A DNA stretch of 64,000 nt from Clostridia bacterium (GTDB lineage Bacteria > Bacillota > Clostridia > Oscillospirales > SIG627). Below, piece after piece: positions 1 to 64,000 of this stretch. Made by a program: the position numbers and the translations under genes. The notes under the pieces are model-generated. The model saw nothing but the letters and a program-made list of their open reading frames with translations, did not search any database and was not told the DNA's origin. Each line of letters opens with the position of its first letter. The stretch's first letter is position 1. The stretch covers positions 1 through 64,000 of the forward strand of contig JAFWZW010000023.1 of the NCBI GenBank assembly GCA_017517325.1, in the 5' to 3' direction.

Positions 1-1
1 A

Positions 2-448
2 AAGCAAGAGCTTGAGAAAAACAAAAAGCGTATTGTGGCGCTTGATAAGTTGATTGAAGCCGCCTTTGAAAAAAACGTGCTTGGTACACTAAGGGATGAT
101 CTGTTTGAGCGTATGACCGCCAATTACGAAAAAGAGCAAAGAGAATTGATACAAACCGTTGCCGAAGCGGAACGTCAACTTGCTAATGCCGAGCAGGATA
201 ACATTGACCTTCGGGCATTTCTTTCCATTATCCGCAAATGCACCGACTTAAAGGAACTGACACCCGAACTCGTTAATCGGCTGATTACAAAGATCGAGGT
301 CTTTGACAGTACCAAAGACGAGAATGGCAAAAAGCACGTTCCTATTAAGGTTCACTTTATTGGCGTGGGTGTTATTGTAATCCCCGATGGAAAGACAATT
401 CTTGAAACCTATGAAGAAATCCGCAAGAATCCGCCAAGAGTGGCGTAA
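2..448 (+). CDS. C-terminal part of a large serine recombinase (mobile element integrase), truncated by the window edge
   Basis: The reading frame is open from the first bases of the window, so only about 148 C-terminal residues are visible. They show the charged, coiled-coil-like stretch and the terminal beta-rich segment typical of the DUF4368-type tail of TndX/Tn4451-like serine site-specific recombinases (ELTPELVNRLITKIEVFD, then VHFIGVGVI). The catalytic serine and zinc-ribbon domains lie outside the window. Such proteins excise and integrate conjugative or mobilizable transposons. An imperfect 12-bp hairpin (457-486) follows the stop codon. The gene points toward a tRNA-Gln 3' end about 95 bp away, which suggests this is the edge of an integrated element. 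The family call is fairly safe; the element type is unknown. Confidence 0.8.
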   Translation, partial: KQELEKNKKRIVALDKLIEAAFEKNVLGTLRDDLFERMTANYEKEQRELIQTVAEAERQLANAEQDNIDLRAFLSIIRKCTDLKELTPELVNRLITKIEVFDSTKDENGKKHVPIKVHFIGVGVIVIPDGKTILETYEEIRKNPPRVA

Positions 449-456
449 AAGAGAAA

Positions 457-486
457 TACGGCGTAGCCTTTATCGGCTACACCGTA
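457..486 (+). terminator. Hairpin after the recombinase gene
   Basis: TACGGCGTAGCC and GGCTACACCGTA form a 12-bp stem with one mismatch and a 6-nt loop, nine bases after the recombinase stop. No U-tract follows, so it may be an RNA-stabilising or element-end structure rather than a true intrinsic terminator. A second small hairpin (TTAGCC/GGCTAA) lies at 508-525. Confidence 0.45.
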
Positions 487-542
487 TCCTACATACCCCG
501 ACTGTCCTTAGCCACCTCTGGCTAAAGAACGAGGTCTTTTTC

Positions 543-617
543 TGGCTGCCGAAGAAGGATTTGAACCCTCACAAACAGAGTCAGAGTCTGTCGTGCTAAC
601 CGTTACACTATTCGGCA
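543..617 (-). tRNA. tRNA-Gln (anticodon CTG)
   Basis: On the minus strand the acceptor stem TGCCGAA pairs with TTCGGCA, the discriminator is G and CCA is encoded. The anticodon stem ACAGA/TCTGT encloses loop CTCTGAC, giving anticodon CTG (Gln, codon CAG). The T arm has GGGTTCAAATCC. Its 3' end faces the recombinase remnant, the usual orientation for elements targeting tRNA 3' ends. Confidence 0.93.
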
Positions 618-717
618 ATATTCATTTTCAACGCCGTTTATCTTATCATATTATACCCGGTTTGTCAAGAGAAAAAACACAAAAAATACCAATATGAAAT
701 AAGTTTTTTTCAAAAGG

Positions 718-746
718 TTGAAATCTGCTTTTTTATGTGATATGAT
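718..746 (+). promoter_or_regulatory. Promoter of mscL
   Basis: TTGAAA (718-723), a 17-bp spacer and TATGAT (741-746) match the vegetative sigma-A consensus. They lie about 35 bp upstream of the mscL ribosome-binding site AGAAAGGA. Confidence 0.7.
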
Positions 747-782
747 AGGGAAAATTGTATAAGATTAGAAAGGATCTGTTTT

Positions 783-1184
783 ATGAAAAAGTTTTTTGAA
801 GAATTTAAGAAATTCGCACTCCGCGGCAACGTTCTGGATATGGCCATCGGTATTATCATTGGCGGCGCCTTTACTGCCATTGTAACCGCCTTGACTACCA
901 ATTTGATCCAGCCCTTGCTTACCGCCATTCTTACCCTTGATTTCAGCGTGTTCACTGGAAATTTGGGTGCTGCCGTTGCGGCGTTTCTTACCGCCATTGT
1001 CAACTTCATTCTGACGGCTTTGGTTCTCTTTATCATTCTGAAAGCCGTTAACGGTATGATGAATCTGAAAAAGAAGCCTGAGGCGCCTGCCGCTCCCACC
1101 ACCAAGAAGTGCCCCTTCTGCAAGAGTGACATTGCCATCGAGGCAACCCGTTGCCCCCATTGCACTTCTCAATTGGAGGAATAA
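783..1184 (+). CDS. mscL: Large-conductance mechanosensitive channel MscL with C-terminal zinc ribbon
   Basis: The 133-residue product opens with FEEFKKFALRGNVLDMAIGI, the hallmark N-terminal helix and start of TM1 of MscL. A second transmembrane helix lies near residues 68-95. MscL forms a homopentameric pore in the cytoplasmic membrane that releases solutes during hypo-osmotic shock. Unlike the E. coli protein, the cytoplasmic tail ends in a CxxC...CxxC zinc ribbon (CPFC and CPHC in the last 25 residues), preceded by a Pro/Ala linker. It stands alone between its own promoter and a strong terminator. Confidence 0.95.
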   Translation: MKKFFEEFKKFALRGNVLDMAIGIIIGGAFTAIVTALTTNLIQPLLTAILTLDFSVFTGNLGAAVAAFLTAIVNFILTALVLFIILKAVNGMMNLKKKPEAPAAPTTKKCPFCKSDIAIEATRCPHCTSQLEE

Positions 1185-1207
1185 ACCAAAACAAAAAAGA
1201 CGCTCAA

Positions 1208-1242
1208 GAGGCACACCCCGTAAGGAAGTGTGCCTCAGTTTT
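1208..1242 (+). terminator. Rho-independent terminator of mscL
   Basis: GAGGCACAC and GTGTGCCTC form a perfect 9-bp stem with an 11-nt loop, followed by AGTTTTATT. Confidence 0.85.
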
Positions 1243-1410
1243 ATTCGCCGAAGGCGAGTTATATTGCTTCGCAGTTATATTCGGCTACTGCCGAGTGTTA
1301 TTCGCTTCGCGAGTTTAGGGGCGAATAAAATATCACTAAAACCGCAAGGTTTTAATATCACTTTTGATTTATCAAAAATATCACTGTGAGACCCGTCTCA
1401 CAATATCACT
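1241..1410. repeat. Intergenic array of small palindromes with ATATCACT direct repeats
   Basis: The first half (1241-1328) holds four tiny hairpins (CGCCgaaGGCG, TGCttcGCA, CGGCtactGCCG, CGCttcGCG) enclosed by TTATTCGCC (1241-1249) and its complement GGCGAATAA (1320-1328). The second half has four ATATCACT copies (1330, 1355, 1378, 1403) with perfect 14-16 nt palindromes between them: AAAACCgcaaGGTTTT, TTTTGATttATCAAAA and GTGAGACccGTCTCAC. The period is 23-25 bp, and the palindromes differ in sequence while the spacer is constant. There is no coding potential. It may be a REP/MITE-like element. Confidence 0.7.
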
Positions 1411-1457
1411 ATTATTTTTTCTTTGAGATAGGTAACTTTTAAAGTATGTAACCCACT

Positions 1458-1493
1458 ATGACACTTTCAAATTTTGAAAGTGTCATTTTTTTC
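1458..1493 (+). terminator. Strong plus-strand terminator after the hairpin array
   Basis: ATGACACTTTCAA and TTGAAAGTGTCAT form a 13-bp perfect stem with a 3-nt loop and a T7 tract. No gene reads into it from the left after the mscL terminator, so it could end a transcript covering the hairpin array. Confidence 0.75.
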
Positions 1494-1501
1494 TTTGCAT
1501 A

Positions 1502-1539
1502 GAAAAACGGAGACTACTTCTTTACGAAGTGTCTCCGTT
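1502..1539 (-). terminator. Terminator of purC
   Basis: AACGGAGAC-ACTTC and GAAGT-GTCTCCGTT form a 14-bp stem with one bulge. On the minus strand it is followed by TTTTTC, just downstream of the purC stop. Confidence 0.7.
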
Positions 1540-1562
1540 CGAGCGTCTTTTTTTCGTGCTTG

Positions 1563-2261
1563 TTATGCCTTCAGGCTTCTCAGCTTTGCAAGAAGCATCT
1601 TGGAGCAATCCAGCTGGTTGGGGATGTTGCCGTTTTCATCGCGAACGCGCCAGATATCGGGGGTGATCTCGTCTGCAACGTAGATCTTGCCGTTTTCGTC
1701 GTAGCCCACTTCGATCTTAAAATCAATGAGGGTGAGACCAAGGCTTGCCAGCTCCTTCTTGAGCACTTCGCCCACGCGAACGGTAATGTCCAGCGCTTCC
1801 TGATACTGGCCTTCCTTCAGAATGCCTTTCATCAGACAAATGCGCTCACTGATCAGGGGATCGCCTTGCTCGTCGCTCTTCAAGGTCACTTCGGTATAGG
1901 GAGGATCGAACACCAAGCCCTCTTCCAGTTCAAATCTGCGGCACATACTGCCTGCGGTAAAATAGCGGAGAACAAACTCAAGGCGGGGAACGGTGAGGTT
2001 GCGCACCTTCATCAGACCTTGGGAAACGTCACCACCGAGGTAATGGGTGGGGATGCCGTTCTTCTCCATCAGTTCAAAGAAATAGTTGGAGATCTCGAGG
2101 CCGATCTTGCCTTTGCCTTCTACGCTGCCGCCAACGGTGTTGGAGCCGGGGTCGAATACGCCGTTTTCGCCGGTCATGGAATCCTTAAAAAAGAGGTGAA
2201 CGATGCCGGTCTCTTCATCCAGAAGAACGTTTTTGGTTTTTCCTTCGTACAGTTGTTTCAT
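1563..2261 (-). CDS. purC: Phosphoribosylaminoimidazole-succinocarboxamide synthase (SAICAR synthetase)
   Basis: The 232-residue protein begins LYEGKTKNVL and carries DIKIEVGYDENG-like and ADEITPDIWR segments typical of PurC, which joins CAIR and aspartate with ATP in step eight of de novo purine synthesis. Length fits the single-domain bacterial enzyme. It stands alone, not in a pur operon, with an upstream GAAGGAG ribosome site and a TATAAT-containing promoter on the minus strand near 2305-2330. No purine riboswitch is visible in its short leader. Confidence 0.95.
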   Translation of the reverse strand: MKQLYEGKTKNVLLDEETGIVHLFFKDSMTGENGVFDPGSNTVGGSVEGKGKIGLEISNYFFELMEKNGIPTHYLGGDVSQGLMKVRNLTVPRLEFVLRYFTAGSMCRRFELEEGLVFDPPYTEVTLKSDEQGDPLISERICLMKGILKEGQYQEALDITVRVGEVLKKELASLGLTLIDFKIEVGYDENGKIYVADEITPDIWRVRDENGNIPNQLDCSKMLLAKLRSLKA

Positions 2262-2352
2262 AATATTGGCTCCTTCGTAATAGTTTCAAATTCGGACAGG
2301 TCATTATATCATAATATGAGGAACTACGCAACAATTTTTTTCAAATTTTTCC

Positions 2353-2387
2353 AAAAAAAGATCACCGCCTGAAAAGACGGTGATCTT
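2353..2387 (-). terminator. Terminator of the amino-sugar operon
   Basis: AAGATCACCG (2358-2367) and CGGTGATCTT (2378-2387) form a 10-bp stem. On the minus strand it runs into TTTTTTT, directly after the NagB-like gene. Confidence 0.85.
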
Positions 2388-2403
2388 GTGTTGATCGATC
2401 GGA

Positions 2404-3378
2404 TTAATAACCAACCTTTTCCCAGCACTCGAAGGGAGCAGCCAGTTCTTCGCTGATGTAAACCTGAGTCTTCTTGGTCTGCAGCATAGAGCTAGGCAGA
2501 TAAGGAGTAACAGGACCGTGGGTGCAAAGACGGGAGGTCATTCTCTGCCAAGAGGAGAAGGTGCCGCAGGTAGCCAGAGCGTGAACTTCGATTCTCTCCT
2601 TGGCGCGCATTACGTCCAGAGGACCGATGGTAGCAGCCTTGGGGGGCACGTTTGCAATGTCACCGGACTGACCGAAGGTACCGTTCAGAGAGTTCTGCAT
2701 AATGGTCATGGGGTGGAGGGTAACGATCTGAGCGGGCTGGTTCAGCCACTCTTCGATGTCACCGCTGCCGATGAATTCGGGAATGGGATCAACAAAAGCC
2801 ATGTGGCCTGCCCATCCGGGAGAGGTGGAAGCAATGTCAGCGCCGGTTCCCTCGGTAATGTCATCGATGATCTTGGAGTAATCAGCGATGTTGGCATTGG
2901 TGGGGAAGTGAACGTTTTCCATAGGCATACGGAGCTTCTCATCGATCTGGTAGTACAGGTACTTGATCATAGAGTGAGCAAAGCCTGCCTCGTAGGTGAT
3001 GGGGGCAATGTTGCCGTCCTGATCAGCCCACTCGTCTTCTGCAACCAGGTGAACCTTGGAGCAGTCGATCTGGAAGTAGTTGATCAGCTGAGCCAGAGGA
3101 ATGTAGGTATCGGGCTCGGGGTTACCCAGGATCATGGTGAAGCTTTTGCCTGCTTCGGAGGCAGCGCGGAGTCTTTCAAAGAGGGTAGCGATGAGAACGG
3201 GGTGGGGGTTCATCATAACCTTTACCTGGAACTCGGGGTGCCACCAATCTTCGCGCTTCTCAAGGTCTTTGCCGCTGAGGCTGCGAACGTATTCACAAAC
3301 CTTGCGATCCTTGAAGGGCACAAATTCTGCGGGTTCAAAACTGAACTTTGTTGCGGGATCTGTGATGAAGTCTTTCAT
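2404..3378 (-). CDS. Glucosamine-6-phosphate isomerase/deaminase-like protein (NagB/SugC fold)
   Basis: The 324-residue protein overlaps the upstream deacetylase-like gene by 4 bp, so the two are translationally coupled. It has NagB-like segments (LIATLFERLRAASEAGKSFTMILG, and a VHLVAEDEWAD acidic motif where NagB has its FxxDE active-site motif). It is about 60 residues longer than classical NagB. Beside a NagA-like amidohydrolase the expected role is deamination/isomerisation of an amino-sugar phosphate, but the altered acidic motif means the exact substrate is uncertain. A 6-phosphogluconolactonase-like role is the main alternative. Confidence 0.65.
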   Translation of the reverse strand: MKDFITDPATKFSFEPAEFVPFKDRKVCEYVRSLSGKDLEKREDWWHPEFQVKVMMNPHPVLIATLFERLRAASEAGKSFTMILGNPEPDTYIPLAQLINYFQIDCSKVHLVAEDEWADQDGNIAPITYEAGFAHSMIKYLYYQIDEKLRMPMENVHFPTNANIADYSKIIDDITEGTGADIASTSPGWAGHMAFVDPIPEFIGSGDIEEWLNQPAQIVTLHPMTIMQNSLNGTFGQSGDIANVPPKAATIGPLDVMRAKERIEVHALATCGTFSSWQRMTSRLCTHGPVTPYLPSSMLQTKKTQVYISEELAAPFECWEKVGY

Positions 3379-4511
3379 TTTGCAATTTCTCCTTTTAATA
3401 TTACTTTATTGATATTGACCATATGGTCACAAATCACCAGGTCAGCAACGTATCCCTTGCGGATCTCGCCGCGGTCCTTGAGACCCACTGCCTGAGCGGG
3501 GTTGTAGGAGGCGAACTGGAACACGTTGGTAATGGAAGCACCGGTGTGAACCATGAAGTTGCGGCAGGCAACGTCAAGGGTCAGCTTGGAACCGGCGATC
3601 TCGCCGGCAAAATCAAAGCAAAGGTCGGTAACGCCGTCATACCCGTCTGGAATGGGACCGTCAAATACGCAGGCATCCGCAACGAGGATCACTCTGTCAT
3701 CCCCTTTGATCTTGCGGGTCAATCTCTGAATGTAGGGATCTACGTGAATGCCCATAGAGTCGGAAATGATCTCGGCATAAATGTCGCGGTTGTAGTGCAC
3801 CGTTTCATCCACGCAAGGGGTGCGGCACTCAGGGTACTTTTGCAGGGTGCCGGTGGCGTTGGTGTGGTGGGTGCCGATCTTCAGCCCGTAAGGAATGAGC
3901 TTTTCAATATCCTCGGGAGTGGCTTCGGAATGGGCAACCGTAAATACCACGTTGGGGTTTTCTTCTTTGCAGGCAATAACGAAATCCTCAATGTGCTCAC
4001 GCTCGGGAGCCAATGCCCATACTCTGGCATCCTTGCCGCCCTGACGGATGATATCCATATAATCGTCGGCACAGATGGGGCCCTTCCAGGGGTTGCCCTC
4101 GCGGTCGGCACCGAACTTGGGGTTCAGGTAAGGCCCTTCCATATAAAAGCCGCCGAAGTTGGGAAATTCCCCTTTGGCAACGGAGGCCTGAATGGTTTTG
4201 ATATCGCCGATGAACTGAGCCTTGTTGCGATTGAAATATACAACGGGAAGTACGGTGGTCACACCGTGCTCCAAAATTTTTTCGGCGGCGGTTTTGGGAT
4301 CCTCATAGAACCATACGCCGCAGGCAGCGTGGGTATGAATGTCAATGAGGCCGGGACCTACGTAGTTACCCTTGGCGTCAAGCACCTCGGCGCCTTCGGG
4401 AACTGCCAGCTTTTTGCCGAAGTCCACGATTTTTCCGTTCTCGCAGAGAAGGGTGGCATCGGGGATCAGATATTCGCGCATTACAAGGGTCGCATTAATG
4501 ATCGCAAGCAT
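3375..4511 (-). CDS. N-acetylglucosamine-6-phosphate deacetylase-like amidohydrolase
   Basis: The 378-residue protein belongs to the amidohydrolase superfamily. It shows the metal HxH motif in GLIDIHTHAA (around residue 58), the glutamate in GFYMEGPYLNP, a histidine in FTVAHSEAT, HH in IGTHHTNATG, and the catalytic aspartate in ILVADACVF. This set fits NagA, which deacetylates GlcNAc-6-P to GlcN-6-P in cell-wall or host-glycan sugar recycling. It is first in a two-gene operon with the NagB-like gene and has a clear promoter and operator (4535-4582). The specific sugar is inferred. Confidence 0.75.
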   Translation of the reverse strand: MLAIINATLVMREYLIPDATLLCENGKIVDFGKKLAVPEGAEVLDAKGNYVGPGLIDIHTHAACGVWFYEDPKTAAEKILEHGVTTVLPVVYFNRNKAQFIGDIKTIQASVAKGEFPNFGGFYMEGPYLNPKFGADREGNPWKGPICADDYMDIIRQGGKDARVWALAPEREHIEDFVIACKEENPNVVFTVAHSEATPEDIEKLIPYGLKIGTHHTNATGTLQKYPECRTPCVDETVHYNRDIYAEIISDSMGIHVDPYIQRLTRKIKGDDRVILVADACVFDGPIPDGYDGVTDLCFDFAGEIAGSKLTLDVACRNFMVHTGASITNVFQFASYNPAQAVGLKDRGEIRKGYVADLVICDHMVNINKVILKGEIAK

Positions 4512-4534
4512 GCTTTTTCTCCTTATCGTTACTG

Positions 4535-4553
4535 GGTGGAAAGCCTTTCCACC
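4535..4553. promoter_or_regulatory. Palindromic operator at the start of the nagA-like operon
   Basis: GGTGGAAA and TTTCCACC are perfect inverted 8-mers with a 3-bp centre. The site sits immediately downstream of the minus-strand -10 box, over the expected transcription start, the position for a repressor. The cognate regulator is unknown; the neighbouring AraC-type gene is one candidate. Confidence 0.6.
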
Positions 4554-4582
4554 ATTGTATTATGAAAACCTGTTTCCGTCAA
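4554..4582 (-). promoter_or_regulatory. Promoter of the nagA-like operon
   Basis: On the minus strand TTGACG (4582-4577), a 17-bp spacer and TACAAT (4559-4554). Confidence 0.75.
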
Positions 4583-4589
4583 GAGTAAA

Positions 4590-5504
4590 TTATTCTTCGT
4601 CGCCGCTCCCGTCACCGTGGGAATCAGTCTGGGAGAACTTGTTTCGTTTGTATTCCGTGAGGGTCATACCGTAGTAGCGCTTGAAAATGCGGCTGACGTA
4701 GTTTGCGTCGGTAAAGCCTACGTGCTCACCCGCTTGCGCTAAGGTATAGTGATAGCGGCGGATCAATTCGATCATATATGAGAGCTTTCTGCGGTTGATA
4801 AACTCAATGAGAGGGAGACCCTCGCTACTGCTGAAAACGTTGGTCAGATAGTTCTTGCTGACGCCCACTGCGGCGGCAACGTCGCTGACGGTCAGCTTCT
4901 GATCAATATTCTCGGAAATAAAGGCCTTGGCGCGGTCACAATAGCGGCGGTTTCCGGGGGAGATGGTACTGCCGATCCCGGAAGATTGCACCAGGGCAAC
5001 CAGCTTATGAATGAGAGCCATAAAATCGGCACATTCTTCAAAATAGTTCCGCTCGGATTGGGTGGTCTTTGCACAGGCAATGCTACGGATGAGAGCAAAG
5101 ACCTCACTGCTTCCGGGGCAGGGGGGGATCACCAGCGGGAGCGTTACCGTTTTTCCTTTAGGCGGTGCAAACCCGTCCACCCGCTTCCATTGCCCTCGGA
5201 TCAAAAATTCCGCAGAGGTATGGCGGTGCAGCTCGGGTGATTGGGTGCTCACCTGAAAAAAGGAATCCGGAGGAATGATAAAAATACAATTCTCTTCCAC
5301 AACGATCTCGTTCTCCTCATTCTTAAGGATCACGGGATTTTGCTCCACAAAGCCAATTTCCAAAATTCCGCCGTTTGCCGGGGCTTGCCCGTAAATGCCG
5401 TATCCGATATTTTTCAGATCGTAGCGATAGGCGGTGGTGGCAAGGCTTTGAGAAAATGCGATTCTTTGAAAACCCAGGATCTTCAGCTCTGTATAAATAC
5501 TCAT
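4590..5504 (-). CDS. AraC-family transcriptional regulator
   Basis: The C-terminal third carries two helix-turn-helix motifs of the AraC/XylS type (KLTVSDVAAAVGVSKNYLTNVF and the signature YHYTLAQAGEHVGFTDANYVSRIFKRYYGMT). The N-terminal half resembles a cupin-like sensor (IFIIPPDSFFQV). The ATG at 5504 (MSIYTEL) is chosen because GAGGAG lies 7 bp upstream; an in-frame start 18 codons earlier lacks a good site. It sits upstream of and co-oriented with the NagA/NagB-like genes but is separated by their own promoter, so it is a plausible regulator of amino-sugar use. The effector is unknown. Confidence 0.88.
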   Translation of the reverse strand: MSIYTELKILGFQRIAFSQSLATTAYRYDLKNIGYGIYGQAPANGGILEIGFVEQNPVILKNEENEIVVEENCIFIIPPDSFFQVSTQSPELHRHTSAEFLIRGQWKRVDGFAPPKGKTVTLPLVIPPCPGSSEVFALIRSIACAKTTQSERNYFEECADFMALIHKLVALVQSSGIGSTISPGNRRYCDRAKAFISENIDQKLTVSDVAAAVGVSKNYLTNVFSSSEGLPLIEFINRRKLSYMIELIRRYHYTLAQAGEHVGFTDANYVSRIFKRYYGMTLTEYKRNKFSQTDSHGDGSGDEE

Positions 5505-5825
5505 AGCATATCTCCTCGAAAAAGAGTATAGCAAACATTGTCTGCCCGTGGAATGCACAAATCAATGTAACATGGATTTTTTAAAGAAATAAATCCCGCC
5601 TGTGACGGAAATGTAAAGATGAAAAGACGGGGAACGACCAATTCTGTTTGGGAAATGCTTGGCTGTAACGAAAAAGCCGCATAAGCATAAAACAACGAAT
5701 CTGCATTTTAATTTCAGCCATTTTTCATAAGAAAGGCTTTTTTGTGGATAATTCTCATTAAAAGATGCTGTTTTTTGAACCTTGTGCGGCAAGGGGGCAT
5801 ATGATACCGTGAGGGAGGTGACGAA
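5505..5825. other. Gene-free stretch with divergent promoter signals
   Basis: No gene is supported here. On the minus strand TATACT upstream of the araC-type gene may be its -10. On the plus strand TGAAC (5776-5780), 17 bp and CATATGATA (5798-5806) resemble a sporulation sigma-factor promoter ahead of the cwlJ-like gene. Confidence 0.4.
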
Positions 5826-6263
5826 ATGGCATATTCCGATCGCGAGCTTCTGGCAAGGCTCGTGCAGTGTGAGGCGGGAGGAGAGGGGGATAACGGTATG
5901 CGTGCTGTAGCTTCCGTTGTGATGAACCGCGTTCAGACCCGTGTGGGAGAATACGGAAGAAAGGCAAATACCATCCGTGACGTGATCTTTCAGCCCGGTC
6001 AGTTTACTTGCGCCATGGAAACGGTGGGAGGGAGATACAACAGCCAAAACATCTACAATATGAATCCCACCGGGGTACATTACGGCATTGCCGATTGGGC
6101 CATGGCGGGCAACCGTCTGACGGGGCTTGGCTCTGCCCTTTGGTTTTTTAACCCTTATTCCGATTCTTGCCCGCAGAATTTCCCGTCCGGAGTGGGGCGT
6201 TTTACCCTTCGGGTAGGGGAGCATTGCTTTTACGATCCCACCTCCGCTTACGCTTCCACTTGA
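5826..6263 (+). CDS. cwlJ: Spore cortex-lytic hydrolase, CwlJ-like (SleB catalytic family)
   Basis: The 145-residue protein is a lone SleB/CwlJ catalytic domain without a signal peptide. It shows LLARLVQCEAGGEGDNGMRAV with the catalytic glutamate, VVMNRV, QPGQF and a C-terminal CPQNF...HCFYDPT segment close to B. subtilis CwlJ, including matching length. CwlJ degrades muramic-lactam cortex peptidoglycan during germination. A GerQ-like gene follows after 20 bp, repeating the gerQ-cwlJ neighbourhood of Bacillus. The ribosome site is GGGAGGTG. A generic vegetative cell-wall hydrolase is less likely given the partner. Confidence 0.82.
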   Translation: MAYSDRELLARLVQCEAGGEGDNGMRAVASVVMNRVQTRVGEYGRKANTIRDVIFQPGQFTCAMETVGGRYNSQNIYNMNPTGVHYGIADWAMAGNRLTGLGSALWFFNPYSDSCPQNFPSGVGRFTLRVGEHCFYDPTSAYAST

Positions 6264-6283
6264 AAAATGAAAGGAGAATGATT

Positions 6284-6655
6284 ATGGATTCATATTCCAC
6301 GCATCAACCCCGCTATCCATCTCAGCCGGTGGGCCGAAATCAGCCATTTTCGCCCCCGCCGCAGCAAAGCTTTGATTCCCCCGAAATGGAGGGCTCCGTT
6401 CAAAAGGTTTTGGGGAACAACGTAGGGCAGTACGTGGTGCTGGAGCTTCTCATCGGCACCGATCGCATTGTTCGAAAGCAAGGAATTTTATATTTGGTTG
6501 GCACCAGCTACGTGGTGCTGTATGACGACGTGCTTCAGGTCTATATCGTGTGCGATCTGTATTCCATTAAATTTACTTATTTTTACTATCCGGGCTCTCG
6601 CCCCGGGCAGAATTTTAACGCCCTTTCCGGAAACGGGTGGGATTCAGCCAATTGA
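6284..6655 (+). CDS. gerQ: Spore coat protein GerQ-like
   Basis: The 123-residue product has a Pro/Gln-rich N-terminus and a C-terminal domain (EGSVQKVLGNNVGQYVVLEL, a long hydrophobic beta stretch, then YSIKFTYFYYPG) resembling the GerQ coat-protein domain. In Bacillus, GerQ is needed to place CwlJ in the spore coat and is cross-linked there. Start 6284 is chosen over the ATG 6 bp upstream because AAGGAG then has a 7-9 bp spacing. The pairing with cwlJ strengthens a weak sequence match. A terminator follows. Confidence 0.65.
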   Translation: MDSYSTHQPRYPSQPVGRNQPFSPPPQQSFDSPEMEGSVQKVLGNNVGQYVVLELLIGTDRIVRKQGILYLVGTSYVVLYDDVLQVYIVCDLYSIKFTYFYYPGSRPGQNFNALSGNGWDSAN

Positions 6656-6663
6656 TCTCTTTT

Positions 6664-6690
6664 CCCGCAGAGCCTTCTGCGGGATTTTTT
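6664..6690 (+). terminator. Terminator of the cwlJ-gerQ pair
   Basis: CCCGCAGA and TTCTGCGGG form an 8-bp stem followed by ATTTTTT. Confidence 0.85.
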
Positions 6691-6715
6691 AATGTCTTTA
6701 TATTTGGGCTTTTTA

Positions 6716-6744
6716 TTGAATTATTTTAAAAGATGTGCTACAAT
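6716..6744 (+). promoter_or_regulatory. Promoter of the glf glycan operon
   Basis: TTGAAT (6716-6721), a 17-bp spacer and TACAAT (6739-6744). The leader to glf is about 85 nt. Confidence 0.7.
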
Positions 6745-6833
6745 ACCCTCGGCGTTCTCTATTACGAAGCAGAAAACAACGAGGAAAAACGAGGAAAGAG
6801 GAAGCCCCGATCTATTCATTGGGGCGAATAAGT

Positions 6834-7946
6834 ATGAAGCAGTATGATTATCTTGTGGTAGGCGCAGGGCTTTACGGAGCTGTTTTTGCCCAGCAGGCAA
6901 CGGCGGCAGGCAAAAAGGTTTTGGTGATCGATCGCCGCGATCACGTGGCAGGTAATATCTATACCAAGGAGATGGAAGGGATCCAGGTGCATGTTTACGG
7001 CGCTCATATCTTCCACACCAATAACCACCGCGTCTGGAATTACGTCAGCCGCTTTGCCACTTTCAATCGCTTTACCAATTCTCCCGTGGCAAATTACCGC
7101 GGAGAGCTCTACAGCCTCCCCTTTAATATGTATACCTTCAATAAAATGTGGGGGGTCGTGACCCCTGACGAGGCGGCCGCCAAAATTGAGGAGCAGCGCA
7201 GGGAAGCAGGGATCACCGAGCCCCGCAACTTAGAGGAGCAGGCCATCTCCCTGGTGGGTACCGATATTTATGAAAAGCTGATCAAGGGCTATACCGAAAA
7301 GCAATGGGGCAGACCTTGCAATCAGCTTCCTGCCTTTATTATCAAGCGCCTGCCCGTTCGTTTTACCTTTGACAATAACTATTTCAACGCACTGTATCAG
7401 GGTATCCCTATGGGCGGCTACACCAAGCTGGTGGAAAATATGCTCTCGGGCATTGAAGTTCGCTTGGGTGTTGATTACCTCAAGGAAAAGGAAGCGTTGA
7501 ACGCATTGGCGGAAAAGGTGGTCTATACCGGTGCCATCGACGCATATTTTGATTACACTCTTGGCGCTCTGGAATACCGCAGCGTCCGCTTTGAGACTGA
7601 GGTGCTGGATATTCCCAACTTCCAAGGAAACGCTGCCGTGAACTATACCGACCGCGAAACGCCCTGGACCCGCATCATCGAACACAAGTGGTTCGAGTTC
7701 GGAGATCAGCCCAAAACGGTCATCAGCCGCGAATACAGCTCCGAATGGAACGTGGGCGACGAGCCCTATTACCCCGTGAACGACGAAAAGAACGGCGCTC
7801 TGTTTGCCCGTTACCGCGCTTTGGCAGAAAAAGAAGCGGGCGTGATCTTCGGCGGCAGATTGGGCGAATACAAATACTACGATATGGATGCCGTCATTGA
7901 AGCGGCTTTGGTCCTCTGTGAAAAGGAACTGGGCGGGATCCGTTGA
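6834..7946 (+). CDS. glf: UDP-galactopyranose mutase
   Basis: The 370-residue flavoprotein starts DYLVVGAGLYGAVFAQQA (Rossmann GxGxxG for FAD) and continues with HVAGNIYT, VHVYGAHIFHT and the C-terminal SREYSSEWNVGDEPYYPVND block of bacterial Glf. It interconverts UDP-galactopyranose and UDP-galactofuranose, the donor for galactofuranose-containing surface glycans. The start at 6834 gives the usual length; an upstream in-frame start would add 33 unrelated residues. First gene of a four-gene operon with two glycosyltransferase-like genes and a flippase. Confidence 0.95.
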   Translation: MKQYDYLVVGAGLYGAVFAQQATAAGKKVLVIDRRDHVAGNIYTKEMEGIQVHVYGAHIFHTNNHRVWNYVSRFATFNRFTNSPVANYRGELYSLPFNMYTFNKMWGVVTPDEAAAKIEEQRREAGITEPRNLEEQAISLVGTDIYEKLIKGYTEKQWGRPCNQLPAFIIKRLPVRFTFDNNYFNALYQGIPMGGYTKLVENMLSGIEVRLGVDYLKEKEALNALAEKVVYTGAIDAYFDYTLGALEYRSVRFETEVLDIPNFQGNAAVNYTDRETPWTRIIEHKWFEFGDQPKTVISREYSSEWNVGDEPYYPVNDEKNGALFARYRALAEKEAGVIFGGRLGEYKYYDMDAVIEAALVLCEKELGGIR

Positions 7947-7975
7947 GGACCGTTGTGCGGAAAGGACGTTTTTGA

Positions 7976-9670
7976 ATGAAATCCGTTGAATTTTCCTATC
8001 GAAACCTGCGGGCGGCAGCCTTCGGCTTTTTGCTTTTGCCCGTGCTCCTGTTTCTTCTGTTCAGCGTAAAGCTTATATTTTCTCTTCCGGTGGCGGCTTG
8101 TCTCGTGGCGGTGTATCTTTTTGCGGTCAAGGAGCCAAACGGCGCTGAAAAAGAAGAGCGCAAGATTGTAGTGCCGGCAAAGCTTTTCTGGAGTCTTTTG
8201 GGGCTTTGCGCTCTTTGGTGCTATTTAGGCGGTCAGGGCGGGCTCTTCTTCCAGACCAGTGACTGGAATGAGCGAAACGCCATCTTCCGTGATCTCATCT
8301 CCACCTCCTGGCCTGTGTATTACCCCGTTACCGATACGGTTATGACCTACTATATCGGTCATTGGCTGCCTGCGGCGGCTTTGGCCAGAGTGCTCTTTTT
8401 CATAACCGGGAATTTAGAGCTTTCCTTTGCGGTGGGAAATATTTTCCTTGCCCTCTGGACCTTGACGGGTGTGATGATCACCCTTTTTCTCCACCTCTAT
8501 ACCGCAAATCCCAAAACGAAAAAGGGAATTTGGCTGATCTTCGCCCTTTTCGTGGGCTTTAGCGGAATGGATATCATCGGCTGTATGCTGAAGCGCTGGT
8601 CTTTTTCAAACTATTTCAATTTTTTGCATCTCGAATGGTGGGCGGGACACTCTCAGCTCAGCTCCAATACCACCTGCCTTTTCTGGGTATTCAATCAGGC
8701 GATCACCGCTTGGATCGCCACGCTTCTGTTTGCCAATGAAAAATCAAACCGCAATTACGTGTTTATCGTCAGCACATCCCTTTTGTCGGCCACTCTGCCC
8801 TGCGTGGGACTTGCGATCCTGATGGTGGGGAAGGCGGGCTTTGAATTGGCCTCCCGCATACACCGCGGCACCTGGAAGCCTTACTTGAAGGCTACCTTCG
8901 GCTTCTCCAATCTGGTTACGCTCTTTACTTGGGTCCCCATTATTTGTCTGTACCTCGTATCCAATTCCGCTTTCGAAAATACGGGTGTCAAAGAAGCCGC
9001 CGATGGCTGGGTGATGCCCTTGAGAATGATTTTGGTCATTATTTTGGTTGGCTTTGTTGGAATTGGGGTGGGTATCTGGTGGTTGCGACTGTATCGTACG
9101 GGTAAGGTAAAATCCCCCTTCCTTTTGGGATGCGCACTGCTCCTTGTGGCAATGGCACTGTTTCTGGCCCGTTCTCGCTATATGGCTTTTGGCTATTTTG
9201 CGGTGATGTTGCTGGAATTTGGCATCCATTGGCTGCTTTTGGCAAAGAATTACCAGCGGGATCCTATGTTTTATATGATTGCGTTTCTTTTGATCATTGG
9301 CCCCTGCATTCGTGTGGGGATCAGCGCGGATTTCTGTATGCGCGCTACCATTCCCGCTTTGACGCTCTTGATGGTGATCTGCGGCAGAAAACTGGTCTCT
9401 TATTTTGAGAGAGATCCTCAAAAGAAGGTGGATCTGTGGGAAAAACGTTGTTGTACCGCTTTGGTGGTGATCCTGCTTATCGGTGCCCTGACCCCGGCAA
9501 TGGAGATCTATCGCGGCTTCCAGAAAACCGTTACCGGCGGAAAGCTGGTTCAGCCTGCCGACCAGATCGAAACGTTGAACAAGTATCATTCCTCCGGCGG
9601 GATCTACGGCAATTTTGTATCTGAAAATTACGAGCATTCTCCCTTTTTCCGCTATTTTGCGCAGGATTGA
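7976..9670 (+). CDS. Polytopic membrane protein, possible GT-C-type glycosyltransferase
   Basis: I do not recognise a precise family. The 564-residue protein has roughly 11-13 hydrophobic segments, a short charged loop after TM2, and a conserved-looking extracytoplasmic stretch after TM3 (QTSDWNERNAIFRDLI) with an acidic motif reminiscent of GT-C enzymes, which use polyprenyl-phosphate sugars outside the membrane. Its C-terminal tail is soluble. It lies between glf and a galactofuranosyltransferase-like gene, so a role in glycan assembly is likely. A polymerase (Wzy-like) is an alternative. Confidence 0.5.
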   Translation: MKSVEFSYRNLRAAAFGFLLLPVLLFLLFSVKLIFSLPVAACLVAVYLFAVKEPNGAEKEERKIVVPAKLFWSLLGLCALWCYLGGQGGLFFQTSDWNERNAIFRDLISTSWPVYYPVTDTVMTYYIGHWLPAAALARVLFFITGNLELSFAVGNIFLALWTLTGVMITLFLHLYTANPKTKKGIWLIFALFVGFSGMDIIGCMLKRWSFSNYFNFLHLEWWAGHSQLSSNTTCLFWVFNQAITAWIATLLFANEKSNRNYVFIVSTSLLSATLPCVGLAILMVGKAGFELASRIHRGTWKPYLKATFGFSNLVTLFTWVPIICLYLVSNSAFENTGVKEAADGWVMPLRMILVIILVGFVGIGVGIWWLRLYRTGKVKSPFLLGCALLLVAMALFLARSRYMAFGYFAVMLLEFGIHWLLLAKNYQRDPMFYMIAFLLIIGPCIRVGISADFCMRATIPALTLLMVICGRKLVSYFERDPQKKVDLWEKRCCTALVVILLIGALTPAMEIYRGFQKTVTGGKLVQPADQIETLNKYHSSGGIYGNFVSENYEHSPFFRYFAQD

Positions 9671-9688
9671 TCGAAAGGAGTTTGAAGA

Positions 9689-10603
9689 ATGGAAATTGGA
9701 ATCGTACTGGTAACCTTTAACCGTTTGCAGGATCTGAAAAAGACCCTTGCGGCTTACGAAGTACAGGAATACGCACCCCGCTTCGTTTTAGTGGTGGATA
9801 ATAAAAGCACCGATGGAACCGATGCCTACCTTGACCTTTGGGCTAAGGAAGCGGGTGCCTTCGAGCGCAGGGTGCTGACTCTCTCTGAAAATATGGGGGG
9901 GAGCGGCGGCTTTTACGCCGGCATGAAAAAGGCGCTGGAAGAGGCGTGTGACTGGGTCTTCGTTGCGGACGACGATGCGGTGCCCCGCCCCGATATGCTC
10001 AAAAAGCTGGTGGAATTTGCTGAGAGTCAGCCTGAAATGGTGGCAGAGGCTTCCGCCCTTTGCACTTCCGTTTATAATCGAGATCATTTTGAGGGGATCC
10101 ACCGTTGCCGCATTCAAAAATCCATTTTGGGCTGTATGGAGGCCTTTGTGCCGGAGGCTGAATATCAAAAGCCTTGGTTTTATTGCGATATCTATTCATT
10201 CGTGGGTACGATGGTCAAAAGAGGTGCTCTGGAGCAGGCAGGTCTTGCCAGAGAGGATTTCTTCATTTATAACGACGATTACGAGCACGCCGTTCGCGTC
10301 GGGAAAACGGGCAAGATCATTTGTGTTCCCTCTTCGGTAATGGATCACGTTGACAATCTCAATTACGAAAAAGCGGCTACCTGGCGCGATTACTACGCCA
10401 CTCGCAACGCTGTGATTATGCATCGCACCCATTTTGGTGCTTACGCAGGCTTTGCCCGTGCAATGCGCCGTCTGGCGGTGGCACTTTCCACCTTCAACGG
10501 AGAAAAGATCCGCGTGATCTGGACCGGCATTCGTGACGGTTACGCTGAAAAAACGGGCAAGCACCCCGTTTACGTTCCCGGCTGGAAAGGAAAAGCAAAA
10601 TGA
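9689..10603 (+). CDS. Family 2 glycosyltransferase, galactofuranosyltransferase-like
   Basis: The 304-residue GT-A protein has VTFNRLQDLKKTLAAY, VVDNKSTDGT, the glycine-rich ENMGGSGGFYAGM and the metal-binding VADDDAVP (DDD) motif. This combination, with a C-terminal DYYATRNAVIMHRTHFG segment, resembles GlfT-type galactofuranosyltransferases. It probably transfers galactofuranose from the product of glf on the cytoplasmic face. It overlaps the downstream flippase gene by 4 bp. The family is secure; acceptor and linkage are unknown. Confidence 0.8.
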   Translation: MEIGIVLVTFNRLQDLKKTLAAYEVQEYAPRFVLVVDNKSTDGTDAYLDLWAKEAGAFERRVLTLSENMGGSGGFYAGMKKALEEACDWVFVADDDAVPRPDMLKKLVEFAESQPEMVAEASALCTSVYNRDHFEGIHRCRIQKSILGCMEAFVPEAEYQKPWFYCDIYSFVGTMVKRGALEQAGLAREDFFIYNDDYEHAVRVGKTGKIICVPSSVMDHVDNLNYEKAATWRDYYATRNAVIMHRTHFGAYAGFARAMRRLAVALSTFNGEKIRVIWTGIRDGYAEKTGKHPVYVPGWKGKAK

Positions 10604-11829
10604 ATTATAAGAAGCAGGCGCTTTATAATACCGTGGGCAACCTGGTGTATATGGCGGCTCTTTGGTTGATATCCGTTCTGATCGTGCACATCACCGGCTT
10701 TGAGGATGCGGGTGTATTTTCCATTGCAATGTCGGTGGGCAACGTCTTTTTCTTTATCGCCGTTTACGGAATGCGCTCCTTTCAGGGCTCCGATTCCCTT
10801 TACCAGTATTCTCCCGGAGAATACTGCACCGTTCGCTGGATCACAACGGGCACCGCGGCTCTTTGCCTGACAGGGTACCTTCTCTTTGCAGGGTATTCCT
10901 TTTATATTTCTGCTGCCGTGATCGCCTATACCCTGTATAAATTTGCAGAATCTGCTTCCGACGTGTTCTTCGGTGAGCTTCAGAGAGTGGGGCATTTGGA
11001 GATCTGCGGCATTTCTATGTCTGTCAAGGGTGTTTTATCCATTGCCGTTTTTTCCGCCGTTCTGTTCGTAACCAAAAATCTCCCTGCGGCCTTGCTTGCA
11101 ATGGTGCTTTTGGCGGTGGCAATTTTGATCGTTTACGATATTAAAGGCTATCGGAAGTATTGCCCCGAAAAGCTTACTGCCAAAAAGGAAAAGGTACTTT
11201 CCCTTTTGCGCGAAGGCTTTCCTATGCTTTTGACCACGGTGTTTCCCATCGTGGTCACCGCCGTTCCCCGCCTTGCCATTGAAGCCTATCTGGGAACAGA
11301 GGTGCTGGGGATCTATTCCAGTATTTCCACCCCCACCGTTTTGATCACTACGCTGGTACCCAATATTTTGGCACCGTTTATGACCCTGTTCGGTCACCTT
11401 TACCACGAAGGAAATTTGAAAAAGCTTTACCGTATGCTTTGGGTCTCCCTGATCGCAACCGCCGCCTTAGGGGCAGTCGCTTGCGCGCTTGCCTATTTCT
11501 TGGGTGATTTTGTAATGGGATTGGTGTTTGGAAAAGAGATCGTTCCCCATTTAGGGATCTTCATTCCGCTGATCCTTGCCACTACGGTGTACGCCTTTTC
11601 TATGGCGGCAAATTCGGTGCTGATCTCCATTCGCAGACCCGCTTTTCTTACGGCATTTTCCGCCGCAGCTCTGGTGCTCTCTTTGATTGCGGCTTATCCC
11701 TTGGTGGAGCGCTTTGGCCAGATGGGCGCAGTGTGGGCCTACGGGCTTCCCTTTGCCGCCCAGTTTCTCCTTCAATTGGTGTTCCTGACGGTGGCGCTTC
11801 TGTTTCCGCGAAAAAAGCAAACGAAATAA
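10600..11829 (+). CDS. Polysaccharide flippase (Wzx/MATE-like, PST family)
   Basis: The 409-residue integral membrane protein has about 12 predicted transmembrane helices. It begins YNTVGNLVYMAALWLISVLIVHITG, typical of O-antigen/teichoic-acid translocases of the MOP superfamily. It is translationally coupled to the GT2 gene and ends the operon, so it likely flips the lipid-linked galactofuranose glycan across the cytoplasmic membrane. Confidence 0.82.
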   Translation: MNYKKQALYNTVGNLVYMAALWLISVLIVHITGFEDAGVFSIAMSVGNVFFFIAVYGMRSFQGSDSLYQYSPGEYCTVRWITTGTAALCLTGYLLFAGYSFYISAAVIAYTLYKFAESASDVFFGELQRVGHLEICGISMSVKGVLSIAVFSAVLFVTKNLPAALLAMVLLAVAILIVYDIKGYRKYCPEKLTAKKEKVLSLLREGFPMLLTTVFPIVVTAVPRLAIEAYLGTEVLGIYSSISTPTVLITTLVPNILAPFMTLFGHLYHEGNLKKLYRMLWVSLIATAALGAVACALAYFLGDFVMGLVFGKEIVPHLGIFIPLILATTVYAFSMAANSVLISIRRPAFLTAFSAAALVLSLIAAYPLVERFGQMGAVWAYGLPFAAQFLLQLVFLTVALLFPRKKQTK

Positions 11830-11837
11830 AAACGTTT

Positions 11838-11864
11838 CCCCGCCATCCGGCGGGGAGCTTTTTT
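11838..11864 (+). terminator. Terminator of the glycan operon
   Basis: CCCCGCC and GGCGGGG with a 4-nt loop, followed by AGCTTTTTT. Confidence 0.85.
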
Positions 11865-11915
11865 GTCGAAAGGGAAGAGAAGGGCAAAAAAGAAATGAGA
11901 AATCCCGTTTTGCTC

Positions 11916-11944
11916 TTGACAAAAGCGAAAAAATAGCCTATAAT
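11916..11944 (+). promoter_or_regulatory. Consensus promoter of the tRNA-Ser genes
   Basis: TTGACA (11916-11921), exactly 17 bp and TATAAT (11939-11944): a full sigma-A consensus, 18 bp upstream of the first tRNA. Confidence 0.9.
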
Positions 11945-11962
11945 CTTTGAGGTCCCTGATTT

Positions 11963-12051
11963 GGAGGGATATCGAAGTGGTCATAACGAGGCGGTCTTGA
12001 AAACCGTTTGGGAGCAATCCCACAAGGGTTCGAATCCCTTTCCCTCCGCCA
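11963..12051 (+). tRNA. tRNA-Ser (anticodon TGA)
   Basis: GGAGGGA pairs with TCCCTCC, with discriminator G and encoded CCA. The anticodon loop CTTGAAA gives TGA. The long variable arm (TTTGGGAGCAATCCCACAA region) is typical of class II serine tRNAs. Confidence 0.95.
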
Positions 12052-12087
12052 AAGAAAAAGACCACGAGATAGTGGTCTTTTTCTTTT
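12052..12087 (+). terminator. Terminator between the two tRNA-Ser genes
   Basis: AAGAAAAAGACCAC and GTGGTCTTTTTCTT form a long stem ending in U-rich sequence. It is symmetric and lies between two co-directional tRNAs, so readthrough is presumably needed for the second one. Confidence 0.7.
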
Positions 12088-12104
12088 AAAACCGAATACG
12101 ATTT

Positions 12105-12198
12105 GGAGAAGTACCCAAGCAGGTCGAAGGGGACGGTTTGCTAAACCGTTAGGTCGGATTATTCTGGCGCCGGGGTTCAAATCCCCGCTTCTCCGCCA
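12105..12198 (+). tRNA. tRNA-Ser (anticodon GCT)
   Basis: GGAGAAG pairs with CTTCTCC, with discriminator G and encoded CCA. The stem ACGGT/ACCGT encloses loop TTGCTAA, giving anticodon GCT. A long variable arm is present. No separate promoter is evident. Confidence 0.95.
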
Positions 12199-12242
12199 AA
12201 ATAGAAGTCGCTTTGTCATTAGACAAAGCGACTTCTATTTTG
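12198..12242 (+). terminator. Terminator after tRNA-Ser(GCT)
   Basis: AAATAGAAGTCGCTTTGTC and its perfect complement, with a 4-nt loop, end in TTTTG. Confidence 0.85.
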
Positions 12243-12285
12243 TTCTTTTTACGCTTCTTTTTTATTCTCCTTTTAAATCCCCATC

Positions 12286-12319
12286 AAAAAAGCGATAAGT
12301 TTTAACTTGTCGCTTTTTT
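12286..12319 (-). terminator. Bidirectional terminator downstream of xpt
   Basis: AAAAAAGCGATAAGT and ACTTGTCGCTTTTTT form a 15-bp stem with one wobble pair and a U-tract on both strands, just past the xpt stop. Confidence 0.8.
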
Positions 12320-12325
12320 GCTTGG

Positions 12326-12913
12326 TTACGCTTCCTGCTTGCGGAATACGATCTCGCCGGTTTCGGCGTTCATTTCATCTACAATGGCAAGAGATTCTAA
12401 TTGATACCCTAAGTTTCGGATGGCTCTGCCCCCGAACTGAAAGCCCTTTTCAATAGCAATGCCCAGGCCCTCTACCGTAGCGCCTGCCTGCTCCACAATG
12501 GAGATCAGCCCCTGCAGTGCACAGCCGTTGGCGAGAAAGTCGTCGATGATCAGAACGTGGTCCTCCGGCTGCAAAAAGCTTTTGGAAACGATCACCTGAT
12601 TCTTGTTTTTGTGAGTGAAGGATTCAACCTCTGCGGTGTATACGTCACCTGCAATGTTGATGGATTTTGATTTTTTGGCAAAAACCAGCGGAACGCCGAA
12701 TTCCTTAGCAACCGGGTAAGCAATGGCAATACCGGAGGCTTCAATGGTCAGGATCTTGTTGATGGGCTTGTGCTGAAAACGCCGATGAAATTCTCTGCCG
12801 ATCTCATCCAAAAGGGCGATGTCCATCTGATGATTGAGAAAACTGTCAACCTTCAGAACGTTGCCGGGTTTTACGATGCCGTCTTTACAAATGCGCTCTT
12901 CCAAAAAATTCAT
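12326..12913 (-). CDS. xpt: Xanthine phosphoribosyltransferase
   Basis: The 195-residue protein begins [12 protein letters not shown] and carries the PRPP-binding motif [14 protein letters not shown]. It matches Xpt, which converts xanthine and PRPP to XMP for purine salvage. The ATG at 12913 has GGGAGG 7 bp upstream and gives the usual length. The leader is only about 50 bp to the preceding flavin reductase gene, so there is no room for the purine riboswitch often found upstream of xpt. Confidence 0.93.
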
Positions 12914-12966
12914 ACTGCTACCTCCCAAAAATCAAACGCGATTCTTATGTTAAAAAAATGCTTTTC

Positions 12967-13533
12967 CTATCTCCTTTTCTTCTTCACGGCGAAGCCGAAG
13001 GAGCCGATCTTCTTTCCCAATTGAATGTAGTCTCCGTGGGAATAAGCAAGGAGATTTGCCTTCTTCAGATCCAGCTTTCCATCCTCGCGGATATAGGCTT
13101 CGTCCACGTCCACCGCCACGATCCTTGCCAGAAACATATCGTGAGAGCCAAGGTGCTTTACCTCTTCTACCTTGCACTCAAGGGATATGGGGCTCTGTGC
13201 CAGAGTGGGGCAGGAAACCTGACTTGCCTTTTCGGGGGTCAGGGAGTAGGCCTTGATCTTGTTCATCTTTGCCCCGGTGTAAACGCCACAAGCATCCGTT
13301 GCCTTTGCAAGGCTCCCGGTGGTAAGGTTGATGACGAATTCACCGGTTTCGGAAATGATCTTGTGGCTGTGCCGTGAGGGGCGCAGAGAAATATAGGTCA
13401 TAGGGGGCTCGGAGCAAGTAATACCCGTCCAGGCAATGGTGGCTACGTTGGGTTTTTCTATGGTGCCGCTGGTAACCAGAACGGCGGGTACGGGTGCCAG
13501 AAGCGTTCCTCCCGGCCAGGTAACTTTTGCCAT
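12967..13533 (-). CDS. Flavin reductase family protein (FMN-binding split barrel)
   Basis: The 188-residue protein has the pattern of clostridial flavin reductase/flavoredoxin-like proteins: PAVLVTSGTIEKPNVATIAWTG, a YISLRPSRHSHKII segment and FVINL. These bind FMN and act in electron transfer or flavin reduction in the cytoplasm. It sits 10 bp downstream of mutL on the same strand. The physiological partner cannot be told from sequence. Confidence 0.8.
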   Translation of the reverse strand: MAKVTWPGGTLLAPVPAVLVTSGTIEKPNVATIAWTGITCSEPPMTYISLRPSRHSHKIISETGEFVINLTTGSLAKATDACGVYTGAKMNKIKAYSLTPEKASQVSCPTLAQSPISLECKVEEVKHLGSHDMFLARIVAVDVDEAYIREDGKLDLKKANLLAYSHGDYIQLGKKIGSFGFAVKKKRR

Positions 13534-13543
13534 ATTGACTCCT

Positions 13544-15556
13544 TTACGTTCTCAAAAACAGATTTTCAAATTCTTTTTTTGTCATAGGGACCAAAACCGG
13601 TCTGCCGTGAGGGCAAACGGTGATGTTATCAATTTCCTTCAACTTCTCCACGATCCATTGGTGGTCGCTTTGGGTGGAGGGGATCCCCGCCTTTACTGCG
13701 GCTTTGCAAGCCATGGAATACAGGGTGCGGTCAAATTTCTTATCGCCTGCGCCGCGGGCTTTTCCCCCGAGGCTCATTTCCCGCGCCGCCTGCTCCAGCA
13801 TCCCTACGATCTCTTTTTCGGAAAGAGCGATAAATTCCAAGGGAATCCCCCGCAGAAGGAAACTGCTTTCGCCGAATTCCTCCATAGGGAAGCCCGCCTC
13901 ACCCAGCTCTGCCAGATGCTCGCTGATACAAGCGGCTTCCGTGGGGGTAAGGTTTAAGATCTGCGGCTCCATAAAAAACTGAACGGAGCCGGTTTTATGA
14001 TCTCGCTTCAGGGCCTCGTATAGGATCCGCTCGTGGGCGGCGTGCTTATCAATGATATAGACGGTATCACCGGATTCGTAAAGAAGATACGCGTTGAAAA
14101 CAACGCCGCGCAAAAAGCCCTTTCCAAGAGGATGCTCTGCTTTTTCTTCTTCTGCCATACCCTCCAGGGTCAACTGCTCCGCTTCTTCCTCCTGCACCTG
14201 AGTGGGCTCTTCTGTTTCCGCTTTGATAGGTGAGAAAGGCGCGGGCACCTCCGTTTCCGTCGGGATCTCGGACTCAGCCTTTTTTTCTTCTTGTTTTGCT
14301 TCCTCAAGCCAGGAGAGAGAGACGGTCTCGACCTGAACCTTTTGGGGTTCGAAGGCCTCCTCCTTGGTGATCAGAATGCTCTTGCCTCGGCTTTGAGCGG
14401 GGGAGAAAAGGGGAAGCTCCTTTGCGCTTTCGCGGAAAGCACCGCTGAGCACCTCGCCGGAGATGGCGGGGGCGCTTTTGGTTTCGGAGATTTTGGGGAT
14501 GACCGCCTTTTTTCCTTCTTCCGCACGGCGTACCGCCGCTTGGTATTCATCTCTTGCCAGTCGGTTGGAAAGGGAAGAAAGGGTCTTGCGAACGGCGGCG
14601 TAAATTGCGTTATATACGCTTCGCTCATCGGAAAAACGCACTTCCAGCTTGGCAGGATGAACGTTTACGTCAACCTGAGTGGGATCCAACTCCAAAAAGA
14701 TCACGCACCCGGGGAATTTTTCACTTTTTACAAAGCTCTTGTATGCATCCTCCAGAGCGAACTGCATGGTGCGGCTCTTAACGTATCTACCGTTGATGTA
14801 GAAGCTCTGATAGGAATGATTGTTGCGGGACATTTCAGGCCGCGTAATAAAGCCGTGAAGGGAAAGCCCCCCCTCCTTGTGCTCCAGAGGCACCAGAGAG
14901 GAGGAAAACTCACGTCCGTAAACGGAATAAATGCAATCCTGCAGCTTTCCGTTGCCTACGGTCTGGAGCTTTACCGCCCCTTCTGCACTGTGGCGAAAGG
15001 CGATCTCAGGGTGAGAGACGGCAATGCGCTGCAGATACTGCAAAATGGCGGCACCCTCTGTTTGCGCACGCTTGAGAAATTTGCGCCTTGCGGGCTGGTT
15101 GAAGAACAGATCCCGCACGATCACGGTGGTTCCGTCTGCACAGCCTGCTTCCTCAAGGGAAAGGATCTCGTCTCCCTCAACGGTCATCTGATGCCCCAAA
15201 GGATCTTCCCTCCGCTTGGAGAGAATGGTAAAACGGGAGGTGGCGGAAATGGCGGCAAGCGCTTCGCCACGGAAGCCCAGAGTGGTGATTCCGTCAAGAT
15301 CACTTGCCACGGCAATTTTACTGGTGGCGTGGCGGCGGATACAAAGGGGCAGATCCTCTTTTTCCATACCGGAGCCGTTATCGGTAACGCGGATCAGATC
15401 CACGCCGCCCCCAACGATCTCGGTGACGATGGTATCGCTCCCTGCGTCAATGGCATTTTCCAAAAGCTCTTTTAAAACGTTGGCGGGGCGCTCCACCACT
15501 TCCCCTGCGGCGATGAGGTTGGAGGTCTGCACGTCTAAAAGATTGATCTTCGCCAT
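13544..15556 (-). CDS. mutL: DNA mismatch repair protein MutL
   Basis: The 670-residue protein has the N-terminal GHKL ATPase (ELLENAIDAGS, DNGSGM, TLGFRGEALAAI), a variable Glu/Lys/Pro-rich linker (about residues 340-460) and a C-terminal dimerisation domain. That domain carries the endonuclease motif DKHAAHERILYE, the form found in organisms without MutH. It coordinates mismatch repair with MutS, whose gene ends 18 bp upstream. Confidence 0.97.
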   Translation of the reverse strand: MAKINLLDVQTSNLIAAGEVVERPANVLKELLENAIDAGSDTIVTEIVGGGVDLIRVTDNGSGMEKEDLPLCIRRHATSKIAVASDLDGITTLGFRGEALAAISATSRFTILSKRREDPLGHQMTVEGDEILSLEEAGCADGTTVIVRDLFFNQPARRKFLKRAQTEGAAILQYLQRIAVSHPEIAFRHSAEGAVKLQTVGNGKLQDCIYSVYGREFSSSLVPLEHKEGGLSLHGFITRPEMSRNNHSYQSFYINGRYVKSRTMQFALEDAYKSFVKSEKFPGCVIFLELDPTQVDVNVHPAKLEVRFSDERSVYNAIYAAVRKTLSSLSNRLARDEYQAAVRRAEEGKKAVIPKISETKSAPAISGEVLSGAFRESAKELPLFSPAQSRGKSILITKEEAFEPQKVQVETVSLSWLEEAKQEEKKAESEIPTETEVPAPFSPIKAETEEPTQVQEEEAEQLTLEGMAEEEKAEHPLGKGFLRGVVFNAYLLYESGDTVYIIDKHAAHERILYEALKRDHKTGSVQFFMEPQILNLTPTEAACISEHLAELGEAGFPMEEFGESSFLLRGIPLEFIALSEKEIVGMLEQAAREMSLGGKARGAGDKKFDRTLYSMACKAAVKAGIPSTQSDHQWIVEKLKEIDNITVCPHGRPVLVPMTKKEFENLFLRT

Positions 15557-15574
15557 AAAGAGCCACTCCTTTCG

Positions 15575-18184
15575 TTAAAGCTTCTTTGCCTCCCGGGAAA
15601 GCTCGTATAGCTTGCCCAAGGCTTCAATGGGGGTCAGGGTATCAACGTTGATCTCTTTTAATGCATCTACGATGCTGTCTTTGATAGAGGAGAACATAGG
15701 AAGCTCCTCTTCCTCTTCTTTGGGAGCTACCGCCTTTTGCCGCGGCATTTTCTCTTCCAATTCCTTAAGAGTCTCCTTGGCACGGCGGATCACCTCTGCG
15801 GGAACCCCCGCAAGGCTTGCCACCTCAATACCGTAGCTGTCATCAGCGGAGCCGGGTACGATCTTTCTTAAAAAGATCACGCTGTCTCCCCGCTTCTTGG
15901 CGGCAATGTTGTAATTTTTTACCCCGTCCATGGTGTTTTCCAGTTCGGAAAGCTCGTGGTAATGGGTGGCAAACATCGTCTTGGCACCGCATTTTTTTCC
16001 TGCGGTATATTCCACCACGGCACGGGCAATGGCCATACCGTCGTAGGTGGAGGTGCCTCTGCCGATCTCGTCGTAGATGATCAGGCTCTTTTTGGTGGCG
16101 TTTTCCAAAATGTAGGCAACCTCGCTCATTTCCAGCATAAAGGTGGATTGACCCAAGGAAAGATCGTCGCTGGCACCCACGCGTGTAAAGATCTTATCTA
16201 CAATGCCGATCTGTGCTTCCTTCGCAGGAACGAAGGAGCCCATCTGTGCCATAATGACGATGATGGCGCATTGGCGCATATAGGTGGATTTACCCGCCAT
16301 ATTGGGACCTGTGATAATGGCCATTCGGTCACTTTTGCAGTCAAGGGTGGCGTCGTTGGGAACGAAGAAGCCGCGGGTCACCTTTTCCACTACGGGGTGG
16401 CGCCCGTCTACGATGTGAATGCGATCCGAATGATCCACGATGGGGCAGGTGTAATGATTCTCCAGTGCCGCCTTGGCAAGGGAGGCGTATACGTCCGTCT
16501 GTGCGATACACTTGGCCGCATCCTGCAGTGTGCCGGAAATATCCACTACCTTTTTGCAAAGGTCTCGGAACAGCTCGTATTCCAAGGCAACGGCGCGATC
16601 CTTTGCCCCTAAAATGCGGCTTTCCATATCCTTCAGCTCGCTGGTAATGTAGCGCTCCGCACCCGTAAGGGTCTGCTTGCGTACGTAGCGATCGGGCACC
16701 TTATCGCTGTGAAGCTTGGATACCTCAAAATAATAGCCGAATACGCGGTTGTAGCCGATCTTCAGCTTGGGGATCCCCGTCAGATCCCGTTCGGTGGCTT
16801 CGATCTTTGCCAGATAGTTCTGGCTTTCCGTCATGATCTCGTTCAGCTCGTCCAGCTCCTGATTGTAGCCGGCGCGGATAAAGCCGCCCTCCCGCACGGA
16901 AAAGGGCGGATCGGGCTTAATGGCGGTGGTGAGCAGCTGACAAAGAGGATCGGTCAGGGGCAGAATGGTACCTGTCAGCTCCTCGTAGATCTCGCTGAGT
17001 GCCTCCCCACTGCACCGCTCCAAAACGGCGGCAAGCTGAGGCAGATAGGAGAGGGTATTGGCAAGGGCGAAAAGATCCTTTGCATTTCCGCCGCTGTAGA
17101 TAATGCGGGAAAGAATGCGTTCAATATCCTGAACGGGGGAGAGGATCTCCCGCAATTCATCCCCAAGGGAAAGACTGTTGAAAAGCTCCAAAACGGCGCT
17201 TTGCCGCTTGGCAATGGAGCGGGGATTGGTCAGGGGTTGTTCGATCCAGCGACGAAGCAATCTTGCGCCCACGCTGGTGCGGGTGTGATCCAACACCCAA
17301 AGAAGGGAGCCGCGCTTTTCCTTGCCCCGCTGGGTCTCTACCAATTCTAAGTTGCGCCTGGAATTGGAATCAATGGAAAGGTATTCGTTGTTATCGTAAA
17401 CGTGAATGGCCGTAAGGGAATCCAGACTTGTTTTCTGCGTTACGGAAAGATAGGCGATAATGGCGGCGCAAGCCCGCTTTAAGGCTACGTCCTCTGCAGG
17501 AATGCCCATCTCCTCCGGCTTTTTGCCGAATTGCTCCTGAATCAACGAAAGCTTTGCATCTTCAAAAAGATCGTACATTCCGCATCCCGCAAGGCTCCCC
17601 TGTGCTTCCTTGAAGTAAGTGCAGAGGGTGGCACATTCTTCTTCGGGGAGATTGGTGACCATTTCCTTAGGGGCGAACTTTGCAAATTCGTTGATGATCT
17701 GGCGGAACAGTCCTTCCCGATCTGCGTTTTCCATGGATACGGCAAAGAGCGCACCTTCGGCAAGGTCGTAAAAGGCGCAGGCCGCCTTCTTTTCCTCCAC
17801 GAATACGGAAACCAAAAAGTTGTTCTTTCCGTCCTCCAGAGCATCCCCCAGGGTCACGGTGCCGGGGGTGATGATACGGATCACCTCGCGAGGAACGATA
17901 CCCTTGCAGGTGGCGGGGTCCTGAGTCTGCTCACAAATGGCAACCTTGTAGCCCTTTTCAATGAGCTTGGCAATGTAGCCGTCGCAGGAGTGATAAGGAA
18001 CTCCACACATGGGCGCTCGTTCATCCTCGCCGCAATCTCTGCCTGTGAGGGTCAGATCCAATTCCCGAGAGGCAATTTTGGCATCGTCAAAGAACATCTC
18101 GTAAAAATCCCCGAGACGGTAAAAAAGAAGATAATCCTCATATTGCTTTTTGATCTCAAAATACTGGAGCATCATAGGACTCAT
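15575..18184 (-). CDS. mutS: DNA mismatch repair protein MutS
   Basis: The 869-residue protein has the mismatch-reading motif in GDFYEMFFDDA, the ATPase Walker A ITGPNMAGKSTYMRQ, Walker B SLIIYDEIGRGTSTYDG and the ATHYHEL segment. It recognises mispairs as a sliding clamp and recruits MutL. Its start codon overlaps the stop of miaB (ATGA), so translation is coupled in a miaB-mutS-mutL operon. Confidence 0.98.
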   Translation of the reverse strand: MSPMMLQYFEIKKQYEDYLLFYRLGDFYEMFFDDAKIASRELDLTLTGRDCGEDERAPMCGVPYHSCDGYIAKLIEKGYKVAICEQTQDPATCKGIVPREVIRIITPGTVTLGDALEDGKNNFLVSVFVEEKKAACAFYDLAEGALFAVSMENADREGLFRQIINEFAKFAPKEMVTNLPEEECATLCTYFKEAQGSLAGCGMYDLFEDAKLSLIQEQFGKKPEEMGIPAEDVALKRACAAIIAYLSVTQKTSLDSLTAIHVYDNNEYLSIDSNSRRNLELVETQRGKEKRGSLLWVLDHTRTSVGARLLRRWIEQPLTNPRSIAKRQSAVLELFNSLSLGDELREILSPVQDIERILSRIIYSGGNAKDLFALANTLSYLPQLAAVLERCSGEALSEIYEELTGTILPLTDPLCQLLTTAIKPDPPFSVREGGFIRAGYNQELDELNEIMTESQNYLAKIEATERDLTGIPKLKIGYNRVFGYYFEVSKLHSDKVPDRYVRKQTLTGAERYITSELKDMESRILGAKDRAVALEYELFRDLCKKVVDISGTLQDAAKCIAQTDVYASLAKAALENHYTCPIVDHSDRIHIVDGRHPVVEKVTRGFFVPNDATLDCKSDRMAIITGPNMAGKSTYMRQCAIIVIMAQMGSFVPAKEAQIGIVDKIFTRVGASDDLSLGQSTFMLEMSEVAYILENATKKSLIIYDEIGRGTSTYDGMAIARAVVEYTAGKKCGAKTMFATHYHELSELENTMDGVKNYNIAAKKRGDSVIFLRKIVPGSADDSYGIEVASLAGVPAEVIRRAKETLKELEEKMPRQKAVAPKEEEEELPMFSSIKDSIVDALKEINVDTLTPIEALGKLYELSREAKKL

Positions 18185-19527
18185 GATACTACCTCCCCAA
18201 ATAACTGGATGGCGCGGGCTTCGGTGATCCGAAGATATACGAATTTTCCCGTCAGATCCACACCTTCCGGCTTCTTAAAATGGATCAGCTTGCCGGAATC
18301 ACTCCTTGCCGAGGCAAAAGCGGGATCGGACTTGCTCTCTCCCTCGCAAAGGGCGCGCAGGGTCTTTCCCACAAGCTTCTGATTGTTTTCTACCTGAACC
18401 TTTTGCTGCAGATTAAGAAGCCTTGCCATTCTTTCTTTCGTGACTTCCTCCGGAATGCGATTGGGCAAGGCGGCGGCAGGGGTTCCCACTCTGGGGGAAT
18501 AAACGAAGCTGAATACGCCGTCGAAGCGACAGTGCTCCAAAGCGTGCAGGGTTTCTTCAAAATCCTCGTCCGTCTCTCCGGGAAAGCCAACGATGATATC
18601 GGTGGTAACGGCAATGCCGGGCACCGTCTTTTTCAGATCGTCGCAAAGGGCAAGGTATTCCTCTGCGGTATAGCGGCGATTCATTTCTTTCAGAATGCGG
18701 CCGGAGCCTGCCTGCAAGGGCAGGTGAAAATGCCGTTCGCATTTTTCATTTTTGGCAATGGTCTCGAAAAGCTCGTGGGTGGCATCCTTGGGGTGAGAGG
18801 TCATAAATTTTAAAACGAAATCACCGGGGATCTTGCAGATATCGTCAAGAAGCTTTGCAAAGGGAATGGGATCTTCCAGATCCTTTCCGTAGGAATTGAC
18901 GTTCTGCCCCAAAAGGGTGATCTCCTTACAGCCCTTTTCCACAAGGGCGGCCACTTCCTTTAAAATAGCTTCGGGCTTGCGGCTTCTCTCCCTCCCGCGC
19001 ACGTAGGGCACCACGCAATAGGTGCAGAAATTGTTGCAGCCGTACATCACCGAAACGTAAGCGCGAAAGGGGTAACGCCGCTTTACGGGGAGCCCCTCGC
19101 AGATGGTGCCGGGGTTTTCTTCGTAGGAATCTACGAAAAACAAACGCTTTTTTGCTCCCTCCACCGCTTTCAGGATGGAAGCAAATTCGCTTACCTTATT
19201 GGTACCGAAAACAAAATCCACGTAGGGGTATTTGTTTTTGATATCCTCTTTTCGGTGCTCCTGCTGAACCATACAGCCGCAAAGACCGATCTTGAGCTTT
19301 TTATTCTTTTCCTTCAGGTGCTTCAGCTGCCCCGTGGTGGAAAGAGCCTTCAGCTCTGCGTGCTCCCTGACGGCACAGGTGTTAAAGAGGATCAGATCCG
19401 CTTCTTCGATCTGTTCCGTGGCCACGTAGCCCTCTGCTTCGGCAATGCCCATAAGGGTTTCGCTGTCTGCTTCATTCTGCTGACAACCGAAGGTGTTGAT
19501 ATAGATTTTCTTTGCTTCCATTGGCAT
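18181..19527 (-). CDS. miaB: tRNA-2-methylthio-N6-dimethylallyladenosine synthase MiaB
   Basis: Start 19527 (MPMEAKKIYINTFGCQQNEADSE) is preferred because AAAGGGA lies 5 bp upstream; an in-frame ATG 8 codons earlier has no site. The order is UPF0004 domain with three cysteines for one cluster (TFGCQQN, NTCAVRE, LCGCMVQQE), radical-SAM CNNFCTYC (YGCNNFCTYCVVPY) and a C-terminal TRAM domain. MiaB methylthiolates A37 of tRNAs reading UNN codons. Overlaps mutS. Confidence 0.96.
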   Translation of the reverse strand: MPMEAKKIYINTFGCQQNEADSETLMGIAEAEGYVATEQIEEADLILFNTCAVREHAELKALSTTGQLKHLKEKNKKLKIGLCGCMVQQEHRKEDIKNKYPYVDFVFGTNKVSEFASILKAVEGAKKRLFFVDSYEENPGTICEGLPVKRRYPFRAYVSVMYGCNNFCTYCVVPYVRGRERSRKPEAILKEVAALVEKGCKEITLLGQNVNSYGKDLEDPIPFAKLLDDICKIPGDFVLKFMTSHPKDATHELFETIAKNEKCERHFHLPLQAGSGRILKEMNRRYTAEEYLALCDDLKKTVPGIAVTTDIIVGFPGETDEDFEETLHALEHCRFDGVFSFVYSPRVGTPAAALPNRIPEEVTKERMARLLNLQQKVQVENNQKLVGKTLRALCEGESKSDPAFASARSDSGKLIHFKKPEGVDLTGKFVYLRITEARAIQLFGEVVS

Positions 19528-19607
19528 AAAATCCCTTTTAGAATTAATCATAATATTATATCACGAAGCGGCGTTTTTCGTCAACTTTTTTATTTGGAAA
19601 AACATAA

Positions 19608-19645
19608 AAAAGCCCGGCTCTTTTTTGTAAAAAGCCGGGCTTTTA
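19608..19645 (-). terminator. Terminator downstream of the AspT/YidE-type transporter
   Basis: AAAAGCCCGGCT and AGCCGGGCTTTT form a 12-bp stem with U-tracts on both strands, so it may serve the transporter gene. Confidence 0.8.
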
Positions 19646-19656
19646 AAGCTCTGATA

Positions 19657-20880
19657 TCAGAATAAAATGATCAAAAATTCAGAGACCAGCACCACCGCAA
19701 TGAGGGCGATGGGGTAGGTGGCGGCGTAGGCGGCGGCCACGTCTTCAGTTTTTGCCATGTGGATGAGGGTACCGAGAGCCGGGGTGGAGGTCATACCGCC
19801 GGTGATGGAGCCGAGGCTGTTGAGAAGGGAAAGCTTCAAAACGTATTTTGCAAAAAGGAAGCCTGCGATCATTGGCAGAACTGTCATAACCACGCCGTAA
19901 ACGAAATACATAATATCAAAGTATTCAACGAAGCGGATTCCCCCGGCAACACCTGCGCCGATGAGAAAGAGCATCAATCCCAATTCGCGGAACACTTTCA
20001 GGGTGGCACCTCTGGGCATCAGGCTGATATGGCCGATCTTACCTAAATAGCCTACGAAGAGCGAAACGATGAGAGCGCCGCCCGTAGTGCCGAGAGAAAA
20101 GAATTTTCCAATTTTGATTCCGCCCAAAAGAAGCCCCAAAACAACGGTAAAGGCAAAGGGGGCGATGCCGAATTCATCGATCTCGATAAGGTTTTTGTTT
20201 TCTTCTTTTTTCTTGGCTTCTTCGTGGATCAAGTGCTTTCTTTCTTCTTCCATATCTGCCTTTGCAAGCCTGGGGACCAGCTGAACGAAAAGAACCACGC
20301 CCACTACGCCAAAGAGGTAGGCAATGCCGTAGCCTACAGTAACGGCGGCTTCATAAATGGGAGCAACCGTTTCCTTTGCGGTGGAAAAGGCGGGGGTAGA
20401 GGTAAGGGAGCCTGAAAGAAGACCTACGATCATAGCGGTCAGCTCTTTTGGGTCAAAGCCCGGGTCTCCGCCCTCCAGCCATCTGCCAAAGCAGATGCAC
20501 CCTACGGCGGAAAGACCGCCTACCAAGATGATCAGCGTGCCTAAAATAATGTAGGACTTAAAGTTCTTTTTGAAATTGGCAAAAAAGTTGGGACCTGCAA
20601 TAAAGCCAACGGAGGTCACGAAAAGCACCAGGCCTAAATTCTCTACGATCTTCAGGGCGTTTGCGGCAAAGCTGATGGTTCTGCCGTCTACGTTCGTGGT
20701 GAGAGAATCGGTCAAAAAGGTGGGGAACAGGGCACCGAAGAGAAGGGCGATGATGAAGACCCCGGCGGAGCCTAAAGAGATGCCCTTGATCGATACTCTG
20801 CCGAGCCCGTAGCCCAGCGCGGCAATGAGCATAATGCTCAGCGTAAGAAGACCGATTCCGGCAATGGAAAAGTTAAACAC
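19657..20880 (-). CDS. AspT/YidE/YbjL-family putative antiporter
   Basis: The 407-residue integral membrane protein has an internal duplication: each half carries a glycine-rich re-entrant-like segment (VGLLSGSLTSTPAFSTA and SITGGMTSTPALGTL), the signature of the aspartate:alanine exchanger family. A charged cytoplasmic loop (residues about 210-235) separates the halves. The GTG at 20880 is chosen because GGAGG lies 7 bp upstream; the longer ATG form would add 28 residues with no ribosome site. RCK/TrkA-C domains present in YidE are absent. The substrate is unknown, possibly a small carboxylate or amino acid. Confidence 0.8.
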   Translation of the reverse strand: MFNFSIAGIGLLTLSIMLIAALGYGLGRVSIKGISLGSAGVFIIALLFGALFPTFLTDSLTTNVDGRTISFAANALKIVENLGLVLFVTSVGFIAGPNFFANFKKNFKSYIILGTLIILVGGLSAVGCICFGRWLEGGDPGFDPKELTAMIVGLLSGSLTSTPAFSTAKETVAPIYEAAVTVGYGIAYLFGVVGVVLFVQLVPRLAKADMEEERKHLIHEEAKKKEENKNLIEIDEFGIAPFAFTVVLGLLLGGIKIGKFFSLGTTGGALIVSLFVGYLGKIGHISLMPRGATLKVFRELGLMLFLIGAGVAGGIRFVEYFDIMYFVYGVVMTVLPMIAGFLFAKYVLKLSLLNSLGSITGGMTSTPALGTLIHMAKTEDVAAAYAATYPIALIAVVLVSEFLIILF

Positions 20881-21121
20881 AGCTTTACCTCCTGAAAGGA
20901 AGAAATATGGGAATTGCAGGAAAATTGCCACGTCCATTTTAGCGGTTAAAAAAGGAAAAGTCAACGAAATGAGAGGGCTTCATATATATGGCTTTTTAAT
21001 GAAAACGATAGCAAAAATTAATAGATGGATCCGAATGGGGAGGATTTTGAAAAAGCTCTTTTCTTTTTTGTCGTTCTGTGTTACAATGTGTACAGGAATT
21101 TGCAAAAAAGGAGGGAAGTGC

Positions 21122-22804
21122 GTGGAGAAAAAGCCCGAGCTCCTTTGCCCGGTTGGTGGGCAGGATACGCTTCAGGCCGCCTTGCGCGGCGGTGCCGACG
21201 CAGTTTACTTCGGCGCAACGGAATTTAACGCCCGTATGAACGCCAAAAATTTTGACCGCGCCGCCCTTTCGGATGCCGTCTTCCGTTGCCACGAAAAGGG
21301 CGTAAGGGTCTACGTGACCCTCAACACCCTTCTGACCGATCGCCAGATCCCTCGTGCAATGGAGCTGGTCTCCTTTCTTTATCAAACCGGTGCTGATGCT
21401 CTGATCCTGGCGGATCGCGGCCTTTCCGCCCTCATCCACGCCGCCTTTCCCGATCTTGAGCTTCACGCCAGTACCCAGGCTTCGGGGCATAACCTTTCTG
21501 CGGCTATCGCCCTTGCGGAGGCGGGCTTTACCCGTATGGTTTGCGCAAGAGAGCTGGATCAGAAGAATCTGAAGACTCTTTGCGCCGCCTCTCCCATTGA
21601 GATCGAGTTGTTCGTTCACGGTGCCATTTGCGCCAGCCATTCGGGTCAATGCCTGATGAGCAGTATGATCGGTGACCGCTCCGGTAACCGCGGTGAATGT
21701 GCCCAGCCCTGCCGCCTGCCCTATAACGGTGGCTATCCCTTGAGCTTTAAGGATCTTTCCCTTGCAGGCCACGTGGAAGAAATTCTATCGTTAGGGGTCT
21801 CTTCCCTGAAAATAGAAGGGCGTATGAAGGGCGCTTCTTACGTCTATACTGCCGCCAGCATCTGGCGCACTCTTTTGGATGAGGGGCGCAGTGCAACCCC
21901 AAAGGAAATGGCCCGTCTTGCAGGGGCCTTCTCCCGAAGCGGCTTTACCGATGGGTATTTTACCCGCAGGCTTGGGTCCGATATGCTGGGGGTACGAACG
22001 GCGCAGGATAAAAAGATCACGGAAAAAACGGCCGTTTCTTACCGTGAAATAGAGCGATGCGCTCTTCCCATCACCCTATCCCGTGAACCGAAGAAAATAG
22101 CGGAGCCTGCCCTCCCGCCCAAGAAAAAAACGGGCTTTGGCAGATCCGCACGTTTTTTAAAGCCTGAGCAGATCCCCCAAACGGATCTTTTCCGTGAGAT
22201 CTACCTGCCCCTTGCGGTGTTTGACGGAGCCCGTGCCAACGGGGTGATCCTTCCCTCCGTCATCATGGATTCCGAACGCCCCTTTGTCCGGTCGGCTTTG
22301 GAAAAAGCGGTGAACGAAGGTGTCCGCCACGTTTTGGTTGGAAACCTTGGTCATTTAGATCTGGTAAAGGATCTGCACGTAACCCTTCACGGTGATTTTC
22401 GCCTGAACATCACCAATAGCTTCAGCCTTTCTTCTTACCCTGATTTTGCCGACGTGATCGTCAGCCCCGAATTGAATCTTGCCCAGCTGCGGGATCTGCG
22501 GGGGGAAAAGAGCGTCATCGTCTACGGAAAGATTCCCCTGATGCTTCTGGAAAAGCAGGTGGGCACCAAATGCCTTCGTGATCGGCGGGGTGTTTGCTTC
22601 CCCGTGATTCGGGAAGGGGGGAGGGACGTGGTTCTGAACAGCGTTCCCATCTATATGCTGGATCGGGAAAAAGACCTGAAAGAGCGGGGTATCACCCTGC
22701 GCCACTATATTTTCACCACGGAAAGCCCCCAAGAGGTCAAAAAGATCCTTTCTGCCATTGTGGAAAAGGCCCCTGCCAAGGGAAACGTCAGAAGGATTAA
22801 ATGA
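21122..22804 (+). CDS. U32-family peptidase/hydroxylase-like protein
   Basis: The GTG start at 21122 follows GGAGG by 7 bp. The 560-residue protein begins KPELLCPVGGQDTLQAALRGGADAVYFG and contains the U32 signature ELFVHGAICASHSGQCLMSS followed by the cysteine-rich GDRSGNRGECAQPCR, both expected for Fe-S-containing U32 proteins. Some relatives modify tRNA (TrhP/RlhA type); others are annotated as collagenase-like peptidases. The actual activity is therefore open. It overlaps the next gene. Confidence 0.85.
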   Translation: MEKKPELLCPVGGQDTLQAALRGGADAVYFGATEFNARMNAKNFDRAALSDAVFRCHEKGVRVYVTLNTLLTDRQIPRAMELVSFLYQTGADALILADRGLSALIHAAFPDLELHASTQASGHNLSAAIALAEAGFTRMVCARELDQKNLKTLCAASPIEIELFVHGAICASHSGQCLMSSMIGDRSGNRGECAQPCRLPYNGGYPLSFKDLSLAGHVEEILSLGVSSLKIEGRMKGASYVYTAASIWRTLLDEGRSATPKEMARLAGAFSRSGFTDGYFTRRLGSDMLGVRTAQDKKITEKTAVSYREIERCALPITLSREPKKIAEPALPPKKKTGFGRSARFLKPEQIPQTDLFREIYLPLAVFDGARANGVILPSVIMDSERPFVRSALEKAVNEGVRHVLVGNLGHLDLVKDLHVTLHGDFRLNITNSFSLSSYPDFADVIVSPELNLAQLRDLRGEKSVIVYGKIPLMLLEKQVGTKCLRDRRGVCFPVIREGGRDVVLNSVPIYMLDREKDLKERGITLRHYIFTTESPQEVKKILSAIVEKAPAKGNVRRIK

Positions 22805-22815
22805 AGGAGAGCCGT

Positions 22816-23745
22816 ATGATTCGACATTTGTTTATCATCAACCCCAAGGCGGGGATCCGCAACCCCGTTGAGGTTGCCACCCAAAAGATCCGCGAAGCGT
22901 TCATTCTCAATACCGACCGTGAAAACGAGACCTACGATATCGTTCTTTCCCAAAAGAAAGGTGACGCTACCCTCCTTGCCCGCAAGGCCTGCCTTGAAAA
23001 TCCGGGCTTTACCTGCATCTATGCTTGCGGGGGTGACGGTACCCTCCACGAGGTGGTAAACGGTGTGGTGGGCGCGGAAAACGTAGCGGTTTGCCCCGTT
23101 CCCGTGGGAAGCGGAAATGATTTTATCCGTTGCTTCGACGATATCCCCAAGGAACGCTTTCTCAACGTTTCCGCTTGTATTCGCGGAAAAGAGATCTTGT
23201 GCGACGTGCTTCGTTGCGGTGATTTCTATAGCCTTAATAATATTTCCGCAGGGCTGGATGCCGCCACGGGAAAACGCCAGAACAAGGTGAAGAATCTCCC
23301 TTTGATTTCAGGCGGTGCCGCCTATAAGGTGGCGTTGGCATACTCCTTTTTAACCTCTATGAAAAACACCATCCGCTTTGAGATCGACGGTGAGCCTCTT
23401 CTCATCGGAGAAGGCAACGTCACCCTTGCCGTTCTTGGAAACGGAAAGTATTACGGCGGTGGCTTTAAAGCAACGCCTCTTGCAGAGCTTCAGGACGGTC
23501 TGATGGATTTTTGCACCGTTCCCACCCTTTCCCGTATGGAATTTCTCAAATACGTTGGGGATTATAAAAATGGTACGCATCTGGAAACGATGCCAAAGGT
23601 ATACTATAAAAAGTGCAAGAAGATAAAAATGATTTCGGAAAAACCCATTGTGCTTCAGGCAGACGGCGAGATCTTTGAGCGCCTTGATCCTGAGATCGAG
23701 GTGGTACCCGGTGCTCTGCGCCTGATCCTGCCCGCCGAAGATTGA
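22816..23745 (+). CDS. Diacylglycerol/lipid kinase family protein (YegS/DgkB-like)
   Basis: The 309-residue form from 22816 has AAGGAG upstream; an alternative ATG at 22801 overlaps the preceding stop. The protein shows FIINPKAG, the catalytic GGDGTLHEVVNGV and VPVGSGNDFIRCF motifs of the DAGK catalytic domain, then the LNNISAGLDA and GGFKATPLAELQDGLMD segments. It phosphorylates a lipid such as diacylglycerol, probably recycling it into phospholipid synthesis. It is followed by a polyprenyl-phosphate glycosyltransferase. Confidence 0.88.
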   Translation: MIRHLFIINPKAGIRNPVEVATQKIREAFILNTDRENETYDIVLSQKKGDATLLARKACLENPGFTCIYACGGDGTLHEVVNGVVGAENVAVCPVPVGSGNDFIRCFDDIPKERFLNVSACIRGKEILCDVLRCGDFYSLNNISAGLDAATGKRQNKVKNLPLISGGAAYKVALAYSFLTSMKNTIRFEIDGEPLLIGEGNVTLAVLGNGKYYGGGFKATPLAELQDGLMDFCTVPTLSRMEFLKYVGDYKNGTHLETMPKVYYKKCKKIKMISEKPIVLQADGEIFERLDPEIEVVPGALRLILPAED

Positions 23746-23761
23746 GGGGAAAGGAAAGAAT

Positions 23762-24697
23762 ATGCTGTTATCGATTGTGGTTCCTTGTTACAATGAGGAA
23801 GAAAATATCCGCGCTTTTTACGATAAAACAAAAGAAGCACTGGGCGGTGCCCTTGCCCACGCGGAATTCGTTTTTATTGACGATGGAAGCGAAGACGGTA
23901 CCGTCAAAGAACTAAAAAAGCTTTGTCAAACCGTTCCCGAAAGGGTGCGAGTCATTAGCTTTTCCCGCAACTTCGGAAAAGAGGCGGGGCTTCTTGCAGG
24001 GCTTCGTTATGCCAAGGGTGAATACGTTGCCATTATCGATGCAGACCTTCAGCAGGATCCCAAATACATCGGTGATATGCTGGAGATCTTAAGTAAAAAT
24101 CCCGAATACGATTGTGTTGCGGCCTATCAGGAGATCCGCAATGAAGGAAAGGTCCTGAGCTTTTTCAAGGATAGCTTTTACAAACTGATCAACAAGATCA
24201 CCGATATTGAGTTTTACCGCTCCGCCAGCGACTTTCGGGTGTTGAGCCGCCGTATGGTCAACGCCATTCTTGCTATGCCGGAAAAGCGCCGCTTCTCCAA
24301 GGGTATTTTTTCTTGGGTTGGCTTTCGCACCTACTATATGCCCTATCAGGTGCAAAAGCGCTTTGCGGGCAAAACCAAGTGGAATTTTTGGAAGCTTGCC
24401 TCCTATGCCATCAACGGCATCATTTCCTTTTCCGATAAGCCCCTGATCGTCTCTTCCGTTTTGGGCTTTTTCCTCTTTCTTATTTCCGTTGTGATGCTTT
24501 TGGCGGTGGTGATCAAAACCCTTCTCTTCGGTGACCCCGTTGCAGGCTTTCCCACTCTTGCATCTCTCATTCTCTTGGGCTCCGGTATCCAGCTTCTCTG
24601 CATTGGGATCTTAGGTCAGTACCTTGCCAAAATGTATGAAGAGATCAAAGGCCGCCCCGTCTATCTGGTAAAAGAAGAATTCGACAACGAAGAATAA
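23762..24697 (+). CDS. Polyprenyl-phosphate glycosyltransferase (GtrB/DPM-like GT2)
   Basis: The 311-residue protein has a GT-A domain (VVPCYNEEENIRAFYDKT, IDDGSEDGT, IDADLQQDP) and two C-terminal transmembrane helices (about residues 230-255 and 265-290). This is the layout of GtrB-like enzymes that load a sugar from a nucleotide donor onto undecaprenyl phosphate. Product sugars of this type feed GT-C enzymes. It is last in a three-gene run with the lipid kinase. Confidence 0.87.
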   Translation: MLLSIVVPCYNEEENIRAFYDKTKEALGGALAHAEFVFIDDGSEDGTVKELKKLCQTVPERVRVISFSRNFGKEAGLLAGLRYAKGEYVAIIDADLQQDPKYIGDMLEILSKNPEYDCVAAYQEIRNEGKVLSFFKDSFYKLINKITDIEFYRSASDFRVLSRRMVNAILAMPEKRRFSKGIFSWVGFRTYYMPYQVQKRFAGKTKWNFWKLASYAINGIISFSDKPLIVSSVLGFFLFLISVVMLLAVVIKTLLFGDPVAGFPTLASLILLGSGIQLLCIGILGQYLAKMYEEIKGRPVYLVKEEFDNEE

Positions 24698-24712
24698 AAA
24701 ATCTCTGAAATA

Positions 24713-24748
24713 AAAAAGCAGTTCCGAATTGACGGAACTGCTTTTTCA
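24713..24748. terminator. Bidirectional terminator between convergent operons
   Basis: AAAAAAGCAGTTCCG and CGGAACTGCTTTTT form a 14-bp stem between the plus-strand glycosyltransferase and minus-strand sucD. Confidence 0.88.
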
Positions 24749-24751
24749 CTT

Positions 24752-25651
24752 TTATTTTGCCAGGCACTGTTCGTAAATGCCTGCCTTTTTAATGGCTTCC
24801 ACCAGGGTCTCGCCGATCTTATCGGGGGTGGGAACCACGGGGATGCCTGCGTTTTTCATGGCTTCCGCCTTGCTTTGCTGGGTGCCCTTGCCGCCGCTGA
24901 TGATGGCGCCTGCGTGACCCATTCTCTTGCCCTTGGGAGCGGTCTTACCGCTGATGAAGGCAACTACGGGCTTGGTCATGTTGTCGCGGATCCATTCTGC
25001 AGCTTCTTCTTCGCCGGTGCCGCCGATCTCACCGATCATAACCACGGCGAGGGTATCGGGGTCCTTTTCAAAAAGCTCCAGCATATCAATAAAGCCGCTG
25101 CCGCGAATGGGGTCGCCGCCGATACCAACTGCGGTGGACTGACCGATTCCGAGAGCAGAAAGCTGATGTACTGCTTCGTAAGTAAGGGTGCCGCTTCTTC
25201 CGATGACGCCCACTTTACCGGGGGTACAGATGAAGCCGGGGAGAATGCCGGTCTTGGATGCACCGGGAGAGATGATGCCGGGGCAGTTAGGCCCGATGAG
25301 ACGGGTCTTTTTGCCAATCAGGTAATTCTTCACGCGCATCATATCCAGAACGGGAACACCCTCCGTGATGCACACGACCAATTCCATTTCCGCATCGATG
25401 GCTTCCAAAATGCCGTCAGCGGCAAATGCCGGGGGAATGTAGATCAAGGAGCAGGTAGCGCCCGTCTTTTCCTTGGCTTCTTTTACGGTGTTGAAAACGG
25501 GAACGCCGCAAACCTCTTGACCGCCCTTACCGGGAGTGGTACCGCCTACGATCTTGGTGCCGTATTCCAGCATCTGCTGGGTGTGGAATCTGCCTTGAGA
25601 ACCGGTGATTCCCTGTACGATTACTTTTGTATTTTCATTGATGAGAATCAT
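24752..25651 (-). CDS. sucD: Succinate-CoA ligase alpha subunit
   Basis: The 299-residue protein begins [20 protein letters not shown] after GGAGG and contains CoA-binding and ligase domains with the phosphohistidine site RMGHAGAI and GGTTPGKGG. With SucC it interconverts succinyl-CoA and succinate with ATP or GTP formation. It is last in the korDABC-sucCD operon, consistent with a 2-oxoglutarate to succinate branch. Confidence 0.97.
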
Positions 25652-25652
25652 A

Positions 25653-26828
25653 TTAGTCCTCCTTCTTGCTGTTTGCCAGCTCAACTGCTTTCTTAGCGGC
25701 TTCGGCAAAGGTTTTGGCAGGAACCAAAGCCAGGCCGGAATTCGTCAGGATCTCTCTGCCCTTTTCGGCGTTGGTACCGTCAAGACGAACCACTACGGGA
25801 ATATCGATGCCCATCGTTTCTGCGGCTTCCACGATGCCCTGTGCGATGATGTCGCACTTCATAATACCGCCGAAGATGTTGACCAGAATGGTTTTGACCT
25901 TGGGGTCGGAAAGCAAAATTTCAAATGCGGATTTTACTCTCTCTGCATTGGCAGAGCCGCCTACGTCCAAAAAGTTTGCGGGTTCGCCGCCGTAGTGCTT
26001 AATGATATCCATAGTGGCCATGGCAAGGCCTGCACCGTTGACCATACAACCTACGCTGCCGTTGAGGGAAACGTAGTTTAGGTCGTACTTGGAGGCTTCG
26101 ATCTCTTTGGGGTCTTCCTCGTCGTAGTCTCTCAAAGCTACGATATCGGGGTGGCGGAACAGGGCGTTATCATCAAAGTTGATCTTGGCGTCAATGGCAA
26201 GAAGATTTCCTTCTTTCGTAGAGATCAAGGGGTTGATTTCCACCAAAGAGCAATCCTTTTCCACAAACAAACGGTACATACCTCTGGTAATGGCAACGAA
26301 CTGCTTTGCCTGAGCACCTGTGATGCCCAGCTTCTTTGCCATTTCCCAACCGTTGTAATCGCGGTAACCGATGGTGGGATCGATCTTCATATGGTGAAGC
26401 TTTTCGGGATTCTTGCGAGAAAGCTCTTCGATTTCCATGCCGCCTTCGGCAGAGGCAAGAAGGGTGATACAAGCGTTGGCACCGTCAACCGCCATGGAAA
26501 CGTAGTACTCGTGATCAATGTTGCTTCCTTCCGTAACGTAAAGCTTACGTACGAATTTCCCTTCAGGACCTGCCTGATGGGGGTAAAGGGTCTTCCAGAT
26601 CATTTTCTTTGCGGCGATCTGAACCTCTTCAATGGTGTGGCATACCTTCACGCCGCCGGCCTTTCCTCTGCCACCGGAATGGATCTGCGCCTTGATGGCG
26701 ATGGGGAAGGTGCCGATCTCTTTTGCAATGTTGACTGCCTCATCCATATTGGTGGCTATATAGCCTTTGGGGCAGGGAATGCCGTATTGCGTGTAAAGCT
26801 CACAGGCTTGATATTCGTGGATTTTCAT
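25653..26828 (-). CDS. sucC: Succinate-CoA ligase beta subunit
   Basis: The 391-residue ATP-grasp protein starts [22 protein letters not shown] and contains [16 protein letters not shown] and the C-terminal [12 protein letters not shown] segment. It binds the nucleotide and pairs with SucD one base downstream. Length fits the family. Confidence 0.97.
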
Positions 26829-26842
26829 TTGGTACTCCTAAA

Positions 26843-27373
26843 TTATTTTGCTAATTTTGCGCCTTCCTCCAGCGCCTTCAGATTCAGTTCTTCCGTTCCC
26901 TTGGGTACGTGCATCAGAACTGCTTTTTTAATGTTTTCATAAGAAGAAAACTTGAGGATCTCGTTGATGGCGCCTACGGAAACGATATTGACCGTCTGCA
27001 TTTTGCCCACCTTTTCTCTTGCGGTTGCAAGAATGGGGAGCTTCATAAAGTTCTTGTGGTCGTAATCCTCCGGCACTTCGATTGTCTCGTCAACCAAAAC
27101 GAAGCAGTCTTCCGCCAGATCCTTGCAGTACTGATTAAAGGACTGCTGGGAAAGAGCCATTACGAAGGTGGGGCGGGTGACCTTGGTAAAGCCGATCTTC
27201 TCATCGGAGACGATGACCTCACCCTTGCACATACCGCCTCTTGCTTCGGGGCCGTAAGATTGGGACTGTGCTACGAATTTATTTTCAAAAATGCCTGCTT
27301 CCGCCAGAATGATGGTTCCGGTGATGAGGCCCTGACCGCCGGTACCGGCAAGTCTGATTTCCATTTTGCTCAT
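26843..27373 (-). CDS. korC: 2-oxoacid:ferredoxin oxidoreductase gamma subunit
   Basis: The 176-residue protein has the gamma-domain signature RLAGTGGQGLITGTIILAEA and SYGPEARGG. As a separate small subunit beside alpha, beta and ferredoxin-like delta genes it completes a four-subunit KOR-type enzyme. Linked succinyl-CoA ligase genes point to 2-oxoglutarate as the substrate. Confidence 0.93.
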   Translation of the reverse strand: MSKMEIRLAGTGGQGLITGTIILAEAGIFENKFVAQSQSYGPEARGGMCKGEVIVSDEKIGFTKVTRPTFVMALSQQSFNQYCKDLAEDCFVLVDETIEVPEDYDHKNFMKLPILATAREKVGKMQTVNIVSVGAINEILKFSSYENIKKAVLMHVPKGTEELNLKALEEGAKLAK

Positions 27374-27386
27374 AATACGCCCTCCC

Positions 27387-28205
27387 TTACTTGATTTGTA
27401 CCTTGTCGATGATCTTTTGGTACTGTTCGGTGAGTTCCGGAAATTCGGAACGGCTCAGCTCGCCGATGACAAGCTTGCCTTCCAGCTCTTCAGGGGTCAT
27501 GGTCTTGGCCTTTTCAACCGAAACGCTGTTTTCCTTCTGCCAGCGGAACATATCCACGGCACTGCCCTTTTTGTTCTTTCTTCCGTAGTAGGTGGGGCAG
27601 ATGGAAGCACATTCGATTACGGAAAAGCCCTTGTGACGAATGCCTTCTTCAATGAGCTTGGTGGTGCGAACTGCGTCGTAAGCACTGCCTCTTGCGGTGT
27701 AGGTGGCACCTGCCGCCTCTGCAACCTTGGGAATATCAAAGGGGCGGTCGATGTTGCCGTAGGGAGCGGTGGTTCCCTTTTCGCCGTAAGGCGTGGTAGG
27801 GGAATACTGACCGCCGGTCATACCGTAAATGTCGTTGTTGAATACGATGGCGGTAATGCCGATGTTGCGGCGGGCCGCGTGGATCAGGTGGTTGCCGCCG
27901 ATGGCGCTGGCGTCACCGTCACCCATAATGCAGATGACCTCCAATTCGGGGCGGGCCATCTTGATACCCGTGGCGAAAGCCAGTGCTCTGCCGTGGGTGG
28001 TGTGCATGGTGTTGAAATCCATATAGCCGGCGGCTCTGGAGGAGCAACCGATGCCGGAAACCAAAACGACCTTGTCTTTGTCAAGACCTAAATTTTCCAC
28101 GGCCTGCGCTACGTCCTTCATCAGAACGCCGTGGCCACAGCCGGGGCACCAGATGTGAGGGAGGTGATCCTCACGGAAATATTTCTTTACGAGATTGGAT
28201 GCCAT
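27387..28205 (-). CDS. korB: 2-oxoacid:ferredoxin oxidoreductase beta subunit (TPP-binding)
   Basis: The ATG at 28205 lies 7 bp after AGGAGG; an in-frame TTG two codons upstream is less likely. The 272-residue protein has the Fe-S/TPP region WCPGCGHG, the thiamine-diphosphate motif GDGDASAIGGNHLIHAARRN and NNDIYGMTGGQYSPTTP. It carries the catalytic cofactor for oxidative decarboxylation of a 2-oxoacid to acyl-CoA with ferredoxin reduction. Confidence 0.95.
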   Translation of the reverse strand: MASNLVKKYFREDHLPHIWCPGCGHGVLMKDVAQAVENLGLDKDKVVLVSGIGCSSRAAGYMDFNTMHTTHGRALAFATGIKMARPELEVICIMGDGDASAIGGNHLIHAARRNIGITAIVFNNDIYGMTGGQYSPTTPYGEKGTTAPYGNIDRPFDIPKVAEAAGATYTARGSAYDAVRTTKLIEEGIRHKGFSVIECASICPTYYGRKNKKGSAVDMFRWQKENSVSVEKAKTMTPEELEGKLVIGELSRSEFPELTEQYQKIIDKVQIK

Positions 28206-28207
28206 GA

Positions 28208-29332
28208 TCAACCCTCCTTTACGACGTTTGCAATCTCATCGGGGGTGATAACGGTTCCGTTCACCTTGCCGATGAAATCGATCTTGCAGTTGTTCTTCAC
28301 AACGCGTTCCACTTCCAGAAGGATCTGACCGTTGTTATGCTCTGCAACGACTACCTTCTTTACCTTGCGGGAAAGCTCTTCCAGGCGCTTTGCGGGGAAG
28401 GGCCAAATGGTGATGGGGCGGAAGAGACCTACCTTGATTCCTTCCTTCTGCAGGTCTTCCATAGCGCTGTAGGCACTTCTTGCGGTGCCGCCGTAGCAGA
28501 CCAGAAGAACGTCTGCATCCTCGGTATCCTTCTCTTCCCAGGAGAGGATATCGTCAAGATTCTCATCGATCTTTGCCATCAGGCGTTTTACCTGATTGTG
28601 AGCAATTTCCGTAGAGTTGGTGGGGAAGCCGTCCTTCGCGTGGATCAGACCCGTTACGTTGTAACGCTGACCGTGGCCGAAGGGAGCAAAGCTGGGGATC
28701 AGGGAGCCGGGCTCACATTCGTAAGCGGGGGCGTTAAGATCCTTGGGCATAGTACGATTCACGATCTCAAGAGAGCCTTCCTCGGGAATCTGGATGCTCT
28801 CACGCAGGTGACCCACGATCTCGTCCATCAGGAAGATAACGGGGGTGCGGTATTTTTCAGAAAGGTTGAAGGCGCGGACACAAAGGGTGTAGCACTCTTC
28901 CACCGTAGAGGGGGAAAGCGCGATCACGGGGTGGTCACCATGGGTTCCCCATCTGGCCTGCATCACGTCACCCTGAGAGGGAGAGGTGGGAAGACCCGTG
29001 GAAGGACCGGCGCGCTGTACGTCAACCAAAACGAAGGGAATCTCCGTTAAGCAAGCGTAGCCTAAGTTTTCCTGCTTCAGGGAGAAGCCGGGGCCGGAGG
29101 TAGCCGTCATAGCCTTGACACCTGCGGCACTGGCACCGATGGCGGCGGCACAGGAAGCGATCTCATCTTCCATCTGAATAAAGCGCCCGCCCACCTGAGG
29201 AAGCCTTGCGGCACAGCCCTCTGCGATTTCGGTAGAGGGGGTAATGGGGTAGCCGGCGTAAAAACGGCAGCCTGCTGCCAGAGCGCCTTCCACGCAAGCC
29301 TGGTTACCTTGCATCAATTTCACGTTTTTCAT
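28208..29332 (-). CDS. korA: 2-oxoacid:ferredoxin oxidoreductase alpha subunit
   Basis: The start at 29332 (MKNVKLMQGNQACVEGALAAG) overlaps the stop of korD and has a GGAGG-containing site. The 374-residue protein includes the FYAGYPITPSTEIAE substrate/CoA region, ATSGPGFSLKQENLGYA and a C-terminal transketolase-like domain (DVLLVCYGGTARSA). It forms the core with KorB. Confidence 0.94.
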   Translation of the reverse strand: MKNVKLMQGNQACVEGALAAGCRFYAGYPITPSTEIAEGCAARLPQVGGRFIQMEDEIASCAAAIGASAAGVKAMTATSGPGFSLKQENLGYACLTEIPFVLVDVQRAGPSTGLPTSPSQGDVMQARWGTHGDHPVIALSPSTVEECYTLCVRAFNLSEKYRTPVIFLMDEIVGHLRESIQIPEEGSLEIVNRTMPKDLNAPAYECEPGSLIPSFAPFGHGQRYNVTGLIHAKDGFPTNSTEIAHNQVKRLMAKIDENLDDILSWEEKDTEDADVLLVCYGGTARSAYSAMEDLQKEGIKVGLFRPITIWPFPAKRLEELSRKVKKVVVAEHNNGQILLEVERVVKNNCKIDFIGKVNGTVITPDEIANVVKEG

Positions 29333-29535
29333 GCGTTTTCCACCTCCTCCAGCCAAATGGCGTAATCGGGACATCTGATCTCGCACAAACCGCAACGAAT
29401 GCATTTGTCTTCCGCTACGATGGCGATTTTATCGCCCTTCAGGTCAAGAACCCCTTTGGGGCAGAATGCGGCACAGACACCGCAGCCTTTGCACCAGCCC
29501 ACGTTCAGGACCAGTTTCTTTGCTTTTCCAGCCAT
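29329..29535 (-). CDS. korD: 2-oxoacid:ferredoxin oxidoreductase delta subunit (2x[4Fe-4S])
   Basis: The 68-residue ferredoxin-like protein has two CxxCxxCxxxC clusters (CKGCGVCAAFCP and CIRCGLCEIRCP). It is the electron-wire subunit of KOR enzymes and the first gene of the operon, overlapping korA by 4 bp. Confidence 0.93.
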   Translation of the reverse strand: MAGKAKKLVLNVGWCKGCGVCAAFCPKGVLDLKGDKIAIVAEDKCIRCGLCEIRCPDYAIWLEEVENA

Positions 29536-29614
29536 AGTGTTTACCTTTGCAGAATCGATCTGCCTTTCTTATTTTTTGCTTTTTTCTGGGTCTTATATAA
29601 ATAAGATAGAAACT

Positions 29615-29643
29615 ATAATACCATATTTTTCACTTTAATTCAA
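29615..29643 (-). promoter_or_regulatory. Promoter of korDABC-sucCD
   Basis: On the minus strand TTGAAT (29643-29638), 17 bp and TATTAT (29620-29615). Confidence 0.65.
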
Positions 29644-29679
29644 GCAGGATTCGAGCTATATACATACTTATTTTTAATA

Positions 29680-29704
29680 ATTTGTTATAGGTGCTATAAC
29701 AAAT
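29680..29704. promoter_or_regulatory. Perfect 25-bp palindrome between divergent operons
   Basis: ATTTGTTATAG and CTATAACAAAT are perfect 11-bp arms around GTG. The site lies about 40 bp upstream of each divergent promoter (kor-suc to the left, XRE/S24 regulator to the right). It is a likely operator for a dimeric regulator, possibly the adjacent S24 protein. Confidence 0.6.
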
Positions 29705-29745
29705 CTTGATAAAACAATCCTTTTTTATGAAAAAGCGTAAATTAC

Positions 29746-29774
29746 TTTACAATTCTTACGAAGTATGCTACAAT
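29746..29774 (+). promoter_or_regulatory. Promoter of the XRE/S24 regulator operon
   Basis: TTTACA (29746-29751), 17 bp and TACAAT (29769-29774). Confidence 0.75.
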
Positions 29775-29825
29775 AATCGGGAAGATACGACAACGCAAAG
29801 TACTTGAAAAGAAAGGGAGAATCGT

Positions 29826-30524
29826 ATGTCGTTCAGTAAAAAGGTGAACCGTCTTTTAAAGGAAAACAAGATGACCAAGGCGGCCCTTGCCAAGGAAAGC
29901 GGCATTCCTTATACAACCCTTGACAGTATGCTGAAAAGGGAAACGGATACCGCCAGGCTGGAAGCCATCTTCCGCATGGCAAAGGCGCTGGGCACCTCGG
30001 TGGAGGCACTTGTTTTTGACGATGAAGAAGAGGTCCCCGTTTCCCCGGAGGAGAAAAGGATTCTTGAGCTTTATTCTCTTTTGGATTCCCGCGGAAAAAA
30101 TACGGTGCTTTCGCTGATGGAGCGCGAGGCGGATAACAGTAAGGAAGGGCGCAAAGCCCTGCGCACCGTTCCCTTATACGAAGCACCCGCCGCCGCAGGC
30201 GTTGCCCTCCCGGTCTTAACGGAGGAAGCGGGTGAGCTTACGTATCGGGAGGGGGAGATCCCCGCGGGTACGTCCTTTGCCATTCGCATTTCAGGTGACA
30301 GTATGGAGCCCCGATTTTTTGACGGTGACCTTGTGTACGTGGAAAAAACGAAAGAGCTTCGCTCAGGCCAGATCGGCATTTTCATTCTGAACGGAGAAAG
30401 CCTTTGCAAAATGTATACCGTGAAGGATTCGGAAACGTACCTTTATTCTCTCAACACCTGTTACGAACCCATCCACGTGCTGGAAAGCGATCGGCTGGAG
30501 CTGGTGGGCAGAGTGCTCCTTTAA
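29826..30524 (+). CDS. XRE-HTH/S24 peptidase repressor (LexA/CI-like)
   Basis: The 232-residue protein joins an N-terminal XRE helix-turn-helix (residues 5-65, KAALAKESGIPYTTLDSML) to a C-terminal S24 domain. The nucleophilic serine lies in IRISGDSMEPRFFDGD and the general-base lysine in GESLCKMY. A cleavage-like Ala-Gly sits in EAPAAAGVAL before the catalytic domain. Such repressors self-cleave when activated by RecA or another signal and release their operon. No phage genes are nearby, so a stand-alone stress repressor is more likely than a prophage CI. Confidence 0.88.
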   Translation: MSFSKKVNRLLKENKMTKAALAKESGIPYTTLDSMLKRETDTARLEAIFRMAKALGTSVEALVFDDEEEVPVSPEEKRILELYSLLDSRGKNTVLSLMEREADNSKEGRKALRTVPLYEAPAAAGVALPVLTEEAGELTYREGEIPAGTSFAIRISGDSMEPRFFDGDLVYVEKTKELRSGQIGIFILNGESLCKMYTVKDSETYLYSLNTCYEPIHVLESDRLELVGRVLL

Positions 30525-30544
30525 CTGAAAAGAAAGGAAAAAGT

Positions 30545-31609
30545 ATGAAACAAAAGAAACGAAAAGGCTCAGTCATTGTTCTGGCGATTCTGGCCCTTTT
30601 GATCCCCGTTCTTCTTGCTACGGTCTTTCTCCAAAGCAATGCCAGCGATAACGTCAAACGAGGTAACGTTCGCTCCGTTACTCTGGTGCACGGCTCCAGA
30701 GAGGAGGAGATCACGGATGCCGAGGAAATCGCATTTTTCGTAAAGGCTGCCGCCGAAAGTGATCCCATTCAAAGCCCAGCGGACGAATTGGATTCGTACC
30801 GTCGGCTTGACGTGGTCTTCCACAAATATAATCGCGACGTTGCTTACGTTTTCTACCTCAGCGATTCTGAGAATAACTGTCTGGCTTCCGATCCGGAAGG
30901 AAACTATTTTCTGTTTTCGCCGGAGGTGGCAAAGAAACTGCAAAGCCACCGTCTTTTAAAGGACTACGCCCTTTCCTTTGCGGAATATCCCACCTTGTCT
31001 TTAAACCAAGGCGGGAAGGATTACGCCCCCTGCCTGACCGAAGGGGAATGGAACCACGTTCGTGCAGACGGCGAGGATGCCCGTCAGGAGATCCGAGCTC
31101 AGAGCGAAGAAGAATCCGTTCTGCCGCAAGGGGAGAAGTTGAATTTCGTCTTTTCCATCCAGCCGGATTATTGCAGTGTTCTGTTGACTGTGAAGGATGG
31201 CGAGATCCTTTATTCCGGCACGTACGGTGAAATGCCCGCCATTCACTTGGAGGAGGATACCCCCCTTTCTATGACCGTTTCCTGCGACTGGTACGAAAAG
31301 GATGACGTCTCTTATCACGGAAGCCTTTCCTATTCCTTCGATCTGACCTACGATATTCCCACTCTCTGTACGCTGGAGAAGACCTCCGCCGCTCCCGGCG
31401 GTGGCTTCGTGCTTCGGATCTATCATTCCGCAAGTCCCCAGATCGCCGTGACCCCCAGCTTTACCTTTGATAAAATGAAGATAACCAAAGAAGCGGACCA
31501 TTGGCTGGCGCTGATCCCCGTTTCCCAAAGCGCAACTCCCGGTACCTACACCATTATGGTGATGGGAAGTGATGTGGAGCAAACCCTTGACGTCACCGTC
31601 ACCCCGTAA
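30545..31609 (+). CDS. Membrane-anchored extracytoplasmic protein of unknown function
   Basis: I do not recognise this family. From the ATG at 30545 (AAAGGA upstream) the 354-residue protein has a Lys/Arg-rich N-terminus and one hydrophobic helix (about residues 9-29, VIVLAILALLIPVLLATVFL), then a soluble, mostly beta-predicted region without a lipobox. The last about 80 residues (SAAPGGGFVLRIYH to VEQTLDVTVTP) look like an Ig-like fold, similar to N-terminal regions of some clostridial M23 peptidase proteins, but no peptidase is present. Its position between the S24 repressor and hpt gives no firm clue. Confidence 0.6.
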   Translation: MKQKKRKGSVIVLAILALLIPVLLATVFLQSNASDNVKRGNVRSVTLVHGSREEEITDAEEIAFFVKAAAESDPIQSPADELDSYRRLDVVFHKYNRDVAYVFYLSDSENNCLASDPEGNYFLFSPEVAKKLQSHRLLKDYALSFAEYPTLSLNQGGKDYAPCLTEGEWNHVRADGEDARQEIRAQSEEESVLPQGEKLNFVFSIQPDYCSVLLTVKDGEILYSGTYGEMPAIHLEEDTPLSMTVSCDWYEKDDVSYHGSLSYSFDLTYDIPTLCTLEKTSAAPGGGFVLRIYHSASPQIAVTPSFTFDKMKITKEADHWLALIPVSQSATPGTYTIMVMGSDVEQTLDVTVTP

Positions 31610-31635
31610 GAAGTTGAATATAACGGAGAAGCAAT

Positions 31636-32190
31636 ATGAACGAAATCTATGACGTTGAAAAGTACAACAAAGGAATCAAAAAGGTTCTGATCACCAAAGA
31701 GGAGATCGCCGCTGCCATTGAAAAGGCGGGAAAGGAGATTTCCGCGACCTACGACGGCAACCCCATTTTGCTTGTAAGCATTCTCAAGGGCGCTTTCGTA
31801 TTTATGGCAGATCTGTGCAGGGCCATCACCGTTCCCTGTGAGATCGGCTTTATGTGTGCCAAAAGCTACGAAGGAACCGATTCTACGGGCGTGGTGAATA
31901 TCACTATGGATCTGGAGCACGACGTTTCCAAATACCACGTGATCATCGTGGAAGATATTGTGGATACGGGCAGAACCTTAAAGGACGTGGTGGCGCTTCT
32001 GAGAGCAAGAAATCCTCTTTCCCTGCGGGTGGTGACCCTTTTGGATAAGCCCAGCAGAAGAAAGGTGGAGTTTGATGCAGACGTAAGTCTTTTCACCATT
32101 CCCGATCTGTATGTGATCGGCTACGGCCTGGATTGCGACGAGTACTACAGAAACCTCCCCTATATTGCAGAATATAACACGGAAGCGTAA
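31636..32190 (+). CDS. hpt: Hypoxanthine phosphoribosyltransferase
   Basis: The 184-residue protein has LVSILKGAFVFMADL and the PRPP loop VIIVEDIVDTGRTL, and ends with the typical PDLYVIGYGLDCDEYYRNLPYI. It salvages hypoxanthine and guanine to IMP and GMP. A bidirectional terminator follows. Confidence 0.96.
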   Translation: MNEIYDVEKYNKGIKKVLITKEEIAAAIEKAGKEISATYDGNPILLVSILKGAFVFMADLCRAITVPCEIGFMCAKSYEGTDSTGVVNITMDLEHDVSKYHVIIVEDIVDTGRTLKDVVALLRARNPLSLRVVTLLDKPSRRKVEFDADVSLFTIPDLYVIGYGLDCDEYYRNLPYIAEYNTEA

Positions 32191-32199
32191 TCGGAAAAC

Positions 32200-32234
32200 A
32201 AAAAGAGCTGCGGAAATTTCCGCAGCTCTTTTTT
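32200..32234. terminator. Bidirectional terminator between hpt and clpX
   Basis: AAAAAGAGCTGCGGAAA and TTTCCGCAGCTCTTTTT are fully complementary, with U-tracts on both strands, between convergent genes. Confidence 0.9.
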
Positions 32235-32238
32235 AAGC

Positions 32239-33498
32239 TCAGTCTTTTTTCTTTGCGCTATCCTGCTTGCGCAGAACCAGCTTCGGCTCTTTTTCACCGG
32301 TGACCGCATCCTTGGTGATGACCACCTTTTTCACGTCGCGGCGATCGGGCATTTCGTACATCAATTTTTGCAAAAAGCCTTCCATAATGGCACGCAGACC
32401 TCTGGCACCCGTTTTTTGTTCTTTGGCTCTTCGAGCGATTTCAAGGCAGGCATCTTTTTTAAACTCCAGCTCGATCTCATCCATCTCAAAAAGACGGCAG
32501 TACTGCTTGACCAGCGCGTTCTTAGGCTCGGTAAGAATGCGAACCAGGCTTTCTTCATCCAGAGAATCCAGCGGTACTACCACGGGAATTCTGCCGACAA
32601 GCTCGGGAATGATACCGAATTTTACAAGATCGTGAGGGATCACGTTTTGGATCATCTGCTTTTCTTTTTCGTCGTTCACAGCCGTCGTGGCATCGGAAAA
32701 GCCGATGGTCTGCTTGCCCTGACGGCGGCGAATGATCTCCTCCATGCCGTCAAAGGCGCCTCCGCAAATGAACAGAATGTTCTTGGTGTCGATCTTGATA
32801 TATTCCTGATTGGGGTGCTTTCTGCCACCTTGCGGCGGCACGTTGGCAACGGTTCCTTCCAGAATCTTCAGCAGTGCCTGCTGAACTCCTTCGCCGGAAA
32901 CGTCACGGGTGATGGAGCGGTTTTCACTCTTCCTTGCCACCTTATCGATCTCGTCAATATAGATAATGCCCCGCTGTGCCTTTTCAATATCAAAATCGGC
33001 CGCCTGGATCAGACGAAGCAAAATGTTTTCCACGTCCTCACCTACGTAGCCCGCTTCCGTGAGGGTGGTAGCGTCGGCAATGGCGAAGGGAACCTCCAGG
33101 GTTTTGGCAAGGGTCTGAGCAAGATAGGTCTTGCCGCAACCGGTATCACCAATGAGAAGTACGTTGCTCTTCTGGATCTCTACCTCGTCTTCGCCGCTTT
33201 GCATCAAGCGCTTATAGTGGTTATAAACGGCAACGCAAAGGGCCATTTTGGCCTTTTCCTGACCTACCACGTATTCATCCAGCTTCTTTTTGATCTCGGT
33301 GGGGCGGGGGAGAGAACGAGGTGCAAAGTCCGATTTTTTGGGCTCTGCGGGAAGGGTATATTCTTCAACCAATTCGTGGCAAAGAGAAACGCAGTGGTTG
33401 CAAATGTAGATTCCCTTGGGACCGGGGATCATTATCTCAACCTGCTCTTGGGTTCTGGAACAAAAGGAACAGGTGGGGGAATTTTTTTGATTAGCCAT
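32239..33498 (-). CDS. clpX: ATP-dependent Clp protease ATP-binding subunit ClpX
   Basis: The 419-residue protein has an N-terminal zinc-binding domain (CSFC and CNHC), Walker [19 protein letters not shown], Walker [10 protein letters not shown] and the ClpP-docking IGF loop (KQTIGFSD). It unfolds substrates and feeds them to ClpP. The order tig-clpP-clpX is the classical one. Confidence 0.98.
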
Positions 33499-33553
33499 AA
33501 AAACTCCTTGTTTGTGAAAAAAATCCGGGCAAGACTGGCTTGCCCGGAAGGGT

Positions 33554-34138
33554 TTAAGCTCTCTTTTCGATGACCTTGTCGATCAGGCCGTATTCAAGGG
33601 CTTCCTGTGCGGAAAGGAAGTTATCCCGATCGGTATCCTTTTCGATGGTCTCGAGGCTCTTTCCTGTGCGTTCTGCCAGGATCTTATTGAGGGTGTCGCG
33701 GGTGCGGAGGATATGATCCGAATGGATCTTGATATCACTTGCCTGACCGCGCATACCGCCCAAGGGCTGATGGATCATGATCTCGCTGTGGGGAAGGGCA
33801 ATGCGCTTACCCTTTGCGCCGGCAGCCAGAAGAAACGCACCCATGCTTGCCGCCATTCCGATACAGATGGTGGATACGTCACATTTGATGTAATTCATCG
33901 TATCAAAGATGGCCATGCCGGCAGAAATAGAACCGCCGGGGCTGTTGATATAGAGGCAGATATCCTTATCGGGATCCTGCGCCTCCAAGTACAGAAGCTG
34001 TGCTACCACAAGACTTGCGGTGGCGTCATTTACTTCGTCACACAAGAAAACTACTCTGTCGTTCAGGAGCCGGGAATAGATGTCGTAGCTTCTCTCAGAG
34101 TGCCCGGTCTGTTCGACAACCATTGGTACCAGTGCCAT
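33554..34138 (-). CDS. clpP: ATP-dependent Clp protease proteolytic subunit ClpP
   Basis: The 194-residue serine protease shows the catalytic serine in [13 protein letters not shown], the histidine in [14 protein letters not shown] and the aspartate in [12 protein letters not shown]. It forms the tetradecameric chamber served by ClpX, encoded next. Confidence 0.98.
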
Positions 34139-34178
34139 ATGTCAAAACCTCCCGTGAATAAGTGGAATCGGTGCTGAA

Positions 34179-35630
34179 TTATTCAGCGTCTTTTTTTGCT
34201 GCGGGCTTCTTTGCAGGTGCCTTCTTGGCGGGAGCTTTCTTTTCGCCCTCAGCAGCCTTCTTTGCAGGTGCCTTCTTGGCAGGAGCCTTCTTTTCACCCT
34301 CAGCAGCCTTCTTTGCGGGTGCCTTCTTTGCGGCCTTTGCTTCAGCGGGTGCTTCGGTGATCTCGGCGCTTGCCTTGATCAGTTCAACTGCCTTGCGTGC
34401 GGAAACGTCCTTGCGGATCACTTCCTCGGGGATGTATTCCTTAGCCTTCTCAACGTCGATCTGGTAGGATTCGGCAACTCTTGCGTATTCAGCTTCAACC
34501 TCTTCTGCGCTGATCTCGAAGTTTTCAGCCTTTGCAATGGCTTCCAGAGCCAAAGTAGCCTTTACCTGACGCTCTGCCTGAGGACGGAGATCCTCCAGCA
34601 TCTTCGCTTTGGTCATGCCGGAATACTGCAGATACATTTCCATAGAAATGCCCTGCTGCATCATACGGTTCTCGTAATCGTTGAGCATATTTTCGCACTC
34701 ATTGTCAAACATACAGGTGGGAATGTCACCCTCGATGGCGTCAATAATTGCGGTGAGAAGCTGCTCCTCCACCATATGATCGGCTTCGTCTGCATTTCTC
34801 TTTTCTATTTTAGCCTTGATATCCTTCTTATATTCAGCCAAGGTATCAAATTCGGAAACGTCTTTTGCAAATTCATCGTCAAGCTCGGGGAGCTCGATCT
34901 TTTCAATGCCGTTCAATACGACCTTGAATACGGCTTCCTTGCCTTTCAGCTCTTCGGCGTGGTAATCCTCGGGGAAGGTAACGGTAACGTCAAAAGCATC
35001 ACCGATCTTGTGACCTACGATCTGTTCCTCAAAGCCGGGGATAAACTGACCGCTGCCCAGTCTCAGCTTGTGAGCCTCGCCCTTGCCGCCTTCGAAAGCC
35101 TTATCGCCGATGAAGCCTTCGTAATCGATGATGGCAACGTCATCATTTTCAGCCGCTCTGTCGGTAACCTCAATGGTTCTGGAGTTTCTCTGACGAACTC
35201 TCTCAAGCTCGGCGTCAACTTCAGCTTTTGCTACCTTCTTTACGGTCTTTTCTGCTTTGATTCCTTTGTAAGAAGAAACGGTGATCTCGGGCTTGGTCCA
35301 ATATTTTGCGGTCAAAGCTACACCGTTTTCATCGATGTCGCCCAGTTCCAATTCAGGCTGGCTGACCACTTCAATGCCTGCTTCCTTAACAGCTTCATCC
35401 AATACGCCGGGGAGAAGTGCGTTCAATGCATCGTCATAGAACACACCCTTGCCATACATCTTCTCGATGATGGAGCGGGGGGCTTTGCCCTTACGGAAGC
35501 CGGGGATGGAAATACGGGAAGCCTGCTTCTTGTAAACTTTGTTGACTTCGGCTTCAAAATCTGCCGCGGGGATCTGGATCTCCAGGATCGACTGATTCTT
35601 TTCGCCATTCTTTACGCTTTTCAAACTCAT
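34179..35630 (-). CDS. tig: Trigger factor with Lys/Ala/Pro-rich C-terminal extension
   Basis: The start at 35630 (MSLKSVKNG) has AGGAG upstream; an in-frame GTG three codons earlier overlaps that site. The 483-residue protein has the ribosome-binding signature GFRKGKAPRSIIEKMYG, a PPIase domain (EGFIGDKAFEGGKGE...LGSGQFIPGFEEQ) and the helical C-terminal chaperone domain, ending near residue 430. It then carries an unusual basic tail of about 60 residues built from 17-residue repeats containing EGEKKAPAKKAPAKKAA, like histone H1 tails. The tail is encoded by 51-bp direct repeats. It folds nascent chains at the ribosome exit; the tail's role is unknown. Confidence 0.96.
   Translation of the reverse strand: MSLKSVKNGEKNQSILEIQIPAADFEAEVNKVYKKQASRISIPGFRKGKAPRSIIEKMYGKGVFYDDALNALLPGVLDEAVKEAGIEVVSQPELELGDIDENGVALTAKYWTKPEITVSSYKGIKAEKTVKKVAKAEVDAELERVRQRNSRTIEVTDRAAENDDVAIIDYEGFIGDKAFEGGKGEAHKLRLGSGQFIPGFEEQIVGHKIGDAFDVTVTFPEDYHAEELKGKEAVFKVVLNGIEKIELPELDDEFAKDVSEFDTLAEYKKDIKAKIEKRNADEADHMVEEQLLTAIIDAIEGDIPTCMFDNECENMLNDYENRMMQQGISMEMYLQYSGMTKAKMLEDLRPQAERQVKATLALEAIAKAENFEISAEEVEAEYARVAESYQIDVEKAKEYIPEEVIRKDVSARKAVELIKASAEITEAPAEAKAAKKAPAKKAAEGEKKAPAKKAPAKKAAEGEKKAPAKKAPAKKPAAKKDAE
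34206..34333 (-). repeat. 51-bp direct repeats encoding the basic tail of trigger factor
   Basis: Near-identical 51-bp units begin at about 34206, 34257 and 34308 (the third is partial). Each encodes 17 residues, so changes in copy number stay in frame. Confidence 0.85.
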
Positions 35631-35680
35631 TTTCTTCACTCCTGAAACTCATTTGATAGTAGAAAAAATCTATCTTTGTA

Positions 35681-35709
35681 ATTATATACACCAAACCTTT
35701 TTTTGTCAA
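35681..35709 (-). promoter_or_regulatory. Consensus promoter of tig-clpP-clpX
   Basis: On the minus strand TTGACA (35709-35704), exactly 17 bp and TATAAT (35686-35681): a full consensus. Between it and the next promoter (35710-35909) I see no gene. Confidence 0.9.
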
Positions 35710-35909
35710 GACTCACGGGGAAAAAGGTTTATTTGCACGAAAAGGAGTCTTTTTTGTCTCTGTTTTTGTGAAAGTCGATAGGGGATCTGCGAGAAAAAAA
35801 GGGCAACGGAATCTACCGCGCCCAACATATTTATTCTACCAAAAAACGCATAAAAAAGTCAAGTGTTAAAATCACGAAAAATTAATGAATATTTTGTGTA
35901 AAATGTGAA

Positions 35910-35938
35910 TTTACAAAAAAGTGAACATGTGCTATTAT
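35910..35938 (+). promoter_or_regulatory. Promoter of the tandem-repeat RNA
   Basis: TTTACA (35910-35915), exactly 17 bp and TATTAT (35933-35938). The predicted start is near 35945. Confidence 0.8.
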
Positions 35939-36000
35939 GTAGGTGCAAGGAAGAAAGAAACAAAAACGAAGGGTGATCGCCCTTCACCGAATCCAAAAAA

Positions 36001-36409
36001 GGAGGTACGGTCCCAAGATCTGAATACAGTGACCCCAAAGAAGAGGAGTAATGAAAACGTAAATCTCATCAGGAGGTACGGTCCCAAGGAAAATCAGAAA
36101 GTACCCCGAATGCTCGGAGTAACGTAAGGCCTGAAACCCTTTAAGATTTATAGGAGGTACAGTCCCAAAATCTGATCGACAGTGACCCAAATGATTGGAG
36201 TAACCCACAAAACAGGAGGTACGGTCCCAAGGCAAATTTTAACTAAACCCGAAAGCTCGGAGTAACCCAAACGAGATTCAGACCTTTACAATCTTTTACC
36301 GCCAAGCGGAACACCCATCGTGGATCAAAAAAATGAAGTTATCGTGAAAAGGCAGTGATCTCAAACACCAAAATTTAATATAGATATCCTAACAAGGAGG
36401 TACGGTCCC
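36001..36409 (+). repeat. Five-copy GGAGGTACGGTCCC repeat
   Basis: Copies start at 36001, 36072, 36153 (with A for G at the ninth base), 36215 and 36396, spaced 71, 81, 62 and 181 nt apart. Spacing is irregular and not a multiple of three, which argues against a protein repeat and against a CRISPR array. Confidence 0.9.
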
Positions 36410-36429
36410 GTGAACAGCGAGGAACAGTG

Positions 36430-36477
36430 ATGACCCTGATTCGTGAGAGAATAATACGAATCAGGGTCATTTTTTTA
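36430..36477 (+). terminator. Terminator of the tandem-repeat RNA
   Basis: ATGACCCTGATTCGT (36430-36444) and ACGAATCAGGGTCAT (36456-36470) form a perfect 15-bp stem followed by TTTTTT. Confidence 0.92.
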
Positions 36478-36542
36478 CCCTTGCAATTCTTTGGTTTCTG
36501 TGTTACAATTCCCCTTGGGTAAAACCCAAACAAAAGAATAAA

Positions 36543-36670
36543 CTGCAGTTCATCGAGTGATCGTAGTCGGGCTTTTCAGCTCGGGGATAAGGAAATCACG
36601 GTGAAAATCCGTAGCAACCGCCATTGCCGTAATGGGAAACCTAAGTCGGAATGCTTATCGATCTGCAGGC
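36543..36670 (+). promoter_or_regulatory. Cobalamin riboswitch aptamer
   Basis: The core elements of the cobalamin class are present in order: GGGGATAAGGAAATCA, GGTGAAAATCC (36599-36610 region), AGCAACCGCC and CCTAAGTCGGAATGC (36640-36655). CTGCAG near 36543 and again near 36664 can close the outer stem. It precedes a DUF4430 lipoprotein and an ECF S component, both commonly linked to corrinoid uptake. Confidence 0.85.
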
Positions 36671-36742
36671 CGATAAAAGTTCCCTTGGGCAAACGGGAGG
36701 GGAGAGGTATCAGCGATCCGGCAGGGGATCGTGCCTTTTTCT

Positions 36743-36770
36743 GCGCCCTGGGAAGGGTGCTTTTATTTTA
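36743..36770 (+). terminator. Riboswitch expression-platform terminator
   Basis: GCGCCCT and AGGGTGC with a 4-nt loop, followed by TTTTATTTT, lie between the cobalamin aptamer and the first gene, suggesting transcriptional shut-off when cobalamin is bound. Confidence 0.75.
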
Positions 36771-36804
36771 TCCTTTTGTAAAAAACGAAAGGAAATGAAA
36801 AAAA

Positions 36805-37293
36805 ATGAAATCGATCCATCGCGTATTATCTCTTGTTTTGATGCTTGCTCTCCTTCTTTCTCTTGCCGCTTGCGGCGAAGGGGGCACCGTCGCAACCCAA
36901 GAAACCCCCGCTTTAAGCGGAGAGACCGAAAACTCCGAAGGGGGAAAGTCGCCTTCCGTATGGGATGACGCCACCTACGGCGAAGACAAGTCCTTCGGAA
37001 ATGGCTCTAAAAAAGTTGAGGTGGAAGTGAAAGTGGGCGAAAAAAGCGTCACCTTCACTCTGAATACCGACAAAGAAAATCTTGCCGATGCCCTTTTGGA
37101 GCATCAATTGGTGGAGGGGGAGGATGGCCCCTACGGCCTTTACGTTAAAAAGGTAAACGGTATTACGGCAGATTACGATGCCGACGGCCATTTCTGGAGC
37201 CTTTCTCAAAGCGGTACTGCCCTGATGAGCGGTGTCTCCGATACCAAGATCGCGGGTGGCGAGCACTTTGAAATGACCTACACCAAGGGTTGA
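36805..37293 (+). CDS. DUF4430-domain lipoprotein, probable corrinoid-uptake component
   Basis: The 162-residue protein has a lipoprotein signal (MKSIHRVLSLVLMLALLLSL then AAC at the lipobox, cysteine near residue 23), a low-complexity Ser/Gly/Glu linker, and a DUF4430/transcobalamin-like C-terminal domain (NLADALLEHQLVEGEDGPYGLYVKKVNGI, HFWSLSQSG, GGEHFEMTYT). Control by a cobalamin riboswitch and the adjacent S component suggest it captures or passes on a corrinoid at the cell surface. The role is inferred from domain and context. Confidence 0.82.
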   Translation: MKSIHRVLSLVLMLALLLSLAACGEGGTVATQETPALSGETENSEGGKSPSVWDDATYGEDKSFGNGSKKVEVEVKVGEKSVTFTLNTDKENLADALLEHQLVEGEDGPYGLYVKKVNGITADYDADGHFWSLSQSGTALMSGVSDTKIAGGEHFEMTYTKG

Positions 37294-37294
37294 T

Positions 37295-37825
37295 ATGAAA
37301 AAAAAGGTCACGGGGCGATCCCTTCGGGAACTGGTCCTCTTTTCCATGCTGGGCACTCTGACGTTTTCCGCTCAGGTGGCGATGGAGGCGATCCCCAACG
37401 TTCACCTCACGGGAATGTTCGTTCTTTTATTTACCCGGGTGTTCCGAAAAAAAGCGCTGATCCCCCTTTATATCTACGTTTTCCTGGTTGGCATTCGTTG
37501 GGGCTTTTCCTTTTCCTGGATCCCGTATCTCTACCTGTGGCTGATTCTTTGGGGTCTTGGGATGCTGGTTCCAAAAAATGCTCCCGCCCGCCTTGCCGCC
37601 GTTCTTTACCCTGCCATCGGCGTTTTGTTCGGGTTGAGCTTCGGAACTCTTTACGCCCCATCTCAGGCACTTCTTTTCGGGTATGATTTCAAAACCACCC
37701 TTGCCTGGATCGCCGCGGGCTTCCTGTGGGACGTGGTCCACGCAGCGGGAAACCTGGTGGCGTGTACCCTGGTCCTGCCCCTTTCTCGTCTTTTGGAGCG
37801 GCTGTTGAAGCGCTCCGGAATGTAA
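37295..37825 (+). CDS. ECF transporter S component, probable cobalamin or corrinoid specificity
   Basis: The 176-residue hydrophobic protein has about six helices and the fold pattern of ECF S components (ELVLFSMLGTLTFSAQVAMEAIPNVHLTGMF at the start). It begins one base after the DUF4430 gene under the same cobalamin riboswitch. No EcfA or EcfT genes are nearby, so it would use a shared energising module. Substrate by context only. Confidence 0.8.
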   Translation: MKKKVTGRSLRELVLFSMLGTLTFSAQVAMEAIPNVHLTGMFVLLFTRVFRKKALIPLYIYVFLVGIRWGFSFSWIPYLYLWLILWGLGMLVPKNAPARLAAVLYPAIGVLFGLSFGTLYAPSQALLFGYDFKTTLAWIAAGFLWDVVHAAGNLVACTLVLPLSRLLERLLKRSGM

Positions 37826-37828
37826 AAA

Positions 37829-37863
37829 GAAAAAACTGCGTGCCGAGCGGCACGCAGTTTTTT
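37829..37863. terminator. Bidirectional terminator between convergent genes
   Basis: AAAAAACTGCGTGCCG and CGGCACGCAGTTTTTT are fully complementary with a 2-3 nt loop. Confidence 0.9.
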
Positions 37864-39531
37864 CTATGCTCGGATCAATTTGATTTTGGTCAGAATGCGG
37901 AGAATGGTTTGCCCCTTGGGGAGCTGAAGCACGTCTTCCTTATCAAAGCCGCCGATGCGGAACAGCAAAACGGCGTAAACCAAAGCCGCAAGGCCAATGG
38001 AAAGAACGGTGGAGAGAGAATCGGGGATCAGGCGGGAAAGGATCAGGTGGCAGCATCCCGCCGTTACACCGCAGGCAACGGAAGCGACGAGGGGCTTTAA
38101 AAGGATCCTTCTGAAGGAAAGGCGGTAGTTGACCCGCTTCTGCAGAAATACGGTGTTAAAGCAGAACATAATGACGTAGCAAAGCAGGGTGGAAATGGGA
38201 ATGCCGTAGTGACCGATGGCAGGGATCCCAATAAGGACCCAGATGGAAACCGCCTTTGCCACTACGCCGAAGCAGGTGGATACGATGCTTAAATGAGCGT
38301 GCCCCGCTGCCTGAAGCATTGCCCCGCTGACGCTGATGAGCCCCGAAAACAGAATGGAAGCGGAAAGGATGGTGAGCATCGGTGCCACTACGTCATTGGA
38401 GAAAAATTCAACCCCCGCGGCGTTGCGGAAAATGGCCTCGCTGGAGGAAAAGAGCAGATCGATGATGGGCTTTGCCATAACCCCCATACCAATAGCGCAG
38501 GGCAAACAGATCACCGTAACGATGCGGAAGGTAAAGTCCATGGTTTTGTTAAGGGCTACCTTATCCTGGGTGGCATCGGCACCGCTGATGGCGGGAATGA
38601 TGCTGATGGCAAAGGGATAGATAATGGCAGGGGGAAGGTTAAACAGAGTAACGGCCTTGGCGGCATAAGCGCCGTAAAGGGTAACTGCAACGGGGGCGGC
38701 ATCGTGAATGGCAAAGTGGGTCACGTCAACCAAGGCATCGTTGATGCGGCGCACCGCCATCAGGGAATCCATCAGCCCCGTAAGGGACATAATGCTGGAT
38801 GAAACGGTAACGGGAATGGCAATGAGGATCAGCTCCTTTGCCAGTTCCTTTTTGCTTCGGCAGCTTTGATCCAGCCCCACCTCCTTGTCACGGTCACCCA
38901 CCCACTTGGCAAAGGCCATATAAACGGAGGAGGCGACGATTCCAAGGGTCACACCGCCTAAGGCAAAGGCTGCCACGGTAGTGGGAGCAAAGCCGTTTTT
39001 GGTGGCGAAAACCCCTGCGGTCAGACCTAAACAAAGATTGCCTAAGGATTCGATCACCTGCGATACGGCGGTGGGGGTCATATTCTGGTTACCCTGGAAA
39101 TACCCACGAATGGAGGAAACCAGACAAACGAAGAACATAATGGGGGAAATGGTCTTGATACAGATGCCCAGCCCCGGCTCCCCCTGAAGGTTCGCAATGG
39201 CATCAGCGCCGAAAAAGAGCCCTGCGGTGCCGATCAGACCGATGGCAAGAAAGATCAGAAGGCTGATGCGGTAAATAGCATCCACCTCTTTCCACCTGCC
39301 CTTTGCGCGGGATGCGGCGATCATACGGGAAATGGCAACGGGAAGACCTGCGGTGGAAATGAGAAAGCAGGTGGCGTAAATGGAGTAAGCGGAATTGAAG
39401 TACCCCATAGCAGTATCCCCGATGCTGTTGGCAAGGGGAATTTTAAAAAGGGCGTTGACGATCTTGACGATCAGGTTGGAAAGCATTAGGATCAATGCAC
39501 CGTATACAAATCCTTGTTTCTTTTTTGCCAT
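37864..39531 (-). CDS. SpoVB/MurJ-like polysaccharide flippase
   Basis: The 555-residue membrane protein has about 14 helices and begins FVYGALILMLSNLIVKIVNALFKIPLANSIG with GYFNSAYSIYATCFLIS, close to the stage V sporulation protein B group of MOP-superfamily flippases. These move lipid-linked peptidoglycan precursors, in SpoVB's case for the spore cortex. It ends one base from the nucleoside kinase start region. Whether it is SpoVB itself or a vegetative MurJ is open. Confidence 0.83.
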   Translation of the reverse strand: MAKKKQGFVYGALILMLSNLIVKIVNALFKIPLANSIGDTAMGYFNSAYSIYATCFLISTAGLPVAISRMIAASRAKGRWKEVDAIYRISLLIFLAIGLIGTAGLFFGADAIANLQGEPGLGICIKTISPIMFFVCLVSSIRGYFQGNQNMTPTAVSQVIESLGNLCLGLTAGVFATKNGFAPTTVAAFALGGVTLGIVASSVYMAFAKWVGDRDKEVGLDQSCRSKKELAKELILIAIPVTVSSSIMSLTGLMDSLMAVRRINDALVDVTHFAIHDAAPVAVTLYGAYAAKAVTLFNLPPAIIYPFAISIIPAISGADATQDKVALNKTMDFTFRIVTVICLPCAIGMGVMAKPIIDLLFSSSEAIFRNAAGVEFFSNDVVAPMLTILSASILFSGLISVSGAMLQAAGHAHLSIVSTCFGVVAKAVSIWVLIGIPAIGHYGIPISTLLCYVIMFCFNTVFLQKRVNYRLSFRRILLKPLVASVACGVTAGCCHLILSRLIPDSLSTVLSIGLAALVYAVLLFRIGGFDKEDVLQLPKGQTILRILTKIKLIRA

Positions 39532-40437
39532 TTAATCAATAAACTCCTGCAGTACAGAATTTTTAGGTACCAGCGCCTCCTCCCAGGCAGGGAAGGGCAT
39601 CAGCTTCTTCCAAAGGGCCTGCGCCTTTTCGTAATAGGGGCTTTCGGGGGGCACGTGAGCCAAAAGCTCCGTTACCTCCTGCTTTTCAACGGCAGGCTCG
39701 TAGGGGAAATTGGTGTCGATGGTGAAGGTGGCGTTCTTTCGGAAGGGGTGCAGGATCTCCTGTTCGGAGGGGATCACGTTTTTCCAAAGAGAGAAGGTGC
39801 GCTCCGCACCGGCGTTGCGGTGCTTGTAATCCCGAATGAGGCGGCGGCAAAAACGGATCTCGGTGGGGAGAAGAGGCTCCTGCCCCTCCATTGCCACCCC
39901 TTGGGTTACGTCTAAATAAAAGCAGACCCATTTTTCTCCCTTGGGCATTCCTTCAAGGATCCGATCGTTCAGAGCGTGGATCCCTTCTAAAATAAAGACG
40001 TCGTAATCCTTGGGAGAGATGGGGAACACTTCGTCCGAGCGGTGCCCGGTATTAAAATCAAAAATGGGGATCTCGGCATCCTCTCCCCGGGAAAGAGCGC
40101 CCAAAACCGAAAGAATGGTTTCGGAATCGGTATGCTCAAAGGCGTCGTAATTGGGGGTGCCGTCTTCGTTTAAGGGGGCTCTTTCCTCGTTGAAGAAAAA
40201 GTCATCGGTGGAAAAGGTCACCACCCGTTTTCCCGCTACCTCCAGCGCCTCGTCAAGAGCTTTGCCGGTGGTGGTCTTACCGCTGCAGCTGGGCCCGGCT
40301 AAAAATACGAAGCGGGCTTCTTTTTCCAGCGTGATCTCAGCGGCGCGGGCAATGCTCGCGTGGTAGGCGGCTTCTTCCCGCAGAATGATCTCTTTCGCCA
40401 GAGCGGGCTCAACGTTGGGAAAAACGGCGTGTTTCAT
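39532..40437 (-). CDS. Uridine kinase-like nucleoside kinase
   Basis: The 301-residue protein carries the P-loop FLAGPSCSGKTTTGKAL, FSTDDFFFN and the IFILEGIHALND-type segment of clostridial uridine-kinase-like nucleoside kinases. Many homologues are about 550 residues with an N-terminal TGS/threonyl-tRNA-synthetase-like half; that half is absent here. It lies between the SpoVB-like flippase and hemZ on the minus strand. Confidence 0.8.
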   Translation of the reverse strand: MKHAVFPNVEPALAKEIILREEAAYHASIARAAEITLEKEARFVFLAGPSCSGKTTTGKALDEALEVAGKRVVTFSTDDFFFNEERAPLNEDGTPNYDAFEHTDSETILSVLGALSRGEDAEIPIFDFNTGHRSDEVFPISPKDYDVFILEGIHALNDRILEGMPKGEKWVCFYLDVTQGVAMEGQEPLLPTEIRFCRRLIRDYKHRNAGAERTFSLWKNVIPSEQEILHPFRKNATFTIDTNFPYEPAVEKQEVTELLAHVPPESPYYEKAQALWKKLMPFPAWEEALVPKNSVLQEFID

Positions 40438-40449
40438 CGTAATCTCCTT

Positions 40450-41856
40450 TCAAAGGGAGTCCATTTCCTCTAAATTTTCCCGGATCTTTTCAGGGTGATC
40501 CAGATACTCAAAGGGGTATTTGTAATTGGAAAAGCGGCGGATCCTGCCTCCTGCCTCCCTTGGCAGAAGTTTGGAGATCCCACCTGCACCGCAGGCGAAA
40601 ATATCGCAAAGATCCTCCATCATTGCAAGGTTGTAGGCACCGATGGTGCCGGGCCTTGCAAAGCCTAAATTTTCAAGATCTCCCTCGGTCATTTTCTGTC
40701 TGTATAAATAATATGGGCGAAGCCCAGCATTTATACAAAGTCGGTGCGCGTGGGAGACTGCCTCCTGAAAAGCGGTGGAAAAAGCTCTGCTTTCCCGATC
40801 GGTGGCAGATTTCTTTTTGCAAAGGGCGTGAAGCGTCACGTTTGCGCTCTCCAGCGCCAGCACTTCCTTCACGGAACGTAAGAATACGTCGGGCGTTTCA
40901 CCGGGAAGAGCCGAGATCAGGTCGCAGTTGACGGCAAAATCGTACTCTTTTGCCAGCGCCATGGCATCGAAAAAATCCTTGGCGGTATGGTGCCTTCCGA
41001 TGAGAGAGAGGGTCTCGTCGCAGGTGGTCTGGGGGTTGATGCTGATGCGGTTGACCCCCGCTTCCTTTAACGCTTCCAGCTTTTCGCGGTTCACGGTATC
41101 GGGTCTGCCCAGCTCCACGCAGTATTCCTCTGCCTGCCCAAGTCCCTCTTTCTTCAGGTGTGAAAGAACGTCGCGGAGCTGCTCCGCCGAAAGAATGCCC
41201 GGGGTGCCGCCGCCCATATAAACGGCGCGCAGGCTCCCTTTTCTTTTTTCAATGACCCTTGCGGTCAGGGATATCTCCTGTTTCATTTGCTCCAGATACC
41301 GTGGAATCAAGGCAAGGTGGGAAGGAGCCGCGGAGGAGATAAAGGAACAGTAGGAACAGCGGCTGGGACAAAAGGGAATGGATAAATATAGCATAGAATC
41401 CCCTTGGGAGAGGGATCGGTCAAATTCCTCCTCCAAAAGGGCAAGCTCCGTTAAAAGAGCGGCTTTTTCTTCTGCAACCAAGAACTCTCGTTGCAGAAGC
41501 GTTTTGACACAGTCTCCGTCAAAGGAAAAACGCTTTAAGTAAAACCGCGCCACCTTGACGGGTCGTACTCCGATGAGGGTGCCGTAAGGGGGAACGTAGG
41601 CGGTAAAATCTCTTGCGGCTTTGGCAAAGGCAAGCCCTAATGCCGCGTTTTCCCCTCGCCCGCGCTCACCGTGAAGGGAAAGGTCGATCTCCGCTTCAAA
41701 GGCGGCGCTTTTTTCTTTTTTGCCAAGGCTTATCCGCACCTTGTTTTCAAAAAGGCTCGCGGCAATGGAAAAATCCGCCGCTTCCCCGTGAAAAAAGGCT
41801 TGAGCCAGATGGTAGCAAAACAGCCGCCGCGCTTCCGTTTCGCAGAGGATCTCCAT
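40450..41856 (-). CDS. hemZ: HemZ-type coproporphyrinogen dehydrogenase-like radical SAM protein
   Basis: The 468-residue protein has an N-terminal HemZ-specific region and the radical-SAM motif CPSRCSYCSF near residue 170, followed by YMGGGTPGILSAEQL. It resembles HemZ of Gram-positives, an oxygen-independent coproporphyrinogen oxidase-like enzyme. Many clostridial homologues have uncertain activity. The dtd gene ends immediately upstream. Confidence 0.87.
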   Translation of the reverse strand: MEILCETEARRLFCYHLAQAFFHGEAADFSIAASLFENKVRISLGKKEKSAAFEAEIDLSLHGERGRGENAALGLAFAKAARDFTAYVPPYGTLIGVRPVKVARFYLKRFSFDGDCVKTLLQREFLVAEEKAALLTELALLEEEFDRSLSQGDSMLYLSIPFCPSRCSYCSFISSAAPSHLALIPRYLEQMKQEISLTARVIEKRKGSLRAVYMGGGTPGILSAEQLRDVLSHLKKEGLGQAEEYCVELGRPDTVNREKLEALKEAGVNRISINPQTTCDETLSLIGRHHTAKDFFDAMALAKEYDFAVNCDLISALPGETPDVFLRSVKEVLALESANVTLHALCKKKSATDRESRAFSTAFQEAVSHAHRLCINAGLRPYYLYRQKMTEGDLENLGFARPGTIGAYNLAMMEDLCDIFACGAGGISKLLPREAGGRIRRFSNYKYPFEYLDHPEKIRENLEEMDSL

Positions 41857-42330
41857 TTACAGATCCTCCGAGGTGACCCAAATGGTGATGGGGCCGTCTC
41901 CGGTGATCTCCACCTTCATATCGCCCCCGAAAACACCGGGGTAAACGGTGGCGCCCTTTTTGCCTTCTGCGGCGCGTGCATCCGCAACTATCTGCGTACG
42001 GGCAAGAAAATAATCGTAAAGCTCTTTTGCGGGCGCAAATTTCATAGCGTTCATAAAATCAGGTCGGCGGGAAGAAAGTCGTGCGCAAAGGGTAAAGTTG
42101 GATACCGCAAGGATATCCGCACCCACGTCGGTTGCGCAAAGGTTGAGCTTTCCTTTTTCATCGGGGAAAATGCGCATATTCAGGATCTTTTCAATGAAGC
42201 GGTCAGCCTCCTCGCGGGTGTCGCCCTCTTCCAATCCCAAAAGAATGCACATTCCCTTGCCGCACTGTGAGATTACTTCTCCTTCGCAGAGAAGCCTTGC
42301 TTTTTCGGTGATCTGAAGCACCGCCCTCAT
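41857..42330 (-). CDS. dtd: D-aminoacyl-tRNA deacylase
   Basis: The 157-residue protein has AVLQITEKARLL at the start, the catalytic region VSNFTLCARLSSRRPDF and a C-terminal GDGPITIWV in place of the usual GPVT motif. It hydrolyses D-amino acids mischarged onto tRNA. Its start overlaps the end of rel, the common rel-dtd arrangement. Confidence 0.95.
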   Translation of the reverse strand: MRAVLQITEKARLLCEGEVISQCGKGMCILLGLEEGDTREEADRFIEKILNMRIFPDEKGKLNLCATDVGADILAVSNFTLCARLSSRRPDFMNAMKFAPAKELYDYFLARTQIVADARAAEGKKGATVYPGVFGGDMKVEITGDGPITIWVTSEDL

Positions 42331-44525
42331 GCTTTGCCACCTCCCGAGATTTGCAGAATATCCTTATTCTTTTTCAGCCGTTCCACAATGGAATTTAGGT
42401 GTTCTCTGCCCTTGATCCCGATGGTAATGGTCAAAAGGCCGGTCTTGGAGGTAGAGGAGGTTTGCGTGTTGATGGCAGAAATGGGAATACGCATTTCCGC
42501 CAGCGTGGTGGAAATGGATGCCATCACGCCAATGTTATCTGCCACCAGGATCTGCAGGGTGGCGCTGTAGGAATTGGATTGATTTTCTACTGCGTTCTGC
42601 GCCCAGGTAGCGTGGATCCAGCGGTCCTTTTCCTCGCCACCCAAGCCTTCTACGGCGTGGGGACAGTTGTATTTGTGTACCGAAACCCCGTAGCCTCTGG
42701 TAATAAAGCCGATGATCTCATCGCCCGGCAGGGGAGAACAGCACTTGGCAAATTTCACCTGACAGTTTTCCAGCCCTTCGATGATCACGCCGCTTTTTGA
42801 TTTTTTCAGTTCCTTCTTTTCCGCCTGAGTCTGGGTGACCTCAAGGGAAACAGGGGTGTGAGCCGCCAGGGATCGCTCGATCTCATCACGGATCTTTACG
42901 TGGATCTTGGAAAGAGCAATGCCACCGTAGCCGATGGAATTGTAGAGATCGTCAAGGCTTTCCAGACCGTGGCGCTGGGCAATAGTGGTCATGATCCGCG
43001 CCTTTTCTTCTTCCGTGAGACCCTTGCGGATCTTATCAAATTCCTTATCAACCTCGCCCTGTGCCAGTTGAATGTTTTCTTCCCGCTTTTCTTTTTTGTA
43101 CCAGCCGCGGATCTTATTTTTCGCCTCACCGCTTTTTACGATCTTCAGCCAGTCACGGCTGGGACCCTTGGAGGAGGAAGAGGTCAATACCTCCACGATC
43201 TGCCCTGTCTGCAAAACGGTGGTAATGGGGGCAATGGCGCCGTTGATCTTGATGCCCACCATCTTGTTTCCCACACCCGAGTGAATGGCATAAGCAAAGT
43301 CAATGCCGCAGGAGCCGGTGGGAAGAGTGATCACGTCACCCTTGGGGGTAAAGACGAAGATCTCGTCTTCAAAAATATCGATCTTCAGGGGGGTCAGGTA
43401 TTCTTCGGAGTCCATGGTCTTCTGATCGCTTTCCAGAAGCATATGGATCCATTCCAGCTTTTTATTGATTCCCTCGTCGCTCTTGGCACCGCTCTTGTAT
43501 TTCCAATGTGCGGCAATACCGTATTCCGCGATCTGGTGCATCTCCGCGGTGCGGATCTGTACCTCGAAGGGAACGCCCGCGCGGCCGATGACGGTGGTGT
43601 GCAGAGAACGGTAGTTATTGGGCTTGGGAGTAGAAATATAATCCTTGAAGCGCCCGGGCATAGAGTGATACATTTCGTGGATCACGCCCAAGACGGTATA
43701 GCAGGCAATTTCGGAATCTACGATGATGCGCACCGCAAAGTAATCGTAAATTTCGTCAAAGCTTTTGCTGGAGCGGTACATTTTCCGATAAATGGAATAA
43801 ATGCTCTTGATACGCCCCTTGATGGAATATTCCATTCCCAAAAGTGAGAGCTTGTCACCGATCTCTTTTTTTACTTGCTCAATGAAGCCTTGATTCTCCC
43901 CGTGCTTGGTTTCCATCCAACCTCGGATCTCTTCAAAGCCGATGGGGTCAAGATACTGCAGAGCAAGGCTCTCCAGCTCCTGCTTGATGCGCTGAATACC
44001 AAGGCGGTGTGCCAAGGGCGCGTATACGTGCATCGTCTCCAAGGCAATGAGGCGCTGTTTTTCCTCCAGATGGGAAGCAAGGGTCCTCATATTGTGAAGG
44101 CGGTCACAGAGCTTAATGAGAATGACGCGGATATCGCGGCTCATAGCAAGGAACATCTTGCGCAGGTTCTCGATGTGCTCCTCTTCTTTGTCCTCGAAGG
44201 GAATGGTAACAAGCTTAGTCAGACCGTCTACCAGAATCTTTACGTTGACGCCGAAAAGAGCCTCGATCCCCTCCAGACTGGCACCGGGCACGTCTTCTAC
44301 GATATCGTGAAGCAGTGCGGCGCAGATGGCGTCGGTATCCAGGTTCAATTCCGCGCAGATCTCTGCTACCGCAAGGGGGTGGTAGATATACGCTTCGCCG
44401 GATTTGCGAAACTGACCCGCATGTGCTTCGTCTGCATAGTCGAAGGCACGCTGGATCTTCTCCTTATCGTATTTCTTTCCGCTGTCGTCAAGAAGGGAAA
44501 AGAGCTTTTGGGTATCGGCTGGCAT
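42327..44525 (-). CDS. rel: Bifunctional (p)ppGpp synthetase/hydrolase (RelA/SpoT)
   Basis: The start at 44525 (MPADTQKLF) follows AAGG by 9 bp and lies 56 bp from a promoter; an upstream TTG lacks a site. The 732-residue protein has the hydrolase HD domain (LLHDIVEDV), the synthetase domain with GRFKDYISTPKPNNYRSLHT, a TGS domain (DVITLPTGSCGIDFAYAIHSGVG) and a C-terminal ACT domain. Both catalytic halves look intact, so it should make and remove the stringent-response alarmone. Confidence 0.97.
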   Translation of the reverse strand: MPADTQKLFSLLDDSGKKYDKEKIQRAFDYADEAHAGQFRKSGEAYIYHPLAVAEICAELNLDTDAICAALLHDIVEDVPGASLEGIEALFGVNVKILVDGLTKLVTIPFEDKEEEHIENLRKMFLAMSRDIRVILIKLCDRLHNMRTLASHLEEKQRLIALETMHVYAPLAHRLGIQRIKQELESLALQYLDPIGFEEIRGWMETKHGENQGFIEQVKKEIGDKLSLLGMEYSIKGRIKSIYSIYRKMYRSSKSFDEIYDYFAVRIIVDSEIACYTVLGVIHEMYHSMPGRFKDYISTPKPNNYRSLHTTVIGRAGVPFEVQIRTAEMHQIAEYGIAAHWKYKSGAKSDEGINKKLEWIHMLLESDQKTMDSEEYLTPLKIDIFEDEIFVFTPKGDVITLPTGSCGIDFAYAIHSGVGNKMVGIKINGAIAPITTVLQTGQIVEVLTSSSSKGPSRDWLKIVKSGEAKNKIRGWYKKEKREENIQLAQGEVDKEFDKIRKGLTEEEKARIMTTIAQRHGLESLDDLYNSIGYGGIALSKIHVKIRDEIERSLAAHTPVSLEVTQTQAEKKELKKSKSGVIIEGLENCQVKFAKCCSPLPGDEIIGFITRGYGVSVHKYNCPHAVEGLGGEEKDRWIHATWAQNAVENQSNSYSATLQILVADNIGVMASISTTLAEMRIPISAINTQTSSTSKTGLLTITIGIKGREHLNSIVERLKKNKDILQISGGGKA

Positions 44526-44581
44526 AGCTTGGGACCTTGTCCTTTCTGTCAAATGGGTATAAAAACCTATAATAATATTTA

Positions 44582-44610
44582 ATTATACTACGAACTATAA
44601 AAAAATACAA
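44582..44610 (-). promoter_or_regulatory. Promoter of rel-dtd-hemZ operon
   Basis: On the minus strand TTGTAT (44610-44605), 17 bp and TATAAT (44587-44582). The remaining bases to the terminator at 44697 show nothing else. Confidence 0.75.
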
Positions 44611-44696
44611 GACTGCAATGAAATATCTTGAAAAATCTTATGCCCTCGATCCCTTCCGTCTTGGGCGCCTCTCCTTGTGTTCGTCAAAAAATTGCG

Positions 44697-44728
44697 CAAA
44701 AGAATGACGGCTTTTTGAGCCGTCATTC
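44697..44728 (-). terminator. Terminator of the aldo/keto reductase gene
   Basis: GAATGACGGCT and AGCCGTCATTC form an 11-bp stem. On the minus strand it is followed by TTTTG. Confidence 0.85.
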
Positions 44729-44739
44729 TTTACGTGTTT

Positions 44740-45936
44740 CTATTTCTTTTCGTTTCTTGCCTTTTCCGCTATGATCGCCCGCTCCTTTGAGATCTCCGCC
44801 CAAGAGGGGATCTCGGAAAGGATCCCACAGAGCTTTTTCAGTGCCTTGGGAATATCGATCTTCTGGGGGCAGTTCTTTGAGCAAAGGCCGCATCCGATGC
44901 AGGCAGAGGGCTTTTTCTCTTCTGGTAAAAATTCAAGGCGCATAGAGGCGTTATAGCTTTTTGCCACCTGCAGATCGTTGTAAATAGAAAGCAGGTTTGG
45001 AATATCAAGCCCCTTGGGGCAATCCTTCAGGCAGTAGCCGCAGCCGGTACAGGGAACGGAATTCTTCAGGTTTTCCGCCACCTGAAAGAGAGCCTTTTTT
45101 TCCTCTTCGTTCAGGGGCTTTTCTTCCTTGAAAACGTCAATATTTTGCTTTAACTGTTCCATGTTCGACATACCGCTGAGGATCATCGCTACCCCTTCAA
45201 TATCCTGAAGGAAGCGGAAGGACCATTCCACGGGGGTAACGTCCTTGCGGAAGGGGGAGAGAAGGGCCGTGTTTTGCGGTGAAAGGGTGGCAATTCTGCC
45301 ACCGCGAATGGGCTCCATTACCCAAATGGGAATGTTGTGCTCCCGCAGAAGCTGAACCTTTGCGGCGGCGTTTTGCAAGGTCCAATCCAGATAGTTCAAC
45401 TGAATCTGGCAAAATTCCATATGCTCGCCCCATTTGTCCAGAAATTCCTTCATAATGGGAAGGCCTCCGTGGGTAGAGAAACCAAGGTGACGGATGCGCC
45501 CCTTCTTTTTTTGCTCAATGAAGTATTCCATAATGCCCCAGCGGGGATCGTTATAGGTGTGAATGGAATTTTCAAATACGTTGTGCAAAAGGTAAAAATC
45601 AAAATATTCCACGCCGCACTTTTTCAGCTGATCTTCAAAAACCTCTGCAGGGCGGTATTCGTCCACGATCTGGTGCCCCGGGTATTTGTCTGCCAGATAA
45701 AAGGATTCTCTGGGGTATTTGCTCAAAACACGCCCCATAACGTTTTCCGATTCTCCGGCGTGGTAAGGATAGGCGGTGTCAAAGTAATTGACCCCCGCCT
45801 CCATGGCAACCTTTACCATTTCCTCTACTGATTTTTCGTCAATATCTCCTGCTTTTCCACCGGGCAAAAGGGGCAGGCGCATACAGCCGAAGCCCAAAAG
45901 CGGAAGAGTTTTTCCTTGAAAATTACGAGTGACCAT
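44740..45936 (-). CDS. Aldo/keto reductase with C-terminal ferredoxin-like Fe-S domain
   Basis: The roughly 398-residue protein has an AKR barrel with the catalytic set in NYFDTAYPYHAGESE (Asp, Tyr), LADKYP (Lys) and FYLLHNV (His), and a C-terminal domain with two cysteine clusters (CTGCGYCLKDCP and CIGCGLCSKNCP). These fused forms are common in anaerobes and probably couple ferredoxin to carbonyl reduction. Two adjacent ATGs follow AGGAGG; the second (45936) is better spaced. Substrate unknown. Confidence 0.9.
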   Translation of the reverse strand: MVTRNFQGKTLPLLGFGCMRLPLLPGGKAGDIDEKSVEEMVKVAMEAGVNYFDTAYPYHAGESENVMGRVLSKYPRESFYLADKYPGHQIVDEYRPAEVFEDQLKKCGVEYFDFYLLHNVFENSIHTYNDPRWGIMEYFIEQKKKGRIRHLGFSTHGGLPIMKEFLDKWGEHMEFCQIQLNYLDWTLQNAAAKVQLLREHNIPIWVMEPIRGGRIATLSPQNTALLSPFRKDVTPVEWSFRFLQDIEGVAMILSGMSNMEQLKQNIDVFKEEKPLNEEEKKALFQVAENLKNSVPCTGCGYCLKDCPKGLDIPNLLSIYNDLQVAKSYNASMRLEFLPEEKKPSACIGCGLCSKNCPQKIDIPKALKKLCGILSEIPSWAEISKERAIIAEKARNEKK

Positions 45937-46038
45937 CATAATCCTCCTGTGAGATCGTTCTTGCCTTTATGATACCATAGATCTCTCCCATGCGCAAGGA
46001 GAATTTATTGATCCATCTTGAAACGGCGCTTTTGTGTT

Positions 46039-46373
46039 TTAATGGCTCTTGGTTTTTTTATAAAGCGCTTCCAGTTTGTTGGTGGGCATATCGGCAAGCA
46101 GACCGCAAAGTGCGTTTTCGCTTACTGCGCCGCATCCGCAGATCTCGGTCATCCTCTTTTCCAGTTCCGTGTAACAAAAGGTGTATTTTTGAGCTAAGGC
46201 AACCCCTTTTTCCGTGAAGAAGGCGAGACCGAAGATCTCTTGTTTTACTATGCCCAGTTCCGCAAGGGATCTGAGCATATTGTGTACACTGGGTTTGCTG
46301 AATCCCAATGCATTGGCCAATTCTACGTTTTTACTCCATATTCGTTTTGAGCCAAACGGTAGAGGTAAATGTG
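46039..46373 (-). pseudogene. Remnant of a DtxR/MntR-family metal-dependent repressor
   Basis: The 93-codon tail (ELANALGFSKPSVHNMLRSL, then a TEKG wing-like motif) matches the winged-helix region of DtxR-like repressors. The expected start of that domain is found in another frame just upstream: IYLYRLAQNEYGVK, ending at a run of five A (46328-46332). One extra A would join the two frames as GVKNVELANALG. Farther upstream, TAG and TGA stops leave no start codon. The C-terminal metal/dimerisation domain is also shortened. It is downstream of a feoA-like gene whose promoter still carries a DtxR-like palindrome. Sequencing error could explain the frameshift but not the missing start. Confidence 0.75.
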
Positions 46374-46390
46374 CTAACTGATGCCCGAAA

Positions 46391-46474
46391 AATCAGCTTG
46401 CAGAAAAGCTCGTTGATTACTTTACGTTTTAATGGCTTACAAAATTAAAGTACGATTGCCTCTGCAAGCTGATT
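46391..46474. repeat. 14-bp perfect inverted repeat spanning the feoA 3' end
   Basis: AATCAGCTTGCAGA (46391-46404) recurs inverted as TCTGCAAGCTGATT (46461-46474), separated by 56 nt. The right copy is inside the last codons of the feoA-like gene; the left copy lies between it and the DtxR remnant. It may be a trace of rearrangement. Confidence 0.6.
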
Positions 46475-46657
46475 GTCGATGTTATATCTTGCATCCTTGA
46501 TGGCCACAACACAGCCACCCTTCATATGGCGAACGACGGTAATATCTTCTCCGCTGTAGCAACCCAGGGAGAAAAGAAAAGAGTTCAACTCTTCGTCATC
46601 GGTCTCAATTTTGCTGATGATGTATTCTTTTCCTTCTTCGGCTTGAATCAGATTCAT
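46445..46657 (-). CDS. feoA: FeoA-domain protein
   Basis: The start at 46657 (MNLIQAEEGKEYIISKIE) has AAAGGAG 6 bp upstream. The 70-residue protein has the FeoA SH3-like pattern (FLFSLGCYSGEDITVVRHMKGGCVVAIKDARYNID), which supports FeoB ferrous-iron transport. No feoB follows; instead a broken DtxR-like gene does, so this may be an orphan left after loss of a feo operon. Its promoter and operator are intact. Confidence 0.85.
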   Translation of the reverse strand: MNLIQAEEGKEYIISKIETDDEELNSFLFSLGCYSGEDITVVRHMKGGCVVAIKDARYNIDNQLAEAIVL

Positions 46658-46699
46658 TGAAAGCTCCTTTCTACCCCATACGAAGTGTACCAAAAATGC

Positions 46700-46717
46700 G
46701 GTTAGCAAATGCTAACC
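46700..46717. promoter_or_regulatory. DtxR-like operator in the feoA promoter
   Basis: GGTTAGC and GCTAACC are perfect 7-bp arms around AAAT, located just downstream of the feoA -10 box. The TTAGC...GCTAA core resembles boxes bound by DtxR-family iron or manganese repressors. Confidence 0.65.
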
Positions 46718-46724
46718 AATGCGT

Positions 46725-46753
46725 ATTATACTTGCTTTTTCCCTTGGTGTCAA
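46725..46753 (-). promoter_or_regulatory. Consensus promoter of feoA
   Basis: On the minus strand TTGACA (46753-46748), exactly 17 bp and TATAAT (46730-46725). Confidence 0.9.
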
Positions 46754-46844
46754 CCGATTTTTACATCATTTTGCCAACTTCGTACGGTTACACAAAGATC
46801 ACAAGAAACGTTCTGTTCTCCAAGAGTTGTTTTGAACAAATTCG

Positions 46845-46858
46845 TTAGTCCGCACTAA
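46845..46858. promoter_or_regulatory. Second TTAGY-N4-RCTAA palindrome
   Basis: TTAGT-CCGC-ACTAA has the same 5+4+5 geometry as the feoA operator but a different centre. No gene starts beside it, so its role is unclear. Confidence 0.35.
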
Positions 46859-46901
46859 TAATTGTGAAGGTGGTCTATCCAACGGCCGTGGCGGCATATT
46901 A

Positions 46902-46932
46902 AAAAATCGACAGGTTTTAACCTGTCGATTTT
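46902..46932 (-). terminator. Terminator of tRNA-Arg
   Basis: AAAATCGACAGGTT and AACCTGTCGATTTT form a long stem with U-tracts on both strands, directly after the tRNA 3' end. Confidence 0.85.
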
Positions 46933-47009
46933 TGGTCCACCCCAGGAGGTTCGAACTCCCAACCTTCAGAATCGGAATCTGATGCTCTATCCAGTTGCGC
47001 TAAGGGTGG
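46933..47009 (-). tRNA. tRNA-Arg (anticodon CCG)
   Basis: On the minus strand CCACCCT pairs with GGGGTGG (one G-T pair), with discriminator A and encoded CCA. The stem TCAGA/TCTGA encloses loop TTCCGAT, anticodon CCG. The T arm is GGGAG-TTCGAAC-CTCCT. Confidence 0.93.
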
Positions 47010-47014
47010 ATATG

Positions 47015-47043
47015 AAGTGCCGAAAAATCGGCACTTGTTTTTA
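47015..47043 (+). terminator. Hairpin between tRNA-Arg and the P-type ATPase-like gene
   Basis: AAGTGCCGA and TCGGCACTT form a 9-bp stem with a 4-nt loop and GTTTTTA on the plus strand. The adjacent genes are on the minus strand, where no U-tract follows, so it may act only as an mRNA 3'-end stem. Confidence 0.5.
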
Positions 47044-49638
47044 TTCGGAGAGGGAGGGGATCACCACGGGAACCAGCCAAAGCAGCTGATAGAGAATGGC
47101 GAAGAGTCCCGAAACCTTGGTAAGGTTTTCAATAAAGAAGAGGAACAAAACGATGCCCGCACCGATGAGAAGCGAAAGGGTGGAGATCACCGCGTTGGAG
47201 CGGCAAAGGTGGCGCAGAGAATCGCAAAGGGTGAAGCCGTGAAGAAGATTGGCGATGGAAGAGGTGCAGACCAGCCCGGCCTCGCTCCGTTCTGCCGCAG
47301 GGGCATCCTTCATTGCATCGCAGGTCTTGATGATGCCTGCGGGGATCTTGTCGTTCTGCAAAAGGGTGCGAAACAGATCGCCGTCAATGTTGGGGTCGCA
47401 GGTTTTCACTGCAGGGCAAATGCCGCATTTGAACAGGGAAAGAATGGTGGCGCGGAAGCGCTTGCTCATAGAGTAACGAATGTAGAATTTTGCAGCCAAT
47501 TCCGAACCGATGACCATATACATGATCTTGCCGGATTTGGATTCGAAATCCTCATCCATACTGTCTTTGGTGTAGCCAAAGTCGTAGGACAGCAGGTAGT
47601 TCTTGTTTCCCACGAAAACGTCTTTTCCATCGATCTTGGCACACATACCGTCTGCGGTGATTTCCAAAAACTCAAAATCCTCGGAAATTTCGGTAAAGAC
47701 ACCGGAAATGGTCTTTTTGAAGACCTCGGAAAGGGGACCGCCCAGCTTCTGGAAGATCATAGCCGCATATAGGATCGCCTTGTCAATGCGGGTCTTTCCG
47801 TAAGTACGGATGGTGGTCAGCTTCACGTTCTTTGGCGGGAAGATCTCCTTATCGGTAAAGGAGACCACGTCGCAGGCGGAGTGTGCATCCGCTTCGGCGG
47901 CGCTGACGATGGCGCATTCCGTTTTCTCCGCCTTCTTGGAAAGGTGAGAGAAGGGAAGGGTTACCGTGAAAATACCGGAAAGAGGGAAGGTCATCATCGC
48001 CATGATCATAAAGCGATTGGCGGTAAGGGCAACGTCAGGCTCCTTCCAGTAGGAAAAGGCCGCAAAGCCCGCAGATGCCAGAAAGGCTAAAATCATCGTG
48101 GTGCCGTAAGAACGGGCAGATCTTCCGTGCTCCTCCACGCGGCGGAAAAATCCGTCGATAAAGGAGGCCTTGTGAACGGAATAAAACTTCGGCTCGCCCT
48201 CAAGCTGCTCGCGGAAGGCTTCCGCCTCGGGGCATTCACCCGAAAGCTCGGTGGAAACCAGTTTGTCGCCCCTTCTTCCGCAAATACGGAAGGTGCGGTA
48301 GATCCGCTTGGATTCCAGAAAATTGCCGATGGCACCGATGAAAATGAACAGAGCCGTCAAAGCGCCGAATAAGGGATATTCCTGCACACCGGTAAAGAGC
48401 AACAGGGCAGGGTGTGCCAGAGAAAACAGAACCAAAAGCGCCGTAATGGAATTGCGGCCGGGCTTTCCGCGGAAAATGCCCTTGAAGCCGGAGCTCACTA
48501 CGGGCAGTGCTACGATGGCCGTGATGAGAACCATCCAGATATCCACCAAAAGGTAGATCACGCTGTTGTAAAGCCCGCCGGGCTTCAACGCCTCCGGATG
48601 ATAAAGGCCGGAGAAGGTGGCACTTTCCAAATAAAGAAGCGCCAGGAACAAAAGAAACGTCCAAAGGCAGATGCACATGCTCTTGTAATTTTTGCCGCGC
48701 AGGTGCTCTGCAAATTCATCGTATTCTTCCTGAGTGGTAAATTCCTCCGGGAGACCCTTTTCACGTTCTTCTACGGTTTCCAATTCGTCGTAGGTATCCT
48801 GATAGGGATCGTCCTGATCCACTACGCGCACCTCGTCGGAAAGCTCGGGAACAGAGTGCTTGCCTTCTTCAGCAGACAGAGCCTCAGTCCCTTCCTCAGG
48901 GGACGCGGAGGCTTGATACTCTTTGGTGCTCTCGTCCTGAGAGTCGTGAACGGCAACGTATCCGTCGTCGCCCTCGGCGGCATCCTGCTCTCTGGCCTCC
49001 TGCAAGGCTTCTTCCAGAGTGCGGGATTCGTCAAACACGGAGCGGATCTCTTCGGAGCTTTCGGTCTCGGCTTGATTTTTGCCCTTCTTTTTCTTCTTTT
49101 TTCGATCGGAACCGAAGATCTCTTTCAGAAGCTCGGTGGCTTCGTCGTATTCTTTTTGAGAGGTGTTGCCGGAAAGAGAACCCTTGGAATGGTTGAAGAC
49201 CTCATCCAGCTTTTGATTGTCTACCGGCGTTTCCTGCAGAGCCCTCAAAAGCTCCTCGGGTGCGCTTTTCTCTACTTCCTCCAAAGGGGGAAGACGGAAG
49301 GTGAGGGTATCCGCACCGGAGGGCGAGGCTTCATCCTTCGTCTTTTCTTCCGTAACGCTTTCGGGAATCACCTGTGTATCCTCGTTTGAGACGGGGGCTT
49401 CTTCGACTTTGTTTTCACCGTCAACCTCGGGGATCACCCTGGTATCGGTAAAGGAGAGATCCTCTTCGGGAGCTGATTCCGCCTGCCCTGCGAGAGCTTT
49501 TTCTTCCTTCTTTTCGGCACCCTCGTCCTCAAACAGAAGCGGGAAAAAATCGTCTTTCTCTTTGCCGGAGGATTTTGCCTTTTTGGCATTTGGATCTTCT
49601 TTTTTACTTTTTCTGGAGAATCTGTAAATGGAAGCCAT
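47041..49638 (-). CDS. Degenerate P-type ATPase-like membrane protein with long acidic N-terminus
   Basis: The 865-residue protein has a disordered, Glu/Ser-rich N-terminus (1 to about 318, with a K-run at 179-186). Four transmembrane helices follow (about 322-440), then a short cytosolic part, two more helices (about 512-562), a cytosolic region and a final helix pair (about 818-862). The order mirrors P1B-type ATPases. Motifs appear in altered form: DKEIF (596-600) where the phosphorylation motif DKTGT is expected, TCD (746-748) for TGD, and CDAMKDAP (773-780) for GDGxNDAP. An N-domain-like DGKDVFVGNKNYLL (669-682) is present, but CPC is lost. It is probably not a working pump, perhaps a pseudoenzyme with a regulatory or scaffold role. 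I know no name for it. Confidence 0.6.
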   Translation of the reverse strand: MASIYRFSRKSKKEDPNAKKAKSSGKEKDDFFPLLFEDEGAEKKEEKALAGQAESAPEEDLSFTDTRVIPEVDGENKVEEAPVSNEDTQVIPESVTEEKTKDEASPSGADTLTFRLPPLEEVEKSAPEELLRALQETPVDNQKLDEVFNHSKGSLSGNTSQKEYDEATELLKEIFGSDRKKKKKKGKNQAETESSEEIRSVFDESRTLEEALQEAREQDAAEGDDGYVAVHDSQDESTKEYQASASPEEGTEALSAEEGKHSVPELSDEVRVVDQDDPYQDTYDELETVEEREKGLPEEFTTQEEYDEFAEHLRGKNYKSMCICLWTFLLFLALLYLESATFSGLYHPEALKPGGLYNSVIYLLVDIWMVLITAIVALPVVSSGFKGIFRGKPGRNSITALLVLFSLAHPALLLFTGVQEYPLFGALTALFIFIGAIGNFLESKRIYRTFRICGRRGDKLVSTELSGECPEAEAFREQLEGEPKFYSVHKASFIDGFFRRVEEHGRSARSYGTTMILAFLASAGFAAFSYWKEPDVALTANRFMIMAMMTFPLSGIFTVTLPFSHLSKKAEKTECAIVSAAEADAHSACDVVSFTDKEIFPPKNVKLTTIRTYGKTRIDKAILYAAMIFQKLGGPLSEVFKKTISGVFTEISEDFEFLEITADGMCAKIDGKDVFVGNKNYLLSYDFGYTKDSMDEDFESKSGKIMYMVIGSELAAKFYIRYSMSKRFRATILSLFKCGICPAVKTCDPNIDGDLFRTLLQNDKIPAGIIKTCDAMKDAPAAERSEAGLVCTSSIANLLHGFTLCDSLRHLCRSNAVISTLSLLIGAGIVLFLFFIENLTKVSGLFAILYQLLWLVPVVIPSLSE

Positions 49639-49658
49639 GAAAAATCCTTTCCGAAAAT

Positions 49659-50435
49659 TTATCTTGATTTGATTGCCTCGTAAAGAATGATGGCACCGGC
49701 ACAGGAAACGTTGAGAGAGTTTACCTTGCCACGCATGGGAAGCGAAACAACAAAATCACTTTTTTCTTTTAATAAGCGGGAAACACCGAAGCCCTCACTG
49801 CCTAAAATAATGGCGATGGGCCCCTTGTAATCCACCTTGTCGTAGGGCTGACCGTCTGCCTCGCAGGCGTATATCCAAAGCCCTCTTTCTTTGAGTATTT
49901 CCAAGGTCTGCGCAAGGTTTGAAACACGACAGACCGCCAAATGCTCCGCAGCACCGGCAGAGGCCTTCCAGGCTGTGGCGGTAAGTCCTGCGGCGTGGGC
50001 CTTGGGAATGATGATCCCGTGGACGCCCGCACCCTCACAACAACGGATCAAGGCACCTAAGTTGTGGGGATCCTCCACCCCGTCTGCCAGAACGAAGAAA
50101 GGGGCCTCGCCCCGCTCCTCGGCAATGCGGAACAGATCCTCAAGGGAGGCGTATTCCTTTTGCCCTGCCACGGCGATCACTCCCTGATGGAAGGTGCCGC
50201 CGGTCATAGCGGTGAGCTTAGCTTTATCCGTATGGGAAACGGGAATCTTTTTTTCTTTTGCCAAAAACAAGATTTTTTTAAGGGAGCCTTCGCCGTCCTT
50301 CTGAACGTAGAGCTTTTCTACGGTTCTTCCGGAGCGGAACAACTCCATCACTGCATTGCGGCCGCAAACCCAGTTCCCCTCACGCAAAGGGGACTGAACG
50401 GAGGCGCAATTTTCACTCGTATCACTTTTTTTCAT
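49659..50435 (-). CDS. rlmB: 23S rRNA (guanosine-2'-O-)-methyltransferase RlmB-like (SpoU family)
   Basis: The protein of about 258 residues has an N-terminal substrate-binding domain (CGRNAVMELF) and a SPOUT methyltransferase domain with motifs LADGVEDPHNLGALIRCCEGAG, IILGSEGFGVSRLL and VSLPMRGKVNSLNVSCAGAIILYE. It methylates a ribose in 23S rRNA. The ATG at 50435 lies only 7 bp from a TATAAT box with no ribosome site, suggesting a leaderless message or an initiation site a little further in. Confidence 0.9.
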   Translation of the reverse strand: MKKSDTSENCASVQSPLREGNWVCGRNAVMELFRSGRTVEKLYVQKDGEGSLKKILFLAKEKKIPVSHTDKAKLTAMTGGTFHQGVIAVAGQKEYASLEDLFRIAEERGEAPFFVLADGVEDPHNLGALIRCCEGAGVHGIIIPKAHAAGLTATAWKASAGAAEHLAVCRVSNLAQTLEILKERGLWIYACEADGQPYDKVDYKGPIAIILGSEGFGVSRLLKEKSDFVVSLPMRGKVNSLNVSCAGAIILYEAIKSR

Positions 50436-50442
50436 ATGTGTC

Positions 50443-50471
50443 ATTATAGCACAAAAAAATATAAATGTATA
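50443..50471 (-). promoter_or_regulatory. Promoter of rlmB
   Basis: On the minus strand TATACA, 17 bp and TATAAT (50448-50443). The -10 nearly touches the start codon. Confidence 0.7.
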
Positions 50472-50632
50472 GACCTTTTTGAATTTTTTTGAAAAAAATG
50501 CTTATTTCTTTTTCCTTTTCCCTGAAAAAAATCTTTCTACATTATAATTTAAAAATAAAATGAAAAATAATCTTGCAATTTCACCCGGTTTTGGTATATG
50601 ATAAAGGATATGAATCGTAAAAGGGGAAAATT

Positions 50633-51436
50633 ATGGATTGGATCAGGATCGAGAGCAGGCAGAATGCCGTCGTGAAGCTTGCCGCTTCTCTTGCCGATAA
50701 AAAGGCTCGGGATCGGGAAGGTCTTTTTTTGGCGGAAGGCACTACGCTTCTTTTTGACCTCTGTGAAAAAAACGTGTTTCCCAGAAAGGTTTTGCTTTCA
50801 GATCGGGCCGGCCATCTGGCTCCGAAGGTAGAAGCGTTGCTTCGCGGGCAAACGTGCAGTCTGTATCGTTTGGCTCCCGCCGCCTTTGAAAAGGTTACCA
50901 CGGAGAAGGGGAGCGAAGGCATCGTTTCGCTCTTTTCCGTGCAGGAGGTTTTGGCTGCCCGCAAGCCGCAGAGGTTTTGCCGCCTTGTGGCAATGGAAAA
51001 TCTGCAGGATCCCGGCAACGTGGGTACCATTCTCCGTACCGCCGCGGCCCTGGGGTTTGACGTTGCCTTTCTTACCGGCTGTGCCGACGTGTTCGGCCCC
51101 AAGGCGATCCGCGCCGGTATGGGAGCCGTTGCAAGCATTCCCGTTCAGCTGTTTTGCAGTACCGATGAAATGATGGACCGTCTTGATTCTCTGGGCGTGC
51201 ACACGGTAGCCGCCTGCCTCCATCGGGATGCAGTCTCTATCCGTCAGGCAAATCTGAGGGAGCCGTGTTGCGTTCTCATTGGTAACGAGGGCAAAGGGCT
51301 TACTCCTACTGCTGTGGCCCGTGCGGGGGAAAAGAGCATCATTCCCATCGGAAATATGGAAAGCCTCAACGCCGCCTCCGCCGCATCCATTTTTCTTTGG
51401 GAAATTGCCCGTGGGGGAGGAAATTCGGATGAGTAA
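50633..51436 (+). CDS. SpoU/TrmH-family RNA 2'-O-methyltransferase
   Basis: The 267-residue protein has an N-terminal L30e-like part (EGLFLAEGTTLLFDL) and SPOUT motifs ENLQDPGNVGTILRTAAALG, VLIGNEGKGLT and IPIGNMESLNAASAASIFLWE. It resembles TrmH/RsmB-type RNA ribose methyltransferases such as YsgA; the target RNA is unknown. It is a second, divergent SpoU protein back to back with rlmB and overlaps dprA by 8 bp. Confidence 0.9.
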   Translation: MDWIRIESRQNAVVKLAASLADKKARDREGLFLAEGTTLLFDLCEKNVFPRKVLLSDRAGHLAPKVEALLRGQTCSLYRLAPAAFEKVTTEKGSEGIVSLFSVQEVLAARKPQRFCRLVAMENLQDPGNVGTILRTAAALGFDVAFLTGCADVFGPKAIRAGMGAVASIPVQLFCSTDEMMDRLDSLGVHTVAACLHRDAVSIRQANLREPCCVLIGNEGKGLTPTAVARAGEKSIIPIGNMESLNAASAASIFLWEIARGGGNSDE

Positions 51437-52724
51437 AAAGAATCAGGAGCTTCTTTTGTGGATCTGGCTTTCCACCCGTCTTCGCCCCGGATCCGCTCTG
51501 CCCACCACCCTTTTGAAATATTTTGGATCCGTTCAAAGGATCTATGAATCCACGGAAGAGGAGCTGTCAGAGATCGATACTCCCTTCTACGGTCACGAAG
51601 AGGATCTGATGGATAAGGATCTTGGGGATGCAAAGCGCATTTTGGAATATTGCGAAAAAAACAAGATCGGTGTGATGACCCCGGAGGATCATTTTTATCC
51701 GGAAGGCTTCCGCGCCTTGCCCAATCGCCCGATGGTCCTGTACTATCTGGGTAACTTCTGCGATTTTGACAATCGCTTCACCGTGGGCGTGGTTGGGTGC
51801 CGTAAGCCCAGTGAATATGGGATCCACGCGGCAAAGCGTATCTCCTACGACCTTGCCCGTTCCGGCGCGGTGATCGTCTCCGGTATGGCCGCAGGGATCG
51901 ATGCAGCTGCCCATCGTGCCGCCCTCTACAACGAAAGCTTTACCGTGGGGATCTTAGGCTGCGGCATTGACCGCGTCTACCCCAAGGAAAACGATCAGCT
52001 CTATGAAGAAGTGATCCGATCGGGTCTCCTTCTCACGGAGTATCCCCCCGGCACCGCGCCTTTGGGGCGCAATTTTCCCATACGAAACCGCCTGATCGCC
52101 GCCCTTGCCGATGCCGTCTGCGTCATTGAAGGCAACGAGCAAAGCGGTGCGCTGATCACCGCGGAGGACGCCTTGAAGCAGGGAAAAGGGCTCTATACTG
52201 TTCCCGGCTCCATTTTTGCCCGTTCCTCCAGCGGCAGTAATTTTCTTTTGAAATTGGGAGCAAAGCCCTGCCTTTCCGCCTACGATCTGGTGGAGGATTA
52301 CAGGCTTCGCTATCCTGCCCTGAAAGGGGCACTCCCTCTCTTCGGCAAGAAAGAGGACGAACCTAAAAAGAAGGTGAAAAAGCCCGATATCAAAAAGAAG
52401 ATACGGGGCTACGTCTTCCCGGGCAAGGCCAGAGAGGAAGAAGAAAAAGCACTTCCGCCCACCTACGATTTTATTATGGTGGACGAAGCGGAGGAAGCAA
52501 AGAAGCGGTCGGAGCCCGCAGCCTCCCCCTTACCTGAGCTTTCTCCCGAGGAAAGGCAGGTCTACGGAGAGCTTGGGTATCAGCCCGTTCCCATGGATCA
52601 CCTGATCACCGCCGAACGTTCGGCGGCAGAGCTTATGCGCATCATTACAAAACTTGAGATCAAAGGGCTTGTGCACCGTGCACCGGGCGGTAAAGTCGTC
52701 TTGGCAGACCGTGCAGAAGCGTGA
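51429..52724 (+). CDS. dprA: DNA-processing protein DprA
   Basis: The start at 51429 (MSKKNQELLLWIWLS) has GGAGG 8 bp upstream. The 431-residue protein has a SAM-like N-terminus and the Rossmann core VGVVGCRKPSEYG, VSGMAAGIDAAAHRAAL, LGCGIDRVYPKEN and VIEGNEQSGALITAEDAL. A Lys/Glu-rich linker (about residues 315-375) leads to a winged-helix C-terminus. DprA loads RecA on incoming single-stranded DNA in transformation. The long linker is unusual. Confidence 0.95.
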   Translation: MSKKNQELLLWIWLSTRLRPGSALPTTLLKYFGSVQRIYESTEEELSEIDTPFYGHEEDLMDKDLGDAKRILEYCEKNKIGVMTPEDHFYPEGFRALPNRPMVLYYLGNFCDFDNRFTVGVVGCRKPSEYGIHAAKRISYDLARSGAVIVSGMAAGIDAAAHRAALYNESFTVGILGCGIDRVYPKENDQLYEEVIRSGLLLTEYPPGTAPLGRNFPIRNRLIAALADAVCVIEGNEQSGALITAEDALKQGKGLYTVPGSIFARSSSGSNFLLKLGAKPCLSAYDLVEDYRLRYPALKGALPLFGKKEDEPKKKVKKPDIKKKIRGYVFPGKAREEEEKALPPTYDFIMVDEAEEAKKRSEPAASPLPELSPEERQVYGELGYQPVPMDHLITAERSAAELMRIITKLEIKGLVHRAPGGKVVLADRAEA

Positions 52725-52739
52725 AAGGAAACAGAAAAT

Positions 52740-54992
52740 ATGGCATCCAGTCTTGTGATCGTAGAATCACCTACCAAAGCAACCACCATCAAAAGCTTCC
52801 TTGGCAGCGGGTATAAGGTCATCGCTTGTCAGGGGCATATCCGCGATCTGCCCAAAAGCACCCTTGGAGTAGATCTTGAGAATGATTTTTCCCCTCGGTA
52901 TATCAACATCCGCGGCAAGGGCGAATTGATTGCCGAACTGAAAAAAGAAGCCAAAAATGCCGATAAAGTATATCTGGCAAGTGACCCTGACCGCGAAGGA
53001 GAAGCCATCAGCTGGCATCTGTATCAGGTCCTGGGGCTTGATGGCAAGGGCGGCGGGCGTATCTCCTTTAACGAGATCACCAAACCCGCAGTGAAAAACG
53101 CCATTGCCAATCCCCGCAAGATCGATATGGCTCTGGTGGATTCCCAGCAGACACGCCGCATTTTAGACCGTATCGTGGGGTATAAGCTCAGCCCCCTTCT
53201 GTGGAAAAACGTGCAGAACGGCCTTTCCGCAGGGAGAGTGCAGTCCGTTGCCACCCGCCTCATCGTGGATCGGGAACGGGAGATCCGCGCTTTCGTGCCG
53301 GAGGAGTTCTGGACCCTTTCCGCCCTCCTTGCCACCCCCCAAGGGAAAGAGTTTTTAGCCCGTTTCCACGGCACCTTCCAGAAGAAAACTCCCCTTCCCA
53401 CCGGTGAAAGCTGTGATCGGATTCTGGCTTCCCTTAAGGGAGCTGTCTTTTCCGTTAAAAAGCTGGAGGTCACCTCCAAGACCAAGAATCCCCCGCCGCC
53501 CTTTACCACCTCCCAGCTTCAGCAGGAGGCGTTCAAACGCTTGGGCTACCCCTCCAAGCGTACCATGCGTATTGCCCAATCCCTTTACGAGGGCGTCAGC
53601 CTCGGCAAGCGTGAGGAGCACGGTCTGATCACCTATATGAGAACGGACTCTCTTCGCATCTCTGCGGAAGCACAGGCAATGGCAAAGGATATGATCCTTG
53701 CAAAATACGGAGAAAAATTCTATCCCTCCAAGCCCAGAGTCTATCGCTCCAAGGGATCAAGTCAGGATGCCCACGAGGCCATCCGCCCCACGGATCCTTC
53801 CATTACCCCTGAATCCGTAAAGGATATTCTGTCCCCCGAGCAGTTCCGTTTGTATAAGCTGATCTGGGATCGTTTCGCCGCCAGCCAGATGGCAAGTGCC
53901 AAGATCGACGTGCAAAACGTGGATATCGAGGCTAATTGCCCCGACGGAAAGAAGTACCGCTTCAAAGCCAGCGGTGAGACCGTCCGCTTCCACGGCTTTT
54001 TGAAGGTTTACGGCGAATTGAAGGATGATGACGAAAAGGATGTTCCTGCAGGAAAGCTACCCCCTCTTCAGGAAAACGACGTATTGGAAGAAAAAGAACT
54101 GATCCCCAAGCAGAATTTTACCCAGCCCCCCCGCCGCTACAACGAAGCAAGCCTTGTGGATGCGCTGGAGGAAAAGGGGATCGGTCGTCCCAGTACCTAC
54201 GCCCCCACCATTGAAACCATTCTTAATCGCGGCTACATTGCCCGTGATAAAAAGCAGTTTATCCCCACAAAGCTCGGTGAAGTGACCAACGACATTATGG
54301 AAAAGCACTTTGCCACCGTGGTGGACTACGAATTTACCGCCAATCTGGAAAAGAAGCTGGATGACATTGCCGAGGGTGAGGAATCGTACCTTGGGGTTAT
54401 GTCCGGCTTTTACGGTGAATTTAAGCGCCTTTTGGATGCCGCTGAGCAAGAGCTGGAAAAGGCAGGAAAGGTTCAGCTTCCCCAAGAGGAGCTGGATGCG
54501 GTCTGCCCCACCTGCGGAAGAAAGCTCATCGTCAAGACCGGCCGCTTCGGAAAATTTGCCGCATGCCCCGGTTATCCTGAATGCAAAACCACTATGACCC
54601 TCACCAAGGAAGGAAAGATCGCTCCTGTTGCCCAAAAGCAGGAGGACGTGAAGGTGGAGGGAATGAAGTGTGAGCTTTGCGGTGGTGACGTGGTCCTGAA
54701 AAAAGGCAGATTCGGCGAATATTACGCCTGCGAGCATTATCCCACCTGCCGCTTCACCCGTCAGAAGGTACGTAAGATCGGGGTAAAATGCCCCAAGTGC
54801 GGCGGTGAAGTGGTGGAAAAGAGAAGCCGTAAGAGCACCTTCTACGGCTGTGACCACTACCCCGAGTGTGATTTTTCCCTTTGGGATGAGCCCATCGGCA
54901 AGGAATGTCCCCGCTGCGGACAGATGCTGGTGAAAAAGAAAAACGGCACCGTTGCCTGCTCCTCCAAGGAATGTAAATATAAAGAAAGTTAA
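52740..54992 (+). CDS. topA: DNA topoisomerase I
   Basis: The 750-residue type IA enzyme has the TOPRIM start SSLVIVESPTKATTIKSFLG with SDPDREGEAISWHL, the catalytic tyrosine in LITYMRTDSLR and the EKGIGRPSTYAPTIETI segment. Three to four C4 zinc ribbons follow (from CPTCGRKLIV to CPRCGQMLVKKKNG). It relaxes negative supercoils. The dprA-topA order is common in Firmicutes. Confidence 0.98.
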   Translation: MASSLVIVESPTKATTIKSFLGSGYKVIACQGHIRDLPKSTLGVDLENDFSPRYINIRGKGELIAELKKEAKNADKVYLASDPDREGEAISWHLYQVLGLDGKGGGRISFNEITKPAVKNAIANPRKIDMALVDSQQTRRILDRIVGYKLSPLLWKNVQNGLSAGRVQSVATRLIVDREREIRAFVPEEFWTLSALLATPQGKEFLARFHGTFQKKTPLPTGESCDRILASLKGAVFSVKKLEVTSKTKNPPPPFTTSQLQQEAFKRLGYPSKRTMRIAQSLYEGVSLGKREEHGLITYMRTDSLRISAEAQAMAKDMILAKYGEKFYPSKPRVYRSKGSSQDAHEAIRPTDPSITPESVKDILSPEQFRLYKLIWDRFAASQMASAKIDVQNVDIEANCPDGKKYRFKASGETVRFHGFLKVYGELKDDDEKDVPAGKLPPLQENDVLEEKELIPKQNFTQPPRRYNEASLVDALEEKGIGRPSTYAPTIETILNRGYIARDKKQFIPTKLGEVTNDIMEKHFATVVDYEFTANLEKKLDDIAEGEESYLGVMSGFYGEFKRLLDAAEQELEKAGKVQLPQEELDAVCPTCGRKLIVKTGRFGKFAACPGYPECKTTMTLTKEGKIAPVAQKQEDVKVEGMKCELCGGDVVLKKGRFGEYYACEHYPTCRFTRQKVRKIGVKCPKCGGEVVEKRSRKSTFYGCDHYPECDFSLWDEPIGKECPRCGQMLVKKKNGTVACSSKECKYKES

Positions 54993-55002
54993 GGATAGAT
55001 AA

Positions 55003-56013
55003 ATGAGATTGATCGTCGATGCCATGGGTGGCGACCACGCCCCCAAGGAAATCGTTTTGGGTGCTTATAAGGGAATGAAAAAGAATCCCGGTGTGGAATT
55101 GATCTTCACCGGTGACGAAGAAGCCATTACCGCCGTTTTAAAGGAACACGATATTCCTATGGATGGAATCCGCATCGTGCATACCCCCGGCATCATTGAA
55201 ATGGAAGACGACCCCCTTTGCATCCTAAAAAGCAAGCGGGATTCCTCTATGGCAAAAGGCTTGTTGCTTCTGCGTGACGGAGAGGGAGACGCCTTTCTTA
55301 CCGCCGGCTCTACCGGGGCGCTGATCGTGGGTGCCTCCAGCCGTATCTTCAAGATCAAGCAGCCGGGGATCCGCCGCGTAGCCATCGGCTCCGTGCTTCC
55401 TCTTACGTGCCCCACTCTCCTTCTGGACAGCGGCGCCAATATCGAGGTGAGCCCGGAGGAGCTGGTGCAGTTTGCTCATATGGGCAGTGCCTATATGAAA
55501 GGGGTCTATGGGGTGGATGAGCCCAGAGTCGGCCTTGTGAACAACGGTGCCGAGGAATGCAAGGGTACCCCCGTTTACGTGGAGACCCACCGCCTTCTGC
55601 GGGAGGAAGACGGGCTTTGCTTTGTGGGCAACGTGGAAGGACGAGACATCCCCCTTAACGGTGCCGATGTGCTCCTTTGTGACGGCTTCGTGGGCAACGT
55701 GATCTTAAAGCTCTCGGAGGGCTTCGGAAAGTTCATCGGCCGTGAGCTGAAGGAAATGCTCGGCAAGGGCCTGCGCGGAAAGCTTGCCGCTCTTCTGATC
55801 TATTCCGATATTAAAAAATTCAAAAAACGCTTATCTTACGAGAAACACGGCGGTGCGCCCATTCTGGGCACTTGCCTGCCCGTGATCAAGGCCCACGGCT
55901 CCTCCAAGGCAAGCGCTATCAAAAGCGCTGTCTATCAGGCAAAGAAGTGCTACGAGGCAGGAGTCTGTGATATGATCGCCCGCGTTGGGGCGGATAAAAA
56001 AGGAGAGAATTAA
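55003..56013 (+). CDS. plsX: Phosphate acyltransferase PlsX
   Basis: The 336-residue protein starts MRLIVDAMGGDHAPKEIVLGA and has LTAGSTGALIVGASSRI, the GANIEVSPEEL region and LCDGFVGNVILKLSEG. It makes acyl-phosphate from acyl-ACP for phosphatidic-acid synthesis with PlsY. It directly precedes rnc; the acpP gene that often lies between them is absent. Confidence 0.97.
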   Translation: MRLIVDAMGGDHAPKEIVLGAYKGMKKNPGVELIFTGDEEAITAVLKEHDIPMDGIRIVHTPGIIEMEDDPLCILKSKRDSSMAKGLLLLRDGEGDAFLTAGSTGALIVGASSRIFKIKQPGIRRVAIGSVLPLTCPTLLLDSGANIEVSPEELVQFAHMGSAYMKGVYGVDEPRVGLVNNGAEECKGTPVYVETHRLLREEDGLCFVGNVEGRDIPLNGADVLLCDGFVGNVILKLSEGFGKFIGRELKEMLGKGLRGKLAALLIYSDIKKFKKRLSYEKHGGAPILGTCLPVIKAHGSSKASAIKSAVYQAKKCYEAGVCDMIARVGADKKGEN

Positions 56014-56772
56014 ATGGAAGCGAGAATTGCCCGGGAGGAGGATTACCCCCAAAGCTTTCTTTCCCGCCTCGGGGAATTGGAGGCGCGGATCGGGTATACC
56101 TTTCAGGAAAAGAAATACCTTCGGGTCGCCCTGACTCATTCTTCCTTTTCCAACGAAAAGCGAAACCGTATCCTCTACGAGCACAACGAAAGACAGGAGT
56201 TTTTAGGGGACTCCGTTTTATCGCTGATCGTATCCAGACATCTGTTTTCCGATCACGCAACCTTTCAGGAAGGAGTGCTGACCAAGCTTCGCGCCGCCTC
56301 CGTCTGTGCGGAAGCGCTGTTTGAATACGCGGAGGAATTGGGACTCGGCAGCTTTATGCTTTTAAATCACGGCCTTGAGGATGCAGGGGGCAGACATCAG
56401 AAAAACATTCTTGCCGACTGCTTTGAAGCGCTGATCGCCGCCCTCTTTTTAGACGGTGGCTTTGAATGTGCTGCCGGGTTCGTGCTTCGCTTTGCTCAAC
56501 CCAGACTCCATCGGTTGACTTCAGGCGGTAAGCTGCGGGATGATGATTATAAGAGTCTGCTTCAGGAAAAAGTGCAGACCAGCCCCGGGGAAAAGGTGGA
56601 ATACCGCCTCATCGGCGAGCGCGGCCCCGATCATCACAAGGAATTTGAAGTGGAGGTACGCCTCAATTCCAACGTCATCGGTCAGGGAATCGGTAAAAGC
56701 AAGCGGGAAGCCGAGCAGGAAGCCGCCCGTGTGGCGCTGGCAACCTGGTTTGGGGAAGCCCCCAAGAATTAA
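56014..56772 (+). CDS. rnc: Ribonuclease III
   Basis: The 252-residue protein has the RNase III signature NERQEFLGDSVLSLIVS, the second acidic site in ADCFEALIAALFLDGG and a C-terminal double-stranded-RNA-binding domain (DYKSLLQEKVQTSPG...GQGIGKSKREAEQEAARVAL). It processes rRNA precursors and double-stranded RNA. The start is adjacent to the plsX stop. Followed by smc and ftsY in the usual order. Confidence 0.97.
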   Translation: MEARIAREEDYPQSFLSRLGELEARIGYTFQEKKYLRVALTHSSFSNEKRNRILYEHNERQEFLGDSVLSLIVSRHLFSDHATFQEGVLTKLRAASVCAEALFEYAEELGLGSFMLLNHGLEDAGGRHQKNILADCFEALIAALFLDGGFECAAGFVLRFAQPRLHRLTSGGKLRDDDYKSLLQEKVQTSPGEKVEYRLIGERGPDHHKEFEVEVRLNSNVIGQGIGKSKREAEQEAARVALATWFGEAPKN

Positions 56773-56792
56773 CAGAAGGAAACGAAAAACGA

Positions 56793-59700
56793 ATGTACTT
56801 AAAAACGTTGGAATTACAGGGCTTTAAGTCCTTTCCGGATAAGACCGTCATTGAATTTGATAAGGGGATGACCGCCATCGTAGGTGCTAACGGAAGCGGA
56901 AAAAGTAATATTTCCGATGCAGTCCGTTGGGTACTTGGTGAAATGAGCGCCAAAAGCCTGCGCGGAAGCAAAATGGAGGACGTGATCTTCAACGGCTCCT
57001 CCAAGCGCAAGCCCGCTTCCTTTGCGGAGGTTGTAATGACCATCGACAATTCCGATTTTCTGATGAAGATCGACTTTGACGAGGTCAGCGTGGGCAGACG
57101 CCTTTATCGCAGTGGTGAGAGTGAATATTATCTGAATAAAAAGCAGGTGCGCCTGAAGGATATCGTGGATCTCTTCCTCAATACCGGTATCGGCAGAGAG
57201 GGCTATTCCGTGATCAGCCAAGGTAAGATCGCTGAGATCATTTCCCTTAAGGGCAACGAGCGGCGTGAACTGTTTGAAGAAGCGGCGGGCATTTCCCGCT
57301 TCCGTTATCGGAAGCACGAAGCGGCACTGAAATTGCAGTCCGTTACGGAAAATGCCCTTCGCATTAACGATATTCTTTCCGAGGTGCAGGGAAGATTGCC
57401 CCGTCTGGAGGCACAGAGCGCCAAGGCAAAGGCATACCTTGCAGTAGCGGAAGAAAAGAAGAATCTGGAAATGGGTATCTGGGCAAAGCGCCTGCAAAAA
57501 TTGGAAAAATTCTCTCTGGAGGGGGAGGAGACCTACGCCCGTGAGGATCGGGCGCTGACGGAAATTACCCGTCTCATCGAGGAGCAGGATCGTCAGATCG
57601 ACGCCCTCTATATTGAATCCCAAGAAAAGAATCTGCAGAGCGAGCTTCTTCGCGGTGAGATCTCCGAGATCGCCTCTTCCGATTCTCAGCTTTCCTCCGA
57701 TCTTTCCGTTATGGAAAACGAGATCCATCATATGGAATTGAAACGGCAGGAGCTGGAGAATCAAGGGGAGGAAAGCGATACCCGCGATCAGGCACTCCGT
57801 CAGGAAAAGGAAGAGATCGAGGCGCGCTTTGCCGCCGTTCAGCAGGAAATGGACGAGGTAGAGGGGCGCTTTGGGGAAAATCGCAGTGCGCAGGCAGACC
57901 TTGCCGCCTCATACACGGTGCTGGTAGATAAAGAAGAAGCGCTCCTTCAGGAAAAGGAGCAGCTGGCGAAAAAGACCTCCGCTCTTTCTATGGAACAGAA
58001 GGAAGGGGAAGGTTTTGCTCTGGCAGGGCTTGAAAGGATCAAAGAGCTGGAAAGTCGCCGCACGGAAGACGGCGGAAAGGACGAAGCCCTCCGTGCCCGT
58101 CTGGATCGGGTGCGCCTTGCCGCCACCGCCGCTTTGGAAGAAAAGAATAAGGCGGAAAAAGAAAACGGCGAACTGAATCTTTCCCTGTATCGCCTTGGAG
58201 AAGAAATCGAGGAGAAGACCGAGCGCATCCAGAAAATCCGTATGGAAAAGATGGATCTGGAGCAACGGCGCGATACCCTTTTGAGAATGGAGCGCCTTTT
58301 AGAGGGCTTTTCCGATTCGGTGAAGGAGATTATGAGCGCCGCCGGGGATGAGCTTTCAGGCATTTGCGGACCCGTTTCCAAGCTCATTTCTACCGATGAT
58401 CAATATGTTCTTGCCATTGAGACCGCCTTGGGCGGCGCGGTACAGAATATCGTGGTTGAGGATGAAAAAGCCGCAAGAGAGGGCATTGCCTTCCTGAAGC
58501 AGAATCGAATTGGAAGAGCGACCTTCCTTCCCCTTACCACGCTTCGCACCGGGCTTTACGATATTTCAGGCATTGGGGGAAAGGGCTTTTTGGGCCTTGC
58601 CTCTCACTTGTGCCGCTGTGAGGAGCGCTACCGCCCCGCAGTAGATTTTCTCTTGGGAAAAACTCTTATCTGTGAAGATATTGATTCTGCCACCCGCCTT
58701 GCCAAGGCAGAAAAATACGGTGTCCGCATCGTGACCCTTGACGGACAGATCATTCACGCCGGCGGTTCCTTTACCGGCGGTCAGGCTCTGAACCTGACGG
58801 GCGCCCTCTCCCGCACGGGGGATCTGGCACGGCTGAAGGAAGAGATCGGCGTTCTGGAGGAAAAGCTCGCGGGCCTTCGTTCTACGGTGGATGAGCTGGA
58901 AGAAAAGAGAAGCACCCTTCGTGCAGAAGCAAAGGAAAGCGAAGAAAAGCTTGCTAAGGTTCGCCTCGCCTCCGGGGAAGCGCAGAATGCTCTGACGCTG
59001 GAAGAGGAACGGCAGGAGGCCGCAAGAGGCGCCGCCTTCCGTTTAGAGCAGGAGATCCTCGAGATCCGTGACCGCATCGCTCAAAGGAAAAAGCGCGCCG
59101 CCGAGATCGACGGAGAACTACAGCAGATCGCAGAGCGGGAAGAAGCGCTTGCGGAAGAGATGAATCAGGTTCGGGGCGCAAAGGAAGAAAAGGAAAAGGC
59201 AAGGGAAGAGCTGATCATTGCTCAGGGCGAGATCTTGGCTCTGCGCGGTCAGGCACAGCTTCGCTTGGAGCAGGAAGCACAGCGCCTTACGGAAAACGAA
59301 GAGGCCTTCCGTCTCCTTTTGGAAGGAGCCAAAAATAAGGAAGCGATCCTGGCACAACTGGAAGAACAAAAGGCGGAGACCTTCAGAAGGATCGAAGAGA
59401 TCAAAAAACAGCGTGAAGCCCTGCGCCTTTCCATGGAAGAAAAGCGCGGTCAGGTTGCCGCCCTTCAGGAGCGGGTAAATCTTGCAGGAGAAGAAAGCGC
59501 CGCCATTCGCCAAAAGCAAAAGGAAAAACAAGGGGAAAAGGAGCGCCGTATGGAGGCTTTCTCTCGTCTGGCCTCTCGCCTTTCTGCTGCAACGAAGGAG
59601 AAGGAAAGCATCCTCCGCTCTTTGGCAGAGGAATATGAAATGACCCCCGAAAGCGAAGAGTTTCAAAATTCCTTGCAGATGGATACGGAAGCCCTTGGCG

Positions 59701-60365
59701 GTGAAGCCCGCCTTCAGGCCTTGCGCGGGGAACTTCGCCGCATCGGCCCCGTAAATCTGGAATCGGTGCAGGAGCTGGAGGAAGCACAGGAGCGCTTTTC
59801 CTTCCTGAACGCCCAGTATTCCGATATTACCAAATCTAAGGAAGAACTGGAAAAGCTGATCTCCGACCTGGAGGGCACCATGCGGGAAATGTTCACCGAG
59901 ACCTTCGAGCAGATCCGCTACACCTTCCGCCAGATCTTTACGGAGCTGTTCGGCGGCGGCAACGCCGATATCGAACTGACCAATAAGGAAGATCTTCTCA
60001 ACTGCGGCGTGGAGATCAAGGTACAGCCTCCGGGCAAGGTCATCAAAAACCTTTCTCTCCTTTCAGGCGGTGAGCAGGCATTTGTTGCCATTGCTCTTTA
60101 TATGTCTCTTTTGCGGATCAACCCCAGCCCCTTCTGTATCTTTGACGAGATCGAATCGGCGCTGGATGAAGCAAACGTGCGTCGCTTTGCCCAGTACGTG
60201 AAAAAGCACAACGATAAGACCCAGTTTATCGTGATCACCCACCGCAGAGGTACCATGGAAGAAGCCGATACTCTCTACGGTATCACCATGCAGGAAAAAG
60301 GTGTCAGCGATTTCATTCGCCTTGATCTGGAAGAATCCGGAAAATTTGCATCCGACGGAAAGTGA
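56793..60365 (+). CDS. smc: Chromosome segregation protein SMC
   Basis: The 1190-residue ATPase has an N-terminal Walker A GANGSGKSNISDAVRW, two long Glu/Lys/Arg-rich coiled coils around a hinge (about residues 510-660, AGDELSGICGPVSKLIS to GGSFTGGQALNLTG), and a C-terminal head with signature LSGGEQAFVAIALYMSLL and Walker B FCIFDEIESALDEANV. It folds and segregates the chromosome with ScpAB. Confidence 0.98.
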   Translation: MYLKTLELQGFKSFPDKTVIEFDKGMTAIVGANGSGKSNISDAVRWVLGEMSAKSLRGSKMEDVIFNGSSKRKPASFAEVVMTIDNSDFLMKIDFDEVSVGRRLYRSGESEYYLNKKQVRLKDIVDLFLNTGIGREGYSVISQGKIAEIISLKGNERRELFEEAAGISRFRYRKHEAALKLQSVTENALRINDILSEVQGRLPRLEAQSAKAKAYLAVAEEKKNLEMGIWAKRLQKLEKFSLEGEETYAREDRALTEITRLIEEQDRQIDALYIESQEKNLQSELLRGEISEIASSDSQLSSDLSVMENEIHHMELKRQELENQGEESDTRDQALRQEKEEIEARFAAVQQEMDEVEGRFGENRSAQADLAASYTVLVDKEEALLQEKEQLAKKTSALSMEQKEGEGFALAGLERIKELESRRTEDGGKDEALRARLDRVRLAATAALEEKNKAEKENGELNLSLYRLGEEIEEKTERIQKIRMEKMDLEQRRDTLLRMERLLEGFSDSVKEIMSAAGDELSGICGPVSKLISTDDQYVLAIETALGGAVQNIVVEDEKAAREGIAFLKQNRIGRATFLPLTTLRTGLYDISGIGGKGFLGLASHLCRCEERYRPAVDFLLGKTLICEDIDSATRLAKAEKYGVRIVTLDGQIIHAGGSFTGGQALNLTGALSRTGDLARLKEEIGVLEEKLAGLRSTVDELEEKRSTLRAEAKESEEKLAKVRLASGEAQNALTLEEERQEAARGAAFRLEQEILEIRDRIAQRKKRAAEIDGELQQIAEREEALAEEMNQVRGAKEEKEKAREELIIAQGEILALRGQAQLRLEQEAQRLTENEEAFRLLLEGAKNKEAILAQLEEQKAETFRRIEEIKKQREALRLSMEEKRGQVAALQERVNLAGEESAAIRQKQKEKQGEKERRMEAFSRLASRLSAATKEKESILRSLAEEYEMTPESEEFQNSLQMDTEALGGEARLQALRGELRRIGPVNLESVQELEEAQERFSFLNAQYSDITKSKEELEKLISDLEGTMREMFTETFEQIRYTFRQIFTELFGGGNADIELTNKEDLLNCGVEIKVQPPGKVIKNLSLLSGGEQAFVAIALYMSLLRINPSPFCIFDEIESALDEANVRRFAQYVKKHNDKTQFIVITHRRGTMEEADTLYGITMQEKGVSDFIRLDLEESGKFASDGK

Positions 60366-60374
60366 GTATGAACG

Positions 60375-61286
60375 ATGGGATTTTTTGAAAAACTAAAACA
60401 AGGTCTTGCCAAAACCAAGAACGCCATTCTGCACCGCACCGATTCTCTGTTTCGCGCTCTTTCCGGTGAGATCGACGAGGATTTTTACGAGGAACTGGAA
60501 GAGATCCTCATCCTTGCGGATTTCGGTGCCGAAACCGCCATGGAGATCATTGATCTTCTGCGGGATAAGGTGGAGGAAGACAGAATTATGGACGGTGACG
60601 GTGCCAAAGCCGCCCTCCGTCAGATCCTGGTCTCTCTTTTGCAAAAGGAAGGTCTGGAGTTGAAGCTCTCCACCAAGCCCTCCTCCATTCTTGTGATCGG
60701 TGTCAACGGCGTTGGAAAGACTACCTCCATTGCCAAGATCGCCAACTTCTTGAAAGGCGAAGGAAATAAGATCATTCTTGCCGCGGGGGATACCTTCCGT
60801 GCCGCCGCCAGAGAACAGCTTGGTATCTGGGCAGACCGCATCGGTGTGGAAATGGTCAGCCAAGGAGACGGTGCTGATCCTGCCGCCGTGGTATTCGATG
60901 CCGCCGCCGCCGCGAAAAAGCGCGGTGCCGACGTTCTCATTGTAGATACGGCAGGCAGATTGCACAACAAAAAGAATCTGATGGATGAGCTTGCCAAGAT
61001 CAACCGCGTGCTGGATCGGGAGCTTCCCGAGGCCGACCGCGAGGTGCTTCTGGTGCTGGATGCCACTACGGGGCAGAACGCCGTGAGTCAGGCAAAGGAA
61101 TTCAGCAAAAGCGCGGGCATTACGGGTCTTGTTCTCACCAAGCTTGACGGTACCGCCAAGGGCGGCATCATCTTCTCCTTGAAAAAAGAATTGGGCATTC
61201 CCGTTAAGTTTATCGGTGTGGGAGAGGGTGTGGACGATCTGCGCCCCTTCGAGCCCGCCGCCTTTGTGGATGCTCTCTTTGATTAA
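60375..61286 (+). CDS. ftsY: Signal recognition particle receptor FtsY
   Basis: The 303-residue GTPase has the N domain and then G motifs VIGVNGVGKTTSIAKIA, AAGDTFRAAAREQL, LIVDTAGRLHNK and LTKLDGTAKGG. It lacks the long acidic A domain, as in many Firmicutes. It receives SRP-ribosome complexes at the membrane. 9 bp after smc. Confidence 0.97.
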   Translation: MGFFEKLKQGLAKTKNAILHRTDSLFRALSGEIDEDFYEELEEILILADFGAETAMEIIDLLRDKVEEDRIMDGDGAKAALRQILVSLLQKEGLELKLSTKPSSILVIGVNGVGKTTSIAKIANFLKGEGNKIILAAGDTFRAAAREQLGIWADRIGVEMVSQGDGADPAAVVFDAAAAAKKRGADVLIVDTAGRLHNKKNLMDELAKINRVLDRELPEADREVLLVLDATTGQNAVSQAKEFSKSAGITGLVLTKLDGTAKGGIIFSLKKELGIPVKFIGVGEGVDDLRPFEPAAFVDALFD

Positions 61287-61287
61287 T

Positions 61288-62490
61288 ATGAAGGTCGGTA
61301 TATTCGGCGGTGCCTTCGATCCGCCCCATAAGGGTCACGAAAGAGCCCTTTCGGTGTTTCTGGAAGAGGTGGAGCCGGAACTTTGCTACTGCGTTCCAAC
61401 GGGAATCCCCCCTCATAAAGCCCTTTCGGGGAGCACCTTGCCCTCCCATCGTTTGGAAATGGCAAAGCGTGCTTTTCTTCCCATTTCGGATCGGGTCCGC
61501 ATCTGGGAAGGGGAATTGAAAAAGGAAGAACCTTCCTATTCTTATAAGACGGTGGAGGAGATCGCGCATCTCCACCCCCGGGCAGAGCTTTTTCTCTTCG
61601 TGGGCACCGATCAGTTTTTAACCATCGATACCTGGCGGGAGCCACGGCGTCTCCTTTCAAAGGTGACCCTTTGCGTGATGGCGCGCCACGGCTCGGAGCA
61701 GGATGCGTTATTGGAAAAAAAGAGTGCGCTGCAAAAAGAATTTGGTGCCACCACCTTGCTTTTGCAGGGAAAAGCATATATAATATCATCAACTGCGGTT
61801 CGAAAAGAGGTTTCGGAACGGGGCTTTTCCCCGTCTCTTTCACCCCTTGTGAACCAGTGGATCGCGGAAACGGGGCTTTACGCCGCCCCCGATGCGGATC
61901 GATACCGCGCGCTGGAGAAAATCAAGGCGAGGCTTTCCTCCCACCGTTTTTCTCACACCCTTGCGGTGGAGCGGGAGGTTGCGGTTCTGGGCGAGCTTTT
62001 GGATCTTACGGATCTGAAGGAATTGCGCCTTGCGGCTTTGTATCACGACCGTACCAAGGAATGGTCGGATGAAGAGCATATCGCCTTTCTGCAAGAGCAA
62101 GGCTTGCCCCTTCCTTCGGAGGACCTTGAAAGCCCTGCGGTCCTGCATGGTCGCACTGCGGCATATCTTGCGGTAAAGGAATTAGGGCTTTCCCCAAAAG
62201 CGGCAGAAGCCATTTCGTGTCATACCACGGGCAAAACGGGAATGACCTTGGAGGAAAAGATCCTCTACCTTGCCGATTTTATAGAAGAGACCCGCAAATA
62301 TGAAACCTGCCACGTGATCCGCCGCTTGTTTTACGAAAACCTCCCTGCGGATCGGGAAGGGAGGATTTCCCGTTTGAATACCTGCGTTTTGGCGGCTATG
62401 GAGCATACGCTGGAACGATTGAAAAAAGAAAAAAGACCGATCCACCCGCAAACCCTTCAGGGCGCGAGGGATCTGAAAAAGAAAGGATAA
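61288..62490 (+). CDS. nadD: Fused nicotinate-nucleotide adenylyltransferase and YqeK-type HD hydrolase
   Basis: The ATG at 61288 begins MKVGIFGGAFDPPHKGH, so residues 1 to about 195 are NadD (with ISSTAVRKE near the end), which makes nicotinate adenine dinucleotide. From about residue 205 the same frame continues as an HD domain: HRFSHTLAVEREV, AALYHDRTKEW, the HGRTAAY and SCHTTGKTGMT histidines and LADFIEETR. It matches YqeK, a diadenosine tetraphosphate hydrolase usually encoded as a separate gene just after nadD. No stop or frameshift separates them. No clear ribosome site; translation may be coupled to ftsY two bases upstream. Confidence 0.9.
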   Translation: MKVGIFGGAFDPPHKGHERALSVFLEEVEPELCYCVPTGIPPHKALSGSTLPSHRLEMAKRAFLPISDRVRIWEGELKKEEPSYSYKTVEEIAHLHPRAELFLFVGTDQFLTIDTWREPRRLLSKVTLCVMARHGSEQDALLEKKSALQKEFGATTLLLQGKAYIISSTAVRKEVSERGFSPSLSPLVNQWIAETGLYAAPDADRYRALEKIKARLSSHRFSHTLAVEREVAVLGELLDLTDLKELRLAALYHDRTKEWSDEEHIAFLQEQGLPLPSEDLESPAVLHGRTAAYLAVKELGLSPKAAEAISCHTTGKTGMTLEEKILYLADFIEETRKYETCHVIRRLFYENLPADREGRISRLNTCVLAAMEHTLERLKKEKRPIHPQTLQGARDLKKKG

Positions 62491-62493
62491 AGC

Positions 62494-62850
62494 ATGACAG
62501 CCATTGAAAAAGCAAAAAAAGCCGCTTCGGTGCTGGATGAGAAAAAGGGAAGAGAGGTCCGCATTCTCAAGGTGCGGGAAGAAACGGTCCTTACCGACTA
62601 TTTCGTTATCGCAACCGCCACCTCCTCCACCCATCTGAAGGCCCTTTGCGACGAGGTGGAATACGTGCTTCGCGAGGAAGAAGGGATCCGTGCGGACCGA
62701 GTGGAAGGCTATCAGGGAGGTGGCTGGATCTTGGTGGATTTCGGTGACGTGATCGTGCACCTCTTCGACCAAACCAGTCGCGAATACTTTAAACTTGAAA
62801 AGCTTTGGAACGGCGCCGAGGCCGTTGAATTTGAACAAAAAGAAGATTAG
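62494..62850 (+). CDS. rsfS: Ribosome silencing factor RsfS
   Basis: The 118-residue protein has [60 protein letters not shown] and the expected acidic C-terminus. It binds uL14 and blocks subunit joining in starvation. It follows nadD-yqeK, the normal neighbourhood. Confidence 0.96.
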
Positions 62851-62873
62851 AAATCGAGATCGAGGATATAAAA

Positions 62874-64000
62874 ATGGAGTACAATTTTAAGCAGACAGAA
62901 AAAAAGTGGCAAAAAATTTGGGAGGAAAAAGGAACCTTTCAGGTAGGTACGGATTATTCCAAGCCTAAGTTTTACGCTTTGGTAGAATTTCCTTACCCCT
63001 CCGGTCAGGGGCTTCACGTTGGTCACCCCCGCTCTTATACCGCGCTGGATATCGTATCCCGCAAAAAGAGATTGCAGGGCTTTAACGTGCTTTACCCCAT
63101 GGGTTGGGATGCCTTCGGTCTTCCCACCGAAAATTTTGCCATCAAGAATCACATTCATCCCTCCGTGGTAACGGAAAAGAACGTTGCACATTTCAAGGAA
63201 CAGCTTCAGTCTCTGGGCTTTTCCTTTGATTGGTCTCGTGAGATCAATACCACCGATCCCAATTATTATAAGTGGACTCAGTGGATCTTTCTTCAGCTTT
63301 TCAAGGAAGGCCTTGCCTATAAGAAGGAAATGGCTGTAAACTGGTGCCCCTCCTGTAAGTGTGTGCTTGCCAATGAAGAGGCGGCAGGCGGCGTTTGCGA
63401 GCGTTGCGGAAGCGAAGTGGTGCGTAAGGTCAAGAGCCAGTGGATGCTCAAGATCACCGATTACGCAGAAAAGCTTCTCAACGGGCTGGATGACGTGAAC
63501 TTCATTGAGCGCGTCAAGACCCAGCAGAGAAACTGGATCGGCAGAAGCCACGGTGCTCAGGTGAAATTCAAGACCACCGCGGGAGACGTATTAGAAGTCT
63601 ATACCACCCGCCCCGATACTCTTTTCGGCGCTACTTATATGGTAATGGCTCCCGAGCACGCCCTCATTGAAAAGTGGCAGGGCTCTTTACGTAATATGGA
63701 TCAGATCCGTGCCTATCAGGAAGCGGCCGCCAGAAAGAGCGATTTCGAAAGAACGGAAGTGGTCAAGGAAAAGACCGGCGTAAAGCTTGACGGTGTCTGC
63801 GCCATCAACCCCGTAAACGGTAAGGAGATCCCCATTTTCATTTCCGATTACGTTTTGGCTTCCTACGGTACCGGCGCCATTATGGCAGTTCCCGCCCACG
63901 ACGAGAGAGACTATGCCTTTGCCAAGGTCTTCGGCCTTCCCATCGTTGAGGTGGTCAAGGGCGGCGATATTGAAAAAGAGGCCTTCGTGGATTGTGCCAC
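62874..64000 (+). CDS. leuS: Leucyl-tRNA synthetase, N-terminal part (runs past the window)
   Basis: The ATG at 62874 follows GAGGAT by 7 bp and the frame stays open to the window end (about 375 residues). It shows [20 protein letters not shown] with the class I HxGH motif, the [15 protein letters not shown] core, a CxxC zinc pair (WCPSCKC and CERCG) and the start of the CP1 editing domain with [19 protein letters not shown] and [15 protein letters not shown]. The KMSKS half lies outside the window. Confidence 0.97.

Follow-up and report, generated by a model that had tools for sequence, protein, structure and literature searches.

We found that a locus of about 530 nt in a 64,000-nt stretch of Clostridia DNA (the window) carries a tandem array of short modules. 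In each, a Shine-Dalgarno (SD) core (GAGGUACRGUCC) is followed, after a single spacer base, by a start-position codon and, in most cases, by an early in-frame stop. This anatomy is under selection. Our preferred reading, to which we give a probability of about 0.45, is that such arrays form a class of trans-acting RNA genes whose tandem abortive mini-ORFs would dock ribosomes, with the net effect of a ribosome decoy or buffer.

At the window locus, GGAGGTAC(A/G)GTCCC occurs in five exact copies, one at the start of each unit in Table 1, as the initial annotation of this DNA had described. When up to two mismatches were allowed over the whole window, shuffled sequences contained 0.56 matches on average, and none of 100 shuffles reached five. 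Four of the five copies open units of ~54 nt that end in GGAGTAA. This motif had been ascribed to every unit; the fifth copy lacks it and continues into the terminator, sharing one base of its TGA with the terminator stem. The region had been described as ~530 nt without a convincing gene, and we likewise found no long open frame through the repeats, at the window locus or in the other arrays.

Table 1. Features of the array locus, in window positions; each unit begins with its repeat copy.
Feature	Position	Strand	Details
Promoter	35910..35938	+	TTTACA-17-TATTAT with TG extension; promoter scan; TTTACA-17 promoter also in six genus relatives
5' hairpin	35968..35985	+	GAAGGG/CCCTTC; read directly from sequence
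Unit 1	36001..36052	+	SD core 36002-36013; start-position codon AAG 36015; in-frame TGA 36021 (codon 3) and 36030 (codon 6), GGAGTAA after
Unit 2	36072..36123	+	SD core 36073-36084; AAG 36086; stem 36106-36117 (CCGA/TCGG); late in-frame stop 36125 (codon 14)
Unit 3	36153..36204	+	SD core 36154-36165; AAA 36167; in-frame TGA 36173 (codon 3); stem 36187-36198 (CCAA/TTGG)
Unit 4	36215..36266	+	SD core 36216-36227; AAG 36229; in-frame TAA 36244 (codon 6); stem 36249-36260 (CCGA/TCGG)
Possible linker hairpin	36299..36309	+	CCGC/GCGG, between unit 4 and terminal unit; read directly from sequence
Terminal unit (unit 5)	36396..36430	+	SD core 36397-36408; GTG start 36410; mini-ORF MNSEEQ; TGA 36428-36430
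Intrinsic terminator	36430..36477	+	perfect 15-bp stem (arms 36430-36444/36456-36470) and T run

The array RNA is apparently an autonomous gene with its own promoter and terminator. Both elements had been proposed to enclose the region, and both are present (Table 1). Taken alone, the window promoter match is weak because the region holds three promoter-like sites against 1.6 in shuffles; its conservation in relatives is the better support. Over the whole set, 61 of 77 arrays had a promoter score of at least 10 (of 12.5), against 7 of 385 background windows, and a terminator was detected in 57 of 77 arrays with a simple finder run without a background. The predicted transcript is ~530 nt long at the window locus; for 46 arrays the median length is 375 nt.

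We searched the DNA of 99 genomes and recovered the locus in all seven of them that belong to this genus (the window's own included) and in none of the other 92. The genus loci hold 3 to 7 units behind a common TTTACA-17 promoter, with a terminator at the end. The array is conserved in relatives, as had been anticipated for a genuine RNA: its units lack a long ORF there too, and five of the genus genomes carry a paired stem of varying sequence. We also scanned a collection of 84,980 species, one genome per species, for two cores 41-71 nt apart, a pattern for which we estimate a chance expectation of ~0.2, ignoring base composition. The scan returned 50 stretches, 48 of which were judged arrays by inspection: four lie in three genomes of this genus and the remainder in other Clostridia. 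Lachnospiraceae records account for 22 of the 48; others come from Roseburia, Pseudobutyrivibrio, Eubacterium ramulus, Oscillospiraceae and unclassified Clostridia. The two rejected stretches are L072, which reads like a leucine-rich-repeat protein, and L046, which lies inside an 836-aa ORF and has the look of a protein repeat. Their resemblance to protein repeats would suit the idea that the arrays are what is left of a decayed gene for a repeat protein, or products of chance. However, most arrays are strongly promoted, and early in-frame stops and unequal spacing are found over 75 arrays; we consider this explanation extremely improbable.

A sequence model of 106 units matched all 19 carrier genomes tried, some of them with two or three separate loci. 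These second or third loci, seen in several genomes (L101-L108), hold an array that is shorter, or just one recognised unit, and mostly have a strong promoter match and a terminator. With strict filters, the model matched at least 24 of a sample of 295 Lachnospirales genomes, L125 and L129 being doubtful; the two-core pattern found at least 12 among 392 genomes, against 3 of 392 for a reversed control pattern. A covariance model of the genus units gave a match at E<=1 in 34 of 99 genomes. Of the 11 out-of-genus loci inspected (L030 and L031 not among them), only L027 had a core with at most two mismatches, and that core stood alone.

For the counts that follow, units with more than two core mismatches, containing N or cut at a contig end were dropped. 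Two viral matches were left out (L082, which looks coding, and L083, which has the same spacing as L082), as were second copies of genus loci (L032, L038, L078 and L079). The array set excludes the census loci L109, L114, L124, L126, L128 and L132-L138 and the loci of the pattern census; the 254-unit frame count excludes L125 and L129, each with a single unit. L046, L062 and repeated downstream sequences were left out of the downstream-sequence set.

Within units, the frame set by the core and the start position is conserved. Of 254 units (75 arrays), 220 had a stop within six codons in the start frame; the other frames gave 106 and 57, and 200 shuffles a mean of 76 and a maximum of 95. Because units of one array or of related arrays are not independent, we also counted one unit per sequence cluster and obtained 37.7 of 44 versus 16.9 and 11.8; the start frame had the highest stop fraction in 30 of the 44 clusters. 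Without the largest cluster, the six-codon counts were 135, 64 and 36 of 162. Control GAGGT sites outside the arrays at the same loci showed no frame preference (22, 24 and 18% of 249). The usual distance from the start position to the in-frame stop is 2-5 codons, and units without a stop in codons 1-4 had one at codons 5-8 in 64 of 84 cases versus 9 and 10 (cluster means 0.71 versus 0.15 and 0.15; 24 clusters). In this genus, 22 of 32 units stopped within eight codons, versus 6 and 8 in the other frames; among the other ten, the stop comes at codon 11 or 12 in six, at codon 13 in one and at codon 14 in one, and two units of the relative L002 have no stop in range. The window itself has stops at codons 3, 3, 6 and 7 in units 1, 3, 4 and 5, unit 2 being the exception with its stop at codon 14. 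A frame extending upstream of the core was considered and rejected, being merely somewhat more open than the other frames. The initial annotation had called the repeats out of frame with one another. This holds between units; within a unit, core, start position and stop share a conserved frame, and homologous copies keep this frame inside their units with none running through the repeats. The conserved frame strengthens the view that ribosomes read the modules and weakens the view of a structured, non-coding RNA.

We scored the start-position codon of all 254 units. ATG was the most frequent (100), followed by AAG (73), CCA (20), ACA (16) and AAA (13), with TTG (10), ATC (9), CCG (7), ACG (4) and GTG (2) being rarer, so that 142 of the 254 units have no ATG, GTG or TTG at this position. 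These start-less units keep the in-frame stop equally well (30.7 of 34 clusters versus 7.0 and 10.7 in the other frames), and on average their SDs are the stronger ones. GGAGG is present in 97 of the 142 start-less units versus 44 of the 112 units with a start codon; the 113 units without it have another base before GAGG. Of the 22 clusters with units of both kinds, 16 showed stronger predicted pairing with the 16S 3' tail for start-less units (Wilcoxon p=0.0017), and six, the window's own cluster included, showed the reverse. For the tail we used what we take to be the 16S 3' sequence, 16S genes being found in none of seven carrier genomes. SDs at least as strong as that of the weakest window unit precede 13 of 49 window genes, making the modules good, not exceptional, in strength. 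A more extended pairing of the core with the 16S tail, a possible 6+5 bp duplex, was rejected, as 11-30% of random 7-mers did equally well. The spacer ACRGUCC is conserved beyond the needs of an SD.

Some arrays also suggest an order of the two kinds of unit. In six of them (L034, L037, L039, L050, L059 and L080), runs of AAG units have ATG units on both sides or ahead of them, an arrangement that may be preserved. In five arrays of one cluster that includes Pseudobutyrivibrio (L049, L066, L115, L127 and L131), nearly all internal start positions are CCA and the recognised terminal unit uses TTG in four of the five, a case of lineage-specific start-less codons.

Drop-off minigenes and ribosome-clearing short peptides are precedents for a reading in which the product would be the mini-peptides or the corresponding peptidyl-tRNAs. 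Such a product would account for ORFs of a few codons behind strong SDs and for the recurrence of the terminal peptides MDEIV and MDSIV in four arrays (L033, L074, L119 and L130). It would leave over half of the units without the start codon it requires, and the internal peptides, as read directly, look unconserved. We therefore regard it as very unlikely.

Terminal units could be defined in 25 of the 77 arrays, some of them related, as those with a terminator within 45 nt of the last core by the simple finder. ATG, TTG or GTG occupies the start position in 20 of the 25, and 15 have their in-frame stop no more than 4 nt from the terminator stem, versus 4 and 1 in the other frames. The arrays might thus sense ribosome occupancy: initiation, above all on the terminal mini-ORF, would set RNA stability or termination, and the RNA or its read-through would report translation capacity. 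Terminal start codons and stop-terminator spacing are kept despite varying ORF length, as this reading predicts, and in five genus genomes many internal stops (the TGA in GTGACCC) were read directly at the base of a hairpin. As a cis attenuator, however, the sensor needs a co-directional target. Of 41 arrays, the artefact L046 among them, 13 are followed by an ORF in the same direction, and neighbouring genes have no family in common; we think a sensor rather unlikely.

What lies beside the arrays varies. In the window, Pfam supports three genes on the opposite strand, clpX, clpP and tig. Downstream of the array lie a DUF4430 protein and a 176-aa protein that matches no Pfam family. The locus had been placed between tig-clpPX and a cobalamin riboswitch. 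The genes are as stated, and the riboswitch corresponds to an AdoCbl-II match at 36578-36664 that scores 33.4 bits, slightly short of the gathering score of 36.5. A promoter-like site at 36481-36509 stands, together with this match, ahead of the DUF4430 and 176-aa proteins. On the minus strand, tig encodes a Lys/Ala/Pro-rich C-terminal tail through a 51-nt tandem repeat (34206-34333), and this trigger factor tail reminds us of histone-H1-like tails. Proximity to tig is not general: tig lies near the array in three of the seven genus genomes and on another contig in four (these are drafts, with the array mid-contig in at least two). Elsewhere the neighbours share no family. A Pfam scan covered 61 of the 83 nearest ORFs (heuristic calls of at least 90 aa), and no family occurred in more than four of the 61 proteins. 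Promoters, terminators, the lack of a recurring neighbour family and the small share of co-directional next genes together suggest that the RNA most likely acts in trans.

Is the RNA structured? The stem that follows the repeat in units 2, 3 and 4 (Table 1) does change in the compensatory manner reported at the outset. When 15 units from five genus genomes are compared in a fixed register, 22 of the 30 pairings possible at its two variable pairs are formed, a count reached by 74 of 10,000 re-dealings. Likewise, the 5' hairpin reads GAAGAAC/GTTCTTC in the relative L002, and in several genus loci this hairpin varies in sequence with pairing kept. The broader claim of a structured RNA is not clearly borne out. 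Taken as a whole, the RNA of the window locus is no more stable than shuffled sequences (z -1.2; 12 of 100 shuffles folded as well), and the second stem after the repeat was observed in this genus only. Special accessibility of the SD was rejected, since SD and spacer pair as they do in shuffled contexts in 31 arrays (those of the 44 cluster representatives with at least two units and no N). Some structure may nevertheless exist, since overall the arrays show slightly more pairing than shuffled sequences (mean unpairedness z -0.66, p=0.005).

The conservation of ACRGUCC beyond the SD would be accounted for by a protein decoy, in which an RNA-binding protein recognises GAGGUACRGUCC and is titrated by the modules much as CsrA is by CsrB; the tandem-module architecture is also that of known sponges. 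This reading leaves the in-frame stops and the terminal start codon unexplained, and we judge it unlikely. CsrA itself is an unlikely target because its gene was found in none of the seven genus genomes (drafts, one 94% complete and the others 63-88%) and was not found in 12 of the 19 others, with seven carrying it, and because 113 of the 254 units lack GGAGG. The same near-identical 12-nt repeats, in an autonomous and strongly promoted gene, could alternatively be seeds of a base-pairing sRNA directed against one or more mRNAs. Here too the reading frame is left unexplained. Moreover, a seed conserved across unrelated genera needs an equally conserved target, and the sole one that we can name is the anti-SD. 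We hold an sRNA of this kind to be highly improbable.

Taken together, the frame, the terminal start codon and the trade-off between SD strength and start codon point to the ribosome as the target. Ribosome sequestration had been raised in the initial annotation and stays a serious hypothesis, now through repeated SDs and a conserved frame within units. We infer transcription, docking, abortive translation and a physiological effect as follows. A strong promoter would produce a short transcript that usually carries several modules, on which 30S subunits would dock through their anti-SD. Modules with a start codon would initiate and then release the ribosome early; on start-less modules, 30S subunits would for the most part stay bound, and the in-frame stop would serve as a safeguard. 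In this way the RNA would work as a ribosome decoy or, less probably, as an occupancy sensor. As a decoy or buffer in trans, the RNA would leave fewer free initiating ribosomes whenever its promoter fires. More tentatively, the arrays may be a class of ribosome-sponge RNAs, whose tandem, strongly expressed sites, many start-less and nearly all abortive, would retain initiating ribosomes, or gauge their number, and thereby adjust translation as a whole in Clostridia of the gut and rumen. If confirmed, this would mean regulation of free ribosomes or initiation factors at the RNA level. The occurrence of arrays in many Clostridia, including the cultured Eubacterium ramulus and Pseudobutyrivibrio, makes the idea directly testable. 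Start-less modules that keep their stop also pose the question of what reads a frame beginning with AAG, CCA or ACA.

The locus had been called unrecognised, and our searches agree. Rfam release 15 has no match at gathering in the window array or in the arrays of 17 other loci, and up to E=10 the window array gave implausible matches only. Among the papers listed by searches of open PubMed Central full text, no title or abstract opening describes such an RNA; subscription papers and preprints were outside this scope. Known sponge RNAs, CsrB/RsmZ and CrcZ among them, target either RNA-binding proteins or small RNAs; we know of none whose modules are miniature translation units.

We compared the arrays with four known systems. 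Like CsrB/RsmZ, they appear to be autonomous RNAs with many copies of a short motif, here presumed to titrate a translation factor. Unlike CsrB/RsmZ, 19 of 26 carriers have no CsrA that we could find, many cores lack GGA (a CsrA sponge should have a GGA motif in every module, and GGAGG is present in 141 of 254), the modules have in-frame stops and the ribosome is the presumed target. The RNAs of type III toxin-antitoxin systems, ToxI for example, also consist of tandem repeats with a promoter and a terminator. In the arrays, by contrast, units diverge within one array and mini-ORFs are present; a ToxN/TenpN/CptN-type toxin was found neither beside the window array nor among the 25 of 82 neighbour families listed (from 61 of 83 ORFs). 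The bar minigenes of phage lambda consist, as the modules do, of an SD and a very short ORF, whereas an array is usually tandem, a dedicated RNA gene with its own promoter and terminator, and often start-less. Leader-peptide attenuators have a short ORF whose stop lies at a terminator, and the terminal unit resembles them in its start codon and in its short ORF ending at the terminator; the arrays differ in having no consistent co-directional downstream gene and, usually, further modules in front. Our best reading is that the arrays represent a new RNA class, CsrB-like in architecture and minigene- or leader-peptide-like in its modules, which lacks at least one defining feature of each family that could be tested.
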